A DNA stretch of 64,000 nucleotides from Meiothermus sp. Its GTDB lineage: Bacteria > Deinococcota > Deinococci > Deinococcales > Thermaceae. The notes under the pieces are model-generated. The model did no database searches and was not told the origin of the DNA. It was given only the letters and a program-made list of their open reading frames with translations. The stretch covers positions 124,001 to 188,000 of the forward strand of contig NZ_BPIM01000001.1 of NCBI RefSeq assembly GCF_026004115.1, written 5' to 3'. The first letter of the stretch is position 1. Every line of letters starts with the position of its first letter. Positions 1-64,000 of this stretch are shown here, piece by piece. The translations under genes were made by a program, and so were the position numbers.

Positions 1-1
1 T

Positions 2-670
2 TCGATTGACCCCTTTAGCGGACGGGGCGAGTTCGACGTGCGCCTGCGCCTAACCAACCCCAACGGCTTCACCCTGCCCTTGCTGGACAGCACCCTGACG
101 GCAGAGTTGGGCGGCTCGCAGTTTCGCCTGACCCTGCCCGCCCTGGAAATCCCCTCGGGGGCCAGCCGCGACGCCAGCACCCGGCTGGTGGTACCCATTG
201 TGGAGGGCACCCGTGCCCTGGCCAGCCTAGTCGGCGGGCAGACCACCCGCTTCCGCTTGTTGGGCGAACTGCGGGTTCAACTGGGCCCGGCGGTCGTGCC
301 GATTGGGCCCGTGACCCTGGTAGACCGCGATGTGCGTATTCAGTTTTCCTTCCAGCTTCCGACCATTCGTTTGGCGGAGATTCGCCTGGATGGGCTGGCC
401 ATCCGGCTGGTGCTGGAGGTGGAGAACCCCAACCCCATCGGCTTTACCCTGCAAGGCCCTCTGCGAATTCTGATTGGCGGACGCAGTGTGGCCGAGAGCG
501 TGTTTAACCTGGGCCTGGGCCCCAACGGGCGCAACCGCGGAGAGCTGCGCCTGGGGCTTTCGGGGCTGCCGGGCGTGGGCGGCGTGAGTGTGGATTTGGG
601 GCTTAGCGCCCGCATACCGGGCATTCTTGATCGCTCAGTGGCTCAGGTGCTACAGGGCATTCTGCGCTGA
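2..670 (+). CDS. LEA14-like (WHy-domain) protein, 5' truncated by window edge
   Basis: The reading frame is open to the first bases, so the gene begins upstream; an internal GTG at 38 is not a convincing start. Two similar blocks are visible, each with an N-P-N core ([11 protein letters not shown] near the start and [11 protein letters not shown] near the middle) followed by alternating hydrophobic residues. This is the pattern of LEA14/WHy beta-sandwich domains, which are found in desiccation and stress proteins and in some exported bacterial proteins. No signal peptide can be judged because the N-terminus is missing. The last 68 bases overlap the 3' end of the convergent dus gene. The family call is moderately sure; the role is unknown. 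Confidence 0.6.
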
Positions 671-1601
671 GCAGGGCTTGTTTGAGTTCTTTCAGGCTAG
701 ATACCTGTTTGAGCAGCGGGTGCAGCTCCGGGTTAGCCGGAAAATACCGGTACAGCACCTTGCGAAGCTGGCGGAGGCCATGAAACTCGCCGTACCACAG
801 CACATTCAACTCGGCATGGCGAAGCGCGGTCTCTATGCGTTCCCGGTGGGACGGAGCCGGTGCCCCTGTAGCAATCTGTCGAAAAATCCAGGGGTTGCCG
901 ACCGCTCCCCGGCCAATCATCGCCCCGGCCACCCCGGTCTGGAGGCGCGTGTGGAACTGTTCGGGGGTGGTCACGTCGCCCGAGCCCAGCACCGGCACCC
1001 GCACAGCCTCGGCCACCCGGCCAATGGCCTCCCAGTTGGCCTGGCCCTGGTAGCGCTGACGGCTGGTGCGCCCATGTACGGTAAGGAGGGCCACCCCGGC
1101 GGCCTCGAGGCCCTGGGCAATCTCCAGGCTCCGGTCTTCGTCCCAGCCCAGGCGCATCTTGGCGCTGACCTCGAGGCTCGTCCCCTGCCGCATGGCCCGC
1201 ACCAGGGCATAGGCCCGCTCGGGGGTCAGAAGCAAACAGGCCCCGCCCCGCCCGGCCAGCTTGGGCGCCGGGCAGCCCAGGTTCAGGTCAAGGGCCACCG
1301 GCGAAAACAGCGCCTCGGCTTTGGCCGCCGCCTCGCGCAGCACCTCGGGGTCGTCGCCAAAGAGCTGCACCACCAGGTTGGGCTCCCCCGGATAGGGCGC
1401 GCCCAGCTCGGTGGATTTGCGCTCGCCGGCCAAAAAACCCCGGGCCAGCACCATTTCGCTCACCGTCCAGGCTGCCCCGTGCTCCAGGGCCAGCCTGCGA
1501 AAGGGAGCATCGGTGTAGCCTGCCATGGGGGCCAGCACGGCCCGGGGACTTTTTAGCATCTCCTGGTAAAAGGTGGTTTTGGGCGTTGCCGCTGCGCTCA
1601 C
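603..1601 (-). CDS. dus: tRNA-dihydrouridine synthase
   Basis: A protein of 332 aa, normal length for the FMN-dependent Dus family that reduces uridine to dihydrouridine in the tRNA D-loop. Family motifs are clear: [12 protein letters not shown] at the N-terminus (FMN-binding barrel), [10 protein letters not shown] with the catalytic Cys, [15 protein letters not shown], and [10 protein letters not shown] / [12 protein letters not shown] (phosphate binding). The start is a GTG. Its 3' end runs 68 bp into the convergent LEA14-like gene, and the C-terminal tail after LKQALLSAE, with two Cys-Pro pairs, lies in that overlap. Which Dus subfamily (A, B or C) applies cannot be decided by eye. Confidence 0.92.
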
Positions 1602-1647
1602 AACCCGTACAGTTTATCGCCTCTTTCTTTGTGAAGAGCGCTCTGGC

Positions 1648-3168
1648 CTATGCCAGGGCACCCACGGCCTGCTCCGCCACCCCGACCAGCTCCCCGCTGC
1701 GAATCAGCTCGCACAGGCGCGCGAGCTCCGGCTTGAGGTAGCGGTCGCGATCCAGGTGGGGAATCTCCTGCCGGATGCGTTGCCAAACTGCCTCCACCCC
1801 CTTGCCGGGCCGCAGGGGGGCGTGAAAGTCCAGGGCCTGGGCCGCCGAGGCCAGCTCGATAGCCAGCACCCAGAGGGTGTTTTCAAAGATGCTGCGGGCC
1901 TTGCGGGCCCCGATGGTGCCCATGGAGACATGGTCTTCCTGGTTGGCGCTGGTGGGGATGGAGTCCACCGAGGCAGGGTGCGCGAGTACCTTGTTTTCGC
2001 TGACCAGTGCTGCGGCGGTGTACTGGCTGATCATCAGGCCGGAGTTGAGGCCGCTGCCCTCGGCCAGAAAGGCCGGCAAGCCCGAGAGGGCAGGGTTCAA
2101 CATCTGCTCGATGCGGCGCTCGGCGATGTTGGCCAGCTCGGCCAGGGCAATACCGGCGTAGTCGGCGGCCAGGGCCAAAGGCTGGCCGTGGAAGTTGCCC
2201 GCCGAGAGGGTACGCCCTTCCTCGGGGAGCACCAGGGGGTTGTCGGTTACGCTCTGCATCTCCCGCAGCACCACCTCGCGCACATGGGCCAGGGCATCGC
2301 GGCTGGCCCCGTGTACCTGGGGAGCCGCCCGTAGACTGTAGGCATCCTGCACCTTGTCGCAGTCTACGTGCGAGCGCATGATTTCGGAGTCTTGCAAAAG
2401 CCTGCGCACATTGGCGCTGGTGGCGGCCATGCCGGGGTGGGGGCGCAGGCGGGCGACGGCCTCGTCGAAGGGCCGGTGGCTCCCCTTGAGGGCCTCCACG
2501 CTCATGGCCACGGCGATATCGGCGGTCTTGAGCAACACTTCGGCATCCAGCAGCAAAAGGGCCAGCAACGCGGTCATGGCCTGGGTGCCGTTGATGAGGG
2601 CCAGGCCTTCTTTGGCCTCGAGTTCCAGCGGCTCTAAGCCTGCCTCGAGCAACACCTGGCCCGCCGGACGCACCTGCCCCCTATGCTCCACCTCGCCCAC
2701 ACCGATTAAGGGCAAACACATGTGGGCCAGGGGGGCTAGGTCGCCCGAGGCCCCCACCGAGCCCTGCGAGGGCACCACCGGGAGGATGTCCTGGTTCAAA
2801 AACCACAACAGCCGCCCCACCACCTCCACCCGCACCCCGGAGTAACCCAGGGCCAGGCTCTGGGCCCGCAACAACAGCATGCCCCGCACCACTTCGGCGG
2901 GGAACGGCTCCCCCACCCCAATCGCATGGGAAAGCAGCAGGTTGCGCTGCAAGAGCCGCAGGTCTTTGGCCTCAACACGCACTGTGGCCAGCTTGCCGAA
3001 GCCGGTGTTAAGGCCGTAGACCGGCTCGTCGCGGGCCACCAGCTTTTCCACAAAGGCCCGGCAGCGCGTCAGGCGTTCCCGCGCGGCCTGGCTCAGGTGC
3101 GCCGGCACTTTTTCGCGCACCACCCGGTGAAAATCTTTCAGGCTCAGTTCGGTATCCAGTTCTAGCAT
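1648..3168 (-). CDS. hutH: Histidine ammonia-lyase
   Basis: First step of histidine degradation: L-histidine to trans-urocanate plus ammonia. About 506 aa, normal length. The MIO prosthetic group forms from Ala140-Ser141-Gly142 in [22 protein letters not shown] near residue 51 is the conserved active-site Tyr loop, and the C-terminal half has the expected [11 protein letters not shown] block. The frame is open to 3264, but the ATG at 3168 is chosen because a GAGGGG Shine-Dalgarno sits just upstream and MLELDTEL matches usual HutH N-termini; the longer form would run into hutC. It is divergent from hutC across a 60-bp gap holding a palindromic operator, so HutC control is likely. Confidence 0.95.
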
Positions 3169-3180
3169 CCAACCCCTCGC

Positions 3181-3210
3181 TTGACCTACCTCCGGGCTAG
3201 GTTGTATATA
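3181..3210 (+). promoter_or_regulatory. Candidate hutC-U-I promoter
   Basis: TTGACC at 3181-3186 resembles a -35 box, and TATATA at 3205-3210, 18 bp downstream, resembles a -10 box. The -10 lies inside the palindrome, so repressor binding would block it. The predicted transcript would start only about 10 bases before the hutC ATG. Seen in sequence; activity is inferred. Confidence 0.45.
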
Positions 3211-3213
3211 CAA
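3202..3213. promoter_or_regulatory. HutC operator palindrome
   Basis: TTGTATATACAA is a perfect 12-bp palindrome in the hutH-hutC divergent gap. It fits the GT-N-TA-N-AC core described for the HutC subfamily of GntR regulators (GT-A-TA-T-AC). One site here could control both divergent units. Urocanate is the usual HutC inducer in other bacteria; that this holds here is inference. Confidence 0.7.
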
Positions 3214-3228
3214 GTGAGAGGATAAAGG

Positions 3229-3924
3229 ATGAAATACCGGCAAGTCAAGGAAGCGGTCTTGCAAGAGCTCAACAAACCGACCCCGGGCTTTCCTCTATCG
3301 GAAAACAGCCTGGCCCGTCGCTTTGGGGTGAGCCGCATGACCGCCCGGCGAGCCCTGCAGGAGCTTAGCCAGGAAGGTTGGCTCTACCGCACCCAGGGCC
3401 GCCTGAGCACCCCCGCTCCCCGGCGCTTTAACCAGGGTTATTTGCGGGTGCGGCCCTTCTACGAGTTCGCCCGAGCGCAAGGAGCCCAGCCCAAAACCCG
3501 GGTGCTGGCCGCCGAATTGCGCCCCACTCCCACCGGGGTTCGCGAGAAGCTAGGGGTAGAACAAGCCCTCTATGTCGAGCGGCTGCGCTTCCTCGACGAC
3601 GAGCCGGTGCAGCGGGAGGTGCGTTACCTACACCCGGTACACTGCGCCCCGATCCTCGAGCACGACCTCACCAGCGAGTCCATCCACGACCTGCTGGTAC
3701 ACACCCTGGGCCTGCCCCTCACCCGGGTCTGGCAGCGCCTCGAAGCCGTGGCCCTGGGCCAGGACATCGCCAGACTGCTCCAACAGCCCAGCAAAGCCCC
3801 CGCTTTGCGCCTCGAGCGGCTTACCTACACCCTCGAGCAGCCCATCACCTGGGTGGAATACCTGATGCGGGCCGACCGCTACTACCTGGAAGATACCTTT
3901 ATCCCCCAAGGAGAACGCCCATGA
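3229..3924 (+). CDS. hutC: GntR/HutC-family histidine utilisation repressor
   Basis: 231 aa. The N-terminal winged helix-turn-helix (residues about 1-65) contains [20 protein letters not shown], the typical GntR recognition helix. The remainder is a UTRA ligand-binding domain ([19 protein letters not shown] near residue 115, [19 protein letters not shown] at the C-terminus), which places it in the HutC subfamily that senses urocanate. A GAGAGG ribosome site precedes the ATG. The stop overlaps the hutU start as ATGA, so it is co-transcribed with the genes it should regulate, and the palindrome at 3202-3213 lies in its own promoter, implying autoregulation. The specific ligand is inferred from neighbours. 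Confidence 0.88.
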
Positions 3925-5570
3925 CCTACAAAGCGCCCCGAGGACCCAAAACCGCCAAAGGCTGGATCCAGGAAGCCGCCAAGCGCATGCTTCTCAACAA
4001 CCTCGACGCCGAGGTGGCCGAGAAGCCCGAAGAGCTCATCGTCTACGGCGGGCGCGGCAAGGCGGCCCGCAGCCCCCAGGATCTGCAACGTATCCTGGCG
4101 GTGCTCGAGCGGCTCGAGAACGACGAGACCTTGCTGGTGCAGTCGGGCCGGGCGGTGGGGGTGTTCCGCACCCAGCCCCTAGCCCCCCGGGTGATCATCG
4201 CCAACTCCAACCTGGTGCCCCGGTGGGCCACCTGGGAGGAGTTCGACCGGCTGGACCGCCTGGGCCTGATGATGTACGGCCAGATGACGGCGGGAAGCTG
4301 GATCTACATCGGCACCCAGGGCATCCTCCAGGGCACCTACGAGACCTTCGCCGCCGCGGCCCGCAAGCACTTTGGCGGCTCGCTGAAGGGCACCATCACC
4401 GTCACCGGCGGGCTGGGCGGCATGGGCGGGGCACAGCCCCTGGCCGTGACCCTCAATGGCGGGGTGGCGATCTGCGTGGAGATCGACCCCGAGCGCATCC
4501 AGCGCCGCCTGGACACCGCTTATCTGGACGTGCGGGCCAACTCCCTGGACGAGGCGCTCCGCTTGGCCGAAGACGCCAAACACAAGGGCGAGCCCCTCTC
4601 CATCGGGCTCTTGGGCAATACTGCGGAGGTGCTGCCGGAGATGGTGCGCCGGGGCTTCACCCCCGAGCTCGTCACCGACCAGACCAGCGCCCACGACCCC
4701 CTCTACGGCTACATCCCCGTCCTGCACGCCGACGAAGACCCGGCCCTCCTGCGCCAGCGCGACCCCCAGGGCTACAAGGAACGCGTCCTGCACGACATGG
4801 CCACCCACTGCCGCGCCATTGTGGAGATGCAGAAAAAAGGCGCTATCGCCTTCGATTACGGCAACAATCTGCGGGCTTTTGCCCAGTTGGGGGGCTTCGC
4901 GGAAGCTTTCAGCTACCCCGGCTTCGTGCCGGCCTTCATCCGCGACCAGTTCTGCGAGGGGCGCGGCCCTTTTCGCTGGGTGGCGCTCTCCGGCAAACCT
5001 GAGGACATCTACAAGACTGATAAGGCCGTGCTCGAGCTCTTCCCCGAGGACGAGGGCCTACACCGCTGGCTCACCGAGGGGGTGAAGAAGTTCAAGTTCC
5101 AGGGCCTCCCCGCCCGCATCTGCTGGCTGGGTTACAAGGAGCGCGACAAGGCCGGGCTCCTCTTCAACGAGATGGTGGCGAGGGGCGAGGTGGGGGTCCC
5201 CATCGTGATTGGCCGCGACCACCTGGACGCCGGTTCGGTGGCCTCCCCCTACCGCGAGACCGAAGCCATGCTCGACACCTCGGACGCCGTGGCCGACTGG
5301 CCCATCCTGAACTTCGCGCTCAACGCGGTCTCGGGCGCGGCCTGGGTCAGCTTCCACCACGGCGGCGGGGTGGGCATGGGCTACAGCCTGCACGCCGGGC
5401 AGGTCACGGTGGCGGATGGCTCGGAGGAAGCCGCCTACCGATTGGAGCGCGTCCTGACCAACGACCCCGGCACCGGCGTGATGCGCCATGCCCACGCGGG
5501 TTATGACTCGGCCAGGCAGGTCGCCCGCGAGCGCGGCCTGGATCTGGCAGGGTGGGAACAGGAAGGATGA
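3921..5570 (+). CDS. hutU: Urocanate hydratase
   Basis: Second step of the Hut pathway: urocanate plus water to 4-imidazolone-5-propionate, using tightly bound NAD as electrophile. 549 aa, normal for urocanase. The NAD-binding Rossmann loop is visible as [11 protein letters not shown] near residue 166, and the C-terminal family signature as [16 protein letters not shown] near residue 475. Coding is continuous with no frameshift. It overlaps hutC by 4 bp upstream and meets hutI at ATGA downstream, so hutC-U-I form one tightly coupled operon. Confidence 0.96.
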
Positions 5571-6790
5571 AACAAGTATTCACCGGCATCGCTGAGCTTT
5601 ACACGCCGAGAAAAAGGCTCGAGCGCGCCGCCCTCGCGGTGCAGGACGGGCGCTTTGTCTGGGTCGGGGCCGAGGACAGCCTGCCGGAGGAATACCGCGA
5701 CTGGCCCCACATCGACCTGGGCGGGCGTGGTGAAGGGCCATCGGCCCCCGGCGGACGCCGAGGCGTAGTCCCCGGCATTGTGGATGCGCACACCCACCTG
5801 GTCTACGGCGGCAATCGCCTGGGCGAGTACCTAAAGCGCGCGCGGGGCGAGAGCTACGAGGCCATCCTGGCCGCCGGGGGCGGGATTTATGCAACGGTGC
5901 GGGCTACCCATGCAGCTTCAGAAGATGAGTTATACGAGTGGGCCAAAGCTCGAGCCGCCCTCTTCCTGGCCCAAGGGGTAACCGCCATAGAAATCAAGAG
6001 TGGCTACGGCCTCCTTCCCGAAGCCGAGCTCAGGATGCTGCGGGTGATCCGGCGGCTCGGGGAAACCCTGGCCCAGCGCATCTTTCCCACCCTGCTGGCC
6101 CACGTGGTGCCGGGGGGCTGGGAGCGGGAAAAGTACGTAGCGATGTTCACCCGTGAACTGATCCCCGAGGTGGCCCGCAGCGGGCTGGCCGAGGCCGTGG
6201 ACGTGTTTTGTGATGAAGGTGCGTTCACCCTGAAAGAGACCCGCGGGATTCTCGAGGCCGCCCTTTTGCACAACCTAAAAATAAAACTCCACGCCGAGCA
6301 GATCGCCCACACCGGGGCCACCAAGCTCGCGGCGGAGCTCGGGGCGCTGTCGGCGGACCACCTCGAGCAGTCCACCCCGGACGACTGGCAGGCCCTGGCC
6401 AAGAGCGGCACGGTGGGCACCGTCCTGCCCGGCGCGGCGGTCATCCTGCGCAAGCCCTTCCCCGACGCGCGGGCCATGTGGGATGCGGGCGTGAGGGTCG
6501 CCATCGCCACCGACCACAACCCCGGCAGCAGCCCGCTTTACAGCCCCTGGCTGGGAATGCAGCTCACCCTAAGCCTGGGCCGCCTCAGCGCCGAGGAGGC
6601 CCTGATTGCCCACACCGAAAACGCCGCGCTGGCCCTGGGCAGGAAGGATTTGGGGAGGATTGAGGTGGGGGCCCAGGCCGATTTCGTGGTGGTGGATTCA
6701 AACAGTGCGCTCCAGCCGCTCTATCGATGGGGCCATACGCCGATTCACGCAGTCTACGTGGGCGGCAGACGGGTTTTTCCCCCTGGCTAA
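5567..6790 (+). CDS. hutI: Imidazolonepropionase
   Basis: Third Hut step: opens the imidazolone ring to N-formimino-L-glutamate. 407 aa amidohydrolase. Metal-site motifs are present: [10 protein letters not shown] at the first beta strand, [10 protein letters not shown] in the middle and [11 protein letters not shown] toward the C-terminus. An in-frame GTG lies at 5552, but the ATG at 5567 is preferred: it overlaps the hutU stop as ATGA, follows a GGAAGG stretch, and [14 protein letters not shown] matches the expected N-terminal composite-sandwich strand. The formimidoylglutamase candidate that should follow lies 12 kb away at 18.8-19.7 kb, across the integron island. Confidence 0.95.
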
Positions 6791-6824
6791 GCCCCCTGCT
6801 TCTTTTGATACACTCACCTGGGAT

Positions 6825-7613
6825 GTGAGCATCGTACAGGTTCAAGATACGGTGGTAGAGGTTCCGGGTGGCCAGGTCTTCACGCGGCAGTGGGCTACGG
6901 GCCAGCCCCAGAAGACCCCCCTTGTGCTGCTGCACGACTCGTTGGGGTCGGTAGAGCTTTGGCGCGGGTTTCCGGCGGCCTTGGCCCAGGCCACCGGACG
7001 AACGGTGTGGGCCTACGACCGCCTGGGTTTTGGACGGTCTTCGCCCAGAACTAAAACCCCTTCGCTGGGCTTTATCCTCGAGGAGGCCCAAATCTACTTC
7101 CCCGCCGTTGCCGCGAAGCTCGAGCTAGACCAGTACATCCTCTTTGGGCACAGCGTGGGGGGCGCTATGGCCCTGTGCATTGCTGCCCATCAGGGCGAAC
7201 GCTGCCGGGCCGTGATTAGCGAGGCAGCCCAGACCTTTGTGGAAGCGCGCACCCTGGAGGGCATCCGGGCCGCTCAGCAGGGCTTCCAGGATCCCGCCCA
7301 GTTTGCCCGCCTCACCCGCTGGCACGGCGAAAAAGCCCGCTGGGTGCTGGAAGCCTGGACGGGGGTCTGGCTCTCGCCTGCCTTTCGGGACTGGACGCTG
7401 GAGCCCTGTTTGAGTCGGGTTCGCTGCCCCGTGCTGGCCATCCACGGCGACGCCGATGAGTACGGCTCTGTGGCCTTTCCGCAGCACATTGTGGCGGGGG
7501 TATCGGGCCCCGCCCGCCTGGAACTTGTGCAGGGCTGCGGCCACGTCCCCCACCGGGAACAAGAGCCTTTAGTGCTGGGGCTGGTACGGGACTTCCTGGA
7601 GAATTTGCCCTAG
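6825..7613 (+). CDS. Alpha/beta-hydrolase fold protein
   Basis: 262 aa from a GTG start at 6825; the frame is open further upstream but only inside hutI, where it has no hydrolase signature. The catalytic triad is legible: nucleophile Ser110 in FGHSVGG, acid in IHGDADEYG near residue 211, and His240 in GCGHVPHRE. The LLHDSLGS stretch near residue 36 is the oxyanion-hole region. Esterase, lipase or a C-C hydrolase are all possible; the substrate cannot be told. It starts 34 bp after hutI on the same strand and may read through from the hut operon, but no Hut role is known for this family. It is the last host-style gene before the island. Confidence 0.75.
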   Translation: MSIVQVQDTVVEVPGGQVFTRQWATGQPQKTPLVLLHDSLGSVELWRGFPAALAQATGRTVWAYDRLGFGRSSPRTKTPSLGFILEEAQIYFPAVAAKLELDQYILFGHSVGGAMALCIAAHQGERCRAVISEAAQTFVEARTLEGIRAAQQGFQDPAQFARLTRWHGEKARWVLEAWTGVWLSPAFRDWTLEPCLSRVRCPVLAIHGDADEYGSVAFPQHIVAGVSGPARLELVQGCGHVPHREQEPLVLGLVRDFLENLP

Positions 7614-7661
7614 GGCGCCACACCAGGCCAGGCCAACTATCTAGACCCACACCCCTTCAGA

Positions 7662-8024
7662 CTATGCAGTGCGAAGTATTTTCTCGAGCTTGCGCCCCCT
7701 GGCCAGCTCGTCCACCAGCTTGTCCAGGTAGCGAACCTGTTGCGCAAGGGGATTCTCGATCTCTTCGACCCGGTAGCCGCAGATGGAGCCGGTTATGTGT
7801 CTTGCGTTGGGGTTCAGACGCGCGTTTGCAAAAAAGTCTTCAAAGGTCGAGTGGCTCTCGAGGTGCTCGTGAATTTCCTCTTCACTGTAGCCCGTGAGCC
7901 AGGCAATCACCTGATGCAGCTCGGCCTTGGTTCGCCCCTTCTTCTGCGCCTTGGCCAGATAATGCGGGTATACCGAGGCAAAGGTCATCTGGCGAATTCG
8001 CTCGTCCAGGTGGGCGTCGTTCAT
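7662..8024 (-). CDS. DUF2200 family protein
   Basis: 120 aa. Motifs such as MTFASVYPHYLAKAQKKGRT, VIAWLTGYS, HSTFEDFFANA and NARHITGSICGYRVEEIENP match the conserved pattern of DUF2200, small proteins of unknown function that often travel with mobile DNA. The ATG at 8024 (MNDAH) is preferred over the ATG 18 bases upstream because AAGGGGG is well spaced from it. It is the leftmost gene of the - strand island and could be co-transcribed with the DHFR-like genes, 49 bp downstream of the nearest. No function is assigned. Confidence 0.7.
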   Translation of the reverse strand: MNDAHLDERIRQMTFASVYPHYLAKAQKKGRTKAELHQVIAWLTGYSEEEIHEHLESHSTFEDFFANARLNPNARHITGSICGYRVEEIENPLAQQVRYLDKLVDELARGRKLEKILRTA

Positions 8025-8073
8025 GGTCTGTTCCCCCTTCATTCAGGCTCTCTCGCGTCTGCGCGCCGCTTGA

Positions 8074-8604
8074 TTAGGCAGGCACGTAAACCAGTCTGAC
8101 CACGTTCTCGTCCATACGGTCAGCAGCCACAAAGCGCAGCGGTGGCCGCGGCCCGGCAAAGTAGGGCTTGCCCCGGCCCAGCACCACCGGATGCAGGTAG
8201 ATGCGATACTCGTCAATCAGGCCCAGTTGGGTTAGGCTGTGCGCCAGTTCTGGGCCGGCCACCTCAATCTCCCCCTCCTGTTCGGCCTTTAGCTTACGAA
8301 GGGTATCCTCGAGATCCTCCCGAACCAGCGTGGCGTTGGGCCCCACAGAAGCCAGCGACCTCGAGACCACCCATCTGGGCTGGGCCCGCCAGGCCGCGGC
8401 GTAGGCCTGTTCGTCCGCCCCCCAGTCGGGGTGGTCGTCGTCCCAGTAGCGCATGACCTCGTACATCCGGCGGCCGTACACACTCCCCGCCTGCTGCTGG
8501 GCTTCCCGGACGAAGTGGCGAAATAGCGCAGGGCTGACACCAAACATCACATGATCCACGTACCCATCGAGGGACTGATTCATTCCAAACACGAGCTTGG
8601 CCAT
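8074..8604 (-). CDS. DHFR/RibD C-terminal domain family protein (copy 1)
   Basis: 176 aa. KLVFGMNQSLDGYVDH at the N-terminus carries the S-L-D-G motif of the dihydrofolate reductase/RibD-C superfamily; later GRRMYEVMRYWD, VEVAGPELAHSL-like and YRIYLHPVVLGRGKPYF segments follow the family order. The start at 8604 is chosen over the longer frame because AAGGAAG lies 8 bases before it and the upstream residues are not conserved-looking. It belongs to a run of three related genes on the same strand. NADPH binding is plausible; the substrate is unknown, and these are not housekeeping DHFR or RibD. Confidence 0.78.
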   Translation of the reverse strand: MAKLVFGMNQSLDGYVDHVMFGVSPALFRHFVREAQQQAGSVYGRRMYEVMRYWDDDHPDWGADEQAYAAAWRAQPRWVVSRSLASVGPNATLVREDLEDTLRKLKAEQEGEIEVAGPELAHSLTQLGLIDEYRIYLHPVVLGRGKPYFAGPRPPLRFVAADRMDENVVRLVYVPA

Positions 8605-8705
8605 ACCCAACTTCCTTTCGCAATGCGTGTCTTCCCAGGACTTGATCCCAGGACTTGGCTCAGTCGAACACAAAAGGTATTGATTGCATAGCGGCGCCAT
8701 GGGCC

Positions 8706-9296
8706 CTAGCGTGCGCGGGCATAGCGGCAAACCTGGGCGCCGGTGCTCGCCTTCACGGCTGAAACGAGCTCGAAAGGCAGTATCTCAGCCATCGCCGGGA
8801 AGAGCTTCTTTCCGCCCCCGACGATAAGCGGGACGACCGTGAGCACGAGTTCGTCGACCAAGTCTGCGGCAAGGAGCGACTGCACCATCGTAGGGCTGCC
8901 ATACACATAGATGTAGCCTCCCGGCTGCGCCCGTAGATCGGCCACCGTCTTCAGGAAGTCGCGACCGCGGACAATCTTCGTGGGATGCCACACGATGTCT
9001 TCCTCCTTGAGCGTGTCGGACACCACATACTTCTGCACGCGGTTGATCCAGTCGGAAAACCCGTCGCCCGACTGGCTGGGCCACGCAGCAGCCGAAACCT
9101 GGTAGGTACGGCGCCCTTGCAGGAGCGCGTCGCTCTGCTTGGCCAGTTCGTCAAACGTCCCGCCGATAATCTCCGGGTCAAAATACTTCACCAACCACCC
9201 GCCGTGGGCAAACCCACCGTCGGTGTCTTCCGTCGGGGCACCGGGAGCCTGGACAACGCCGTCGAGGCTGATGAATTCGGTAATGAGCGTTTTCAT
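8706..9296 (-). CDS. DHFR/RibD C-terminal domain family protein (copy 2)
   Basis: 196 aa. ITEFISLDGVVQAPG is the superfamily N-terminal motif; LLQGRRTYQV, YVYGSPTMVQSLL (phosphate-binding loop region) and LVLTVVPLIVGGGKKLFP follow. It is the middle member of the tandem triplet and is clearly diverged from its neighbours, so this is not a recent duplication. The gene lacks the CTCGAG-rich codon style of the host genes, which suggests acquisition. The enzymatic substrate is unknown. Confidence 0.8.
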   Translation of the reverse strand: MKTLITEFISLDGVVQAPGAPTEDTDGGFAHGGWLVKYFDPEIIGGTFDELAKQSDALLQGRRTYQVSAAAWPSQSGDGFSDWINRVQKYVVSDTLKEEDIVWHPTKIVRGRDFLKTVADLRAQPGGYIYVYGSPTMVQSLLAADLVDELVLTVVPLIVGGGKKLFPAMAEILPFELVSAVKASTGAQVCRYARAR

Positions 9297-9332
9297 AAAT
9301 CCTCCTGCGTGCTTCGAGCACTGGTTTGACCT

Positions 9333-9971
9333 CTAGGCGCGCACGTAGCGCAGATGGGTGACGCCGGGCGTATCGAGAACCTTATCGATCTGAAAGCGCG
9401 CCAGGGGCTCCTGCAAATGCTCGAACAGACGCCGGCCGGCACCGAACAGCACCGGAACCAAGGCGATTTCCAGTTCGTCTACCGCCCCCAGGTTCAGGTA
9501 CTGCTGGATCACATCTGCGCCGCCCGAGATGCGAATATCCCGCCCGTTGGCGGCTTGCCGGGCCAGCTCGAGCGCCCGCTCTGGCCCCTCATTGACAAAG
9601 TAAAACGTGGTGCCCCCAGGCCGAACCCAGGGTTCGCGCTGCTGGTGGGTGAGCACGTAGACCGGGGTGTGAAACGGGGCCTCCTCCGGCCAGCCGCGCT
9701 CGCCGCCGTCGAACATGCGCTTACCCATGATGTGCGCACCGGTGCGCTCGAAGGTGCGGCGAAGCATATCGTTCACTGGACCGGTCTCGCCGCCCGGGCC
9801 AAACCCAAGCTTCTCCCTCAGGTACTGTTGATTCAGGGCCCAGCCCATCAACGCGCCCCACTTAGCGCCCCAGTCCATGTACTCGGGCCTGTCCCAATTC
9901 TCCATGGTCATGCCTTCCGGGGCCATATAGCCGTCCAGGCTCAAACTGATGTTTACAAATACCTTGCTCAC
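9333..9971 (-). CDS. DHFR/RibD C-terminal domain family protein (copy 3)
   Basis: 212 aa from a GTG start with GGGAGG 6 bases upstream. VFVNISLSLDGYMAPEGM is the family opening; GKRMFDGGERGW, ISGGADVIQQYLNLGAVDELEIALVP-type spacing and FGAGRRLF follow the superfamily layout (short excerpts only). It is the first gene downstream of the candidate promoter at 10166-10194, so it probably leads the transcript carrying copies 2 and 1 and DUF2200. The role is unknown; related proteins are often annotated as dihydrofolate reductase family or RibD domain proteins. Confidence 0.8.
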   Translation of the reverse strand: MSKVFVNISLSLDGYMAPEGMTMENWDRPEYMDWGAKWGALMGWALNQQYLREKLGFGPGGETGPVNDMLRRTFERTGAHIMGKRMFDGGERGWPEEAPFHTPVYVLTHQQREPWVRPGGTTFYFVNEGPERALELARQAANGRDIRISGGADVIQQYLNLGAVDELEIALVPVLFGAGRRLFEHLQEPLARFQIDKVLDTPGVTHLRYVRA

Positions 9972-10165
9972 GATGCCTCCCTTACAACCCTACGAAACCA
10001 GCCAGTGTCCGACCGATAACACACCCACAACCACCCCAACCGGCCAGAGCAAGAAAGTGCATCCTCAAACCGGCATCGGTACTCACCCAAACGTCCCCCT
10101 TCCTCGCCATGCTGCTAACGCTAAAGCCCCGGCGTCAGAGCACAGCCGGCCCTTATGTTTATTAC

Positions 10166-10194
10166 AGAATAAGCTCTCTTTGCGCTTGCGTCAA
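10166..10194 (-). promoter_or_regulatory. Candidate sigma-70 promoter for the DHFR-like operon
   Basis: On the - strand TTGACG (10194-10189) and TATTCT (10171-10166) are 17 bp apart, both close to consensus. It points at the DHFR-like gene starting at 9971, leaving a leader of about 190 bases that includes a GC hairpin. Seen in sequence; activity is inferred. Confidence 0.5.
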
Positions 10195-10538
10195 ATATCT
10201 CTTTAAAGCAAAAAACCGAAAAAGCTTTTATTTAGTTTTTGTAGGGAACATAGGGTTGTGCTCGAGGGGTAGCGCTGTCGGCACCAGTTTATCTGACAAG
10301 CAAACTTCAGAGCAGACATTGGCTTGCACAAAGTCGTGAATGCTTTTGCCAGTCCATGAAAATAGGCAGCAAGCAATGTCCCGCAGCCGCTGCGGTACTG
10401 GGTCGGATAACTATGCGGCAGGTTCCTTCAAGCTAAGTGCGCCCACGTTAGATTTTTGTGGTGACGGTCTCGGTGAAAGAAGTGGCCGGTCTTTAAAGCG
10501 GCGCAGCTTATGGGCTCCCCTTTTCGGGTAGAGCAAAT

Positions 10539-10545
10539 TCCTAAC
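10539..10545 (-). other. Possible detached attC core (GTTAGGA)
   Basis: On the - strand CGTTAGGA occurs 22 bp outside the left end of IS A. The same 7-mer GTTAGGA ends the attC at 12359-12419. Paired with GCCTAAT at 11850-11844 on the other side of the IS, it would make the two halves of one attC split by insertion. This is inference. Confidence 0.35.
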
Positions 10546-10566
10546 GTTGTTGTACTTAGTGGAGGC

Positions 10567-11761
10567 TAGCCCCTTGGCGGTTACAGGTTGGAGGAGTGGA
10601 GGGAACTTGATCAGAACTTTCACCCATCCCTCTATCCCGCCTTCCCAACCTGCTCGCTGCCAGGAGATGTAGCAGAAAGCTCGGTAAACAAGCGCTCCTT
10701 GAGCCATGCTCCCGCCCGCTCTCTCGCCTGTCGCCAACTAAGGGTGGGTTCCCTTTGTCGCTCTGCCCACAGCAGCAGATACCCTTCTACCGCCAGGTCG
10801 GCATGTTTGAGCTGACTGGCATAGCTACGGGCCTGGCACTGCCCCAGGCCCAGCGCTTTCAGCCCCTTGTGCCCGACCTCCTGCTTCCAGCGTGCCTTCC
10901 AGTAAGCCAGCACCTCCTGTACCCCGGCTCCTTGCAGGCTGGAGAGCAAGACCACAAGCTCCCATCCCGTATCCTTCCCCCGCCACAGAAGCAACAGGTC
11001 TACCGCACCCGCTTCGGCCCGCTCCACCCGTAAGCGTTTAGCGTACAGACCAAAGCGCCGGTAGTAGCGCGCCCCAGTGCCCGGCTTATACCGGGCCGCC
11101 AGTTCATCGGCTCGCAGCCATTGGCCCTGGTAACTGACCTTCAGGTCTTTACGTACCCGGTGCACCGCCCCTATCCCCATGGACAAAAGAGCGGGATGGG
11201 TGCTGGCTTTAAGCATGCGGGCGTCACCCAGCAGAACCTTGGGGCAGTATCCAGTTTGTAGCACCCGCTGCAAGGCTTGCAGGCTGGCCTGGGTAGGGGA
11301 GCGGTAGGGGTAGTCCTGGGTTGCCATGGGTTCAGTCGGCAGCGGCCATAGACCCAGGGGATAGGGATCGTGCGACCCAGCCACCAGGCTCAAAGACAGG
11401 AAGCGTAAACCCCAGACCACCCGCTTCTCGCTGGTGGCCCAGATACGGCTCAAGCCCTGGATAAGCAGGCCTTCCTTGGGTACCACCACCTCGTCTACCG
11501 CCAGTGCCCAGCCCTGAGGGGCCTGCTGGAGGCGGCGGGCGAGGTGGGCCTGGTAGGGATGGGGATCTAAGGTCAGGCGATAGGCAGCGTGGTGGGGGTG
11601 GCAGGGGAGGAGACCCTTGCGCCCCATCTCCCGCAAGCTCTTGTGTTCGAGGGTCAACAGGCCGGTGATGTAGGCCTGTTCAAAAGGTGTAGTATGAAGC
11701 TGTTCTCTTGACACCGAACAGGGATGGCGTAGCTACCGACCTTTTTCAAGACTCGGGGCTA
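10567..11761 (-). mobile_element. Insertion sequence A (IS4/IS701-like), approximate ends
   Basis: About 1.2 kb carrying one DDE transposase. The ends are approximate: TAGCCCC occurs at 10567-10573 and inverted (GGGGCTA) at 11755-11761, giving a short terminal repeat at distances from the ORF typical of such elements. No clear target duplication was found. It sits where an attC of the GGCT-like cassette would be expected. Confidence 0.5.
10632..11714 (-). CDS. DDE transposase, IS4/IS701-like (IS A)
   Basis: 360 aa from a GTG start. The acidic triad can be read as LAVDEVVVPK (first Asp, about residue 73), LLGDARMLK (second Asp) and KARWKQEVGHKGLKALG (Glu), followed by the conserved C-terminal QARSYASQLKHADLAVEGY block. 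The same layout is found in the transposase at 13822-14892, but identity between the two is low, so they are distinct elements of one family. The frame is intact, so it may be active. The exact IS family needs a database comparison. Confidence 0.8.
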   Translation of the reverse strand: MSREQLHTTPFEQAYITGLLTLEHKSLREMGRKGLLPCHPHHAAYRLTLDPHPYQAHLARRLQQAPQGWALAVDEVVVPKEGLLIQGLSRIWATSEKRVVWGLRFLSLSLVAGSHDPYPLGLWPLPTEPMATQDYPYRSPTQASLQALQRVLQTGYCPKVLLGDARMLKASTHPALLSMGIGAVHRVRKDLKVSYQGQWLRADELAARYKPGTGARYYRRFGLYAKRLRVERAEAGAVDLLLLWRGKDTGWELVVLLSSLQGAGVQEVLAYWKARWKQEVGHKGLKALGLGQCQARSYASQLKHADLAVEGYLLLWAERQREPTLSWRQARERAGAWLKERLFTELSATSPGSEQVGKAG

Positions 11762-11846
11762 CAATATCCCTTGCCTGAAGGAAGGGCGGGGTGGCCTGAA
11801 ACTTCTGTTGATGTCTTCTTTTCCGAATCAGGGTAACGGGCTGCCA

Positions 11847-12332
11847 TTAGGCCGTGCGCTGCACATCTGATGCGCTCCGTGGTCTCGCCAACGCCTCGAT
11901 GCTGCGGATGTAGTCGTCCGGAAGCAGATGCTGTCTTGCCCCATCGAGGATGGTCGCAAGGTACCTGGCGCTCGGAGTGAGCGAGTCGTCGATAAACGCC
12001 TTTCCGGCAACGTATGTCACAGCATCCAACTCATCGCCATCGTCAAGTCGGATGCGAATCCCGTATCGCGCATAATGTCCGCCCGCAACTCCCTCGTGCT
12101 CGTCCATCTCGCGGAGAGCATCAGGACGGCACAGGTACACAATGCCCCAGACAGTCGCACCTCCATCTGGAACAATGTTCGCCTTGCCTGTGCCATCGCT
12201 ACCGCGCTTGTTGAACGCCAGCCGGTATCCATCGAGCCGAGCTTGCCGAGCCTCCCTGATAGGTCCCGTGCGCTGCTCCATCTGGCGCCGCGAGAGATTG
12301 CTGCCATAGGCGAAGTACCACTGATCGTTCAC
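11847..12332 (-). CDS. Gamma-glutamylcyclotransferase-like protein (integron cassette gene)
   Basis: 161 aa from a GTG start with GAGGAG 7 bases upstream; the frame extends to 12374, but the upstream part overlaps the preceding attC. WYFAYGSNLSRRQM near the N-terminus is the hallmark substrate-binding loop of the GGCT/AIG2-like fold. GIVYLCRPDALREMDEHEG follows at the expected place, with a Glu that may be the catalytic acid. Possible activity is cyclotransferase on gamma-glutamyl amines; the substrate is unknown. It begins just after the attC at 12359-12419 and its stop codon is inside GCCTAAT, a likely 5' attC core, so it has cassette architecture. Codon use lacks the host CTCGAG style. Confidence 0.8.
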   Translation of the reverse strand: MNDQWYFAYGSNLSRRQMEQRTGPIREARQARLDGYRLAFNKRGSDGTGKANIVPDGGATVWGIVYLCRPDALREMDEHEGVAGGHYARYGIRIRLDDGDELDAVTYVAGKAFIDDSLTPSARYLATILDGARQHLLPDDYIRSIEALARPRSASDVQRTA

Positions 12333-12358
12333 GGTGGACTCCTCAGTCTTTCTCTTCG

Positions 12359-12419
12359 TCCTAACGCCCTGCATCAGTGGTGGCGCCTCAGTGCCGTCCG
12401 CTACAACCGGTTGTTAGGC
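12359..12419 (-). repeat. attC site of the methyltransferase cassette
   Basis: 61 bp. On the - strand it starts GCCTAAC (matching the RYYYAAC core) and ends GTTAGGA (one off GTTRRRY). CCTAAC and GTTAGG pair perfectly as outer arms. The inner stem is weak compared with the other two sites, but a 12-bp palindrome ACAACCGGTTGT lies next to the first core. The methyltransferase stop codon falls inside the site, as is common in cassettes. Confidence 0.65.
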
Positions 12420-12847
12420 CGCGGTAGCGCAACCTCCCGAAGGGGATCACCGCCATCTAGGAAAAGACGTCCATCTTTGACCAGAGCGTGAGCAATGCGA
12501 TTAAGTGCCGCACGCTCTAACTCTGGATGCCGCCCGTCAAGTGCGCCGACTCGTACCGCAAACGCAATGTCATAGGGCTTCTCGCCTTCCTGGAGCACGA
12601 AGTCCTCGACAGCGACCTGACGAAAGCTCAAGCGACCAGAAGCGATCTCAGACCCCGAACCTGCCACGGCTTGCGCAATAGCCTTGGCTGATCGGTCTAT
12701 GCCCAGAACATGCCCGTTCCCAATCCGACGTGCTATGGCACGTGCGGCAACGCCCGGGCCGCACCCAATCTCCAGCACTCGAAGACCAGGCCGCAATGGC
12801 AGAGCCTCGACGATCTCAGCAAGTCTGGGAGATATGTCACCGGTCAT
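12401..12847 (-). CDS. SAM-dependent methyltransferase (integron cassette gene)
   Basis: 148 aa from the ATG at 12847 (MTGDISPRLAEIV), with AAAGGAGC upstream; an in-frame start at 12910 would lie inside the preceding attC. LRVLEIGCGPGVAARAIA is class I methyltransferase motif I (SAM binding), and VLGIDRSAKAIAQA is motif II with the ribose-binding Asp. The protein is short and ends PNNRL inside the attC, so the C-terminal strands of the Rossmann fold may be trimmed or supplied by the attC sequence. The substrate is unknown. It is flanked by attC sites on both sides and has atypical codon use. Confidence 0.8.
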   Translation of the reverse strand: MTGDISPRLAEIVEALPLRPGLRVLEIGCGPGVAARAIARRIGNGHVLGIDRSAKAIAQAVAGSGSEIASGRLSFRQVAVEDFVLQEGEKPYDIAFAVRVGALDGRHPELERAALNRIAHALVKDGRLFLDGGDPLREVALPRPNNRL

Positions 12848-12891
12848 TCGGTTTGTGCTCCTTTCGGCATCGCGAAATGATTCTTTCCGCG

Positions 12892-12969
12892 GCCCAACGA
12901 CCAAACTCACGTGTAAAACGTGACGGCCAAAGGCCGGCGCGTTTTATCACGTGCAGTGCCTGGTTGTGC
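12892..12969 (-). repeat. attC site of the interrupted cassette
   Basis: 78 bp. Read on the + strand it runs from GCCCAAC (12892-12898) to GTTGTGC (12963-12969); on the - strand these are GCACAAC and GTTGGGC, the latter a perfect GTTRRRY. Between them is a long imperfect hairpin: CACGTGTAAAACG pairs with CGTTTTATCACGTG leaving one unpaired T, and GGCC arms flank an AAA loop. The unpaired base is what IntI uses to choose the folded bottom strand. Confidence 0.85.
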
Positions 12970-12979
12970 CGCGACCGAG

Positions 12980-13321
12980 TCAAGACAACCATGATTTTAT
13001 TCGGCTCCATAAAGAAACATTTCTGGGCACTTCTTCACCCGTAATTAACTTCTCTAACTTCAGACCAAATCGTTCGCTAAGAGTGCGAAGTTTTTCTTGA
13101 TTGGGATCTCTATCGTTAGGAATATAAACTGAAAATGTGTAAGTGTCGTGATAGGGTGAAGGGCCGCCGCACCTAACATACCACTCTGTTTCTAGGTAGC
13201 CAGCGACATTACCACCATTCAAAAACTCAATCCAGTAAGGAGGGACAGACTCATCTGGCCCTTTGCGAACAAGATACTCTTTAAGCTGCTCGAAAGAGTT
13301 AACCCCAATTCGGAAAAACAA
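12980..13321 (-). pseudogene. C-terminal fragment of an unknown cassette gene
   Basis: About 110 residues (FFRIGVNSFEQLKEYLV ... WSRIKSWLS) form a plausible soluble C-terminus ending 10 bp before the attC at 12892-12969. Upstream of about 13321 the frame runs into IS982-like transposase DNA, so the start is missing. A matching N-terminus is probably the 18-residue piece at 14987-15041. I do not recognise the family. It is AT-rich compared with host genes. Confidence 0.6.
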
Positions 13322-13775
13322 CCCCACCCTATCTCCAGCCTGCGCCCATAAGAGATCAGGAGCTTCCAGGCAGGGTCGTGCTCCATCCGCATGCGCAGAC
13401 CGTAGCCCAGCAATACCGCATAGATGTGAAAGATCAGCCCCCGGGTCTTGCGGTAGGGGCGTTCGCTCAGCCCCAGTCGATCCAGGCTGGAAAAGACGCT
13501 CTCGATGATCCGATGCCCTCTCAACAGGCACCGCTCCCGCTGGCTATGGGGTCGCATGTTCCGCTTATGCCGGGCAATCAGATCCACCCCCTGCCGGGCC
13601 ACCTCCGCCTTGAGCCCTCGGCTCAGGTAGCCCCTGTCTCCCGTGACCACCACATACTTCAACCCCCGTAGCAGCCGCACGGCCACCGTGACATCATGCT
13701 CCTGGGCTGGGCGCAACAGCACCCGGCGCAAATAGCCCCGGTCGTCCACCTGGGCGTGCAAGCGCAATCCGTAAA
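13322..13775 (-). pseudogene. IS982-like transposase remnant (C-terminal half)
   Basis: The frame encodes YGLRLHAQVDDRGYLRRV, VVTGDRGYLSRGLKAEV, and RGHRIIESVFSSLDRLGLSE with a terminal LRMRMEHDP region, the layout of the IS982 branch of DDE transposases (second Asp in TGDRGY, Glu in RIIESVF). The N-terminal half with the first Asp is absent: the remnant stops abruptly at 13775, where the inverted repeat of IS B begins. The left boundary near 13322 is approximate. Codon use is host-like and GC-rich, unlike the flanking cassette DNA. Confidence 0.65.
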
Positions 13776-14986
13776 CAAGAGATTGAACTGTAGTGAAAAG
13801 TATCAAAAAAAGGGCATAAAGTCAGGCTGAAAGGGCAGGGAGTACGGTCAGTAGCTGGGATTTGAGGGTTTTTGCGGCATTGTGCTGTGCTGTGCGCCAA
13901 GAAAGATCTGGATGTAGTTGTTTTTGCTGTCGAATAAGGTGTAGGGCCTCGATGGCAAGGTCAGCATGTTTGAGTTGAGCAGCATAGGAACGAGAGAGGC
14001 ATTTGGATAAACCCAGGTTCTGTTTGAGCAGGCGATGCACCCGCTCCAGATCCCAACGAGCTTTCCAGGCGGCAAGGACTTCTTGAATGCCTGCATCCAG
14101 GGTGGAGAAGAGGGCCATCAGCTTGAAACCTGCTGGCTGGGGTAGCCAAATCAGCAGCATATCCAGTCGACCCACATCGGCCAAGGTGATCTTGATGCGT
14201 TTGACATACCAGCCAAAACGCTTGTAATAGCGGGCTTTACCGGGTGGATAGTGCTCACCCAGTTCTCGGATAGATCGTTGCTTTCCTGCATGTTCGACCT
14301 TTTGATTCAGTCTGGCCCGAGCTACGAAAGGTATGTTGTGCTGGTAGAGCTTGGCGAGGTAAGCCTTACCCGCAAACTGGTTGTCGAACACCACGCCTGC
14401 GAGGCTATAACCATTACCATTCTTGCGGATGGCCTCGACTACCTGCCACATCGCCTCACCAGGGGTTCGGTACGGGTATACCTCCGAACTCATGGGCTTG
14501 GTGGGGAAACCCTCCAGACTCAATGGGTAGGGAAGTTTCCCATATCCAACCAGCCCACATGACAGCAGGTTATGTCCCCACACCGGAGCTTTATCACTGC
14601 TGGAGTACACCCGATCCACGCCCTCGATCCAACATCCTTGATGGGCTACGGGAACCAAGTCCACCCCCAGGTACATCCCCTTGGGGGCTGCTTCCAACCG
14701 TCGCTCTCGACTGGACTGGTGGGGTTTGGCTTCTTGTCGTAGCAGGCGACAGCTATAGCTGGGGCTATACCCTATCGTTCCACTGGCTGCTATCGCGCTG
14801 GGGGTTTTATGGGCTGATTGCAGCAAGCCCAACACATAGCCTTGTTCCCATTGTTGCAAACGCGATAAACTACACTGTACGTCTTCAAACATCGTACAGA
14901 AGTACCGTGCTGACCGGATCCTTTGCAAGGACTCTCGGCACGGTTCTTCTTTATGACGACCTTTTCAGGGGTGGGTCAATCTCTTG
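13776..14986 (-). mobile_element. Insertion sequence B (IS4/IS701-like) with terminal inverted repeats
   Basis: 1211 bp bounded by CAAGAGATTGA at 13776-13786 and its exact inverse TCAATCTCTTG at 14976-14986. The repeats continue imperfectly inward (TGAAAAGT versus TGAAAAGGT). One transposase lies inside. The two flanks do not share a direct repeat and carry different DNA: an IS982-like remnant on the left, a cassette gene start on the right. A deletion therefore accompanied or followed insertion. Confidence 0.75.
13822..14892 (-). CDS. DDE transposase, IS4/IS701-like (IS B)
   Basis: 356 aa from the ATG at 14892 (MFEDVQCSL); a TTG 36 bases upstream is a weaker choice. First Asp in MYLGVDLVPVAH, second in AGVVFDNQFAG, Glu in KARWDLERVHRLLKQNLG, then the conserved SLSRSYAAQLKHADLAIEAL-type tail, parallel to the transposase at 10632-11714. 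The frame is intact. AT content is higher than in IS A, so the two elements probably arrived independently. Confidence 0.82.
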   Translation of the reverse strand: MFEDVQCSLSRLQQWEQGYVLGLLQSAHKTPSAIAASGTIGYSPSYSCRLLRQEAKPHQSSRERRLEAAPKGMYLGVDLVPVAHQGCWIEGVDRVYSSSDKAPVWGHNLLSCGLVGYGKLPYPLSLEGFPTKPMSSEVYPYRTPGEAMWQVVEAIRKNGNGYSLAGVVFDNQFAGKAYLAKLYQHNIPFVARARLNQKVEHAGKQRSIRELGEHYPPGKARYYKRFGWYVKRIKITLADVGRLDMLLIWLPQPAGFKLMALFSTLDAGIQEVLAAWKARWDLERVHRLLKQNLGLSKCLSRSYAAQLKHADLAIEALHLIRQQKQLHPDLSWRTAQHNAAKTLKSQLLTVLPALSA

Positions 14987-15041
14987 ATTCATCAATGCCT
15001 GGGAGATACCCAAAAACAACGGTTATCGTACTTCTACTCAT
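14987..15041 (-). pseudogene. N-terminal fragment of the interrupted cassette gene
   Basis: From an ATG at 15041 with GGTGAGG immediately upstream, 18 codons read MSRSTITVVFGYLPGIDE and then run into the inverted repeat of IS B. It starts 22 bp inside the cassette boundary set by the attC at 15064-15133, the normal place for a cassette start codon. It is probably the lost N-terminus of the gene whose C-terminus is at 12980-13321. The link is inferred from position and strand. Confidence 0.5.
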
Positions 15042-15063
15042 ACCTCACCTAAAAACACAAGCG

Positions 15064-15133
15064 GCCCAACGGCTTGCGTTTCAGCCGCCCGCGTAGCGAA
15101 GCGGAGCGGGTCGGCTGGAAACGCTTGTTATGC
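15064..15133 (-). repeat. attC site of the R-M-S cassette
   Basis: 70 bp. Read on the + strand it runs from GCCCAAC (15064-15070) to GTTATGC (15127-15133); on the - strand these are GCATAAC and GTTGGGC. GCGTTTCAGCCG and CGGCTGGAAACGC pair with one extrahelical G, and CGCCCGC/GCGGGT arms surround a small loop, giving the canonical bottom-strand hairpin. The R-M-S stop codon is 4 bp from its edge. This is the clearest attC in the window. Confidence 0.9.
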
Positions 15134-15137
15134 CGCC

Positions 15138-17708
15138 CTACTCACTGGTTGCAGTGCTTTGTTCTATTTCGCTCGGTTCGATACCGATGTATTCTAGAAA
15201 CGCGATAGTCGCTTTAGTATACGTTTCTTCAAATTCCCTACGTTTTTTCAACCCGTCTTTTATGGCTTCAATAATTGCATTCAACGATTCTTTTTCTTCA
15301 TCAGGTGGTATGGGAATTTGTATCTGTTTCACATCTTTTGGGTAAATGTGCGCAGTCTGTCCCCTAATACATCGTTGGAACGCGCGATACCCATCTTCAG
15401 TTCGTAGATACATAAGGACGTAATAGGGGTCTATTTTTTCAGGATTTACCCTAATGACCATAATCTCTGCAACGCACATTACTTTGCCTTGATATTCTTC
15501 TGGAATGTAATCCACAATATCGACCTCAGCGCCTATATATTTAGGGTGGTGTGCGGCTGTTCCAACAACAATATCACCTATTTGAACCCTTTTAGCGATA
15601 TTCTTTTGGTAAAAATCTTCAGTTACGAAGGCTCTTTCATTCAAACTCCAATCAATTCCACGATTTGTAATGTTCCGAAACTTAATAATTCGGATGCCAG
15701 AATCAGTATAAGCATTGCGCGGAGGGGTTGTGCCACTGAAAATCACACCATCACAAAGTTCATCCAACGTTTTTGTTTGCCATCCTTTTGCCCCACTACT
15801 TCCAACGAACAATTCTGGAGCAAAACCAGCGGTCAATTGGGTTGCGTTTACAACAAAAGAAAGACGCGAAAGATTTGTCTGACCGTGTTGGTATTTCTCA
15901 TAATCTTCGACAATTAGGGGCAAATCATTTCTTGGATCAGTTCTGCCTGTGTTATCGTAACCGACATGCCTGGCAATAGAGATAAAAACAGGATAATCCA
16001 AAGACGGATTCTTGACTTTTTTCTTGGTCAGGAATAGTACACTCGCTTTCCCTACTCCCTTAAATGGGGCAAAAGTTTGTGGCGGTAGAGATACGATAGC
16101 ATCAACTCGACAGGAGTCCAAAATAAAATCGCGTACGAATTTCATCCACGTGTTTGTCAGTATGCTCTGGGGAAGAACAATAGCCATTCGTCCACCAGGG
16201 CGTAAGAATTGAAGGGTTCTTTCCAAGCCGAGAATTTCTAGAGGTAATGAATCCCGTCCTTTTCCAAGTTCAAACCTACCAAGTATTTGCATTACTTCTC
16301 CCGTCAGTAATGCACCAAACGGGGGATTAGTCATTGCCACATGGAATACTTCTGGGCTTGTATTATCTTCGCCAGCAAGGGCCTTTATATCTGGATAATT
16401 ATCAAAACTTAACAAGGCATCAGTACAACGAATGTTGCTATGACCATCATCATGCAACATCATGTCGGTCATAGCAATCCGAACCATCTTGGGGTCTTTC
16501 TCAATCCCGTGCAAGTGAAAGAAAGCGAATTGTCTGTAAAAGTAATCGTCAATCTTGCCCTTATATTTTTTCTCCACATATTCGAGTGATACAGTCAAAA
16601 AGTGACCACTGCCACAGAAAGGGTCAAGTATCATCTCGTGTGGTTTGGGGTCAATCATTTCAACAATCATTCTAACAACAGGGTCAGGGGTAAAATATTG
16701 CCCCATGCCAGAACGTACGGCTGTACCAATTACCTGCTGAAATGCTTGTCCTTTTATATCAGTAGTGCTATCAATAAAACTATATTCCTGCAAGAGCTCA
16801 ACAACACGAAGAAGCGCGGCACTGCTTAGTCTGATTTGGTCTTTGAAAACTCCGCGCGACCTTTCGTAATTTGGAATGCGTTGAGTATATGTTTCGAGGT
16901 CGCTCCTGCGTGCTTCATCGTATAGGTCGCGAATATTCGACGCTATTTCTTCAGTATTTCCACCGTAAGTTTGGAAGACAAACGCTGTTCCAACTTCTTT
17001 TTGAATGGTCATGCGTTCATCATAAATCTTCGCATAAATAACTTTGCACAATTCATCGAGACTTTCATCATCGTGCAGGTTATCAATAGAACGGATGGCA
17101 CTGTGACACTGAAAAAGAATATCCGTATATCTTTCGTCTATGGGTTTTAGACCTGTCCTTTTCCCTTTCGTTGGGTAATCTGGGATTTCTCGAACCAGTT
17201 TCACTTTTTGCCGGAGTTCGCCCGACTCGTAGGATGGAATATCCGGAATGTAATCAAAATCATTTGGGTCTATTTTCTTTAACTTAACTCTGGTTCTGGC
17301 TGGTGTTCCATCAGTAACCATGCCAATAGTGGCTGTATGCGTAGCAGAAAGGTAGCCCTCTAATTGTCTCTCTGCTTTCCCAAATTCAGCATAAGATATG
17401 CCAGAGTTCTTTGTCTCAATGAATAAATACGTTTTACCCCTTTCATTCTTTATGGAAATATCGGCTTCCTTCTCCATCGTTGCCATTTGAACAGTTTCTT
17501 CAACGATAATTCGCTCGCCGAGCCACTCTCTAGGGTAACCATACGTTTCAATCAGTTCACGAAGAACCCACTGACGAACATACTCTTCGATGTCCCGCTC
17601 GTCCATTTGGGGATTCTCTATGGCTTTCCTTTGAGCAGTGGCAACATCGGCATTTGTCGTAAGAAGCCAATCTTCTGGTGGAATACGATAAAAAGGGCGT
17701 ATTTTCAT
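15138..17708 (-). CDS. Single-chain restriction-modification enzyme (R-M-S fusion), first integron cassette
   Basis: 856 aa. Residues 1-160 resemble an HsdR-type N-terminal nuclease: Asp83 in KEADIS, Glu98 and Lys100 in LFIETKNSG form a PD-(D/E)xK site. Residues about 290-620 are an N6-adenine methyltransferase of HsdM type with DPFCGSG (362-368, SAM binding) and NPPFG (461-465, catalytic). Residues about 640-856 look like one HsdS target-recognition domain followed by a coiled helix. This is the layout of type IIG or type I-like single-polypeptide R-M systems. DNA is clearly AT-richer than the host. It starts about 30 bp from the attI junction and ends at an attC, so it occupies the position best placed for expression. 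Confidence 0.85.
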   Translation of the reverse strand: MKIRPFYRIPPEDWLLTTNADVATAQRKAIENPQMDERDIEEYVRQWVLRELIETYGYPREWLGERIIVEETVQMATMEKEADISIKNERGKTYLFIETKNSGISYAEFGKAERQLEGYLSATHTATIGMVTDGTPARTRVKLKKIDPNDFDYIPDIPSYESGELRQKVKLVREIPDYPTKGKRTGLKPIDERYTDILFQCHSAIRSIDNLHDDESLDELCKVIYAKIYDERMTIQKEVGTAFVFQTYGGNTEEIASNIRDLYDEARRSDLETYTQRIPNYERSRGVFKDQIRLSSAALLRVVELLQEYSFIDSTTDIKGQAFQQVIGTAVRSGMGQYFTPDPVVRMIVEMIDPKPHEMILDPFCGSGHFLTVSLEYVEKKYKGKIDDYFYRQFAFFHLHGIEKDPKMVRIAMTDMMLHDDGHSNIRCTDALLSFDNYPDIKALAGEDNTSPEVFHVAMTNPPFGALLTGEVMQILGRFELGKGRDSLPLEILGLERTLQFLRPGGRMAIVLPQSILTNTWMKFVRDFILDSCRVDAIVSLPPQTFAPFKGVGKASVLFLTKKKVKNPSLDYPVFISIARHVGYDNTGRTDPRNDLPLIVEDYEKYQHGQTNLSRLSFVVNATQLTAGFAPELFVGSSGAKGWQTKTLDELCDGVIFSGTTPPRNAYTDSGIRIIKFRNITNRGIDWSLNERAFVTEDFYQKNIAKRVQIGDIVVGTAAHHPKYIGAEVDIVDYIPEEYQGKVMCVAEIMVIRVNPEKIDPYYVLMYLRTEDGYRAFQRCIRGQTAHIYPKDVKQIQIPIPPDEEKESLNAIIEAIKDGLKKRREFEETYTKATIAFLEYIGIEPSEIEQSTATSE

Positions 17709-17739
17709 TGACCTACACCTTGCTTGAATGAATTAAGCG

Positions 17740-17810
17740 GCATAACTAGTGATTAAATGTCACGCTGTCCTATAACACCCCGTACTAGGATGTTATCCGA
17801 TATGTCGGAT
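17740..17810. other. attI-like site and intI/cassette divergent control region
   Basis: GTTATGC on the - strand (17746-17740) matches the cassette-boundary core and is followed by CGC, as at the attC junctions, so cassette 1 begins TTATGCCGC here. Two more GTTAT-type cores lie to its right (near 17771 and 17791). A 16-bp dyad, ATCCGA-TATG-TCGGAT, spans 17795-17810. The site lies between the integrase start and the first cassette, where attI is expected. attI boundaries cannot be fixed by eye, and I could not identify the cassette promoter with confidence. Confidence 0.6.
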
Positions 17811-18797
17811 GTTTCCCATAGCCAAAAACGGTACTCGCCCAAAACTTCCCCCTTTCTCAACGAGATTCGCAATGTTCTGAGGCTCAAGCATATGAGCCGA
17901 CGCACGGAAACCTCGTATGTGTATTACATATTAGACTTCATTCGCTTTCACGGCAAGCGCCACCCAAACGAGATGGGGGTCGAGGAAATCCGGGCTTACC
18001 TATCCCACTTGGCTACCAAGAACAACGTGGCGGCCTCTACCCAGAACGTAGCCCTATCGGCGCTGCTCTTCTTGTACCGCCAGGTGCTGAAAGTCAACCT
18101 ACCCGACATCGAGAACATTGAAAGGGCCAGGCGCTCTCGGCGGGTTCCGGTGGTGTTCACCCGTGGCGAGGTAGAGCAGGTTTTATCTCGTGCTTCGGGC
18201 ATCCACCATCTGATTTTGAGCCTGCTGTATGGAACCGGGATGCGCCTGTCCGAATGCCTGAGCCTGCGGGTGAAGGATTTGGATTTCGAGCGGCTAGAGG
18301 TTACAGTTCGGGATGGCAAGGGTGAGCGAGATCGGCGAACCATGCTCCCACGCAAACTGGTTCCGGCGCTCCACCGGCAGCACGAGTACGCCCGGCGTAT
18401 GCACCAGCTAGACCTGGAAGAAGGCTTCGGTGAGGTCGAGATGCCCTACGCTCTGGCTCGTAAATACCCCAACGCGGCCAAGGAGTGGGGCTGGCAGTAT
18501 GTATTTCCTGCGGCTCATCGTTCAAAAGACCCCCGCACGGGACGGGTAGGGCGGCATCATCTGCTAGAGCACACAGTGCAACGCGCCATGAAAAAAGCCG
18601 TACGCGCAGCAGGTATTCATAAGCACGCCAGCGTCCACACCCTGCGCCACAGCTTCGCCACCCACTTGCTGGAGTCAGGTTACGATATCCGCACCGTGCA
18701 GGAGCTATTAGGCCATAAGGACGTAAAAACCACCATGGTTTACACGCACGTCTTGAGCCAGGGTGCAAGGGGCGTTCGCAGCCCGCTCGATTCATAG
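17757..18797 (+). CDS. intI: Integron integrase (IntI-type tyrosine recombinase)
   Basis: 346 aa on the longest frame. Tyrosine recombinase residues are all present: Arg163 (GTGMRLSE), His294 and Arg297 (HTLRHSF), His320 (LLGHKDV), Tyr329 (MVYTHV). What separates it from XerC/D is the extra IntI-specific segment at about 228-267, including [20 protein letters not shown] and DPRTG..GRHH, and the C-terminal GVRSPLD. The N-terminal [19 protein letters not shown] also matches IntI. ATGs at 17757, 17790 and 17802 are all possible; the last gives the usual spacing to the first helix, and none has a strong Shine-Dalgarno. It is divergent from the array and its stop overlaps the convergent ureohydrolase by 6 bp. 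Confidence 0.92.
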
Positions 18798-19721
18798 GGC
18801 TACCTCAGGCCCCCACACCGCCAGCACCTCCGCCAAGAGCCGCGCTCCTACCAGCGAACTAAGCCCGCTCGAGTCCAAATTCGGCGCAAGCTCGACCAGA
18901 TCAAAGCCCACCAGCTCGTTGCGCGTGATAGTCCTCCGCACTACCGCCAGGGCCTCAGCGTAGCTCAACCCCTCCACCTCCGGGCTGCTGGTGCCGGGCA
19001 TTATCGAGGGGTCGAGCACGTCGGCGTCGAAGCTGATATAAACCTTCTTGCCCTGGGGAAGCTGACCCAGCACCCAGGGCAGGTCTTCGCGCACCCTAGC
19101 GGCGCTGACCAGGGTGTGGCCCCTGGCCTTGGCCGCTCGGTAGGCCTCGGGGTTGGTGCGCAAGCCCCGCAGGCCAATGGCGGTGATGTGCTTCAGGCCC
19201 GGCACGTCCTCGGCAGCGCGGCGGAAGGGAGAAGAGTTGGAATATTTCGTCCCGTTGCGGCTGTCCGAGAAGTCCAGATGGGCATCGAGCTGGACTACGT
19301 ACAGCTCCGCCAGGTCGTCGTAGGCTCGCAGCACGGGGTAGCTCACCGAGTGGTCGCCGCCCACGAACACGGGCAACCGCACCCGCTTCCTGAGGGTGCG
19401 GGCGGCCTCGGTGATGCGGCGGAAGGACTCGGCGTACTCGAGCTGGGCCGGATCCACGTCGCCCGCGTCCACCAGGCTCAGGCCCTGCAGGCGGTAGGTC
19501 TCGGTCTCGAGGTCGAAGTAGCCCTCGAGGCCGGGGGCATAGCGGCCGCTGGCCTCACGCAAGGCGTTGGGGGCGAAACGGGCACCGGGGCGGTAGCCCA
19601 CCGCGAAGTCGTAGGGCAGGCCCAGAAAGCCCACATCGGCCGTCCAGGGCTCCAAGAGGGAGCGGTGGGGGGCTTTGAGGAAGGTGGCGGGGCCGGTGAA
19701 GGGCAACTCGCTGCTGCGCAT
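18792..19721 (-). CDS. hutG: Ureohydrolase (arginase fold), probably formimidoylglutamase
   Basis: 309 aa. Mn-binding motifs of the arginase/agmatinase/formiminoglutamase superfamily are intact: [19 protein letters not shown] and [10 protein letters not shown]. Superfamily membership is sure. The call as HutG (N-formimino-L-glutamate to glutamate plus formamide), rather than agmatinase, rests on the nearby hutH-U-I set, which lacks this last step. The DNA has the host CTCGAG-rich style. Its stop overlaps the intI stop by 6 bp in convergent orientation, so the integron edge lies at its 3' end. Confidence 0.7.
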
Positions 19722-19741
19722 GGGGATAGTCTATGTTGCCG

Positions 19742-20788
19742 TCACACTTTACCGGTGTCGATCGCCCGGTTGATCATCAGACCTATCTCACGGATCAGAT
19801 GAATCAGCGCGCCGAAACGGGCATCCTGGGTCAAGCCCTGCTTGTAGCGGGCATAGATCTGCTGCATGATAACCCCCACCTTAAACAGCCCAAAAACGTA
19901 GTAGAAGACCACGTTGGAAACATCTGCGCCAGTGCGCTCGGCATAGGCCGCGACCAGTTCGGCCCGGGTCAGGTTACCTGGCACATGGGTCAGTCCAAAG
20001 CTTACCAGCCCCGGTGGGTCGCCCGCTTCAGCCCAGTAACCCAGGGTGGTGCCCAAATCCATCAAAGGGTCGCCCAGGGTGGCCATCTCCCAGTCCAGCA
20101 CGGCGATCACCCGGGTCAGATCGTCCGGGGCCAGCATCAGGTTGTCGTACTTAAAGTCGTTGTGGATGAGCGCCGCGCCAGATTCGGTAGGAAGGTTTTT
20201 CGCGAGCCAAGCCATGGCCCGTTCTAGGCCGGGGATATCGTCGGTGCGGGCGTTCTGATAGCGTTGCGACCAGCCCGAGACTTGGCGGGATACATACCCC
20301 CTGGGCCTTCCCAGATCGGCCAGCCCGGCTTTTTGGTAATCGAGCGTATGGAGTTCGACCAGGGCATCTACCAGCGCGTACGAGACGCCCCGCATGACTT
20401 CGGGCGTGAGCCCTCGAGGGGGCTCGTTGCGTAGGATGACCCCGTGCAGCCGCTCCATCAGGTAAAACGGGGCCCCGATCACCGAGGCGTCCGGGCAGTA
20501 CAGCAAGGGCCTAGGAACCTTAGGGTAGACCGGCTTCAGGGCCGAAAGAATGCGGTACTCCCGGCCCATGTCGTGGGCGGTTTTGATGTTGGCCCCAAAA
20601 GGCGGGCGGCGCAGCACCAGCTCCTGCTCGCCCAGCCGCAGCAGGTAGGTGAGGTTGGAGAAGCCGCGGGGAAACTGCAAGACCTCCAGATTTCCCTTTG
20701 CCCCAGGCAAGTTTTCCAGCAAATAACTTTGCAGCCGGGCTATGTCCAGCTTTTCGCCGGGTCGGATGGCGGCGGGTTGGTCGGTCAT
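19742..20788 (-). CDS. Aminoglycoside-phosphotransferase-fold kinase (acyl-CoA dehydrogenase-associated type)
   Basis: 348 aa from the ATG at 20788; a longer frame overlaps the upstream gene. Kinase-like motifs are ALIHNDFKYDNLML (catalytic loop, HxDxxxxN) and AVLDWEMATLGDPLMDLG (metal-binding DWE), with LVLRRPPFG in the N-lobe. Proteins with this DWExATxGDPxxDL signature are typically encoded beside, or fused to, acyl-CoA dehydrogenases such as ACAD10/11, where they are thought to phosphorylate hydroxyacyl substrates. Here the gene is 10 bp downstream of an acyl-CoA dehydrogenase, which fits. No antibiotic resistance role is implied. Confidence 0.82.
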   Translation of the reverse strand: MTDQPAAIRPGEKLDIARLQSYLLENLPGAKGNLEVLQFPRGFSNLTYLLRLGEQELVLRRPPFGANIKTAHDMGREYRILSALKPVYPKVPRPLLYCPDASVIGAPFYLMERLHGVILRNEPPRGLTPEVMRGVSYALVDALVELHTLDYQKAGLADLGRPRGYVSRQVSGWSQRYQNARTDDIPGLERAMAWLAKNLPTESGAALIHNDFKYDNLMLAPDDLTRVIAVLDWEMATLGDPLMDLGTTLGYWAEAGDPPGLVSFGLTHVPGNLTRAELVAAYAERTGADVSNVVFYYVFGLFKVGVIMQQIYARYKQGLTQDARFGALIHLIREIGLMINRAIDTGKV

Positions 20789-20798
20789 GGTACTAAAA

Positions 20799-21992
20799 TT
20801 ACAGGGAAACCTCGAGGCCATACTCCTTCAGCACAGCCCGGGCTACCACGGTCTTGTGCACCTCGTCGGCCCCATCGTAGATGCGAGCGGCCCGCTCGTG
20901 GCGGTAGAAGAACGATAGCGGCAGGTCGTCGGACATCCCCAGGCCGCCGTGCACCTGAATGGCCCGATCCAGCACCCGCTGCAAAACCCCCGCCACAAAG
21001 AACTTGATGAGCGAAATTTCCACCCGCGCCCCTTCAGCTCCCTGCCGCTCGACCTTCTCGGCAGCGTCCAGCACCATCAGCCGGGCGGCGTGAATTTCAG
21101 CCTTGGAATCGGCGATCATGTGCTGGATGGCCTGCCGCGAGCCCAAGGGCTTGCCGGGGGCCAGTTCGCGCCGGGCCGCGTGTTCGCACATCAGCTCGAA
21201 GCTGCGCTGGGCAATGCCAATCCAGCGCATACAGTGGTGGATGCGCCCCGGCCCCAGCCGCTCTTGCGCGATGGCGAAGCCCCGGCCCCGCTGGCCCAGC
21301 AGGTTTTCTTTGGGCACCCGCACGCCTTGGAGCCGGATCTCCGAGTGGCTCATCCAGTCCTCGCCCGGTTCGCCCATCACCGAAATTTTGCGCACGTGCT
21401 GGAAGCCGGGGCTATCGGTAGGGACGATAATCTGGCTGGCCCGGGCGTAGGGATTGGGCTGATCGGGGTCGGTAATACACATCACGATGCAGAAGGCCGA
21501 ACCCTCGAAGCCGGTGGTGTACCATTTGTGGCCATTGAGCACCCAGTGGTCGCCCTCGAGCACCGCGGTGGTGTTCATCCAGACCGGGTTGGAGCCGGGG
21601 TATTCGGGCTCGGTCATGCCAAAAGAGCTGCGGATTTCGCCCGCCGCAAGGGGCTTCAGGAAGCGCTCTTTTTGCTCGAGGGTGCCATGCTTGAGCAAGA
21701 CTTCCATATTGCCGATGTCGGGGGCTTGCGTGTTGAAGGCGTAGTGGCCCAACGGGCTTCGGCCCAGTTCTTCGGAGAGCCGGGCAAACTCGGTCAGGCT
21801 TAATCCCATACCCAGGGGCGGGTGCAGCGGGGGCAGCCACCAGCCCTGGGCCCTGACCTTCTGGCGAACCTTGTGGAGTTCAGGCAGCACGGCCTTGAAA
21901 CCGTGCTTTAGAAAAATAGCTTCCAGCGGCAGGATTTCGCTTTGTACAAAAGCACGCACTTCTAAAGTCATGTCGGTGGCTTGTGCGGTCAT
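20799..21992 (-). CDS. Acyl-CoA dehydrogenase
   Basis: 397 aa from the ATG at 21992. FAD-dependent alpha,beta-dehydrogenation of an acyl-CoA. SSFGMTEPEYPGSNPVWMNT (FAD/substrate region), WVLNGHKWYTTG, and the C-terminal IQVHGGLGMSDDLPLSFFYRHERAARIYDGADEVH are family signatures. The catalytic base position within the C-terminal helices cannot be pinned by eye. It resembles the ACAD10/11-like branch and is followed by the matching phosphotransferase, suggesting breakdown of unusual (4-hydroxy or branched) acyl chains. The start has no strong ribosome site; the next ATG is at 21971. Confidence 0.88.
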   Translation of the reverse strand: MTAQATDMTLEVRAFVQSEILPLEAIFLKHGFKAVLPELHKVRQKVRAQGWWLPPLHPPLGMGLSLTEFARLSEELGRSPLGHYAFNTQAPDIGNMEVLLKHGTLEQKERFLKPLAAGEIRSSFGMTEPEYPGSNPVWMNTTAVLEGDHWVLNGHKWYTTGFEGSAFCIVMCITDPDQPNPYARASQIIVPTDSPGFQHVRKISVMGEPGEDWMSHSEIRLQGVRVPKENLLGQRGRGFAIAQERLGPGRIHHCMRWIGIAQRSFELMCEHAARRELAPGKPLGSRQAIQHMIADSKAEIHAARLMVLDAAEKVERQGAEGARVEISLIKFFVAGVLQRVLDRAIQVHGGLGMSDDLPLSFFYRHERAARIYDGADEVHKTVVARAVLKEYGLEVSL

Positions 21993-22151
21993 TAGGCCAC
22001 AGTGTATCAGCTTGCTCGCAGGCAGACCGAGTGGCACAGGCATGTCGCTGTTTACACCATACTACGCAGCGCAAAGGAGCTGCCAGAGGGCGGCAAAAGG
22101 CGCGTCTAAGCGTCTTTTTCTACTGGTACGGCTGCTAAAATACCATTATCT

Positions 22152-22988
22152 ATGCCGGCGCTCGCTCGGTTGCTGCTCGCATTGCCGCGCTGTACGCAGT
22201 TGGAGCGCCTCGAGAAGAAGGTGCAAGGCAGAACCGTGCTCATCACCGGTGCTTCCTATGGTATCGGGGAGGCCGCCGCCCTCCTCCTGGCTCAGGCAGG
22301 GGCGGAGGTGCTGCTGGTTGCGCGCACAGCTGAAAAACTCAGGGAAATTAGCGACCGGGTGGAGCGTGCAGGAGGCCGGGCGCAAGCCTACCCTACCGAT
22401 CTCTACCCAACCGATCAGGTCGCCGCTCTGGCAAAGACCCTGTTAGACAATCATCCCCGCATTGACATAGTTATTTCTAACGCAGGCAAGTCCATCCGTC
22501 GGCGGGTGATAAAATCCCTCGAGCGCGACGACCTGGGGCGCCTGGTGCGGCTTAATCTCATAAGTTCGTCTTTACTTCTCACCGCCCTACTGCCGCGTAT
22601 GCTTGAGCAGGGTGGCGGGCATATTGTGAATGTTTCCTCGGTATCGGCGCGGCTGCCCATCGCCCCCAACTGGGCAGCCTACCAGGCCAGCAAGGCCGGT
22701 TTTGATGCCTGGCTGCGGAGTGTGGCCAACGAGGTGCGCCCGAACAACATCCGGGTCTCCTCGGTGTATCTGCCGCTGGTGCGTACCCGTATGATTGAAC
22801 CCAGCCGTTTCTACCAGAACATGCCCGCCTTGAGCCCGCTCGAGGCCGCCCAGGTCATTGCCTATGCCCTCGTGACGGGGGTCGAACGGGTAGCACCCTG
22901 GTGGCTTTGGTGGGGAGAGCTGGCCAGCTTGCTAGCGCCCAAGCTGGTCAACCATTTGCTTTGTAGTTGGGAAAACCGCCATGGCTAG
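22152..22988 (+). CDS. Short-chain dehydrogenase/reductase
   Basis: 278 aa. The NAD(P)-binding TGASYGIG loop is at about residues 33-40, the catalytic triad is read from NVSSVSA (Ser) and YQASK (Tyr, Lys), and NAG follows beta-4. The N-terminus before LEKKVQGRTVLITG is longer and hydrophobic, and the C-terminus has aromatic and hydrophobic segments (APWWLWWGELASLLAPKL), so membrane association is possible. It overlaps the following acyl-CoA synthetase by 8 bp, so the two are translated together. A fatty acyl-CoA reductase or hydroxyacyl dehydrogenase role is plausible but not shown. Confidence 0.85.
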   Translation: MPALARLLLALPRCTQLERLEKKVQGRTVLITGASYGIGEAAALLLAQAGAEVLLVARTAEKLREISDRVERAGGRAQAYPTDLYPTDQVAALAKTLLDNHPRIDIVISNAGKSIRRRVIKSLERDDLGRLVRLNLISSSLLLTALLPRMLEQGGGHIVNVSSVSARLPIAPNWAAYQASKAGFDAWLRSVANEVRPNNIRVSSVYLPLVRTRMIEPSRFYQNMPALSPLEAAQVIAYALVTGVERVAPWWLWWGELASLLAPKLVNHLLCSWENRHG

Positions 22989-24546
22989 CATCGTTTCACC
23001 CTCAGGCTTAGCACAGTTTTTGCGGCTGGTTGCAAAATCTGGGCTGTTGGGTTCGAAGCCGCTGGTCTCGCTTGCTTCGCTTGTTCCCCTGTGGCTGCGC
23101 TTTGGGGGCTCCTTATACACACTGGCCGCCTGGGCCGCAGCCCGCTTTCCAAATCGTCTGGCGGTGGTGGAGGGTGAGCAAGGCCTGAGCTTTCAACAAC
23201 TGCTTGAGCACGCCGACCGCCTGGCCGCGGCGCTACAGGAACGTTTCGCAATGGATTCGGTTGGAATCCTGGGAAGAAACCGCATAGCATACATCGTGGC
23301 CCTTCTGGCCTGCACGCGACTGGGATGCAACCTGGTGCTGCTCAACCCCATGTTTGGGCCCGAGCAACTACGGGTGGTTTTGCGTAGGCGACCTTTAGGC
23401 TTGCTGCTCTTTGACCTGGGGTTTCGCCCCCTGGTAGAAGAAGCCCTGGCCTCCATGCCCGCCACGGGGCAGCCCCGGTTGCTTGCGCTCGAGGACACCC
23501 CCGAGCTTATCGCAAAGAGCCCTATCGGCAAAACCCACCCCAAACCCCATAAAAGCAGCCTCACGGTGCTCACTTCCGGTACGACTGGCCCCGCTAAAGA
23601 GGTTCGCCGAAGGATTAAGGCTGCAGAAGCCCTGGGTCTGATCTCGAGCTTGCTGCTCCATTTGCAGCCCCATAGCGGCCAGCGGGTGTTGCTGGCTGTT
23701 CCCCTCTTGCACGGTCATGGGCTCGCTACGCTGGCGCTATGTCTGGTCGCAGGCCTCTCGCTTCACCTGGGCAAAAGCCGCGCTAGAGACCTTTGGGAAG
23801 AAATTCAGGCGCACAAGATCGAGTTACTGGTGCTGGTACCCACCATCTTGCACCGGCTTTTGGAAGCAGGAGCCCCGTCGCACGGGAACCACCTGCGGGC
23901 AGTCATCAGCGGTTCTGCACCGCTCAACCCGAGCCTGGTCCTGCGCACCTTAGCGATGTTAGGCCAAAAGCTATACAACCTGTACGGCTCGAGCGAGACC
24001 GGCGTTATCTCGCTGGCCTCCCCAAAAGACCTGCTCGAAGCCCCCGGCACGGTGGGCCATCCCTTGCCAGGGGTCACTTTGAAGATTCTGGATGAAGTTA
24101 AAAACGAGCTGCCCCGGGGCCAGATAGGCCAGGTGTGGGTCTCGCGTGGCGGGCAGATCGCGCCTACCGGCGACCTGGGCTACCTCGACCCCCAGGGGCG
24201 GCTATTCCTGACAGGCCGAGCCGACGAAGTGCTCATCTGCGGGGGTGAGAAGGTGTTCCCCACCCAGATAGAAGAGCGCATCACCAACCTACTCCCGTAC
24301 GCAGAGGAATGTGCTGTGGTAGGGGTACCCGACCTCGAGTACGGACAGGCCCTTCACCTGTTTCTGGTGCTCAAGCCCGGCCATGACAGCATGGAGACCT
24401 ATGCCATCCAGCGCGACCTCGAGGCCCATCTTCCTCGAACCCTGAGGCCGCGCCACATTACCCTACTAACCGAACTACCCAGGAACCAAGCAGGAAAGCT
24501 GCTCCGAGCCAAACTGCACGCGCTTCTGGAGGCGAAGCCGCACTGA
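22981..24546 (+). CDS. AMP-binding acyl-CoA synthetase/ligase
   Basis: 521 aa. Adenylate-forming signatures: VLTSGTTGPAKEVRR (P-loop; the Lys position in PKG is shifted to PAKE), YGSSETGVIS, TGDLGYLDPQGRLFLTGRAD, and a C-terminal PRNQAGKLLRAKL with the catalytic Lys. It should activate a carboxylic acid to its acyl-CoA through acyl-AMP. The first 45 residues are hydrophobic (SGLLGSKPLVSLASLVPLWL), unlike soluble synthetases, and may tie it to the membrane next to its overlapping SDR partner. Substrate unknown. Confidence 0.88.
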   Translation: MASIVSPSGLAQFLRLVAKSGLLGSKPLVSLASLVPLWLRFGGSLYTLAAWAAARFPNRLAVVEGEQGLSFQQLLEHADRLAAALQERFAMDSVGILGRNRIAYIVALLACTRLGCNLVLLNPMFGPEQLRVVLRRRPLGLLLFDLGFRPLVEEALASMPATGQPRLLALEDTPELIAKSPIGKTHPKPHKSSLTVLTSGTTGPAKEVRRRIKAAEALGLISSLLLHLQPHSGQRVLLAVPLLHGHGLATLALCLVAGLSLHLGKSRARDLWEEIQAHKIELLVLVPTILHRLLEAGAPSHGNHLRAVISGSAPLNPSLVLRTLAMLGQKLYNLYGSSETGVISLASPKDLLEAPGTVGHPLPGVTLKILDEVKNELPRGQIGQVWVSRGGQIAPTGDLGYLDPQGRLFLTGRADEVLICGGEKVFPTQIEERITNLLPYAEECAVVGVPDLEYGQALHLFLVLKPGHDSMETYAIQRDLEAHLPRTLRPRHITLLTELPRNQAGKLLRAKLHALLEAKPH

Positions 24547-24595
24547 AGAAACAGGGCTTGTGGCTTGCCAGCAACCAGGCAAAAGTCTGCCCTGC

Positions 24596-26341
24596 TCAGC
24601 TTCTGGGCTGCGGGTAGCCACCGGCCTCGAGCACCTTCTCGGCAATGCGCCGGCGCAGCTCCACCAGATCCTGAGGCTCGTGCTTGGTCAGGCGGCGGGC
24701 CGCCGAGGCCATCAGGCGCATATCGTCGCCCTCGGCCAACCGGGGCAGGATTGAGAGCGCAGCCGCCTGAGCATGGTCGAGGGCCTGGTACAAGTACAAC
24801 TGGGCCATCTCGGCGTAGACCTTCTCGCCCAGCTTGCGGGCCCTGAGCAGTGCACTCTCGGCGGCGAAAATGTCCATCAAGATGTCGGCTGCCACGGCCA
24901 GCACTTCCTGCTCTTCTTCAATCTTCTTGCCGTACTTGAGGGCGGCCAGGCCCAAGACCGCCAGGGCCAGCTTCTTGAGGCCCTCGAGCTGGGCCAGCTC
25001 TTTATCTTCGGGCTCCTCGAAAGAGGGCTCCAGCAAATCTTTTTGTAGCTTCATGGCTGCATCGAAAAGCGGCAGCTCGCCCTTCATGGCGCGGCGCAGC
25101 AGCATGCCCGGAATCAGGAGGCGGTTAATTTCGTTGGTGCCCTCGAAGATGCGGTTGATGCGGCTGTCACGGTAGGCCCGCTCGATTTCGTACTCGGCCG
25201 AATAGCCATAACCGCCGTGAATCTGCACCCCCTCGTCTACCACGTAGTCCAGCACCTCCGAACCCAGCACCTTGATGATGCTGGCCTCGATGGCGTATTC
25301 CTCGATGCCGGCCAGCACCGCCTCGGCCGCATTCGCTTTATCGAGGCTGGAAAGGGCCTCGTCAATCATGCCCATGGTGCGGTAAACCGCACTCTCACCC
25401 ACAAAAATGCGGGCGGCCATCTCGGCCAGTTTTTGCTTGATCAGGCCGAAGTTGGCAATGGGCTGACCAAAGGCCACACGCTCTTTGGCGTATCTGGCCG
25501 AGAGGGCCAGCGCCCCCTTGGAACCTCCGATGGCCCCCGCGCCCAGCTTGTAGCGCCCCACATTGAGCACGTTAAAGGCGATTTTGTGCCCTTTGCCCAG
25601 CTCGCCCAGCACGTTCTCCACCGGCACCTTCACGTCTTCCAGGAAGACCTGGCGGGTGCTGGAGGCCTTGATGCCCATCTTCTTTTCTTCACCACCCAGC
25701 CGCAAGCCCGGGGTATCGCGCTCGACCAGGAAGGCGGTCAGGCCCTCCGGCGTCTTGGCGAAGATGGTAAAGAGGTGGGCAAAGCCCGCGTTGGAGATCC
25801 ACATCTTGGTGCCGTTGAGGATGTAGTGCTTTCCATCTTCGGAAAGCTCGGCCCGGGTCTTGGCCCCCATGGCGTCGGAGCCGGACTGCGGCTCGGTGAG
25901 GCAGTAGGCGGCAATGAGTTCACCCGAGACCAGCTTGGCCAGGAATTTGTCTTTTTGCGCTTTGGTGCCCCAATAAACCAGGGGCAAGAGACCAATGCTG
26001 GTCTGAACACCATAGGACACACTGAATCCGCCCGTGCCGGCCAGGGCTTCGGCGATTACCGTACTGACCGTTTTGGGCAGGTCGAGGCCGCCGTACTCTT
26101 CCGCGACCTCGACCCCCAGCAAGCCCAGCTCGCCGCACTTTTTAAGTAGGGGGATGTTGTGCTCGAGGGCCCCGTGCTCCAGCGCTTCCGCTACTGGCCG
26201 GTACTCCTTCTCCACAAACTGCCGCACGGTTTCCTGAATCATGCGGGTGGTGTCGTCGAAGTCTTCCGGCGTAAAGATGTGTTCGGGCTTTTCCAGTAGC
26301 CAGCCGCCGCCTTTGGTGGAGAGTTTCTTGTCTGCGATCAC
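24596..26341 (-). CDS. fadE: Long-form acyl-CoA dehydrogenase
   Basis: 581 aa from a GTG start with GGAGG 6 bases before it. The N-terminal 400 residues are a standard acyl-CoA dehydrogenase: YCLTEPQSGSDAMG, KMWISNAGFA, FGQPIANF, QIHGGYGYSAEYEIERAYRD, RINRIFEGTNEINR. The final 170 residues form an extra helical domain, as in VLCAD/ACAD9-like and Gram-positive FadE enzymes of similar length. It catalyses the first step of beta-oxidation. An inverted repeat upstream (26375-26389) is shared in diverged form with the fadN unit, suggesting common control. Confidence 0.9.
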   Translation of the reverse strand: MIADKKLSTKGGGWLLEKPEHIFTPEDFDDTTRMIQETVRQFVEKEYRPVAEALEHGALEHNIPLLKKCGELGLLGVEVAEEYGGLDLPKTVSTVIAEALAGTGGFSVSYGVQTSIGLLPLVYWGTKAQKDKFLAKLVSGELIAAYCLTEPQSGSDAMGAKTRAELSEDGKHYILNGTKMWISNAGFAHLFTIFAKTPEGLTAFLVERDTPGLRLGGEEKKMGIKASSTRQVFLEDVKVPVENVLGELGKGHKIAFNVLNVGRYKLGAGAIGGSKGALALSARYAKERVAFGQPIANFGLIKQKLAEMAARIFVGESAVYRTMGMIDEALSSLDKANAAEAVLAGIEEYAIEASIIKVLGSEVLDYVVDEGVQIHGGYGYSAEYEIERAYRDSRINRIFEGTNEINRLLIPGMLLRRAMKGELPLFDAAMKLQKDLLEPSFEEPEDKELAQLEGLKKLALAVLGLAALKYGKKIEEEQEVLAVAADILMDIFAAESALLRARKLGEKVYAEMAQLYLYQALDHAQAAALSILPRLAEGDDMRLMASAARRLTKHEPQDLVELRRRIAEKVLEAGGYPQPRS

Positions 26342-26374
26342 AACCGACCTCCGCTTTTTTGACCTATTACAAAC

Positions 26375-26389
26375 TTATACTGAGTATAA
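26375..26389. promoter_or_regulatory. Operator-like inverted repeat upstream of the acyl-CoA dehydrogenase
   Basis: TTATACTGAGTATAA is a perfect 7-bp inverted repeat around a single G, 34 bp upstream of the GTG start. The adjacent AAGTTTA and the left arm recur at 31134-31153 in front of fadN. It is likely to bind a TetR-type fatty-acid regulator encoded elsewhere; that identity is inference. Confidence 0.55.
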
Positions 26390-26485
26390 AGTTTAGCGTC
26401 AAATTCGCGAACCGTCAATCTGGAATGACACTTATCCGGAGCAACTTTCGTGCAATGCCGTCTTTTACTGAAGTTACACTCAAGG

Positions 26486-27049
26486 TTAACGACCGGCGGT
26501 GAGGGTAAAGCGGCGGTCTTCTTCAGCGATGAGCCGTTCCCCTTCCCAAAGCTGCCAGCGTAGGGCATAGGTACCTGGGGCCACTGGGGGTAGCTTGAAG
26601 CGGTAGACCACCTCGAGCCAGGTGGTGAATCGCAGCACCTCGAGCCCGCGGGGATCGCGCTCAAAGCGGCCACACTGGAGCTTATGCAGGGCTTGTTCCA
26701 GACCCACCCCAAAGCCCGGCGGCGCTTCCAGTAGAACAATTCGCACATCGGCTGGTTTTTCGTCGCTGGACGCAAAACGACAGCTCTCTACCGGGTTGGC
26801 AAATGGCGGGGAAGCCCTGGAGGATAGGCCCACCTCGAGGGTGATAAAAAATCCAAACCCAGAAGGGCCACGGGCCACCGCCGTCCAGCGGCGCTCCTCA
26901 TAGCGCTTTAGGCCGTAAAGGGGCTGGCCTGCAGGACTGGTGAAAATGGGGAAATCTTCCAGCTTGTACGGGTAGTAGGGCACACTGCCCAAATAGGTGG
27001 GCGCGCAAGCTGTCAGCCACAACACCAAAGCCAACCCGGCGTATCGCAT
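26486..27049 (-). CDS. Predicted lipoprotein of unknown function
   Basis: 187 aa. The N-terminus MRYAGLALVLWLTACAPTYLG has a short positive n-region, a hydrophobic core and the lipobox LTAC, so it should be lipidated at Cys15. The mature part is proline- and aromatic-rich with likely beta strands (FFITLEVGL, LEVVYRFKLPPVAPGTYALRWQLWEGERL). The C-terminal part resembles an immunoglobulin-like strand pattern. I do not recognise a family. It lies between two beta-oxidation units on the same strand, but nothing links it functionally. Confidence 0.7.
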   Translation of the reverse strand: MRYAGLALVLWLTACAPTYLGSVPYYPYKLEDFPIFTSPAGQPLYGLKRYEERRWTAVARGPSGFGFFITLEVGLSSRASPPFANPVESCRFASSDEKPADVRIVLLEAPPGFGVGLEQALHKLQCGRFERDPRGLEVLRFTTWLEVVYRFKLPPVAPGTYALRWQLWEGERLIAEEDRRFTLTAGR

Positions 27050-27091
27050 ATCTATAGCCTAGCACCATAGTCCAGCACTTTGATTGGAGCT

Positions 27092-28264
27092 TCAGGCTTG
27101 GGCAAACACCTCAAAAACCCCCGCCGCGCCCATCCCGCCGCCAATGCACATGGTCACCATCCCCAATCCGCCCCCGCGCTTTGCGAGTTCGTGGATGAGT
27201 TGGGTGGTGAGCTTGGCGCCCGTAGCACCCAGGGGGTGACCCAGGGCAATAGCCCCGCCGTTGACGTTGACCTTCTCGGGGTTCATCTGGAGCTCCCCCA
27301 TCACGGCCAGCACCTGCGCAGCAAAGGCTTCGTTGAACTCGATGAGCTTGAGGTCGTCCAGGCCAATACCGGCTTTGGCTAAAGCTTTGGGCACCGCCTT
27401 GATGGGCCCTACCCCCATGATGTCGGGATCCACCCCGCCCGTCGCAAAAGAAATAAAGCGGGCCAGCGGCTTCAGGCCCAGCGCCTGAGCTTTGTCTGCA
27501 CTCATCACCAGCAGGGCCGCCGCCCCGTCGGAGTAAGGCGAAGCATTGCCTGCCGTCACGGTACCGCCCTCCTTGAAAGCGGGGCGCAGTTTGGCGAGGC
27601 GCTCGAGGCTGGTGTCGGCCCGGGGCAGCTCGTCCTTGGAGAACAGGGTCTCCTCTACCTGCTTTTTGCTGCCCTTCCAGTGCACTTTCTTCACCGGGAT
27701 GGGCACAATCTGATCGTCGAAGGCCCCCCGGGCCTGGGCTTCCAAGGCTTTCTGGTGGCTGCGCAACGCCCAGGCATCCTGCTCGGCGCGGCTGACCCCC
27801 CAGCGTTCGGCCACCCGCTCGGCGGTATAGCCCATGCCGATATAGGCCTCGGTCAGCTCAGGGTGGAGCTGGGTGTGGTAGCCCGACATGGGCACCTGGC
27901 TCATCATTTCTACCCCGCCGGCCAAAACCACCTCGTTCATGCCGGACATAATGGCCTGAGCCGCATAGGCCACACTTTGCAGGCCCGAGGAGCAGAAGCG
28001 GTTGATGGTGGCCGCCGAGACCTCCACCGGAAAACCGGCCCGCAGCATGGAGAGCCGGGCCACGTTGAGACCCTGGCTGGCCTCGGGCATGGCGCAGCCC
28101 CACTGGATATCCTCGATGAGGGCAGGGTTCAACCCGACCTTTTCCACAGCCGCCTTCATCACTGTGGCCGAAAGGTCGATCGGGTGCACCGAGGCCAAAC
28201 TTCCATCGCTTTTGCCGCGCCCCACGGCGCTGCGAACTGCACTGACGATTACGGCTTCTCTCAT
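27092..28264 (-). CDS. fadA: Acetyl-CoA acyltransferase (thiolase)
   Basis: 390 aa. Last step of beta-oxidation: thiolytic cleavage of 3-ketoacyl-CoA. The nucleophilic Cys is in [10 protein letters not shown] (about residue 88), the His in [17 protein letters not shown], and the second catalytic Cys in [17 protein letters not shown]. The ATG at 28264 is chosen over the adjacent GTG because AAGGAG is 5 bases upstream. The start overlaps the DUF4442 stop by one base (TGATG). It is in one operon with fadN, so the two probably form the 3-hydroxyacyl to acetyl-CoA module. Confidence 0.94.
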
Positions 28265-28752
28265 CACAACTCCTTATCGGCTTTTTTTATGTAGAGGGTC
28301 TTTTCAAAGCTGGCATGCACCACACCCCAAGCATCAACGAGCTCTACTGGGTACACGCGGTCAATGGAGGGGTTCTCATCCAGCTTCAGACGAATCACCC
28401 CAAGCTCCTCATCGGTAAGCACAAAGCGGGCAAACAGGGTGGTTCTTCCGGGCTTACGAAAACGAATGGAGGCTGCTTTGTCCCAGACAACATAACCCCG
28501 CCCCAGGTTTTGGATAAGCATCAGCATGTAGATGGGGTCTATTGCGCCATATAGGCTGCCGCCAAATAGGGTGCCCACGTAGTTGCAGGTACGCCAGTTG
28601 AGCGGCAACGCCACGTGCACCTCTCTCCAGTCCGGGGCAATATAAATGACCCGCCCCCCCGTACCCCTGTACGCAGGAAAAAGGTTGAAGCCCCACCGCC
28701 ACAACCGACTGCGCCAGGACTCGGGCTTGGACCTCGAGAAAGGCAGGGTCAT
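28264..28752 (-). CDS. DUF4442 hotdog-fold thioesterase-like protein
   Basis: 162 aa from the ATG at 28752 (GGAG 7 bases upstream; a TTG six codons earlier is weaker). [27 protein letters not shown] is the long helix segment of hotdog-fold thioesterases, and [20 protein letters not shown] is the following strand pair. This matches DUF4442/YiiD-like proteins. Its place between fadN and fadA suggests acyl-CoA thioester hydrolysis or quality control during beta-oxidation. Activity is inferred from fold and context. Confidence 0.75.
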
Positions 28753-28785
28753 TGCAAACTCCACAAGCAACTCGCTCTATAGAGG

Positions 28786-31077
28786 CTAGTTTCGCAGGGG
28801 CTTTCCGGTCTTGAGTGTGTGGGCGATGCGCTCCTGGGTTTTCTTGGTGCCCAGGAGTTTCAGGAAACCCTCGCGCTCTAAATCCAGAATATCCTGCTCC
28901 GTCACTTCGCGGGCGGGCCCGTCCCCGCCACAAAGCACATAGGCCACGGCGTTCCCTACCACCACATCGTGCTCGCTGGCCTGTTTGGCTTCCTGGAACT
29001 GCCAGAGGGCATAGCGCAGGTTGCCCAACCCCTCGGCGCCCAGGGCACGGATTTTCATGGGGGCCTGGGGTACAAAGTCGGGGGCCATAAACAGCACCCG
29101 CCGCTTGGCATCGGCAATCAGGCGGTCGCGGTTCATGCTGATGCCGTCCCCTTGCCGCAGGAAGCCCATATTACGCGCTTCCAATGCGCTGGTAGAGGTC
29201 TGGGCCAGCATGATCATCTGAAAGGCTCGCTTGACGCCTTCGAACAGATCGATCTCGGGCCCATAGGCCGAAAGCTCCTGGGTGAAGCGGAAGAGCATCT
29301 CCTTGGTGCCGCCACCGCCCGGCAACAGCCCCACGCCGGTCTCGACCAGGCCCATATAGAGCTCGGCGTGGGCTTGAATGGCACTGCTGTGCAGGCTGAA
29401 CTCGGCCCCCCCGCCCAGGGTGAGGCCAAAGGGCGCGGCCACCACCGGGAAGGGGGCCCGGCGCAGGCGCATGGCAGTCTGCTGGAAGCGGCGGGTAGCG
29501 AGCTCGAGGTCATCCCAGGCCCCTTCCTGGGCCGCCATCAAAACCAGGGCCAGGTTGGCTCCGGCGCTGAAAGTGCGGGGGTCTTCGTGCCCAATCACCA
29601 GCCCTGCGTAGCCCTGGGCCTCCACCCAGTCCAGGGCTTTATGCAGTCCGCCTATGGAGCCCTCGCCCCAGGTGCCCATCTTGGCGCGGTTCTCGAAGAG
29701 GGCCACCCCATCGCCCAGGTCAAGCAGGGCGTAGTCTTTGCCTTCTAAAAGTGTCCGGCCCGCACCCTTGACCTGCGCCAGCCGGATGACCCCTTCCTCG
29801 TGCGGGATGGGGTGGTACTGGCCGTCGAAGCCCAGGTAGGTACCGTCCTTATAAAAACGGCCCTGGGCCTTCTTGAGGAGTTCCGGCTCGTCCAGGCCCA
29901 GCTCGGCAAAGCCCCGGCGCAGATAGTCCAGGCCCACCGCGTCCATGTTCTTGAAGGGGCCTTGCTCCCAGGCAAAGCCCCACTCCAGGGCCCGGTCTAC
30001 CGAGACGATATCGTAGGCAATTTCCGGGGCCTTCTCGAGGGCGTAATGGGCATTGATCAAGAACAGCTTGCGGGCAAAGGCGCCGTACTTGCCGGGCAGC
30101 TCGCCGACCTTCTGGAGCCGCTCATTCAGGGGCAGATCCTTGATGGCTCCTATCTCGTCCAGGCGCAGCTTTTGCTGGGGCTTATACTCGCCGGTCTGGT
30201 AGTCGTAGGTGAAGATGTCCTTCCCGACCTTCTTGTAGAAGCCCGCGCCGGTCTTGTCGCCCAGGTGGTTTTGAGCAACCAGGTTTTCCACCCAGTTGGG
30301 CATGGCGAAGTCTTCGCCGGTGGTGTGCGAGAGTTCCGTTGAGACCAGCTTCAGCACGTCCAGGCCGGAGATGTCGCCGGTACGGAAGGTGGCGCTCTTG
30401 GGGCGGCCTACCAGCGGGCCGGTGAGGGCATCGACTTCGTCGATGGTAAGGCCCTCGGACATCATCAGGCGCATGGCCTGGGTCATGCCGAACACCCCCA
30501 GCCGATTGGCGATGAAGCCGGGCGCGTCCTTACAAAGGACGGTACCCTTGCCCAGAATACGCTCGCCAAACTGGCGCATGGCTTCCAACACGGCCGGGTC
30601 GGTGTCGGGGGTGGGGATCAGCTCTAAGAGGTGCAAGTAGCGTACCGGCGCAAAGAAGTGCGTACCCAAAAAGCGCTTGCGGAAGGCCTCGCCCCTCCCC
30701 TCCAGAAGCGTTTTCATGGGAATGCCGGAGGTATTGGAGCTCACGATGGCCCCTGTACCCAGGGCCTCGAGCCGGGCAAACAGGGCCTGCTTGGGCTCTG
30801 GCTTCTCGATGATGACCTCCACGATCCAGTCGCAGTCCTTTAGCTTTTCTAGCTCTTCGGTGGTACCCAGCTCGATAAGGGCGGCCCGGCTTTTGTCCAT
30901 GAAGCTGGCCGGTTTGCTTTTGAGCTGGCGCTCGAGGCCTTTTTTGACCAGCTCGAGTTTGTCTTCCTGGCCAGGTATATCCAGCATGACCACCGGCACC
31001 CCTGCGGAGGCCGCCAGTGCCGCGATTGCGCCACCCATCGTGCCCGAACCCACAACACCGATCTTCTTGATTCGCAT
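28786..31077 (-). CDS. fadN: 3-hydroxyacyl-CoA dehydrogenase/enoyl-CoA hydratase
   Basis: 763 aa with GGGAGGA before the ATG. Residues 1-300 are an NAD-dependent 3-hydroxyacyl-CoA dehydrogenase: GVVGSGTMGGAIAA (Rossmann), SSNTSGIP, GTHFFAPVRY, KDAPGFIANRLG. The C-terminal third is a crotonase domain: FSAGANLALVL and APFGLTLGGGAEFSLH (oxyanion hole, Glu), PGGGGTKEM. The dehydrogenase-first order is that of the FadN type, the reverse of E. coli FadB. It leads the operon with DUF4442 and fadA. Upstream lies a diverged copy of the motif in front of the acyl-CoA dehydrogenase. Confidence 0.93.
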   Translation of the reverse strand: MRIKKIGVVGSGTMGGAIAALAASAGVPVVMLDIPGQEDKLELVKKGLERQLKSKPASFMDKSRAALIELGTTEELEKLKDCDWIVEVIIEKPEPKQALFARLEALGTGAIVSSNTSGIPMKTLLEGRGEAFRKRFLGTHFFAPVRYLHLLELIPTPDTDPAVLEAMRQFGERILGKGTVLCKDAPGFIANRLGVFGMTQAMRLMMSEGLTIDEVDALTGPLVGRPKSATFRTGDISGLDVLKLVSTELSHTTGEDFAMPNWVENLVAQNHLGDKTGAGFYKKVGKDIFTYDYQTGEYKPQQKLRLDEIGAIKDLPLNERLQKVGELPGKYGAFARKLFLINAHYALEKAPEIAYDIVSVDRALEWGFAWEQGPFKNMDAVGLDYLRRGFAELGLDEPELLKKAQGRFYKDGTYLGFDGQYHPIPHEEGVIRLAQVKGAGRTLLEGKDYALLDLGDGVALFENRAKMGTWGEGSIGGLHKALDWVEAQGYAGLVIGHEDPRTFSAGANLALVLMAAQEGAWDDLELATRRFQQTAMRLRRAPFPVVAAPFGLTLGGGAEFSLHSSAIQAHAELYMGLVETGVGLLPGGGGTKEMLFRFTQELSAYGPEIDLFEGVKRAFQMIMLAQTSTSALEARNMGFLRQGDGISMNRDRLIADAKRRVLFMAPDFVPQAPMKIRALGAEGLGNLRYALWQFQEAKQASEHDVVVGNAVAYVLCGGDGPAREVTEQDILDLEREGFLKLLGTKKTQERIAHTLKTGKPLRN

Positions 31078-31133
31078 TGTTTCCTCCCGGCTGCCAAAAA
31101 TCAGCGAAGGTAACCTGCCATCGCAGATTATTT

Positions 31134-31153
31134 TTATACCGAGTCAAAGTTTA
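31134..31153. promoter_or_regulatory. Operator-like motif upstream of fadN
   Basis: TTATACCGAGTCAAAGTTTA aligns with TTATACTGAGT..AAAGTTTA upstream of the acyl-CoA dehydrogenase at 24596-26341, with one base missing. It lies 57 bp before the fadN ATG. The dyad is weaker here. Two beta-oxidation units sharing this motif suggests a common regulator. Confidence 0.5.
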
Positions 31154-31190
31154 TTACAAACCTGTGGTTTGCGTCTAGCTACAGGCGGGT

Positions 31191-31958
31191 TTAACGTAAA
31201 AAATCCATCAGGTCTACTTTCAACCGACGGTATCGCCCCGGCGTTACAAACTCGAGCAAACCCAGATCGCGCAGTCCTTGCAACTGCTGGCGTATTTTGT
31301 CCCTGGGATGATGGTTGTTGGGGTATTCCTGTGCTGCTTGCGGCAAAGCTAGCTGGTAGACTTCGGTCAGCGTAAACTCCTCGGGAAGCTGGGCCACCGC
31401 ACGCATGACCAACCCCAACCATCCGCCAAAATCCTTGTATAAAAGCTCTACCGGGACGATCCAAGGCTTGGAAACCACTTTGGGCTGCACAGCGGCCCAG
31501 TCGGCGTACCGCTTGAGTTGGGACGATGTCCAGCGGTATGGTTTGGCAGCCTGCAGGATTTGCAGTGCCCGTCGAGCAATCTCACTGCTATGTAGCGCCA
31601 GTCCCATCTCGAGGTTATTGCGCCAGCCATTTTGCGTTGGGTTAGCCGAGGTGATAAGTACCTTGGCTTGGTCAACAATGTAAAGCTTGGCGTGTAGATT
31701 GCTGATACTCTGCACCCGCACATGGTTCTGCGAAAGCTCGTAGATGGCTTGAATATCCGATGCCCCACCTAAAACATCCCCTATCCTCAGGCTGGTGATC
31801 AGGGTGGTTGGCAGGCTTCGCGGGCGGGTGAGCAGAAGATCCCACAGGACCCTCCCCACATAGGGCGCAGCAATCAAAATGGATTCTTTTGCAGCCAGCA
31901 CACCCTCTCGAATCCAGCCTTCGGTGGATTCGGGAGAGACAATCAGCTTAGCGTTCAT
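31191..31958 (-). CDS. PLD-family nuclease fused to a DpnI/Dam-replacing-type winged helix
   Basis: 255 aa. The HKD motif is complete: His89, Lys91, Asp96 in NLHAKLYIVD, followed by ITSANPTQNGWRNNLEMG. Residues about 195-255 (EFTLTEVYQLALP ... NNHHPRDKIRQQLQGLRDLGL, then EFVTPGRYRRL) strongly resemble the C-terminal winged helix of DpnI and Dam-replacing proteins, which reads DNA. The combination suggests a sequence- or modification-dependent DNA nuclease. It starts 2 bp after the Nudix gene, at the end of the purine operon. That coupling is odd for a restriction enzyme; no partner methyltransferase is nearby. Confidence 0.72.
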   Translation of the reverse strand: MNAKLIVSPESTEGWIREGVLAAKESILIAAPYVGRVLWDLLLTRPRSLPTTLITSLRIGDVLGGASDIQAIYELSQNHVRVQSISNLHAKLYIVDQAKVLITSANPTQNGWRNNLEMGLALHSSEIARRALQILQAAKPYRWTSSQLKRYADWAAVQPKVVSKPWIVPVELLYKDFGGWLGLVMRAVAQLPEEFTLTEVYQLALPQAAQEYPNNHHPRDKIRQQLQGLRDLGLLEFVTPGRYRRLKVDLMDFLR

Positions 31959-31960
31959 GG

Positions 31961-32566
31961 CTAAACAAATTTTAGCTGCTCAATCTGAACCCTGAGCCAG
32001 TCCACTACCAACCTCGACCAACCCTCGAGCCCTTCATAAATCGCCTGAATTTCGGCTTGAGCAGCCAGACGGCCCTCGAGCTTTTCCACCTCCTGCACCC
32101 GGGGCTCATCTTCAGACTCCACTACAAATACCACACCCGCATGCACACGGCTGACCGGCGTATCGGACATCACGATCAGGCCCACTGGCTCAGCGCTGTA
32201 GCGGCGCACCCCTACCTCCTCGAGCAGCTCGCGGCGCAGACCCTCCAGCAAGGGGTTGGCCTCCGGGCCGCGCTGATCCTGGGGATTGATGTGGCCGCCC
32301 ACCCCAAGGGTGTAGAGGTTATGCAAACGGGCCTCCCCGCCTCCCCGGGTGCGCCGCATCAGAAAGTAGCGGGCCTGGTAGCGCACCAGGGCGTAGGGGA
32401 TGATCTGCCGGTAGCGGGGGTCTTCTTCAGCCTGTGCGCGTTCCATGAAGAAGCCCTCAAGTTCGATTCTCTTGAGCAGTTCGGCCTCGAGGGGAATAAG
32501 GGTATCCCTTGCAGGCGGGAACATCTTTGCTGGAAGCACATAGACCTGTTCCATGCGGCCCACCAT
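31961..32566 (-). CDS. Nudix hydrolase
   Basis: 201 aa. The Nudix box is readable as GGHINPQDQ...LLEGLRRELLEEVGV, with a 7-residue insertion between the Gly and the RELxEEVG helix compared with the canonical spacing. YALVRYQARYFLMRR and the later VGLIVMSDTPVSRVHAGVVFVV are the flanking strands. Nudix enzymes cleave X-linked nucleoside diphosphates; placement 4 bp after guanine deaminase suggests a purine nucleotide or a damaged derivative. This is the type often annotated as phosphoesterase. Substrate unknown. Confidence 0.8.
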   Translation of the reverse strand: MVGRMEQVYVLPAKMFPPARDTLIPLEAELLKRIELEGFFMERAQAEEDPRYRQIIPYALVRYQARYFLMRRTRGGGEARLHNLYTLGVGGHINPQDQRGPEANPLLEGLRRELLEEVGVRRYSAEPVGLIVMSDTPVSRVHAGVVFVVESEDEPRVQEVEKLEGRLAAQAEIQAIYEGLEGWSRLVVDWLRVQIEQLKFV

Positions 32567-32570
32567 ACCA

Positions 32571-33863
32571 TCAGTCCAGGGGGGCTTCCCGGCCCTCGAG
32601 CCAGACCTTATGCACCTTGGCCTCGCCGTGCAGGGTGAAGAGCGAACCCAGGAGCTGCTCCACGGAGTCTAGGTGGCGGAAATGGACTTCCAGGGTGCTC
32701 CCTTCTTCGGGCTTGACCCAGATCACGTCGGCTGCCTTACCCGGGGCAAAACTACCGACTTCCTCGCCCAGGCCCAGAATTTCGGCGCCGGCCTGGGTCG
32801 CCAGATAGAGCAGGTGGGCGGGGGTCAGGTTCACGCCGTCCTGGGCATAGCGCTGGGCAATGTAGGCCGTAAGACCCTCCTTCAAAAGGCTGAATCCGGT
32901 GCCACCCCCCACGTCCGAACCCAGGGCAAAGCGCACCCCGAAACGCAGGTGGCGATGCATAGGAAAGATGCCGCTGCCGATAAAGGCGTTGGAGCTAGGA
33001 CAGTGAGCCACGGCAGCCCTTGCCTCGGCCAGCCGCAGCAGTTCGGGCTCGGTGGGGTGCACGTTGTGGGCAAACACCGAGCGCTGCCCTACCAGGCCGA
33101 AGCGATCGTAGGTCTGGAGGTAGTTTTTACTCCAGGGGAAAAGCTCCGCCACGGTACGTATCTCCTCGGTGTTCTCGTTGAGGTGGGTGGTGAAGTGCAG
33201 GTCGGGGTGCTCTTGCAGAAGGGTCTGGCAGACCTCGAGCATGGCCTCCGAAGCCGAGAGCGCAAAGCGCGGTGTAACCGCGTAGCGCAGCTTGTCCCGG
33301 CCATGAAAGCGCTGGATGAGCATTTTTTGCTCGGCGTAGCTCTGTTCGGGGGTGGTGTGCAGTTGGGGCAGCAGCAGGCGATCCGAGCAGACCTGACCGG
33401 CGATGATGCGAAGCCCTGCGTCCTCGGCGGCTCCGAAAAGGTTGGCGGTGGCCCCCTGGAAGTGAGAGCCAAACACCAGGGCCGTGGTGGTGCCGTTGCG
33501 CAAAAGCAGCTTGACGAACTCCCGGGCCAGCTCGCGGGCCAGCTTGTTGTCGGCAAGCTGGGCTTCTAAGGGCAGGGTGCGCTTTTCTAGCCAGTCGAGC
33601 AGGGAGTAGCCCATGGCCCCAATCACGCGGGTTTGCGGGTAGTGCACATGGGTATCCACCAGCCCCGGCAGCAAGATCCCCTCGCGGCAGTCCTGCACCC
33701 GTGCACCAGGAAACTGCCGGGCCACCTCGGCAAAACTGCCCACAGCCGCGATCCGGCCTTCGGCAATCGCCAGCCCCCCATCGGGAAAGGCTTGCAGCGC
33801 ACGGATCTCGCGAAAAGGGTTTTTGGGCGTATGAACCACCCGGCCACGCAATATTAAGGTCAT
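32571..33863 (-). CDS. guaD: Guanine deaminase
   Basis: 430 aa amidohydrolase converting guanine to xanthine plus ammonia. Motifs: GLVDTHVHYPQTR (metal-binding HxH), FTTHLNENTEEI, VFAHNVHPTEPE, VAHCPSSNAFIGSG and FALGSDVGGGTGFS, the set that marks guanine deaminase rather than other cyclic amidohydrolases. It feeds xanthine to the xanthine dehydrogenase encoded at 48-52 kb. It is downstream of adenine deaminase on the same strand and 4 bp before the Nudix gene, inside the purine block. Confidence 0.93.
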   Translation of the reverse strand: MTLILRGRVVHTPKNPFREIRALQAFPDGGLAIAEGRIAAVGSFAEVARQFPGARVQDCREGILLPGLVDTHVHYPQTRVIGAMGYSLLDWLEKRTLPLEAQLADNKLARELAREFVKLLLRNGTTTALVFGSHFQGATANLFGAAEDAGLRIIAGQVCSDRLLLPQLHTTPEQSYAEQKMLIQRFHGRDKLRYAVTPRFALSASEAMLEVCQTLLQEHPDLHFTTHLNENTEEIRTVAELFPWSKNYLQTYDRFGLVGQRSVFAHNVHPTEPELLRLAEARAAVAHCPSSNAFIGSGIFPMHRHLRFGVRFALGSDVGGGTGFSLLKEGLTAYIAQRYAQDGVNLTPAHLLYLATQAGAEILGLGEEVGSFAPGKAADVIWVKPEEGSTLEVHFRHLDSVEQLLGSLFTLHGEAKVHKVWLEGREAPLD

Positions 33864-33965
33864 GCCGCACTATTCTAACCAGCCCTACACTCGGGCCACC
33901 CCTGCACGCGGGAGCGGGGCGGACAGGCCTGTTTTTTTCTGAAAACTGCTCTGGGCTTTTAGCCT

Positions 33966-35714
33966 TCAGCTTTCTACCCCCAGCGGCACCAGGGTTCCCT
34001 TGTGCACGTCCACCAGCCCGTAGTCGGTCAGGCGAAGCTCGGGAATCACCGCCAGGCCCAGGAATGAAAGCACCATGTAGGGATCGGGCAGGGTGACGCC
34101 CAGTTGCCGGGCGGCGGCCTCGAGGGCCTGTAGCTTGGCGTTGACCTGCTCTAAGGGCTCGTCGGTAATCAGGCCCGCAATAGGCAGGGCCAGCTCGGCC
34201 AGCACCTCGCCGTCGGCCACGGCAATCATGCCCCCACCCAGGGCCTCAAGCCGCCTGGCCGCCGCCACAATATCATCATCCGAGACCCCCACCGCCATCA
34301 GGTTGTGGTGGTCGTGGCCTACCGTGCAGGCCAGCGCCCCTTTTTGCAGCCCAAAGGCCGTTACCAGGCTCTTGCCGATCTGGCCGTTTTTGCCGTGGCG
34401 CTCGAGGCAGACGAGCTTGGCCAGGTCGCGCGCGGGGTCGGCCACCACTTCCCCGTTGCGCACGGTCGGCTCGGTATGCTCCTCGGCGGTCAGTACCTGG
34501 TGGGGAATGGCCCGCACCACCCGGGCCTTGCCGGGGAAAGCCGGAATCCGCAGGTCTTCTGGCCGTAGCTCGGGTAGTTTGACCGTGCCGGAAACTGCCG
34601 CCGAGACCCTGGTTTTGGGCAGCTCAACCCGGAGCCGACCCTGCTCGGCTACCAGGCGGCCCCGCTGATAAACCTGGGCGGCCTGGAAGGTTTGCAAATC
34701 GTCCAAGACCACCAGATCGGCCTGGAAGCCCGGCGCTACCGCACCCCGGCGCATAAGCCGGTAGTGGCGGGCCACATTCCAGCTTCCGGCGCGAATGGCG
34801 TAGGCAGGGTCCGAACCCAAGGCTATGGCCTTGCGCACCAGGAAATCCACCCCCCCTTCGCGCAGTAAGTCTGAAGGCAGCCGGTCGTCGGTCACCAGGC
34901 CGATGCGGTCGGCGTGCTCGGGGCGTAGCAGGGGCGCCAGGGCCTCCAGATTTCGCGTGGTCGAGCCTTCGCGCACCATCAGAAAGCAACCTGCCTCGAG
35001 CTTGGCCCTGCCCTCCTCCAGGGTGGTGCTTTCGTGGTCGGAGGCGATACCGGTGGCCAGGTAGCCCTGCAGAGGCCGCCCGGTCAGGGTGGGGGCGTGG
35101 CCCTCGGGCGACTTGCGGAAGCGCTCGGCCAGCAGTACCTTGCTTAGTTCGTGTGCATCGGCGGCCAGAATAGCCGGAAAGCTCATCAGCTCGGCCACCC
35201 CCACCACCCGCGGGTGGGCCAGCAAATGCTCTATTTCGGTCTGGCCCAGCTTGGCCCCGCTGGTTTCCAGGGGGGTAGAGGGCACCGAGGACGGCACCGT
35301 GATCCAGACCTCGAGCGGCAGCCCTTCGCTGGCCTCCATCAGCCACTCAATCCCCGCTACCCCCGCCACATTGCCAATTTCGTGGGGGTCGGTTACCACC
35401 CCGGTCACGCCCCGCGGCACCACGCCACGGGCATACTCGGCGGGCGAGACCAGGGAGCTCTCGAGGTGCACATGCCCATCAATCAGCCCCGGTGCCACCA
35501 CCCGGCCCTCTAAATCCAGTACCTCGAGGGCCTCGGCCTCGGCATACTCCGGGCCCACCGCCGCTACCAGAGGCCCGACCAGCAGAATGTGGGTGGACTG
35601 CAAAGTCAGGCTAAACACGTTGACCAGCCGGGCATTCTTCAAAAGCAGGGTTCCCGGGCGGCGGCCCATGGCTGCATCCACGGCGTACTGGAGGTCAGAC
35701 AGGGTTATGCTCAT
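33966..35714 (-). CDS. ade: Adenine deaminase
   Basis: 582 aa, the normal length of the Ade family, converting adenine to hypoxanthine plus ammonia. APGLIDGHVHLESSLVSPAEYARGVVPRG is split by the metal-binding HxH; DPHEIGNVAGVAGIEW, DDRLPSDLLREGGVD, VGHDHHNLMAVGVSDDD and GGGMIAVADGEV follow in the family order (each motif seen separately). It lies downstream of the BmpA-type transporter genes, with a MITE-like repeat in the gap, which places uptake and deamination in one strand-coherent block. Confidence 0.95.
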   Translation of the reverse strand: MSITLSDLQYAVDAAMGRRPGTLLLKNARLVNVFSLTLQSTHILLVGPLVAAVGPEYAEAEALEVLDLEGRVVAPGLIDGHVHLESSLVSPAEYARGVVPRGVTGVVTDPHEIGNVAGVAGIEWLMEASEGLPLEVWITVPSSVPSTPLETSGAKLGQTEIEHLLAHPRVVGVAELMSFPAILAADAHELSKVLLAERFRKSPEGHAPTLTGRPLQGYLATGIASDHESTTLEEGRAKLEAGCFLMVREGSTTRNLEALAPLLRPEHADRIGLVTDDRLPSDLLREGGVDFLVRKAIALGSDPAYAIRAGSWNVARHYRLMRRGAVAPGFQADLVVLDDLQTFQAAQVYQRGRLVAEQGRLRVELPKTRVSAAVSGTVKLPELRPEDLRIPAFPGKARVVRAIPHQVLTAEEHTEPTVRNGEVVADPARDLAKLVCLERHGKNGQIGKSLVTAFGLQKGALACTVGHDHHNLMAVGVSDDDIVAAARRLEALGGGMIAVADGEVLAELALPIAGLITDEPLEQVNAKLQALEAAARQLGVTLPDPYMVLSFLGLAVIPELRLTDYGLVDVHKGTLVPLGVES

Positions 35715-35838
35715 ATTCTGTGCATGGTAACGGGAAGCCCACGGCTATCGCAAGCAGGGGTTGCTCGAGTACACCTCTATTCAGCTTTCGGCGGTGTGGG
35801 TCGGCAAAAACCAGGGGACCGACCCGCCTGCCCCCTGG

Positions 35839-36117
35839 TTATACAGGATTCAAAAAGATAATCATCCAAACCAAAGACCCCTCAGAGGCTATCTTTTTGA
35901 ATCCTAGAGCACACCCCTCCCGAACGGCCGGCGAAAAAAGCGTCTCCTTTCCAAGGGGCGGTATCGCCCTCCGCTACGCGGATAACTTCCAAGGGGCGGT
36001 ATCGCCCTCCGCTACGCGGATAACTTCCAAGGGGCGGTATCGCCCTCCGCTACGCGGATAACTTCGGCCCGGTTAGTTCGCCGCCATCCGGCGCCGAACT
36101 AACCGAATCTGGTATTA
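35839..36117. repeat. MITE-like intergenic repeat, copy A (expanded)
   Basis: Begins TTATACAGGATTC and ends GAATCTGGTATTA, an imperfect terminal inverted repeat. Next to the left end is a hairpin with 15-bp arms, GGATTCAAAAAGATA and TATCTTTTTGAATCC; next to the right end is GTTAGTTCG...CGAACTAAC. The same layout occurs in copy B at 40851-40982 with near-identical sequence, but copy A has about 150 extra bases containing three tandem 38-bp units. It lies between bmpA and ade. Confidence 0.8.
35951..36064. repeat. Three tandem 38-bp repeats
   Basis: Units start at 35951, 35989 and 36027 and are identical. Each contains two small hairpins: GGGCG-GTAT-CGCCC and TCCGC-TAC-GCGGA. The unit is contiguous with no spacers. 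One further copy, reverse-complemented, is at 52304-52341 and shares the adjacent GCGAAAAAGCGTCTC flank. Function unknown. Confidence 0.9.
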
Positions 36118-36129
36118 CAAAAGCCGAGC

Positions 36130-37278
36130 TTACTTTGGCTCGTCCGGCACCTGGCCCACTACGCCCGGAGCCACCCACTGCATCTCATTGAGTTCTTTAA
36201 CGGTCATCCTGCGCCCGGCAGGCACCCGCAGCACCCCATTGCGGTCGCGGATGGGGCCGGTGAAGGGATCCCATTTGGGGTTTTGGCTCTGGATGTCCTT
36301 GTAGAGCTCCATAACCCTGTCGTACACGCTCATCCGCTTGCCGTTCACGGTCAGGGTTGCCTGCTTGAGGGCTGCCTCGAACTTGGGGTTGATGGGCATG
36401 CCCACCTGGGCCCCCAGCATGACCGCCTTTTCCTTGGCAAGCCACCAGTAGTCTACGTTTTGCAGGTTATTGGGGGTGTAGGTGCCGTTCTGGACTTTCT
36501 TCAGGATGTCGATGTAGATGACGCTCCAGTCCACCAATTGGCCCGAGACCACGTAGTCGGGGGCGTACTTATACATGGAGTTGTAGTGGCTGAAGCTGGG
36601 CACCTTGCGTCGGGCTGCGGTCTGGATGACGGTGGCGGTGTCCTCAGTGAAGGCCAGAATGTCGTTGCCTTCGGCCATCAAGGCCTCGGCAGCTTCGCGA
36701 GCTTTGACAGGATCGAACCAGGCATTAATCCACTTGACGTTCACGGTAGCCCGCGGGTTCACCGCCCTTACCCCTAGAGCAAAAGCTGAGATGTGGCGCT
36801 TGAGTTCAGGGATGGGGAAGGCTGCTACATAGCCTACCTTGCCGCTCTTGGTGAGGGCCCCGGCCATCAGGCCGTTCAGGTAGTAGATCTGGTAGAAGTC
36901 GGCCATGTAGGTGAGCATGTTGGGCGCCCGCTTAAAGCCGGATGCGTGCGCAAAAATTACGTTCGGGTACTTTTTGGCGGCCTCGAGGGTCGGATCCATG
37001 AAGTCGAAGGAGGTGGTAAAAATCACGTTACAACCCCCCGAGACCAGCCGGTCTACCGTGGCCAGGGTATCGGCCGGCTTGACCGATTCCACGTACTGGG
37101 TGCTGAGACCCGGAATGGCCTTTTCTGCCGCCCGGCGGGCCTCATCGTGGGCGTAGGTCCAACCCACATCGCCAATGGGGCCCACGTAAATGAAGCAGGC
37201 CTTCAGGTTGGCCTGCTGGGCCATCCCCATACCCAGAACCAAGGTCGCTACAATGCCCAACAACCAAGTCTTTCTCAT
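36130..37278 (-). CDS. BmpA-family ABC transporter substrate-binding protein (purine/nucleoside type)
   Basis: 382 aa. MRKTWLLGIVATLVLGMGMAQ is a signal peptide cut after about residue 20; no lipobox Cys is present at the cleavage point, so it seems to be periplasmic rather than a lipoprotein, unlike many BmpA relatives. ACFIYVGPIGDVGWTYAHDEARR, GGCNVIFTTSFDFMDP and GKVGYVAAFPIPELKRH are family segments. Two permeases and a double ATPase are immediately upstream in the same direction, and purine deaminases follow, so a purine base or nucleoside is the likely ligand. Confidence 0.88.
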   Translation of the reverse strand: MRKTWLLGIVATLVLGMGMAQQANLKACFIYVGPIGDVGWTYAHDEARRAAEKAIPGLSTQYVESVKPADTLATVDRLVSGGCNVIFTTSFDFMDPTLEAAKKYPNVIFAHASGFKRAPNMLTYMADFYQIYYLNGLMAGALTKSGKVGYVAAFPIPELKRHISAFALGVRAVNPRATVNVKWINAWFDPVKAREAAEALMAEGNDILAFTEDTATVIQTAARRKVPSFSHYNSMYKYAPDYVVSGQLVDWSVIYIDILKKVQNGTYTPNNLQNVDYWWLAKEKAVMLGAQVGMPINPKFEAALKQATLTVNGKRMSVYDRVMELYKDIQSQNPKWDPFTGPIRDRNGVLRVPAGRRMTVKELNEMQWVAPGVVGQVPDEPK

Positions 37279-37338
37279 GCAACCCTCCTGCTGCCCTTGC
37301 CCACATGCCCTTGTGGGTTTAGGGCCGATGCCATAGTT

Positions 37339-38211
37339 TTAGCGTTCGCCCCGCCGATAGGGCTTTCCCAGCGCTTCAGGGGCGTTGCCTTGCTGCCCGC
37401 GCAGCCCTGACAAAGCCAGCACAAGTATAACCAGAAGGTAGGGCAGGCTCGCAAACACCTCCGAGGGAATGGCGGCCTGGCCCTGCAACCTGAACTGAAG
37501 ATAGTACAACAGCCCAAAGAAAATGGCCCCAAATACCGCCCGGAGAGGGCTCCAGCCCACAAAAATCACCAGCGCCACCGCAATCCAGCCGAGCCCGGCC
37601 GTCATGCCATCGGTCCAGGAGGGGCGGTAGACCAGCGAGAGGTAGGCCCCGGCCAGCCCCGCCAGGGCACCCCCGGCGACCACCGCCGCGTAGCGCACCA
37701 CCGACACATTGAGCCCCAACAGGTCGGCGGCGGCGGGGTTCTCCCCTACCGAGCGTAGCGACAGGCCCAGCCGGGTGGCGTAGAACACAAACGTCAGCAA
37801 AACCGCCAACCCCACCGCCCCCAGGGTAAAAGGCCACTCGGGGGGCTGGTTAAAGAGGGGCTGCCCCTCGAAACGCTTGCCCAAAAGACCCGCAGTGCCC
37901 AGGCCCACCATGGTCAAGGCCAGCCCCGAAACAAACTGGTTGGCCTGGAGGGTAATGGTCACGAAGCCATGCAGCAAGGCGGCCACCCCCCCGGCCAGCA
38001 TGGCCGCCAGCACAGCCAGCCAGAGGTTGCCATCGCCTACCCCGCCACCAAAGGCCACCGCAAACCCCGCCAGGGCCCCCAGGGCCATCATGCCCTCTAC
38101 GCCCAGGTTGACCACCCCGGCCCGCTCGTTCAGGATGGCCCCCAGGCAGGCAATGAGCAAAGGGGTGCCAAAGGAGAGGGCTCGAGCCAGCGCATTGACG
38201 ATTTCTTCCAT
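37339..38211 (-). CDS. ABC transporter permease (nucleoside/sugar type, second subunit)
   Basis: 290 aa, hydrophobic throughout with about eight membrane segments. GAILNERAGVVNLGVEGMMALGALAGF at the N-terminus is the signature of the BPL/nucleoside permease partner (NupQ/YufQ type); GLNVSVVRYAAVVAGGALAGLAGAYLSL holds the ATPase-contacting loop. It starts 7 bp after the other permease gene and precedes bmpA by 60 bp. Function is inferred from the full four-gene set. Confidence 0.88.
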   Translation of the reverse strand: MEEIVNALARALSFGTPLLIACLGAILNERAGVVNLGVEGMMALGALAGFAVAFGGGVGDGNLWLAVLAAMLAGGVAALLHGFVTITLQANQFVSGLALTMVGLGTAGLLGKRFEGQPLFNQPPEWPFTLGAVGLAVLLTFVFYATRLGLSLRSVGENPAAADLLGLNVSVVRYAAVVAGGALAGLAGAYLSLVYRPSWTDGMTAGLGWIAVALVIFVGWSPLRAVFGAIFFGLLYYLQFRLQGQAAIPSEVFASLPYLLVILVLALSGLRGQQGNAPEALGKPYRRGER

Positions 38212-38218
38212 ATTTACC

Positions 38219-39268
38219 TTACCTTCGCAGACGGTAGCGCAAAAAGAGTTCGGAACCGATCAGACAAAATAGAATAATCCCGCTAAACACGTCCACTATT
38301 CGAAAGGGCATGTTAAAGCTCACCTTCAGAAGATCGCCCCCGGCCAGCACCAGACCCATCAGGGGGGCCGTAAGGAGCACCAGGGCCGGTTGTCCACGGG
38401 CCAGCCAGGCCACGATGATGGCGGTGAAGCCGTAGCCGGAGGAAAGCTGGCTGGGCTCAATCAGGCGGTGGTGGATGCCCGCAATCTCCCCCACCCCGGC
38501 CAGCCCGGCCAGGCCCCCGGTGATCAGGGCCAGCAGAAGCAGGAGCCGCCCCTGGGCCAGGCCCAGATAGCGCGCTGCCCCGGGGTTCTCGCCCACGATG
38601 CGCAGGCGGAAGCCCAGGGTGGTGCGGAAAAGCAGGAACTGCAGCAGCAGGGCCAGCAGTACACCCAAAAGCAGGGTGGGCCAGTGAACGCTCGAGCCGG
38701 GCCAGACCGGAAGCTGCTGGTACTCGGCAAAGCGGTCGGAGTAGATGTAACCCCGCACGTCCTTGCCCCGCCAGGGGCCATTGATCAGGAAGATAACCAG
38801 GTGCTGGGCCACATAGTTGAGCATTAGGGTGGAGAGGATTTCGTTCACGCTGAAGCGCAGGCGCAGCCAGGCCGCCAGACCGCACCACAGCGCCCCGCCC
38901 AGGGCTCCGGCCAGAACCATGACCGGCAGGCTCAAAGGAGGGGGCAGAGGCAGGAAAAGCGCCACCCCGGCGGCCAGCACCGCCCCCAGCAAAACCTGGC
39001 CCTCTGCCCCGATGTTATAGAACTGGGTACGAAAGGCCAGGGTCAGGCCCACCCCAATGAGAAGCAGGGGGATGCTGCGCCGGAAAATCTCCTGCCAGCC
39101 CTTGGCTTCCAGCAGCGTGCCCGCAAACATGGCCCGGTAGACCTCGAGGGGATTCTGACCATAGACCCAAAACACCGTCCCCACCAGTATAAAAGCCAGC
39201 CCCAGGGCCAGCAGCGTAACCCCCAGCACCCGCCAGGGCGAGGCGCTGGGCAAAGGCTCGAGCCTCAC
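38219..39268 (-). CDS. ABC transporter permease (nucleoside/sugar type, first subunit)
   Basis: 349 aa with multiple membrane segments. FRTQFYNIGAEGQVLLGAVLAAG is the conserved loop of the NupP/YufP-type permease; FSVNEILSTLMLNYVAQHL and LGLAQGRLLLLLALITGGLAGLAGVGEI follow, the latter containing the coupling-helix region. The GTG start overlaps the ATPase stop by 4 bp (GTGA). It should form a heterodimeric channel with the permease encoded by the next gene. Confidence 0.88.
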   Translation of the reverse strand: MRLEPLPSASPWRVLGVTLLALGLAFILVGTVFWVYGQNPLEVYRAMFAGTLLEAKGWQEIFRRSIPLLLIGVGLTLAFRTQFYNIGAEGQVLLGAVLAAGVALFLPLPPPLSLPVMVLAGALGGALWCGLAAWLRLRFSVNEILSTLMLNYVAQHLVIFLINGPWRGKDVRGYIYSDRFAEYQQLPVWPGSSVHWPTLLLGVLLALLLQFLLFRTTLGFRLRIVGENPGAARYLGLAQGRLLLLLALITGGLAGLAGVGEIAGIHHRLIEPSQLSSGYGFTAIIVAWLARGQPALVLLTAPLMGLVLAGGDLLKVSFNMPFRIVDVFSGIILFCLIGSELFLRYRLRR

Positions 39269-40764
39269 GCTGCACCCCCGGTCATCCAGAGGCCCACTGC
39301 CTCACGGGAGACCTGCTCGGCGGCAAATGGCCCTTTCAGTGCGCCGCGGTAGAGCACCCCGATGTGGTCGGAGAGCGAAAGCAGTTCTTCCAGGTCTTCC
39401 GAAACCAGAAGCACCGCCGCCCCCTGCTGGGTTTTTTCCAGCAAGACCTGGTGTACCTGCTCGGTCGCGCCAATGTCGAGGCCATAGGTGGGGTGGACGG
39501 CCAGGATGAGTTGGGGCTCCCCGGCCAGCTCGCGGGCCAGGATGACCTTCTGGATGTTGCCGCCCGAAAGAAGCCTCGAGGGCGTGTGCAGGCTGGGGGT
39601 GGCAATGGCATAGGCCCGCACCTGTGCCTCGGCCTGGGCCAGGAAGGCTGCCGGGTTCAGCAGGGCGCCTCGCGCCAGGGGGGGGCGGTCGAAGGTGCGC
39701 AAGGCCAGGTTCTCGGCCACGTTCATGCTGGGCACCGTGCCCATATGCAGGCGGTCTTCTGGAATGTGGGCCACCCCCAGATCGAAGAGGCGGGCCGGGT
39801 GGGCTGGCAAAGGCTGGCCCTGGAGTTTTACCGAGCCAGCCTCGGCCGTGCGCAAGCCCGCCAGCACCTCCACCAGCTCGCTTTGGCCGTTGCCTGCCAC
39901 CCCGGCGATGCCCAGAATCTCCCCCCGGCGGAGCTTGAAGGAAACCCCCCGCAAAGCCGGAAGGTTGCGGCTCGAGCGGGCCTGCAAGTTTTCAACCTCG
40001 AGCACCGCCTCCCCCAGCGGAACCGCTTTTCGTTTACGCTCGAAACTAATGTTTTTCCCCACCATTAACTCGGCCAGCCTGGTTTTGCTGGCCTCGCAGG
40101 TAGGCAGGCTGCCCACCACCCGCCCCCGGCGCAGCACCACACAGCGGTCAGCAATGGAGAGCACCTCCTCGAGCTTGTGGGAGATAAATATCAAGGACTT
40201 GCCCGCCGCCTTCAGCTCGCGCATCACCCGGAACAAAGCCTCGGCCTCCTGCGGGGTGAGCACGCTGGTCGGCTCGTCCAGGATGAGCACCTTGGCCCCC
40301 CGCAGCAAGGCCCGCACAATCTCGACCCGCTGTTTCTCGCCGGGCGAAAGCTGGGCCACCCGGGCCTTAGGGTCTACCTCCAGGCCGTAGCCCTGGGCCA
40401 GCCGCTCCACCAGGGGCCCGATGCGCTGCGCCGGCAGCAGGGGGCTGCCTATACCCAGAGCCAGGTTCTCCGCAACCGTGTGGCGGCTGACCAGGGTGGG
40501 GTGCTGGGGCACCAGCCCAATGCCGAGCCGAAGGGCGTCTAAGGGCGAGGCGATGCGAACCGGCCGGCCCTCTACAAGCATCTCGCCCTCGTCGGGGTGG
40601 TAAAGGCCATAGAGGATAGAAACCAGGGTGGACTTGCCCGCCCCGTTCTCGCCCAAAAGGGCCAACACCTCGCCGGGATAGATCTCGAGGCTCACCCCAT
40701 CGTTGGCGACCACCCCGGGAAAGCGTTTGGTGATGTTTTTGAGTTGCAACAGGGGCTCACCCAT
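39265..40764 (-). CDS. ABC transporter double ATPase (nucleoside/sugar type)
   Basis: 499 aa with two ATPase domains. The first (1-240) has Walker A GENGAGKS, LSPGEKQRVEIVRALL and Walker B KVLILDEPTSVLTP. The second (about 255-499) has a degenerate Walker A (GVAGNGQSEL), LLSGGNIQKVILAREL and LILAVHPTYGLD in place of Walker B. One active and one degenerate site is normal for this sugar/nucleoside ATPase type (NupO, RbsA-like). It is first in the transporter operon, and the BTAD regulator is divergent from it. Confidence 0.92.
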   Translation of the reverse strand: MGEPLLQLKNITKRFPGVVANDGVSLEIYPGEVLALLGENGAGKSTLVSILYGLYHPDEGEMLVEGRPVRIASPLDALRLGIGLVPQHPTLVSRHTVAENLALGIGSPLLPAQRIGPLVERLAQGYGLEVDPKARVAQLSPGEKQRVEIVRALLRGAKVLILDEPTSVLTPQEAEALFRVMRELKAAGKSLIFISHKLEEVLSIADRCVVLRRGRVVGSLPTCEASKTRLAELMVGKNISFERKRKAVPLGEAVLEVENLQARSSRNLPALRGVSFKLRRGEILGIAGVAGNGQSELVEVLAGLRTAEAGSVKLQGQPLPAHPARLFDLGVAHIPEDRLHMGTVPSMNVAENLALRTFDRPPLARGALLNPAAFLAQAEAQVRAYAIATPSLHTPSRLLSGGNIQKVILARELAGEPQLILAVHPTYGLDIGATEQVHQVLLEKTQQGAAVLLVSEDLEELLSLSDHIGVLYRGALKGPFAAEQVSREAVGLWMTGGAA

Positions 40765-40850
40765 TGCGAGAAATCATATCGCAAAGCCCGCGCGCCACAG
40801 GGTAGCTCAACTGCGTTGCGAGTCGAAAGGCAACCAGGACAGCAGGCGGG

Positions 40851-40982
40851 TTATACCGGATTCAAAAAGATAATCATCCAAACCAAAGACCCCCAGAGGC
40901 TATCTTTTTGAATCCTAGAGCGCTCCCTTCGGCCTTGTTAGTTCGCCGCCATCCGGCGCCGAACTAACCGAATGTGGTATTA
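40851..40982. repeat. MITE-like intergenic repeat, copy B
   Basis: 132 bp with terminal repeats TTATACCGGATTC and GAATGTGGTATTA, the internal 15-bp-arm hairpin GGATTCAAAAAGATA / TATCTTTTTGAATCC, and the GTTAGTTCG...CGAACTAAC hairpin. Nearly identical to both ends of copy A. It occupies the divergent gap between the purine transporter operon and the BTAD regulator, so it may carry or move promoter elements. The rest of the 327-bp gap shows nothing firm. Confidence 0.82.
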
Positions 40983-41091
40983 AAAGTTAACTTCACCCCA
41001 AATAACCCGGCCCTTTGCTATCCTCTAACTACACTGAATGCAGCAAACGGCATAAGCCTGTTTCCCATCTGAATCTGGAAAGCCTCACACC

Positions 41092-44000
41092 ATGCTGCAA
41101 ATTGAGCTACTGGGTTCTCCCAAACTGCGCTGCGAAGAGCGGGAACTGGATCCGCCGCGCAAGGTGGTTGCATTGCTGGCCTTTCTAGCCCTCGAGGGCC
41201 GCCAGCCCCGCCATCGGTTGGTTGAGCTGCTGTGGGGAGGCCACGCAGAGAGCCGAGGGCAGCACAATCTGCGGCAGACGCTGTATCGGCTGAGCAACAG
41301 CCCCTTGGGGGCCTACATCCATGCCGGACGTGAGCAGATCGAGCTGATCCAGTTTGAGCTGGACGTACAGCGCTTTTTGTCCCAGGTCGAGGCGCAACAC
41401 TGGCCCGAGGCGCTAGCAACCTACAAAGGCGATTTTTTGCAAGGCTTGGAGCTGGAAGAGGAAACCTACAGCGACTGGCTATGGCGCTGGCGCGAGCGGC
41501 TGGGGCGGCTTTGGGTGGTGGCCCTTGGGGGTCGGGCCAAACAGCTCGAGGCCGACGGGAAAATCCAGCTTGCCCTGGAACTTTACCAGGAGCTTATTCG
41601 CCACGACGAGCTGCAGGAACATTTTCACCGCGAGGCCATGCGGCTTTATGCGTTGCTCGGGCAGACCGAGGGGGCTCTGCAACAGTACAAGCGGCTGTGT
41701 GAGGTGTTGCGGCGGGAGCTGGCCTTAGAACCGCTACCGGAAACCCAGGCCCTGGCCGAGCAGATCCGCCGGCGCAAACCGACCGCTCGGGTGCGACCCG
41801 AAGCCCCCAGCAGCCCCCACTTCAACCCACCGCTGGTAGGGCGAGCCTCGGCCCTCGAGCAGCTCGAGGCCGCCTGGCAACACCAAAACATCCTGCTCAT
41901 CGCCGGCCCGGCAGGGGTGGGCAAGAGCCGTCTGGCCAAAGAATTGCTGGCCGATAAGGGCCCCTACATTACGCTCTCGGGACAACCCGGCGATGGGCCG
42001 ACCCCCTATGCTTCCATGACCCGCTGGGTGCGCCAGGCCCTGAGCACCAAGCCCGACCTGCAGCCGAAAAGCTGGATACGCCTCGAGGCTTCCCGCCTGG
42101 TTCCCGAGTTGTGCGAAACCCCTCCGCCGCCGCTGGACGAAAGCACCCTGGTGCGGTTTTTCTCGGGGCTGGTGGAGTTGATGATACAGGCCCATGGCAG
42201 CACGGTTTTTCTCAGTGAGGACGAACACTACAGCGACCCCTGGAGCCTCCGGGCGCTGGCGGTGGGGCTGGAGCAGCGCGGGGCATTGGCTCGGTTGGTG
42301 GTCACGGTGCGCCCCGACGAGGTGGGGCCGGAGGTGGCCCGTCGCTATCAAGACTGGCGTAACGGCCAGAGGGCCGCCTGGCTCGAGCTAGAACCCCTGA
42401 GCGAGCTCGAGGTGGCCGAACTCATTGCCCACCTTTCCGGGCGGCCATCCCGGCTGTTTCCGCAGCGGGTCTACCGGGCCACCTCGGGCAACCCGCTCTT
42501 TGTGCTGGAGACCCTGCGTAGCCTCTTCGAGTCCGGTGAGCTGCGCTTAGAGGAGGGCGGTGTGTGGAAGACCCCTTACGACGAGTCCACCCACGACTAC
42601 ACCGAGCTGCCCATCGCCCCCAGCGTGCGCCAGGCCATCCTGGGCCGCCTCGAGCACCAGGGGGCGGCGGTGCGGCGCAGCCTGGAAGTAGCGGCGCTGG
42701 TCGGCGAAGAAACCTTTGACTCCCACCTGCTGGCCCAGGCCAGCGCGCTTTCGGACTGGGAGGTCTGCGAGGCGCTGGAGCAGGCCTGCCAGTATCACCT
42801 GCTGAAGAACACGCCCCAGGGCTACCGCTTCACCCACGACCTGATCGCCCGCACCATCGCCGAAACCCTGCAACCCGACCGCCGCAAGCTGATTTCGGCC
42901 CGCCTGGCCCAGCACTTTGCCCAGCAGGCGGTACACCCGGCCCAGGTTGCCGGCTATTTCCAAATGGCCGGACAGTCCGAGCAGGCCGCGGTGTGGTGGC
43001 GCAGAGCTGCCTTGCAAACCCACGGCTTGGGGGCCTACCAGGAGGCCGACGGGTACTTTTTGCGAACCCTGGAAATTCTGCCCCCCGAACACCCCCAGCG
43101 TTTCGAGGCCCTGAACCAGCGCTTTTATTTGAGCCGCCAGGTGGGGCATGCCGGCCCCAAGGAACAACTAGCCCAGCTCGAGGAGATGCAGCAAATCGCC
43201 CAAACACCCCTCCAGCGCTCGAGCGTATGGTTCTACCGGGGGATGGTGCTCGACGACCAGTACGACCTAGCCGGCGCCATGGAGGCCAGCCGGCGGGCCT
43301 ACGCGTATGCCCTCGAGGTCTCCCCTGCCGAGGCCTTCTACCCGCTGGTTTTTGTGACCCACTACCAGCGCGACCTAGGGCTCTTACAAGAAGCCCACCA
43401 GGACGGACTCGAGGCGCTCAAGCTGGCGCAAAGCCTCACGCCCCATCACCAGATCGAGGCCCGGCTTTGCCATAGCCTGACCCTGATGCTTCAGGAACGG
43501 CCTACCGAGGCCCTGGACTGGGTCGAGCAGGCCGAGGGCCTGATGCGGCAGCACAGCCCGGCCCCCTCAGGCTTCTGGCTCTTGCAAGAGCGCATTGGGA
43601 TGGTGCGGGCGCGGGTGCATCTGAGCCAGGGTTGCTACGCCAAAGCCATTGGCGAGACCGAGGACATCCTCCAAAAAGCCAGGCAGGGTGGGGTGCAACG
43701 CCAGGAGCTGATAGCCCTATTGGTGCGGGCCGAGGCCTGGCTGGGGCTGGGCCAGACCACCGAGGCCACGCGGGATCTGGAGCGGGCCTTAGAGCTCTCA
43801 GAAAACCTCCAGTGGGGCGCCCCCGAGGTCAAACATCTTTACGCCGAGCTCGAGCTGGCCCAGCACAACCCCAAAGCCGCCCTGCGTCTGGCCCAGGAGG
43901 CCCTCGAAACCGCCTGTAGCGAGACCCAGAAAATAAACCTCCTTTACAGCCGAGGCGGGGCCTGGCTGGCGCTGAAGGAGCGGGCTAAGGCCCGAGCCGA

Positions 44001-44097
44001 CCTCGAGCAAGCCCTTGCGCTGCACGGCGGCATCGTCCGGTTCCGCAGCGTCGGCGAGCAAGCCCTCCGGGCCCGGCTGGCAATGACGTTCGAGTGA
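41092..44097 (+). CDS. BTAD-AAA-TPR transcriptional regulator (SARP/AfsR-like)
   Basis: 1001 aa. Residues about 1-95 form a winged-helix segment ([22 protein letters not shown]), followed by a bacterial transcriptional activator (BTAD) helical domain to about 225. An AAA/STAND ATPase follows with Walker A GPAGVGKS at 272-279. The C-terminal half is TPR-like helical repeats (e.g. [30 protein letters not shown]). Such proteins sense a signal through the TPR/STAND part and activate transcription through the BTAD part. It is divergent from the purine transporter and followed by small exported-protein genes; either set could be its target. No ligand can be inferred. Confidence 0.85.
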
Positions 44098-44125
44098 CGC
44101 ACCCCTTGCTACCCTCGGTCTGGCG

Positions 44126-44320
44126 ATGGAAGCGAAGCCCCCCCAACCGCTCGACCTGGTGCTGCACCTCGAGCCAGCCACACCCCAACAACCCTGGCGG
44201 GCGGTTCTCTTGGATCCCGAAACCGGTAAGCGGCACGAGTTCGAGAGCCCGCTGTTGCTTTTGCAGTACCTGGAGCAGCTCTGCCGGAACTCGGGCGGGC
44301 GGGTTTTTGGGATTCGCTGA
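44126..44320 (+). CDS. Small hypothetical protein, 64 aa
   Basis: [20 protein letters not shown]... ends with [22 protein letters not shown]. It starts 28 bp after the BTAD regulator on the same strand. [29 protein letters not shown] looks like a compact beta-beta-helix unit, similar to small domains found beside BTAD or secreted-protein genes, but I do not recognise a family. No signal peptide. A strong ribosome site is not seen, so translation may be coupled to the regulator. Confidence 0.6.
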
Positions 44321-44343
44321 AGCCATCCCAAAGGGAGCAACCC

Positions 44344-44475
44344 ATGAAACAAACCCTTGGACGGCTCATCCTCCTGGCCCTGGTTCTGGCCACCCTGGTG
44401 GCCTGTGGGGGCGGAGGCGGCGGCAATGCAGGCATCTGGGACAACAGCCGGTGGGATCAGGCCAACTGGCAGTAG
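44344..44475 (+). CDS. Small lipoprotein, 43 aa
   Basis: AAGGGAG precedes the ATG. The N-terminus [21 protein letters not shown] is a complete lipoprotein signal with lipobox LVAC, so Cys21 should be lipidated. The mature part is only about 23 residues: six glycines, then [16 protein letters not shown], rich in Trp and Asn. It sits between the 64-aa gene and an exported protein gene on the same strand. Function unknown; the short glycine linker and W/N tail suggest a surface-exposed peptide. Confidence 0.65.
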
Positions 44476-44483
44476 GAGGACGT

Positions 44484-45185
44484 ATGCGCGGGAAAAACTT
44501 GTTCTTTTTCGTGTTGGGTGCAGGCATCGTGGCTTCTGGGCTATGGGCGCTGAGCGTGGGGGCGCTCACCAGCTTCAGCGCGGGCACGCCCATCAGGGCC
44601 AGCGAGGTCAACCAGAACTTCACCACGCTGCGTAGCGCCATCGAGGCCCTCGAGGAGCGGCCCATAGGAGCCAGTTTCGGGACAAGCCTCGTTGGGAGCA
44701 ATGTTCCACCCAATGCAGGCTTTAAGGTGCGAAATAATGGTGCGCTAAGCGTCGCTCTACAAGGAGAGGTTGCCGGCACAGGCTGGGGTGTCAGGGGCAC
44801 TACGGGTTCGGATGGAATCGGCGTTGAGGGCGAATCGCTTAGTGGTTCGGGTGCTGGGGTCTCGGCTAAAGCTACCGTGACGGGTACTGCATTGCTGGTG
44901 GACGGCAGCATCGGGGTAAGAGGCAACAAACCAGCCTTCTTACACACCGCAATACCTTCCAACATCAACGGCCCGCGCACCACGCTGGACAACCCCCAAA
45001 CAAATAACAATTCCAACGCAATCCTGATTGTTACGCACGTAAGCTCAGGTGCCGACCCATTCATCAATGCGCCCATTGGGGTTTCCTACGATGCCGGTGC
45101 AGGCCGCTGGCGCATTTTCCGGGCCGATGGGATTGACATGCCTGTCGGAGCCAAGTTCAACGTGCTGGTCATCAAGCAGCTCTAA
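44484..45185 (+). CDS. Exported/anchored protein with [14 protein letters not shown] motif (copy 1)
   Basis: 233 aa from an ATG 5 bases after [34 protein letters not shown] is an N-terminal membrane segment or uncleaved signal; then [28 protein letters not shown], a motif common in cell-surface and tail-like proteins that precedes a short coiled coil. The remainder is Gly/Thr/Ser-rich with repeated V-x-G turns ([17 protein letters not shown]), a beta-solenoid or fibre-like composition. The gene at 45662 shares the same opening. Function unknown; surface location is inferred. Confidence 0.65.
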
Positions 45186-45199
45186 AAAGGGATGATTAC

Positions 45200-45652
45200 A
45201 TGAAAAAAGCGTGGATACCGGGGTTCTTACTCCTACTTTCCTGGGCCTGGGCCGCCGATTTTAGCGTGGGGGGTGGCCTAAGCTTCAACGCCGGGAGCGG
45301 GGGCTCCTCGGCCCAGGGCAACGTGCAGTTCACGGTTCGCAATCTGGTGCAGGCCAGCCCGCTCACGGTGCATCTGCGGGCGGTGGCCGATGCCGCCCTC
45401 AGCAGCAACTTTACCGCCGCCATCAGTGCGGGGCCGCTGGCAAGCCTGAACCTCGACCCGCTGCAAATTTACGCCGGCCCCAGCTTGGGGCTGCTGTTCT
45501 CGGGCGGGGGCGTGACCGGCCCCATCTTTGCCCTAGCGGCGGGCCTCGAGCTCCCCACCGGCAACGTGTACACCTTCCTCGAGGGGGTCTTCACCTTCAA
45601 CGGCCCCAGCGCCGGTTTTGGCCTGCGGGGCGGGGTCAACGTGCGTTTGTGA
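45200..45652 (+). CDS. Predicted outer-membrane or secreted beta-rich protein, 150 aa
   Basis: MKKAWIPGFLLLLSWAWAADF is a cleavable signal peptide (A-W-A before D20). The mature protein alternates hydrophobic and small residues in strands separated by glycine turns (VGGGLSFNAGSGGSSAQGN, YAGPSLGLLFSGGG, GFGLRGGVNVRL) and ends with an Arg-Leu beta strand, as small outer-membrane barrels do. No family recognised. It lies 14 bp after copy 1 and 9 bp before copy 2 of the AGTPIRA-motif proteins, so all are probably one operon. Confidence 0.65.
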   Translation: MKKAWIPGFLLLLSWAWAADFSVGGGLSFNAGSGGSSAQGNVQFTVRNLVQASPLTVHLRAVADAALSSNFTAAISAGPLASLNLDPLQIYAGPSLGLLFSGGGVTGPIFALAAGLELPTGNVYTFLEGVFTFNGPSAGFGLRGGVNVRL

Positions 45653-45661
45653 GGCACCGCT

Positions 45662-46240
45662 ATGCCCAACAAAAACCTCTTCTTTTTGGCGCTGGGTTTC
45701 GTGCTGTCTAGCCTTGGCCTGTGGGCCTTGGCAGGCATCAATCTGCCCCATACCTTCACCGCCGGAAATCCCATTCGCGCTGCCGAAGTCAATGCCAACT
45801 TTGCCGCTCTAAACAACGCCCTCCCCGGTGTGGCCCAGGCCGTGGAATCGGATACCGCCGACATTCCCAACTTCCCCAACTCCTTGAGACGCAGCGTGAC
45901 CATCAACGTGCCGGGGCCCGGGTATGTAAGGGTTAGCGCCAGCCTCCAACTCAATATGGTGTACACCGGTGACAGCAGCGCCCTCTTCACGGTGGCATTG
46001 GCTAACGAACCCGATGTCATCCGCCCAGACCAGGACAAGCGTATCTCCCTACCCGGAGGTTTGCCCAACTGGACCTATATCCAGATTGTCAGCAGCGAGC
46101 GGGTATTCCCGGTGGACAGTGCGGGCCCCAAGACCTTCTATTTGCTGGTGGAGGAAAATAGCGCCACCCAGGGCCAGGTTGCCAGAAGTACCCTCACCGC
46201 CACCTTCCTGAGCGGCATGGGGACGGTGCAAAGCCCGTAA
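45662..46240 (+). CDS. Exported/anchored protein with AGNPIRAAEVNANF motif (copy 2)
   Basis: 192 aa. KNLFFLALGFVLSSLGLWALAGINLPHTF is a membrane or signal segment, followed by FTAGNPIRAAEVNANFAALNNAL, the same motif as at 44484. The C-terminal half has beta-rich segments (RRSVTINVPGPGYVRVSASLQLN, SLPGGLPNWTYIQIVSSERVF) resembling a jelly-roll or C1q/TNF-like head. A stalk-plus-head layout is suggested but unproven. It is followed by about 130 bp of short degenerate repeats. Confidence 0.62.
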   Translation: MPNKNLFFLALGFVLSSLGLWALAGINLPHTFTAGNPIRAAEVNANFAALNNALPGVAQAVESDTADIPNFPNSLRRSVTINVPGPGYVRVSASLQLNMVYTGDSSALFTVALANEPDVIRPDQDKRISLPGGLPNWTYIQIVSSERVFPVDSAGPKTFYLLVEENSATQGQVARSTLTATFLSGMGTVQSP

Positions 46241-46244
46241 GCAA

Positions 46245-46360
46245 ATGTCAATAGTCACTAGTTAATGGCTGATGGTCCATCGCCAATGGCTTTCTGCCGA
46301 TATTCACGGGTTCAGGCTATTGACGACCGACCATAAACCATCGACCATAGACCCCAGACA
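46245..46360. repeat. Degenerate GACCATA-type short repeats
   Basis: Between copy 2 and the next gene, CCATCG/ACCATAG-like words recur in both orientations (ATGGTCCATCG, then GACCGACCATAAACCATCG and GACCATAGACC). They form a weak dyad. No gene or clear promoter is seen apart from AAGGAGCAGCT, which is the ribosome site of the next ORF. Confidence 0.45.
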
Positions 46361-46375
46361 CTACAAGGAGCAGCT

Positions 46376-47059
46376 ATGAATCGCAGAATTTTGACTTGGG
46401 TGGTGGTCGGCGCGCTGGGCCTGGTGCTAGCCCAGGCGGTGCAGCGGCAACTCAACCTGGTGGTAAACGGCCAAGCCCAGAGCAGCAAGGCCATTGTGGT
46501 GGGGGGACAGACCTACGTGCCGCTCAGTGCGCTGCGGGCCCTGGGGGTTACCGCCGCGGTCTCGGGCAATACCGTGAGTCTGAGCGGCTCGCCTGCGGGT
46601 GGGGCCGACCAGCGGGCTAGCCTCGAGGGCTGCTTGAACGAGTGGCTATTTAACGGCATCTGGCGAGCGCGGGCTACCAGGGTCGAGTCTTTTGACGACG
46701 GCGGGCTCAAAGGTTGGGCGATAGATTTTGAGGTGCGCAACGCCACCAACCGAACCCTCGAGGCCTGGAACGCCGGCTTCAAAGACTCCAGCAGCCTCAC
46801 CCTGGCCTTTGCCGACGGCTCCACGCAGCGCATGGAGGGAAACGCCCTGGCCCGCGAGTCCTACGAGGCCAAAATCTACAACGCTGCCATTCCGCAAGGT
46901 TCTGGCGTCACCACCAAGCTCAAGTTCACCAGCAACCGCACCGACGCCCCGACCAAGCTCTTGATCGAGATGGATACGAACAGCATCAAGCAGAAGTACA
47001 ACCTGGCCTTCAGCTCCCCCAACCCCAGCCTCCGCTTTAAGCTGGACTGCACTAAGTAA
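46376..47059 (+). CDS. Exported protein with copper-amine-oxidase-N-like (stalk) domain
   Basis: 227 aa with AAGGAG upstream. MNRRILTWVVVGALGLVLAQA is a signal peptide. Residues about 25-72 (LNLVVNGQAQSSKAIVVGG, TYVPLSALRALGVTAAVSG, NTVSLSG) match the copper amine oxidase N-terminal/stalk domain found in secreted and cell-wall proteins. The C-terminal part (DFEVRNATNRTLEAWNAGF, GVTTKLKFTSN) looks like an immunoglobulin-like domain. No metal-binding site is implied by the stalk domain. Its TAA stop lies within the MITE-like repeat copy C. Confidence 0.7.
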   Translation: MNRRILTWVVVGALGLVLAQAVQRQLNLVVNGQAQSSKAIVVGGQTYVPLSALRALGVTAAVSGNTVSLSGSPAGGADQRASLEGCLNEWLFNGIWRARATRVESFDDGGLKGWAIDFEVRNATNRTLEAWNAGFKDSSSLTLAFADGSTQRMEGNALARESYEAKIYNAAIPQGSGVTTKLKFTSNRTDAPTKLLIEMDTNSIKQKYNLAFSSPNPSLRFKLDCTK

Positions 47060-47116
47060 TACCAGGCTCGTTTGGTTCGTTGCCGTTCGGCAACGAACTA
47101 ACCGATTCTGGTATAA
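47057..47116. repeat. MITE-like repeat, copy C (short form) with terminator hairpin
   Basis: 60 bp from TAATACCAGGCTCG to CGATTCTGGTATAA; outer ends match copies A and B. The core is a perfect hairpin, GTTCGTTGCC (47075-47084) and GGCAACGAAC (47089-47098) with a GTTC loop. It lies between two convergent genes, so it probably also acts as a bidirectional terminator. Confidence 0.75.
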
Positions 47117-47124
47117 GGTCTTGG

Positions 47125-47982
47125 TCACTCGCTAGCTCTCGGGGCTACTGCAGCTTTCGGCTCCGGGTTTTGCGCCTCGCTCCCATCGCTTTGCAGCAAG
47201 GGCAACAACTGGCCCGCGGTGGCAATGGCAATGGCCTGTGGGGCCTTGCTTTTGGTGATTGGTAGTCCAATAGGACAGGTGACACGGGCCAGGTCGGCCT
47301 GAGACAAGCCCTGCTGCAGCAGTTTGTGCTGAAAGTTACGCCACTTGACCGCCGAGCCGATCAGGCCGATAAAGCCCAGCTCACCCCGGCGCAAAGCGGC
47401 CTCGAGCACGAACAAATCCTCGGCGTGGTCGTGGGTCATGATGACCAGGTGCGCCCCTGCGGGCAGGTCGTTCACGATGCTGTCCAGGATGGGGGCCTGA
47501 AACACCCGTATGCGAGCCTGTTCCCGATAGAGGGGGTTCAGACGCTCTTCTGAGAGCATCTCGGCCCTCGAGTCCACCAGCCACAGTTCGATGGGCAGCA
47601 TCGAGAGCACCTTGGCCAGGGCCAGCCCCACATGCCCCACCCCAAAAATGGCCACGGTGGGGCGGGCTGGCGTCACCGCCTCGAGCAGGATCTGCACCTC
47701 ACCCCCACAGCACTGCACCCCGTGTTCGGCGGGGGCGTTTTCGGTCAGGCGCAGGGTGTGCAGTTGTGGCGTGTGGCCTGGGCCCTCCAGCATCTTGTGG
47801 GCCAGGGCAATGGCGGTGGCCTCGAGGTTCCCCCCGCCAATGGTTCCGTAGACGGCCTCAGCCGTCACCAACATTTTGGCTCCGGCCTCGCGGGGCGCAT
47901 GGCCCCGCACCGAGACTAGCGTGACCAGCACCAGCGGCTCTTTTTGCTCAGTCAGGCGGGCGAGCTGCTCAAACCACTGCAT
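47125..47982 (-). CDS. xdhC: XdhC-family molybdenum-cofactor sulfuration/insertion chaperone
   Basis: 285 aa. LVTLVSVRGHAPREAGAKMLV, GTIGGGNLEATA and CGGEVQILLEAV form the N-terminal XdhC_CoxI domain (short pieces), and TVAIFGVGHVGLALAKVL is the Rossmann-type glycine loop of the C-terminal XdhC_C domain. XdhC delivers sulfurated molybdopterin to xanthine dehydrogenase. Position downstream of xdhAB supports this. The last 20 residues (DGSEAQNPEPKAAVAPRASE) come from a GC-rich repeat-like stretch and are probably a non-conserved tail. Confidence 0.9.
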   Translation of the reverse strand: MQWFEQLARLTEQKEPLVLVTLVSVRGHAPREAGAKMLVTAEAVYGTIGGGNLEATAIALAHKMLEGPGHTPQLHTLRLTENAPAEHGVQCCGGEVQILLEAVTPARPTVAIFGVGHVGLALAKVLSMLPIELWLVDSRAEMLSEERLNPLYREQARIRVFQAPILDSIVNDLPAGAHLVIMTHDHAEDLFVLEAALRRGELGFIGLIGSAVKWRNFQHKLLQQGLSQADLARVTCPIGLPITKSKAPQAIAIATAGQLLPLLQSDGSEAQNPEPKAAVAPRASE

Positions 47983-47991
47983 AAGAGCCCC

Positions 47992-48078
47992 CTACAGTTG
48001 CCCGGCAAAACAGACAAAAAAGCCGACCATAACGAGCAAGAAAACGCCCATCGAGAAGCGCTCGAGGTTCCGCACCAT
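47992..48078 (-). CDS. Predicted 28-aa single-span membrane peptide
   Basis: ATG at 48078, TAG at 47992. MVRNLERFSMGVFLLVMVGF (first 20 residues) continues FVCFAGQL: charged N-terminus, then about 20 hydrophobic residues, the layout of a small bitopic peptide. It fills the gap between xdhB and xdhC on the same strand. There is no strong Shine-Dalgarno and the frame is short enough to arise by chance, so this is tentative. Confidence 0.4.
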   Translation of the reverse strand: MVRNLERFSMGVFLLVMVGFFVCFAGQL

Positions 48079-48106
48079 AGGGGTGAGCGGGGCTCATCCA
48101 TGCCCA

Positions 48107-50482
48107 TCAATCCCCCGAGACCAGGGCCTGTTCCCGCACCTTCTCGATGGCCCAGTAGACCGCCTCGGGCGTGGCGGGCGAGGCCAGTTCTACCACACCC
48201 CCCCTTCCAAAAGCCGCCACAGCGTCGCGCAGGGCTTCGCGTACCGAGATGGCCAGCATCAGCGGGGGCTCCCCCACGGCCTTGGAGCCGTACACCACCC
48301 CCGGCTCAGTGGCCCGCGGCAGAAGCCGCACGTGGAAGACCTCGGGTAGCTCGGAAAAACTGGGCAGCTTGTAGGTGCTGGCCGAGCGGGTGGCTACCTG
48401 GCCCCTGGCATCCCAGCGCAGGTCCTCCAGCGTAAGCCAGCCCACACCCTGGATAAAACCCCCCTCCACCTGGCCCAGGTCCACCAGCGGGGAGAGCGAG
48501 TCGCCCACGTCGTGCAGAATGTCCACCCGGCGCAGGGTGTACTGACCCGTAAAACCGTCCACTTCTACCTCACTCACCGCCGCGCCAAAAGCAAAGTAGT
48601 GAAAGGGTTTACCCCACATGCGGGTTTTGTCCCAGTGGAGCCCCGGCGTGCGGTAAAAGCCATCGGCAAAAAGCTGTATCCGCTGGGCATAGGCGGCCTT
48701 CACCACTTCGGCAAAGCCCAGCCGCTCCTCAGGCTTCCAGATGCTCCAGGCCTGGCCGTCTTCAAACACCACGTCGGCAGGGTGAACACCCAGTTTCTGG
48801 GCCGCTACCCCGGCCAGCCGGGCCTTGATTTTCTCGCAGGCATCGCGCACGGCTCCCCCGTTCAGGTCGGCCCCGGTGGAGGCGGCGGTGGCCGAGGTAT
48901 TGGGCACCTTGTCGGTGCGGGTGGGCATCAGGCGGATGGATTCCAGCGGCACACCCAGGGTCTGGGCAGCAATCTGCTGAATCTTGGTGAAAAGCCCCTG
49001 GCCCATCTCGGTGCCGCCGTGGTTGACCTGCACCGAGCCATCCTGGTAGACCAGCACCAGCGCCCCGGCCTGGTTGAAAGCGGTCAGGTTGAAGGAGATA
49101 CCGAACTTGACCGGGGTGATGGCCAGGCCCCGCTTGCGGTGGGGGCTCTGGACGTTGAACTCGGATACTTCCCGCCGGCGGCGGTCGAACTCGGCGCTTT
49201 GTTTGAGCTCGTCCCAGATGAGCCGGATGCGCTCCACATCCTTCACCGCCTGGCCGTAGTGGGTGGTGGAGGGGGGTGCAGGCTCCGGGCTCCGGGCTCC
49301 GGTTTCCGAGATGCGCCCCTCCCCTGCCCGGTACCCGGTACCCTCAGCCCGGTAGAAGTTCCGCTCCCGCACCACCTCCGGCGGCAGGCCCAGGCTGCGG
49401 GCCACGCGGTCTACGACCTCTTCGATGAAGACCATACCCTGCGGCCCCCCAAAACCCCGGAAGGCGGTCTGCGAGGTCTTATGGGTCTTGCAGACCCGGC
49501 CCTTAACGTCCATGTGGGGGATGTAGTAGGCGTTGTCGGCATGGCAGACCGCCCGGGCCATCACCGGCTCGCTCAGGTCTTGCGACCAGCCGCCGTCGGA
49601 AAAGAGCTCCATCTGGAGGGCCTGGAGCACACCGTCTTCGGAAAAACCCACCTTCCAGCGGGCATAAAAGGGGTGGCGCTTGCCGGTGAGGGTGATGTCC
49701 TGAAGCCGGTTGAGCCGCACCCGCACCGGGCGGCGGGTCAGGTAGGCCCCCAGGGCCGCTATGGCCGCAAAGGGGTTGGCCTGTACTTCCTTGCCGCCGA
49801 AGCCCCCGCCCATGCGCACGCACTGCACCGTGACCCGATTGCGCGGCAGGCCCAGCACCTGGGCCACGATCTCCTGGGTTTCTGAAGGGTGCTGGGTGGA
49901 GGCATGTACCAGCAGGTGGTCGGTCTCGTCGAGTACCGCCAGGGAGGACTGGGTCTCGAGGTAGAAGTGCTCCTGCCCGCCGAGCTCGAGCTCCCCCTCG
50001 AGCACCCGCGCCGATTCCAGAAGACCCTGCTGCACATCCCCGCGCTTGGCGTGAAGCGTTGCGCCCTGAAAACTCCCCTGGGCTATGGCCTCCCGAATGC
50101 TCAGGATGGCGGGCAGCGGCTCATACTCCACCGCTACTCGAGCGGCCCCCAGCCGGGCGGACTCCTCGCTTTCCGCCAGCACCCAACAGACCGCCTGGCC
50201 AGAGTACATCACCTCGGTGGGAAACAGCGGTTCGTCCTGCTTGAGGCCCGAGTCGTTGAGGCCCGGTACATCCGGGGCCGTGAGCACCCGCACCACCCCC
50301 GGCACGGCATACGCAGGCTGAACATCGAGCCGCACAATACGGGCGTGGGCATGAGGGGCCTGAACCGGCCAGGCGTGCAGGGCATTGGGGTAGCGCGGCA
50401 GCAGGTCGTCGGTGTAGAGCGCCCGCCCCGTCACGTGCTCGCGGGCCGATTCGTGGGGAATGGCCTTGCCCACCACCTTCAT
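48107..50482 (-). CDS. xdhB: Xanthine dehydrogenase, molybdopterin-binding subunit
   Basis: 791 aa, the large Mo subunit of xanthine dehydrogenase (hypoxanthine to xanthine to urate). Cofactor and active-site segments: MGGGFGGKE near residue 225, TAFRGFGGPQGM, GGTEMGQGLFTK, and KAVGEPPLMLA near the C-terminus with the catalytic Glu in VGEPP. Odd feature: around residues 380-405, between RNFYRAEGTG and THYGQAV, about 25 residues (YRAGEGRISETGARSPEPAPPS) derive from GC-rich DNA that contains three perfect 7-bp repeats. The start overlaps the xdhA stop by 4 bp. Confidence 0.93.
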   Translation of the reverse strand: MKVVGKAIPHESAREHVTGRALYTDDLLPRYPNALHAWPVQAPHAHARIVRLDVQPAYAVPGVVRVLTAPDVPGLNDSGLKQDEPLFPTEVMYSGQAVCWVLAESEESARLGAARVAVEYEPLPAILSIREAIAQGSFQGATLHAKRGDVQQGLLESARVLEGELELGGQEHFYLETQSSLAVLDETDHLLVHASTQHPSETQEIVAQVLGLPRNRVTVQCVRMGGGFGGKEVQANPFAAIAALGAYLTRRPVRVRLNRLQDITLTGKRHPFYARWKVGFSEDGVLQALQMELFSDGGWSQDLSEPVMARAVCHADNAYYIPHMDVKGRVCKTHKTSQTAFRGFGGPQGMVFIEEVVDRVARSLGLPPEVVRERNFYRAEGTGYRAGEGRISETGARSPEPAPPSTTHYGQAVKDVERIRLIWDELKQSAEFDRRRREVSEFNVQSPHRKRGLAITPVKFGISFNLTAFNQAGALVLVYQDGSVQVNHGGTEMGQGLFTKIQQIAAQTLGVPLESIRLMPTRTDKVPNTSATAASTGADLNGGAVRDACEKIKARLAGVAAQKLGVHPADVVFEDGQAWSIWKPEERLGFAEVVKAAYAQRIQLFADGFYRTPGLHWDKTRMWGKPFHYFAFGAAVSEVEVDGFTGQYTLRRVDILHDVGDSLSPLVDLGQVEGGFIQGVGWLTLEDLRWDARGQVATRSASTYKLPSFSELPEVFHVRLLPRATEPGVVYGSKAVGEPPLMLAISVREALRDAVAAFGRGGVVELASPATPEAVYWAIEKVREQALVSGD
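49281..49301. repeat. Three tandem 7-bp repeats within xdhB
   Basis: GGCTCCG occurs three times in tandem. 3 x 7 = 21 keeps the frame, but gain or loss of one unit would shift it. The repeats sit inside an apparent in-frame insertion of about 25 codons. Confidence 0.8.
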
Positions 50483-51864
50483 ACGGTTACCTCCTGGGTC
50501 TCGCTGTAGAACTTCCAGAGCAGGTTGCCCAGCATGGCGGTTCGGTAGGCCGCACTCCCCCGGTGGTCGTCAATTGGTTTGAACTCTGCCTTGATCACCT
50601 GAGCCGCCTTGCGGATGCTGGGCTCGCCCCAGGGCTGGCCTACCAGGAAGGCCTCGGTCTGGTAGGCCCGCACCGGCGTTGCCGCCACCCCGCCCAAGCC
50701 GATGCGAAGCTGGGCAACCCGGCCTTCCTCGAGCCTGAGCGCAAAGGCTGCCGCCACGGTGGAGATGTCGTCCAGCGGGCGCTTGGCCACCTTGTAAAAA
50801 CGGGCCTGGGGCGCCAGGGGCAGGGGGATTCGCACCCCCTTGATGAGTTCCCCAGGCTGTAACACCGTCTGCCGGTATCCGGTGAAGAAGTGCTCGAGCT
50901 TCACCACCCGCTCGCCCAGTGCGCTCACCAGCACTACCTCGGCCCCCAGGGCCAGCAACACCGGCGGGGAATCGCCGATGGGCGAGGCCGTACCCAGGTT
51001 GCCCCCCAGCGTCGCACGGTTGCGGATCAGGCGCGAGGCAAATAGCGGGAACCACTCGGCCAGCAGGGGAACACGCCCCTCCAGCCAGCGCTCGGCCTCG
51101 GAAAGGGTTACGCCTGCGCCAATCTCGATGGCCTCCGACCCCCAGTGAAGGGTTTTGAGCTCGGGCACTGCGTTCAGGTCTAAGAGGGTTTCCGCACGGT
51201 AAAACCGTTGGTTGACCTCCACCCCAAGATCGGTGCCGCCGGCCAGTAAGCGGGCCTGGGGATAGGCTTCTAGCATCTGGAACAACTCACCCAGCGAGGT
51301 AGGGCGCAGGTAAGTGGCGCCGGCCTCGTAGCGAAAGCTTTTCAGCGGTGGGGCGGGGTCTGCCAGCCGCCGGGCCAAAGGGTCGTCCGGGGCGGGCCGG
51401 CCCAGCGATAGGGCGGCATCGCGGATGGGCCTGTAGCCGGTACAGCGGCAAAGGTTGCCCGAGAGGGCCTCGAGGTCGAAGGCTTCACGTCCTTTGCGAT
51501 AGTACTCCGCCGCCATGCTGACCACAAAACCCGGCGTGCAGTAGCCACACTGCGAGCCCCCCTGAAGCATGGCCTCCTGCACAGGATGAAGCTTCTCCCC
51601 CTGTGCAAGCCCTTCCACCGTCCAGACCTCCTGGTCGTCCAGACCCGGCAGCAGCAGCAAACAGCTATTGACCGCCTCGAGCCGCGCCCCGGCTCCATCC
51701 GGGCGCACCAGCAGCACCGTGCAAGCCCCGCACTCCCCCTCGGCGCAACCCTCCTTGCTGCCCGTCAGGCCCTCTTGGCGCAACCACTCGAGCACGGTGA
51801 TATGGGGGTCTACTCCTGAAATCTGCACCATCTGCCCGTTTAACCGAAAGCTGATCTTACTCAC
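50479..51864 (-). CDS. xdhA: Xanthine dehydrogenase, fused [2Fe-2S]/FAD subunit
   Basis: 461 aa from a GTG at 51864 (AGGAGG 6 bases upstream); the frame runs a few codons longer. Residues 1-160 carry two [2Fe-2S] clusters: CAEGECGAC with an upstream Cys, and CGYC...CRC. Residues about 180-461 are the FAD domain: LLAGGTDLGVEVN, IRNRATLGGNLGTASPIGDSPPVLLALGA, DDISTVAAAFAL. Electrons pass from the Mo site on XdhB through the clusters to FAD and NAD. Fusion of the FeS and FAD parts in one chain is the XdhA layout. Confidence 0.93.
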   Translation of the reverse strand: MSKISFRLNGQMVQISGVDPHITVLEWLRQEGLTGSKEGCAEGECGACTVLLVRPDGAGARLEAVNSCLLLLPGLDDQEVWTVEGLAQGEKLHPVQEAMLQGGSQCGYCTPGFVVSMAAEYYRKGREAFDLEALSGNLCRCTGYRPIRDAALSLGRPAPDDPLARRLADPAPPLKSFRYEAGATYLRPTSLGELFQMLEAYPQARLLAGGTDLGVEVNQRFYRAETLLDLNAVPELKTLHWGSEAIEIGAGVTLSEAERWLEGRVPLLAEWFPLFASRLIRNRATLGGNLGTASPIGDSPPVLLALGAEVVLVSALGERVVKLEHFFTGYRQTVLQPGELIKGVRIPLPLAPQARFYKVAKRPLDDISTVAAAFALRLEEGRVAQLRIGLGGVAATPVRAYQTEAFLVGQPWGEPSIRKAAQVIKAEFKPIDDHRGSAAYRTAMLGNLLWKFYSETQEVTV

Positions 51865-51893
51865 CCAAGCCCTCCTGGACTTCACTTGCCTAT

Positions 51894-51912
51894 GGTTGAT
51901 TATTGTATAACC
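51894..51912. promoter_or_regulatory. Candidate operator upstream of xdhA
   Basis: GGTTGATTATTGTATAACC is an imperfect 19-bp dyad (GGTT...AACC arms with an AT-rich centre), 30 bp upstream of the xdhA GTG. It resembles GntR-family sites of the FadR type and overlaps a TATACA on the - strand that could be a -10 box. No regulator gene is adjacent. Confidence 0.4.
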
Positions 51913-52303
51913 AATGCCCCCAGCAAAAAGTATGGCTTTGCTACGTGCCTAGGATCGGTACGCGAACCCTCGCAAACCTCAAGCAGGAGCGGTTCATACC
52001 AAATCCACGTGAACCCCTTGCCTTCACCCCGGAGGGAGAAGGTGGCGACACCCCGACCGCGCTATTTAACAGCGATAGAAACACGATTGACTGCACCTGG
52101 GGTGTCGCCGGATGAGGGGGCTTGGGACGACCCTCAAAGCTAACTGTCCGAGTAAAGTTGGTATCATAGGGTCGGTGTTGCAAAAATGCTCGTAGCTGGG
52201 CGACCTGGCTGGGTGCTATGCCTCCACCTAGCCTCCCCCGTTGGGGGAGGAAGGGGTGGTTTTTCTTTATGCACCAGCCCTGGCCCCGCGCCCAGACCGA
52301 CCG

Positions 52304-52341
52304 AAGTTATCCGCGTAGCGGAGGGCGATACTGCCCCTTGG
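52304..52341. repeat. Dispersed copy of the 38-bp repeat unit (inverse orientation)
   Basis: Reverse complement of the unit tandemly repeated at 35951-36064, with one visible mismatch (GATACTGCCCC for GATACCGCCCC). The flank GAAAGCGAGACGCTTTTTCGC matches the flank of the tandem array apart from small indels, so a longer ancestral element was shared. Confidence 0.85.
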
Positions 52342-52369
52342 AAAGCGAGACGCTTTTTCGCGACCGTGA

Positions 52370-53662
52370 TCAGTCGTTGAGCGTCATCGGTTCTTCCTTA
52401 CCGCTCCCCCTGCCCTCGGCCAGCGAGAGCTTGGCCAACGTCAGCGCCAGAACGTAGGTGCCCAGGGCAATGTCCTCGGGCGAGGCGTACTCGTCCGGGC
52501 GGTGGCTAATCCCCTCGCGGCAGGGGATGAAGAGCATGGCGGTAGGTGCGATGCGGGCCATGAACAAAGAGTCGTGGTAGGCCCGGCTGACCATTAGCTT
52601 GAACTTGACCCCGGCCTCGCCACAGGCTTCTACCAGCGCTTTGAGTACCTCCGAGCCCGATTTGGCCGGAGGGTCTATGTTGATAATGTCCACGCTGTAC
52701 TTGATGTCGCGGCGGGTGCAAACCTGTTCCACGCCCTGAATGATGTTGCGAATCACCTGGTCGCGGCGGGATTGCTCCACATCGCGCACGTCAATCTCGA
52801 GCTTGACCCGGCTGGGTACGCTGTTCACCGCGTTGGGGTAGACCTCGCAGAAGCCGGTGGTGGCCACGGTGTTGATGCTGCCGCTGTTCTTGGCAAAGGC
52901 TTCCACCCCCAGGATAATCTCGGCGGCAGCGCAAAGGGCATCGTGTCGGTCGGGCATGAGAACAGTACCCGCATGCCCGCCCACACCCTCGAGGTGTGCC
53001 CGCAGCGAAGCCGGGGCGGCAATCGCCGTGACGATGCCCAAAGGTACGTGTTCTTGCTCGAGCACCGGTCCCTGCTCGATATGCAGCTCCACAAAGGCCG
53101 CGTAATAGCCTTCGGGGAGTTGCACATCCTCCAGGCGGCCCATATAACCGGCCTCCCAGCGCACCTCCTCGAGGCTCTTTCCTTCCTGGTCTTTGAGCAG
53201 CCTCAACGATTCAGGGTTCAGGACACCCGACAGAGCCCGGCTTCCCAGGCAGCCAATCCCAAAGCGGGTGGGCTCTTCGGCGGTGAAGATAAGCAGTTCG
53301 ATGGAGCGGTAGGGCTTGAAACCGCTGCGCTGGAGCGCCCGAATGGCCTCCAGACCGCCCAGCACCCCCACCGTACCGTCGTACATACCAGCATAGGGAA
53401 TGGCGTCGAAATGCGAACCTGTGCCCACCGCAGGCAGCTCGGGCGCAGAGCCCTCCCAGCGGGCAAAGATGTTGCCGAGGCCATCCTCCCGCACGCGGAG
53501 GCCAGCTTCTTCACACAGGCCCTTGAGATAGGCCCGGGCCCCCAGGTCGGGCTTGGTAAAAAGAATGCGGGTAATGGCGGGCTTGGGGGTATCGGAAAAC
53601 CCCGCCAGTGTGTCCAGTTCGTGGACAATTCGTTCTTTATCTACCAGTGGTCTTACAATCAT
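52370..53662 (-). CDS. M20-family amidohydrolase, probably ureidoglycolate amidohydrolase
   Basis: 430 aa. AVGTGSHFDAIPYAGMYDGTVGVLGGLEA holds the first metal ligands (His, Asp), FTAEEPTRFGIGCLGSR the Glu-Glu pair, and VELHIEQGPVLE, GHAGTVLMPDRHDAL and SRAYHDSLFMARIAPTAMLFIP the later ligands. This is the carbamoylase/allantoate/ureidoglycolate amidohydrolase family. A second paralogue at 55917-57155 is the better allantoate enzyme. Adjacency to allE, and the ARIAPTAMLF ending resembling plant UAH, favour hydrolysis of ureidoglycolate to glyoxylate, ammonia and CO2. Allantoate or N-carbamoyl amino acids remain possible. Confidence 0.8.
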   Translation of the reverse strand: MIVRPLVDKERIVHELDTLAGFSDTPKPAITRILFTKPDLGARAYLKGLCEEAGLRVREDGLGNIFARWEGSAPELPAVGTGSHFDAIPYAGMYDGTVGVLGGLEAIRALQRSGFKPYRSIELLIFTAEEPTRFGIGCLGSRALSGVLNPESLRLLKDQEGKSLEEVRWEAGYMGRLEDVQLPEGYYAAFVELHIEQGPVLEQEHVPLGIVTAIAAPASLRAHLEGVGGHAGTVLMPDRHDALCAAAEIILGVEAFAKNSGSINTVATTGFCEVYPNAVNSVPSRVKLEIDVRDVEQSRRDQVIRNIIQGVEQVCTRRDIKYSVDIINIDPPAKSGSEVLKALVEACGEAGVKFKLMVSRAYHDSLFMARIAPTAMLFIPCREGISHRPDEYASPEDIALGTYVLALTLAKLSLAEGRGSGKEEPMTLND

Positions 53663-53774
53663 GGGTTGCTCCAGAAAAAAACGCTAAACACGACGATAGT
53701 TTATGCCGCACCCTACACGCTTTGCAAAAGAGCCTCAGAGAAGGCGGTTTCCGAGCGCCAGAGTACCCGCCGTT

Positions 53775-54524
53775 TCAGGTCAAGAGCTCGAGCGAGTGCC
53801 GGTTCACGTCCTTATATATGAGGTATTTGCTGGGGGTTTTGCCCAACGCGCCAAACCACTGTGGGCAGTAGGAGGCCATCCAGATGACATCTCCGGCCTG
53901 TACGGTGTACCAGTGGTCTGCCAGGCGGTAGACCCCGCCCCCTTGCAGAAATAGCAGGCCGTGCTCCATGACGTGTGTTTCTACCATGGGCAGGTGGGCC
54001 CCAGGGGCAAAGGTCATGGTGTTGACGGCCATATCAAAGGAGAAATGCTCCGGCAGGAGCAGGCGCACCTGGAGGGCTTCGTCGCCCATGAGCGGGCTGC
54101 TGGGAACATCCGGCTCGTGCCCGAGTACCACCTGGGGCACGTCCACCCCGGCCAGGGCCTGGTAGGGTTTGTCGAAAACAACCATTCGAACATTGGACTC
54201 TGCTACAAAGCGGTGGGGGGTGTTGGCCGGCAAATATACGTAGTTATTGGCCCATAGCGTGTGCCTGGCACCGCCAACCTCGAGCGACACCTCACCCTCC
54301 AGCACATAGGCGAAGCGCTGGATGTCCAGCAGGCTCATCTCGCCGGTGCTGCCCGGTTGCATCTCGACGGTATACATCTTGAAGCGCGCCCCCAACTCTG
54401 GAGCGATATGCACGATGCTGGCCGTATTCACCCAGCCGGGCAGGGGGGCCCGGATGAAGGAGTCGGGGGTCAGGAGGGCATGGTCGGGGGCTACATGGGT
54501 GCGGGTAAATCCGGTCAGGCTCAT
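53775..54524 (-). CDS. allE: (S)-ureidoglycine aminohydrolase
   Basis: 249 aa double-cupin protein releasing ammonia from ureidoglycine to give ureidoglycolate. The first cupin spans VLEGEVSLEVGGARHTLWANNYVYLPANTPHRF; the second holds the Mn site in METHVMEHGLLFLQGGGVYRL and DVIWMASYCPQWFGALG (pieces quoted in part). These are the hallmark strings of AllE/YlbA. The ATG overlaps the allantoinase stop by 4 bp. Together with allC it prevents spontaneous decay of ureidoglycine. Confidence 0.9.
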   Translation of the reverse strand: MSLTGFTRTHVAPDHALLTPDSFIRAPLPGWVNTASIVHIAPELGARFKMYTVEMQPGSTGEMSLLDIQRFAYVLEGEVSLEVGGARHTLWANNYVYLPANTPHRFVAESNVRMVVFDKPYQALAGVDVPQVVLGHEPDVPSSPLMGDEALQVRLLLPEHFSFDMAVNTMTFAPGAHLPMVETHVMEHGLLFLQGGGVYRLADHWYTVQAGDVIWMASYCPQWFGALGKTPSKYLIYKDVNRHSLELLT

Positions 54525-55864
54525 AGTTTCCTCGTCTGTAAGCGCACTTCGCTTGGCTTCTTTATTCTACCCTCCACAAAGATGGGCTCACCCCTGAGCC
54601 AGGTGCTTACCACTTGGCCCCGGAACTGATAGCCCAGGTAGGGCGAGAGTGGATGGCGGTAGTACAGGTCTGAGGGGGCGAGGGTGTAGCTTTGGGTTAG
54701 GTCAATCATGGCAAAATCAGCTTCAAAGCCCACGCCCAACCTTCCTTTTTGGGATAGGCCAAAGCGCAGGGCCGGGTTCTGGGCCAGCAGGGCGGCAATG
54801 CGCTCCAAAGCCAGTCCCCGCCGCCGCCAGCCCTCGGTCAGCAGCACGCCGAGGGTAGACTGTACCCCTGCAATCCCGCCCCACAGCGCAAAGAAGTCGT
54901 TGCCTTGTTTAAGCTCGGGGGGGCTGGGCGAATGGTCGGAGCCGATGATGTCCACCGCCCCCTGCAACACCAGGCTCCATAGCCCGTTTTGTTCGGAGCG
55001 GGAGCGTAGCGGTGGCGCGCATTTGCCAACGGCCCCCAGCCGCTCCAGGTCTTCTTCGGTAAAGGTGAGGTAGTGGGGGCAGGTCTCGAGGCTCACGTCT
55101 ACCCCCCGTGCTTTGGCCTCGGCGGCCAGCGCCACCCCGGCACCCGAGCTGATGTGTACGATGTGTAGCTTGCAGCCGGTTTCCTGGGCCAGCAGGAGGG
55201 CCCGCCCGATGGCCTCGAGCTCGGTAAAAACCGGACGCGAGGCCACATACTCACGCCAGGTGCTACCCTGGGCCCGCATCTTTTTTGCGAGGTGGGCGGT
55301 CAGGGCCTCCGACTCGGCGTGCACGGCCACCGGAAGCCCAAGCTGCGCCGCCAGCCGCATGCCTTCGTATAGTGTGGCATCGTCGCAGGCGGGAAACTCG
55401 GGCAGGCCCGAATTGCACATGAAGGCCTTGAAACCAATCACCCCCCGCTCGGCCAGCTCGGGCAGGTACTCCAGGTTCTTTGGGGTAAGGCCTGCCCAGA
55501 GGGCAAAGTCGGTGTAGGAGGAGGCCCGCATGGCCGCTCGTTTCTGGTCGAATGAGGGGGCGTCCAGGGTGCAGGGCAGTGAGTTGAGGGGCATGTCGAA
55601 AAACAGCGTGCCGCCCCCGGCCGCAAGGGCCGCGCTCCCGGTCTCGATGCCCTCCCAGTGGGCTTGACCCGGCTCGTTGAAGTGCACATGCACATCCACC
55701 AGCCCCGGAAACACATACAGGCCGGCAGCCCGTACCTCCTGCCGGGCCGGCTCAGCTATTTCCTGCCTTATCTGAACAATGTGTCCGTCCAGCACGCCCA
55801 TATCGGCTTGCAGAAGGCCTTCTGGTGTGACCAGGTTTCCACCGCGCACAATCAGGTCGAGCAT
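54521..55864 (-). CDS. allB: Allantoinase
   Basis: 447 aa cyclic amidohydrolase opening allantoin to allantoate. LVDVHVHFNEPGQAHWEG is the metal-binding HxH start; GVIGFKAFMCNSG holds the Lys that is usually carbamylated; VAVHAESEALT, LHIVHISSGAGVAL and DIIGSDHSPSPPELK supply the remaining ligands. The order matches allantoinase rather than dihydroorotase or hydantoinase, and the neighbours agree. Frame intact and length normal. Confidence 0.93.
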   Translation of the reverse strand: MLDLIVRGGNLVTPEGLLQADMGVLDGHIVQIRQEIAEPARQEVRAAGLYVFPGLVDVHVHFNEPGQAHWEGIETGSAALAAGGGTLFFDMPLNSLPCTLDAPSFDQKRAAMRASSYTDFALWAGLTPKNLEYLPELAERGVIGFKAFMCNSGLPEFPACDDATLYEGMRLAAQLGLPVAVHAESEALTAHLAKKMRAQGSTWREYVASRPVFTELEAIGRALLLAQETGCKLHIVHISSGAGVALAAEAKARGVDVSLETCPHYLTFTEEDLERLGAVGKCAPPLRSRSEQNGLWSLVLQGAVDIIGSDHSPSPPELKQGNDFFALWGGIAGVQSTLGVLLTEGWRRRGLALERIAALLAQNPALRFGLSQKGRLGVGFEADFAMIDLTQSYTLAPSDLYYRHPLSPYLGYQFRGQVVSTWLRGEPIFVEGRIKKPSEVRLQTRKL

Positions 55865-55916
55865 GGCATCTCCGTTTGAGCATCAAGGGGTATGGGTTCG
55901 TGGGGCCAGGTATTCG

Positions 55917-57155
55917 CTAGGGCTGATGCTGGGCACTGGCCAGCCGGTGCAAAAAATCCAGCCCTGCCCTCAAGGCGGCTTCTGTGTCCTGGGGCCAAAC
56001 CATTTCGTCCGGGTGGTGCGAAAGGCCCCCGGGGCTTCGCAGGAAAAGCATGGCGACGGGGCACAGCGAGGCCATAATCATGGCGTCGTGGCCGGCCCCC
56101 GAGGCCATGCGCTGGACAGGATAACCCTGGGCTTCGACCGATAGGGCCAGTTGTTCGGTAAGGTCTGGGTGACAGGGCACTGCGGCTTGTTCGTACCGGG
56201 TCAGGTAGCCTAGCTCGAGGCCCCGACGCTGAGCAACCTGCTGGGCCCGGGTAATCAGGTTAGCCACAGCCAGGCTGCGCACATCGTCATCTGCATGGCG
56301 CACGTCCAGACTCATGCGCACCTCCCCTGGAATCACATTGGCCACCCCCGGCTGGGCCGTAATCATGCCGACCGTGGCCACCAGGCCCGCCTCCTCGCGG
56401 GCCTCACGCTCGACCAGGGTAATCCATTCAGCGGCTCCGACCAGGGCATCGCGGCGCAGGTGCATGGGCGAGGTGCCGGCATGTCCGGCCTTGCCGCGGA
56501 AGGCCACCTCGAGCCGGCTCTGCCCCACAATGGCCTCCACAATTCCCAGTGGATAACCCAGGGCCTCCAGCACCGGGCCCTGCTCGATGTGAAACTCCAG
56601 ATACCCCAACACCTGAGCCGGGTGGTAGGCTGCCTGGGGAATCTGGGCGGGCTCCAGGCCAAACGCCCGGATGACCTCTTCCAGCGAAAGCCCCTGGGCA
56701 TCCTGAAGCTTCAGAACATCGGGCTCAAAGCGTCCGGCTACAGCCTTGCTGCCTATAAAGGGCACCCCGAAGCGCACCCCTTCTTCTTCGGAGAATGCGA
56801 TGACCTCGAGGGCGAACGGCAGCCGCTCGCCCTCCAGCGCTTTTACCAGGGCCAGCGCCAGCGTCACCCCCAGAGCGCCGTCGTACAGGCCAGCATCGCG
56901 TACGGTGTCCACGTGTGAGCCCAATAAAAAGCGCGGGGCCTCGGGGGTTGCCCCGGGGTAGTGCCCAATCAGGTTGCCCACAGCGTCTACACGCACCGCC
57001 ATGCCCAGGGCTTTCATCCAACCGGTCAGGGTTTCGTGTACATCCCGCATGGGTGGCGACAGAAAAGTGCGGGTTAGCCGGCCTGGCTCTTCCGAAAAAC
57101 GGCCAAGCTGCCGACAGCGTGCAATGGCCTCCTGCGCAAGTTGTTCGGGTATCAT
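55917..57155 (-). CDS. allC: Allantoate amidohydrolase
   Basis: 412 aa, M20 family. LLGSHVDTVRDAGLYDGALGVTLALAL gives the first His/Asp, FSEEEGVRFGVPFIGSKA the Glu pair, LEFHIEQGPVLEALGYPLGIVE and GKAGHAGTSPMHLRRDALVGAAE the later conserved regions, and GAGHDAMIMASLCPVAMLFLRSPGGLSHHPDE the final His. These closely follow bacterial AllC. It splits allantoate to ureidoglycine, CO2 and ammonia. The ATG at 57155 is chosen; a TTG 9 bases upstream would overlap the uraH stop. Confidence 0.9.
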   Translation of the reverse strand: MIPEQLAQEAIARCRQLGRFSEEPGRLTRTFLSPPMRDVHETLTGWMKALGMAVRVDAVGNLIGHYPGATPEAPRFLLGSHVDTVRDAGLYDGALGVTLALALVKALEGERLPFALEVIAFSEEEGVRFGVPFIGSKAVAGRFEPDVLKLQDAQGLSLEEVIRAFGLEPAQIPQAAYHPAQVLGYLEFHIEQGPVLEALGYPLGIVEAIVGQSRLEVAFRGKAGHAGTSPMHLRRDALVGAAEWITLVEREAREEAGLVATVGMITAQPGVANVIPGEVRMSLDVRHADDDVRSLAVANLITRAQQVAQRRGLELGYLTRYEQAAVPCHPDLTEQLALSVEAQGYPVQRMASGAGHDAMIMASLCPVAMLFLRSPGGLSHHPDEMVWPQDTEAALRAGLDFLHRLASAQHQP

Positions 57156-57160
57156 GGCTT

Positions 57161-57517
57161 TCAACTTCCCCGGTAGGTGCTGTAACCATAGGGCGAGATG
57201 AGCAGGGGCACGTGGTAATGCCCCGTAGCCTCGGCAATGCCGAAGCGAATCGGTACCTTATCCAGAAAGGGCGGGTCGGGCAGGGGCAAGCCCTGGGCTT
57301 TGAAATAGGCGGCCACATAGAAAACCAGCTCGTAGATACCGACCGGGATGGTCTCGCCCGCGAGCAGCGGTGTGTCGGTGCGGCCATCGGCGTTGGTGCG
57401 GGTTGCGCTAACGAGGGTGCGCTCGCCCGCAGGGCCGATGCGGTAGAGCTCGAGGTCGAGCCCAGCCGCCGGACGCCCATGGGCGGTATCCAGAACATGC
57501 GTGGAAAGCCGAGCCAT
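57161..57517 (-). CDS. uraH: 5-hydroxyisourate hydrolase (transthyretin-related)
   Basis: 118 aa. [21 protein letters not shown] is the N-terminal His-containing strand; [34 protein letters not shown] give the second His and the terminal YRGS tetrapeptide that separates HIU hydrolases from transthyretin hormone carriers. It hydrolyses 5-hydroxyisourate to OHCU, directly after urate oxidase. It is 9 bp downstream of puuD. Confidence 0.95.
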
Positions 57518-57526
57518 ATGCTTATC

Positions 57527-58843
57527 CTAAGGGCCCTTGGCTCCCTGGGCCACCCAGGCCCCCAGTTTGGCCCGTTGCTCGGTTGTCATAGGCGGAACCC
57601 CCGGCACCAGCAAGGGCATGTACTCGGTGTCCACCGAGACCTGCTTGATTTTCTGCGCATACCCCACAATCTGCTCCGGCGTGTCCAGCATCACGCCTCC
57701 CGGTGCCGAAGCAAAGCCGGGCTGGGTGGGGCGGGCCGCGTGGCACATCTGGCAGTGGTTCTGGATAATGCTTTGCACCTCGGCAAAGGCCACCGGTGCG
57801 GTTTCCTGAAGCACAGTGCTTTTCTGCGGGGCGGTCAGGTAAAACGCACCCAGCAGCAAAGCCACCGCCAGTACCAACAAATAGGGCATCGCCCCACCCT
57901 CCACCACAGTTTGGTGGTGTTCTTTTTCGGTCACGTTGATGAAGTGCCGTACCGCCACCCCCGCCACAAACAACGCTATCAGGATGAGCCAGTGGGCCCC
58001 ATGGTTGTAGGTCATGGGGAAGTGGTGGGCAATCATGGTAAAGAGCACCGGGAGGGTGAGGTAGTTATTGTGGCGCGAGCGAAACTGCACCCAGGCTACA
58101 AACTGGGGGTCGAGGGCCTGGCCTTGTTGCGCCGCTCGCACCAGCTTCTTTTGCGAAGGGATGATCACAAAAAAGACGTTGGCCGCCATGATGGTGCCCA
58201 GCATGGCCCCGATGTGCATAAAGGTTCCGCGCCCGCTGAAAACCTGCCCCAGGAGATAAGCAGCCCCGGTCACCAGCACGCCTCCGACCAGTAAAAAAAG
58301 CGCCGGTCGGTACAGGAGCTGGGTGCTGGAAAGCCCCACATACACCAACCAGGCTGCGACCAGGCTTCCTATCGCAATGGCTATAGCCGCCCAACCCGGC
58401 AGGGTGCTGCCTGGGGGCAGCAAAATGGCCCTGGGGTCGGCATAGTAGACGATGATCAGGAGCAAGAACCCTGTAACCCAGGTCAGGTAGGCGTCCCATT
58501 TGAACCAGTGCAGGTAGCGGGGTAGCTGGGCGGGGGCGGTTTTGTACTTTTCCAGGTAGTAGATACCCCCGCCGTGAATGGTCCATATGTTGCCGGACAG
58601 TTCGGCCCGCACCCCCTGGCGCTCCAAGGCGTTCTCCAAAAAGATGAAGTAAAAGCTGGCCCCGATCCAGGCGATGCCGTAAATGATGTGAAGCCAGCGC
58701 ACCGCCAGGTTGAGCCATTCTCGCGCGTGGGCCTGCCAGCCATTGGCCAGGGTGAGGTAAAGGCCCAGCGCCAACAGGGCCAGGATGGCCAGAATCCAGG
58801 GCCACTTGACCAGGCGCAGGCGGTCTTGGTCTAGGATGTTCAT
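57527..58843 (-). CDS. puuD: Membrane urate oxidase with C-terminal cytochrome c domain
   Basis: 438 aa. Eight or so membrane segments in residues 15-345 (e.g. WILAILALLALGLYLTLANG, LTWVTGFLLLIIVYYADP, WLILIALFVAGVAVRHF), with NIWTIHGGGIYYLEKYK in a loop, match the PuuD family. The C-terminal domain has a covalent heme motif, CQMCH, and a distal MPLLVPGVPPMT that includes the axial Met region. PuuD is an integral-membrane, cofactor-independent-uricase replacement that passes electrons to a cytochrome rather than making peroxide. Neighbouring uraH and uraD support the call strongly. Confidence 0.92.
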   Translation of the reverse strand: MNILDQDRLRLVKWPWILAILALLALGLYLTLANGWQAHAREWLNLAVRWLHIIYGIAWIGASFYFIFLENALERQGVRAELSGNIWTIHGGGIYYLEKYKTAPAQLPRYLHWFKWDAYLTWVTGFLLLIIVYYADPRAILLPPGSTLPGWAAIAIAIGSLVAAWLVYVGLSSTQLLYRPALFLLVGGVLVTGAAYLLGQVFSGRGTFMHIGAMLGTIMAANVFFVIIPSQKKLVRAAQQGQALDPQFVAWVQFRSRHNNYLTLPVLFTMIAHHFPMTYNHGAHWLILIALFVAGVAVRHFINVTEKEHHQTVVEGGAMPYLLVLAVALLLGAFYLTAPQKSTVLQETAPVAFAEVQSIIQNHCQMCHAARPTQPGFASAPGGVMLDTPEQIVGYAQKIKQVSVDTEYMPLLVPGVPPMTTEQRAKLGAWVAQGAKGP

Positions 58844-58852
58844 AGCGAGAGT

Positions 58853-59350
58853 TTAGGCTTTATCGAGCAGGTCGGCAAGGCGAAAGTAGGCGATTTTGTA
58901 GATCTCTTCCAGGGCGGTCTGGAACTCGAGCTCGGGATGGTTTTGTAGCCTCTGTTCCATGGCTCTGAGGACATCTGCTTTGGTTTTGCCCCGTACCGCC
59001 AGGATGAAGGGAAAGCCGAACCGGGCAGTATAGGCCTGGTTTAGGGCCTGAATGCGCCGGAACTCCTCGGGCGAGAGGGCATCGAGACCGGCCCCTTTTT
59101 GCTCCGAGACCGAGGCCGGGGCCATACGGGCGCGGCTGCCAAGGTCGGGGTGGGCCCGGATAAGGGCGAGCTGGGCCTCCTGGGGGGCTTCCTGCACACG
59201 GCGCACCATCGCACGGTGTAGGGCCTTTAGGCTATCCCAGGGGCGGGCTTCCCAGGCCTGCTCGGCAATCCAGGGCGAGTGCTCAAACACCCACCCCACC
59301 GCCTCCACAAAGGCTTCTCGGGAAAGCTGGTTGATTTCAGCTAGGGTCAT
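58853..59350 (-). CDS. uraD: OHCU decarboxylase
   Basis: 165 aa from the ATG at 59350; the longer frame adds 26 non-conserved residues. LIRAHPDLGSRARMAPAS carries the catalytic His in HPDL and the substrate-binding Ser/Arg; LNQAYTARFGFPFILAVRGKTKADVL is the other family block. It decarboxylates 2-oxo-4-hydroxy-4-carboxy-5-ureidoimidazoline to S-allantoin. It is first in the purine-ring opening operon, 9 bp before puuD. The ribosome site is weak. Confidence 0.93.
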   Translation of the reverse strand: MTLAEINQLSREAFVEAVGWVFEHSPWIAEQAWEARPWDSLKALHRAMVRRVQEAPQEAQLALIRAHPDLGSRARMAPASVSEQKGAGLDALSPEEFRRIQALNQAYTARFGFPFILAVRGKTKADVLRAMEQRLQNHPELEFQTALEEIYKIAYFRLADLLDKA

Positions 59351-59544
59351 GGTACGTCTTTCGAGGGCCAAAGGTTTGGTGCGGTTCCCACGCATACTCG
59401 GTACAGCGGGTTTGCTGAGCCGGAACATTACGACTCGCCGTGTGAGGCGTGATGATGGGAAACGCGATAGGGCCCGAGGCTCTTGGGCTATGGGCTAGCC
59501 ATGATGCAAGCTTTCGGCCTTCAGCCTTAGGCACTTGGCTCCCA

Positions 59545-60306
59545 TCACGCATGCTGGCTGCGGTAGGCCCAGCCCACCAGCCTGCGTTCTAGAAAAGCGA
59601 ACACCCCGTAAAGGGCAATGCCCATCACGGCAATGACCAGCAACCCACCAAACACCAGCGGCACATTGAACTGCGAGCTGGCCGAGGTCATCATGTATCC
59701 GATGCCCTTTTGCGAGGCGGCAATCTCCGAGATGACCGCCCCCACAAAAGCCAGCGTGATGGCCACCTTGAGCGAGGCGAAAAAGTAGGGCAAGGAGAAG
59801 GGGATGGAGACCCGGGTGAAAGCCTCGAGGCGGCTCGAGCCCAGCACCCTGAGCACCTCCCTTAGCTCCGGCGGCACCGCCGCCAGACCGGTAGCGACGT
59901 TTACCACGATGGGGAAAAACGAGATCAGGAAAGCGGTCAGGATGGCCGGCACCGTCCCGATGCCAAACCACAACACCAGCACCGGTACCAAAGCGGCCTT
60001 GGGCACGCTGTTAAAACCCACCAGGATGGGGTATAGCGCCAGGTTCATGGGCTTGGAGGTGCCCACTGCGGCCCCCAGCAGCACCCCGGTGACCACCGCC
60101 AGCCCAAACCCAGCCAAAGTCGTCCAGAGGGTCTGCCAGGCGTGGCCCATCACCACCCCCCAGACCGGCTGGAGCGACTGGATGGCCTGCGATGGGGCCG
60201 GTAGCACAAAAGGCGGAATTTTGAAGAGCCGCACTGCCAACTCCCACAATACAAAAAGCCCCACTACGGCCCCTACTGCTATCAAGGTATCTTTAGTTTT
60301 GCTCAA
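59545..60306 (-). CDS. ABC transporter permease (SsuC/TauC/THI5 type)
   Basis: 253 aa with six predicted membrane segments. ISEIAASQKGIGYMMTSASSQFN is near the C-terminus, and the coupling loop EVLRVLGSSRLEAFTRVSIPFSLPYFFAS fits the nitrate/sulfonate/taurine and pyrimidine-precursor permease family. It is last of a three-gene operon. The substrate is not set by sequence; adjacency to the purine-degradation genes suggests a purine ring product or ureide. Confidence 0.88.
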   Translation of the reverse strand: MSKTKDTLIAVGAVVGLFVLWELAVRLFKIPPFVLPAPSQAIQSLQPVWGVVMGHAWQTLWTTLAGFGLAVVTGVLLGAAVGTSKPMNLALYPILVGFNSVPKAALVPVLVLWFGIGTVPAILTAFLISFFPIVVNVATGLAAVPPELREVLRVLGSSRLEAFTRVSIPFSLPYFFASLKVAITLAFVGAVISEIAASQKGIGYMMTSASSQFNVPLVFGGLLVIAVMGIALYGVFAFLERRLVGWAYRSQHA

Positions 60307-60317
60307 GCGCTCCTCCC

Positions 60318-61121
60318 TCAGGCTCCCACACCCTTCAGACCGCTAATCTGGGTGCGCATCCCGCCTATCTGCTCGCGCAGCTCCTTGACGATGTGGGCGA
60401 AGGCATCTTCGTAGGTAAGCTCGAGTCCCCGCGGACGGGGAAACTCAATCCGGCGGCTGTAGGCAATGCGGCCCGGTCGGGTGCTCATGGTGTAGATGGT
60501 ATCGGACAGGTAGACCGCCTCACGCAGGTCGTGGGTCACTAGAATCACGGTGGGTTTGCGGTTCATGTAAAGCACCTGCATGGCCTGCCAGAGCTCCTCG
60601 CGGGTAAAGGCATCCAGCGCCGAAAAGGGCTCGTCGAGCATCAGGATTTCGGGTTGGTGGATCAGGGCCCGGCACAGGCTGGCCCGCTGCTGCATGCCAC
60701 CGGACAGTTCCCATACGTGCGCATCCTCGAAGCCCGCGAGCCCCACCGAGGCCATCAACTCGCGGGCGGCTTCGATGTAGGGCCTGGGGTTCTGGCGGTA
60801 GCGTTGCTTGTGCTGCGGGGAGACCTCGAGGGGCAGCAGGATGTTTTGCAATATGGTGCGCCAGGGCATCAGGGTGGGGTTCTGGAAGGCCATCCCGATG
60901 CCGGAAATGGGCCCCTTCACCACCCGGCCCTGTACCGTGGCGGCGCCGTTGCTGGGGGGCCGAAGCCCCGAAATTACCCGCAAGAGCGTAGACTTCCCAC
61001 AGCCCGAAGGCCCCACCAGGGCCACAAACTCGCCCTGGGCAATGGAAAGGTTGACCCCCTCCACCGCCAGGTAGCCGTTGTCGTAGCGCAGGCTGACGTT
61101 GCTGAGCTCAATAAAAGACAT
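60318..61121 (-). CDS. ABC transporter ATPase (SsuB/TauB type)
   Basis: 267 aa. Walker A GPSGCGKST, Q-loop FQNPTLMPWRT, ABC signature LSGGMQQRASLCRAL, Walker B ILMLDEPFSALD, H-loop VTHDLREAVYLSD, all intact. The LMPWRT after the Q-loop Gln is typical of the nitrate/sulfonate/taurine ATPases. It lies between the permease and substrate-binding protein genes, 11 and 54 bp away. Confidence 0.93.
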   Translation of the reverse strand: MSFIELSNVSLRYDNGYLAVEGVNLSIAQGEFVALVGPSGCGKSTLLRVISGLRPPSNGAATVQGRVVKGPISGIGMAFQNPTLMPWRTILQNILLPLEVSPQHKQRYRQNPRPYIEAARELMASVGLAGFEDAHVWELSGGMQQRASLCRALIHQPEILMLDEPFSALDAFTREELWQAMQVLYMNRKPTVILVTHDLREAVYLSDTIYTMSTRPGRIAYSRRIEFPRPRGLELTYEDAFAHIVKELREQIGGMRTQISGLKGVGA

Positions 61122-61175
61122 GGTTTTTCCCTGGGCTAAAGTTTAGCCCGGTTGGCCTTGGCGGTCAAAATTCCC

Positions 61176-62195
61176 TTAGCGGGCCGGCCCGGTCACCCTT
61201 CGTTCGGCGATGGGCGGCAGGAAGCGGTCGCTCCAGACCTGTTCGACCTTGAGCGTGGTTGGCAGCTCGAAGGCTTTGGCCACCGCCTGGATGTTGCGCT
61301 CCACCCGCTCGCGGCGCACCGAGCCCAGTCCAAAAGCCCGGCTGTCGGCGGTCAGGACGTGGGTGTTTAGGGCCAAGAGCAGCCGTTCGCGCTCGAGGGT
61401 CTCGTTGATAAGCCCATCGCGGCGCTTGACCGCGGCTACCCCCTCATCAGGGTTGGCAATGACGTCTTTAAAACCCTTAACCAGCGCCCGCAGGAAGGCC
61501 GCAACTGCCTGGGGGTTGGCCTGGGCAAAGTCGCGCCTCACCACCACTGCGTTGCCGTAGAGGTTCTGCGTGTAGTCGCCGTATTTGAAGATGACCATGT
61601 CCTCAGGCTTAACCCCCACGTTCCGCAAATTCAGGAAGGAGGTGAAGTAAAAGCCGGTGATGCCGTCGGCCTGGCCGCGGGCCAGGGTGGGCTCGCGCAG
61701 CGGTACATCCACATTGATGAAGTTGACCCGGGCCGGGTCTATGCCCACCGCCTCGGCAAATACCGGGAAGAGCCTTCGGCCCGCATCGCCCGCGGGGGCG
61801 GCCAGGGTTTTGCCTACCAGGTCGGAGGGTCGGGCAATACCCTTGCTTTTGAGAGAAAACACCGCGGCAGGGGTGGTGTTGTAGACCATGAAGACCGCCA
61901 GGAGTTGGTTGGCGGGGTTGCGGGTGTTGAATTCGATGAGGGAGTTGAAGTCGGCAAAGCCCATGTCGTAGTTGTTGGCGGCTATCTTGCTGATGGCGTC
62001 GGATGAACCAAAACCCCGGTCAATGTTCACATTCAGGCCCTCGGCGGTGTAGTAGCCCTTGTCCTGGGCCAGCAAGAAGGGTGCGGTAGGGCCCTGAAAG
62101 GCAAAGTCGAGGGTGAAGCGCACGTTGGTGCGGGGCTGGGCCAGGCCCAGGCCGGTCAGAAACAAAAGAGCGAAAAGCAGACCTCGAGTCCACAT
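61176..62195 (-). CDS. ABC transporter substrate-binding protein (NMT1/THI5-like)
   Basis: 339 aa from the ATG at 62195 with GGGGAGG 7 bases upstream. MWTRGLLFALLFLTGLGLAQ is a signal peptide. VRFTLDFAFQGPTAPFLLAQDKGYY, YTAEGLNVNIDRGFGSSDAISKIAANNYDMGFADF and NPANQLLAVFMVYNTTPAA match the NMT1/THI5/SsuA fold (quoted in pieces). These bind thiamine precursors, riboflavin, sulfonates or, in some cases, pyrimidines and purine derivatives. Genome context favours a purine-derived ligand, but that is inference. Confidence 0.87.
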   Translation of the reverse strand: MWTRGLLFALLFLTGLGLAQPRTNVRFTLDFAFQGPTAPFLLAQDKGYYTAEGLNVNIDRGFGSSDAISKIAANNYDMGFADFNSLIEFNTRNPANQLLAVFMVYNTTPAAVFSLKSKGIARPSDLVGKTLAAPAGDAGRRLFPVFAEAVGIDPARVNFINVDVPLREPTLARGQADGITGFYFTSFLNLRNVGVKPEDMVIFKYGDYTQNLYGNAVVVRRDFAQANPQAVAAFLRALVKGFKDVIANPDEGVAAVKRRDGLINETLERERLLLALNTHVLTADSRAFGLGSVRRERVERNIQAVAKAFELPTTLKVEQVWSDRFLPPIAERRVTGPAR

Positions 62196-62231
62196 AACAA
62201 ACCTCCCCGGTGTTGGGCAACACCTGGGCCG

Positions 62232-62261
62232 AGTATAGGGAAGCCCTCTATAGGGTGTCAA
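62232..62261 (-). promoter_or_regulatory. Promoter of the SsuABC/THI5-type transporter operon, with embedded dyad
   Basis: On the - strand TTGACA (62261-62256) and TATACT (62237-62232) are 18 bp apart, near perfect sigma-70 consensus. The spacer contains CCCTATAGAGGG, an imperfect palindrome suited to a repressor. It lies 37 bp upstream of the substrate-binding protein ATG. Confidence 0.7.
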
Positions 62262-62572
62262 CGCCGATGAGGGAAATAAGTCTTGTCTTACCCGACGCTT
62301 TGGTCAGAAATAGCCCGTGTTCAGCGTGGCGTTAGATTAAATTCTGCATAATGTCAAAATTTTTTGTTCATCGTGCGAATTTGGTTGACAATAGCCTGCG
62401 GAATCGGCGCCAAATCAACCAACTGTGAAACCCACACCAGCCAGCCCAGAAGCGCGTGCACGGGTAGCTTGCTTTTCAGTACGTTTTTAAGCACGTTTAT
62501 TGCCCAAAATCGCAATGTGTGCCTTATTGAAAGAGGCTGTAGCGTGTGGCCAATTCCTGTTCAGCAGCCCAC
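62262..62572. other. Intergenic region between hemL 3' end and transporter promoter
   Basis: About 310 AT-richer bases. A TTGACAAT occurs on the + strand near 62389 with no gene after it. No riboswitch-like fold or terminator was convincing. Confidence 0.4.
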
Positions 62573-63895
62573 TCAGCCCACCCGAGACTTCATCGTCTGG
62601 AGCGTATCCGAGACGGCTTCTAGGGTTTTGCTGAGCTCAGCTTCTCCGTGGGCTACCGAGAAGAAGGCCGCCTCGAACTGGCTGGGAGGCCAGTAAACAC
62701 CCCGCTCCAGAAGGCCATGGAAGAAAACTTTGAAACGCTCGGTGTCGGAGACCACGGCCTCGGCGTAGGTTTGCACCGGCCCTTCGCGGAAGAAGAGGGT
62801 AATCATGGAACCCACCCGGTTGATGGCCACCGGCACCCCGGCTTCAGCAAAAAGGGCCTGCAAGCCTTGCTCCAGAGCCGCTCCGTAGGCCTCGAGCTGG
62901 GTGTAAGGCGGGTTTTGGAAGAGGGTCTTCAGGGTAGCCAGCCCCGCGGCCATGGCCAGCGGGTTCCCGCTCAGGGTGCCGGCCTGATAGACCGGGCCCA
63001 AGGGCGCTACTTGCTGCATAATCTCGGCCCGGCCCCCATAGGCCCCCACCGGCAGCCCACCCCCGATAATCTTGCCCCAGCAGATGAGGTCGGGCTGCAA
63101 GCCCAGAAGCTCCACCGCGCCCCCCTTGGCCAGGCGGAAGCCGGTCATCACCTCGTCGGCAATAAGCAAGGCCCCGTACTGCCGGGTGAGGCGGTGCAGG
63201 GCTTCCAGAAAGGCCCGCGTAGGCACCAGAACCCCTGCGTTGCCTACCACAGGCTCGAAGATGACCGCGGCAACCTGCGCACCGTACTGTTGAAAGAGGC
63301 TTTCTAAGCCCTCAGGATCGTTGTAGTCGGCCACCAGGGTGAGTTCGGCGAAAGCCTGGGGTACCCCAGCGCTCGAGGGGGCGCTCCTGGCGGTGCCCCC
63401 AGCACCGGTGAGCAGCCCCGAGCCAGCCTGCACCAGCAGGCTATCGGCGTGGCCGTGGTAGTTGCCGCGAAACTTCATAATCAGCTCGCGCCCGGTGTAG
63501 CCGCGGGCCAGCCGCAAGGCGCTCATGGTGGCCTCGGTGCCGCTGCTGACAAAGCGCACCAGGTCGGCCATGGGGTAGGCCTCGCGCACCTGCTCGGCCA
63601 GCCGCACCTCGCGTTCGGTGGGGGCCCCGTAGCTGAGTCCCTCCAGGAGGGCCTGCGCTATGGCCGCGACCACCGCAGGGTGGCTGTGCCCCAGGATCAT
63701 GGGCCCCCAGGAGCCCAGGTAGTCGAGAAGCTGGTTGCCATCGGCGTCCCAGAGGTAGGCCCCCTGGGCCCGCGCGATAAAGCGGGGGGTTCCACCCACT
63801 GCTTTGAAGGCCCGCACGGGAGAGTTTACCCCGCCGGGAATCACTTGCTGGGCCTGGCTGAAAAGTTCCTCTGAGCGCCGGATCAAATGACTCAT
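62573..63895 (-). CDS. hemL: Glutamate-1-semialdehyde 2,1-aminomutase
   Basis: 440 aa, usual length. PLP enzyme making 5-aminolevulinate for heme. SRSEELFSQAQQVIPGGVNSPVRAF-type opening (here RRSEELFSQAQQVIPGGVNS), VRFVSSGTEATMSALRLARG, MKFRGNYHGHAD, LIADEVMTGFRLAKGGAVELLG and ICWGKIIGGGLPVGAYGGRAEIM with the PLP-binding Lys are all present (pieces). GTLSGNPLAMAAG follows. It is separate from the purine block. Heme supply is relevant to the PuuD cytochrome domain, but no operon link is seen. Confidence 0.95.
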   Translation of the reverse strand: MSHLIRRSEELFSQAQQVIPGGVNSPVRAFKAVGGTPRFIARAQGAYLWDADGNQLLDYLGSWGPMILGHSHPAVVAAIAQALLEGLSYGAPTEREVRLAEQVREAYPMADLVRFVSSGTEATMSALRLARGYTGRELIMKFRGNYHGHADSLLVQAGSGLLTGAGGTARSAPSSAGVPQAFAELTLVADYNDPEGLESLFQQYGAQVAAVIFEPVVGNAGVLVPTRAFLEALHRLTRQYGALLIADEVMTGFRLAKGGAVELLGLQPDLICWGKIIGGGLPVGAYGGRAEIMQQVAPLGPVYQAGTLSGNPLAMAAGLATLKTLFQNPPYTQLEAYGAALEQGLQALFAEAGVPVAINRVGSMITLFFREGPVQTYAEAVVSDTERFKVFFHGLLERGVYWPPSQFEAAFFSVAHGEAELSKTLEAVSDTLQTMKSRVG

Positions 63896-64000
63896 GCCCA
63901 GACCTTAGCACCCCCGGGCCCGATGGGCAATCCTTCCCCTAGGTTGTAATGGCGGTGCGCTGAGGGGCTTCGTGGGGTGCCCAGGCTGCGGGTTTTCAGC

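Follow-up and report, generated by a model that had tools for sequence, protein, structure and literature searches.

The gene at positions 15138-17708 (minus strand) of the 64,000-nucleotide stretch of Meiothermus DNA analysed here, hereafter called the window, encodes a restriction nuclease, an N6-adenine methyltransferase and a target recognition domain (TRD) in a single chain of 856 amino acids. Judged from its sequence, this gene forms the attI-proximal cassette of a genuine integron. We consider it likely that the protein is a HaeIV-like Type II (IIB/IIG) restriction-modification (RM) enzyme that entered a chromosomal integron through the integrase IntI and acts as a dimer. The architecture of the enzyme itself is already known, and the window protein adds a member. 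The less expected part, which is modestly novel, is the host lineage together with the sharing of platform and cassette type across phyla.

The gene and its cassette borders

The open reading frame is uninterrupted, and three Pfam matches, all of which exceed their curated cut-offs, account for the three activities. HSDR_N_2 (4.7e-16) covers residues 41-158, a PD-(D/E)xK nuclease domain with D83, E98 and K100 (17235-17588, minus strand, as are the other domains). N6_Mtase (4.8e-32) covers residues 320-569, the N6-adenine methyltransferase domain with the motifs DPFCGSG and NPPFG (16002-16751). Methylase_S (1.1e-9) matches exactly one stretch, residues 641-822 (15243-15788), which means that the protein has only one TRD, of a Type I-like kind. 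A long C-terminal helix is predicted at residues 804-840 (15189-15299) and is proposed to serve dimerisation. There is no helicase domain among the Pfam matches of the protein.

When the protein was aligned with 16 relatives, D83, E98 and the NPPF motif were invariant in all 17 sequences, DPFCGSG was nearly so, and K100 was kept in all but one, a Zafaria protein (locus L043) that carries alanine. A phmmer alignment pairs D83, E98 and K100 with the BsaXI residues D90, E105 and K107, whose alanine mutants are inactive (PMC11997821). The BsaXI RM subunit is also the best sequence match in the PDB (9.4e-33), and its chains are the top Foldseek matches (2.6e-25), followed by Type I M subunits, while the TRD matches an S subunit in the PDB (4e-9). 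In the AlphaFold model the nuclease core has the order alpha-beta-beta-beta-alpha-beta, with pLDDT values mostly of 79-92 over residues 40-140. The TRD region is poorly modelled (mostly 25-47), and the C-terminal helix is predicted with values of only about 45-64. Because the TRD region models poorly, statements about dimerisation and specificity rest on homology. Taken as a sequence, this is a real, well-delimited and functional-looking enzyme gene.

Next to the gene, positions 17757-18797 (plus strand) encode an integron integrase of 346 amino acids, which matches TIGR02249 with 464.7 bits against a cut-off of 265 (E = 1.6e-139). The cassette-proximal part of attI (..TTAATCACTAG^TT; 17746-17756, minus strand) lies between them. 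The window and the relatives G014 and G015 match nearly base for base up to ACTAG^TT, with G018 and G008 similar, and beyond that point the window and each of these relatives holds a different cassette. Because four relatives share the sequence up to the crossover and then diverge, attI and its crossover between 17746 and 17745 can be mapped to the base.

The RM cassette, delimited by G^TT crossover points, measures 2676 bp (15070-17745, minus strand). Its attC site, attC1 (15064-15133, minus strand; R'' GCATAAC, R' GTTGGGC), begins directly after the stop codon of the gene and folds as single-stranded DNA with z = -3.3. It is found once in the genome, and is 83-84% identical to the attC sites of G008 and of Pyrinomonas. 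The R'' side, GCGGCATAAC, exactly complements the start of the cassette, GTTATGCCGC, at 10/10 bases; the corresponding comparison also gives 10/10 in G008 and a match over the 7-base box in G014 and G018. An attC scan score was rejected as sole evidence, as twenty simulated windows of 64 kb gave six matches scoring at least 13. Scores this high thus arise in random sequence as well, and the case for attC1 is built on position, boundary complementarity and homology. An Rfam scan of the window gave no match.

Same-genus relatives (G006, G005, G015 and G014) carry intI genes with 88-95% protein identity, and beside these genes the homology to the right flank of the window, on the arginase side, goes on. 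This marks the integron as a sedentary chromosomal one. With a tyrosine recombinase of the IntI subfamily, an attI site that abuts varied cassettes, and an attC site with R'' and R' boxes and a hairpin, Meiothermus thus has what looks like a working integron, its attI and attC resolved to the base. The phylum list of a 2021 integron review does not include Deinococcota (PMC8618304), and a full-text literature search of incomplete coverage turned up no description of an integron for either Meiothermus or Deinococcota. A Thermus "integron" (PMC5529391) is described there as a prophage with attL and attR.

The GC content of the gene is 42%, compared with 61.5% across the window. Among 100 related genomes the gene itself was the sole full-length match and other matches reached at most 35% identity, so that no close homologue was present. 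A plasmid search likewise gave no close relative, with at most 33% identity among the matches listed, and a scan of IMG/VR returned only two similar contigs, both with split RM and S genes. The RM homologue from Pyrinomonas is AT-rich too, with 43.6% GC within a locus of about 62%. An initial annotation of this DNA had proposed a single-chain enzyme with the residues and motifs listed above, carried on foreign, AT-rich DNA as an attI-proximal cassette with its attC. The intact frame and its three domains, the conservation of these residues with RM relatives and BsaXI, the mapped borders, the base composition and the lack of a close homologue in the 100 related genomes all agree with that description.

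Predicted mode of action

The closest characterised architecture is that of HaeIV, which is described as R~M~[GAY], forms a homodimer, recognises GAY N5 RTC and cuts on both sides of it (PMC3874165; PMC4081073). Like HaeIV, the window protein unites a nuclease, a gamma-type N6-methyltransferase and a single TRD in one polypeptide, with intact motifs and no translocase. The likeness is one of described architecture, and carriage on an integron cassette is a feature of the window protein. Its single Type I-like TRD, its long C-terminal helix and its half-S relatives argue for a dimer that reads an interrupted palindrome, and engineered fusions of HsdM with half of HsdS are known to dimerise, to be active and to read palindromes (PMC6158711).

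The gene would have been inserted into the chromosomal integron by IntI-mediated recombination between attI and attC. Two copies of the protein would then pair via the long helix at the C-terminus of their half-S domains, and the paired TRDs, inverted relative to each other, would read the interrupted palindrome. The two methyltransferase domains would place m6A on both strands of host sites, while the two N-terminal PD-(D/E)xK domains would cut unmodified invading DNA on both sides, at a fixed short distance from the site. Because a helicase domain is absent, cleavage is expected to proceed without ATP-driven translocation. The initial annotation had anticipated an asymmetric m6A motif, which is probably wrong: given that HaeIV, a homodimer of single chains with one TRD each, is the closest characterised architecture, a symmetric bipartite m6A site with cuts on both sides is more likely.

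A different outcome would be expected from a monomer of the MmeI/Eco57I-like Type IIG kind, which reads an uninterrupted asymmetric site, with methylation of one strand and cleavage on a single side. Type IIG enzymes share the R-M-TRD order (PMC6158711), and one TRD per chain is what the window protein has. However, this TRD is of the Type I Methylase_S type and homologous to separate half-S proteins, the nearest solved enzyme by fold and sequence alike is the bipartite Type IIB enzyme BsaXI rather than BpuSI or DrdV, and the predicted C-terminal helix fits dimerisation. We therefore regard a Type IIG monomer as unlikely. Less probable again is a methyltransferase that only methylates or regulates and whose nuclease domain is vestigial. 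Orphan N6-methyltransferases do exist, and the fused Zafaria relative lacks the catalytic lysine, but the window protein and 15 of its 16 relatives retain D, E and K together, and the nuclease core of the window protein models well.

Membership in a larger defence system such as MADS or a BREX-like system, as opposed to a stand-alone RM enzyme, was suggested by a weak resemblance to the MAD2/MAD5 and PglX profiles. The scores lie far under the curated cut-offs, with 256.4 bits for the MAD2 equivalog where 720 are required, so this membership was rejected, and the protein belongs to no curated equivalog. Moreover, partner genes are absent from the cassette, and the relatives are two-gene RM and S units whose surroundings vary, which leaves such a role very improbable. 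Classification as a Type I RM system (HsdRMS) was likewise rejected, as the protein has no helicase domain and its partners in the array are unrelated. A separate locus near 1.25 Mb of contig C1 holds an S protein with two TRDs and a methyltransferase-like open reading frame.

The favoured reading as a HaeIV-like dimer can be set against several other known systems. BsaXI is a Type IIB enzyme of composition (RM)2S, and its RM subunit resembles the window protein in the ways noted above, but it works with a separate S subunit that has two TRDs, and its RM subunit of 916 amino acids has a C-terminal "paddle". The RM core of the window protein, of about 605 residues, stops well before the position of the paddle (residues 811-823) and is fused to one TRD. 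Because the core ends short of this element, in which two residues are essential for BsaXI, the geometry of cleavage may differ. In the AhdI-type "Type 1 1/2" methyltransferases (2M plus 2 half-S), S proteins with a single TRD also pair and read a palindrome (PMC3874165), but there M has no fused nuclease and R is a separate enzyme. AloI and TstI, which are single-chain Type IIB enzymes (TstI is a homotetramer), share the combination of nuclease, methyltransferase and recognition in one chain (PMC4027205). They differ in having two different TRDs, a length of about 1250 amino acids and asymmetric bipartite sites.

As the first cassette after attI, the gene would, as is usual in integrons, be open to transcription from any promoter that the integrase and attI region contains. 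A search near attI, which is a weak test, found no sigma-70-like promoter.

Enzyme family and origin of the fusion

A search of genome contigs yielded 22 related loci from several phyla, most of them 52-63% identical over residues 1-605. Their usual state is that of two adjacent genes, one for an RM protein of about 615 amino acids and one for an S protein of about 230-285 amino acids with a single TRD. This layout of RM plus half-S occurs in about 13 relatives, whose genes usually overlap by 4-38 bases. The family is thus a compact R-M-half-S one that normally occupies two genes and is seen here joined into one chain.

Among the relatives found, only the window protein and the Zafaria protein are fused. 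The RM core of the window protein (about 605-615 amino acids) clusters with that of a split locus, L026 (support 95/91), and the separate S protein of L026 is the most similar to the window TRD, with 42.5% identity. The TRD of the fused Zafaria protein is only about 25% identical to it. The window gene probably arose recently by in-frame fusion of an RM gene and a single-TRD S gene. Because its core groups with a split locus and its TRD is so unlike that of Zafaria, the two fusions are probably independent, and a single lineage of all fused proteins was rejected on the same grounds.

The Zafaria fusion itself (L043, 5848-8493) has alanine in place of the catalytic lysine of the nuclease motif. 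The S proteins of most split relatives (L028-L042) carry a nearly identical TRD (GRWDIDFHLPPE...GSSYPAILDEDV), which predicts one common target across proteobacteria and others.

The platform in other hosts and the rest of the array

The same arrangement, with intI, the same attI and a related RM cassette, is present in Pyrinomonas methylaliphatogenes K22, a member of the Acidobacteriota (L027, 4899-10514), at a locus inside a 443-kb contig. At the DNA level the Pyrinomonas intI shares 97.3% identity with that of the window, compared with 86-93% for the best four congeners. It contains two single-base frameshifts that lie in short base runs and could stem from sequencing errors. The head of the Pyrinomonas cassette is 86-89% identical to the window, and the remaining RM gene falls to about 50-72% per 100 columns, a sharp drop that suggests recombination. 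Past the intI stop codon, about 15-20 bases resemble the Thermaceae flank, which is a hint that the platform may have come to Pyrinomonas from Thermaceae.

In Pyrinomonas RM (612 amino acids) and S (268 amino acids) are two genes, and their cassette closes with an attC 83% identical to attC1. A proteobacterial metagenome-assembled genome (L037) likewise has RM and S flanked by G^TTGGGC on one side and, on the other, by an attC whose R'' matches it. According to the initial annotation, the enzyme can move as a unit because it is a single polypeptide. These two-gene cassettes, and a different two-gene methyltransferase cassette in G008, speak against this view: since split versions move as cassettes too, fusion is unnecessary for cassette mobility. 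In Pyrinomonas, an IscB-like gene (RRXRR and HNH domains; 8648-10400 of L027) is inserted behind RM and S and before the attC. In L037, the stretch that holds the RM and S cassette also contains a HEPN (LA2681-like) gene (3693-5222), possibly a further defence cassette.

Other first-slot cassettes differ in content. The attI-proximal cassette of G008, of about 3 kb (L053, 6667-9800), encodes an N6/N4 DNA methyltransferase of 520 amino acids and a protein of 446 amino acids that has no Pfam or PADLOC match and is a candidate restriction partner. In G015 (L050, 8756-9637) the product of this cassette has an Abi_C (abortive infection) domain. The first slot also holds ordinary enzymes or unknowns, namely an SDR in G014 and a DUF1697 protein in G018. 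Counting the window RM gene, the split RM and S genes of Pyrinomonas, the G008 methyltransferase pair and the G015 Abi_C gene as anti-phage examples, an enrichment of the first slot for defence genes in the genus or family is suggestive only. It is a tentative proposal, somewhat more doubtful than not, that in hot habitats the platform has been exchanged, along with its attI-proximal RM cassette, between Thermaceae and Acidobacteriota, with the first slot preferentially anti-phage. If the transfer of the platform is true, integrons would carry immunity between distant thermophiles, beyond their role in antibiotic resistance among Proteobacteria.

Restriction and methylation cassettes in integrons have been reported before (PMC8618304; PMC12444791), as have phage-defence genes as cassettes (Darracq 2025, Getz 2025 and Kieffer 2025, as cited in PMC12444791). 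The cited defence cassettes come from Vibrio and from mobile integrons, and those of PMC12444791 itself from Xanthomonas, whereas the present cases concern Thermaceae and Acidobacteriota and, in the window, a 2.7-kb single-chain RM cassette.

Three further cassettes, all on the minus strand, follow the RM cassette in the window. Cassette 2 (12898-15069) is interrupted by transposase genes (13822-14928, with a fragment at 13219-13806); its start matches the R'' of its attC at 9/10 bases, and this attC2 (12892-12969) folds with z = -4.8. Cassette 3 (12365-12897) holds, by domain match, a fragment of a SAM-dependent methyltransferase of a small-molecule type, outside the RM system, and ends in a weak attC3 (12359-12419; GCCTAAC...GTTAGGA) that was read by eye and has a fold z of only -1.0. 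Cassette 4 (11838-12364), with a gene that matches AIG2/gamma-glutamyl cyclotransferase-like domains and only a remnant of an attC, is the end of the array, and past it the homology to the syntenic G002 locus picks up again at 11807-11837. Elsewhere in the assembly, a 35.5-kb contig (G000:C3, L055) carries a diverged copy of both integron flanks and a remnant of intI. It is 86-97% identical to the window and 95-97% identical to G002, and represents either a duplication or contamination.
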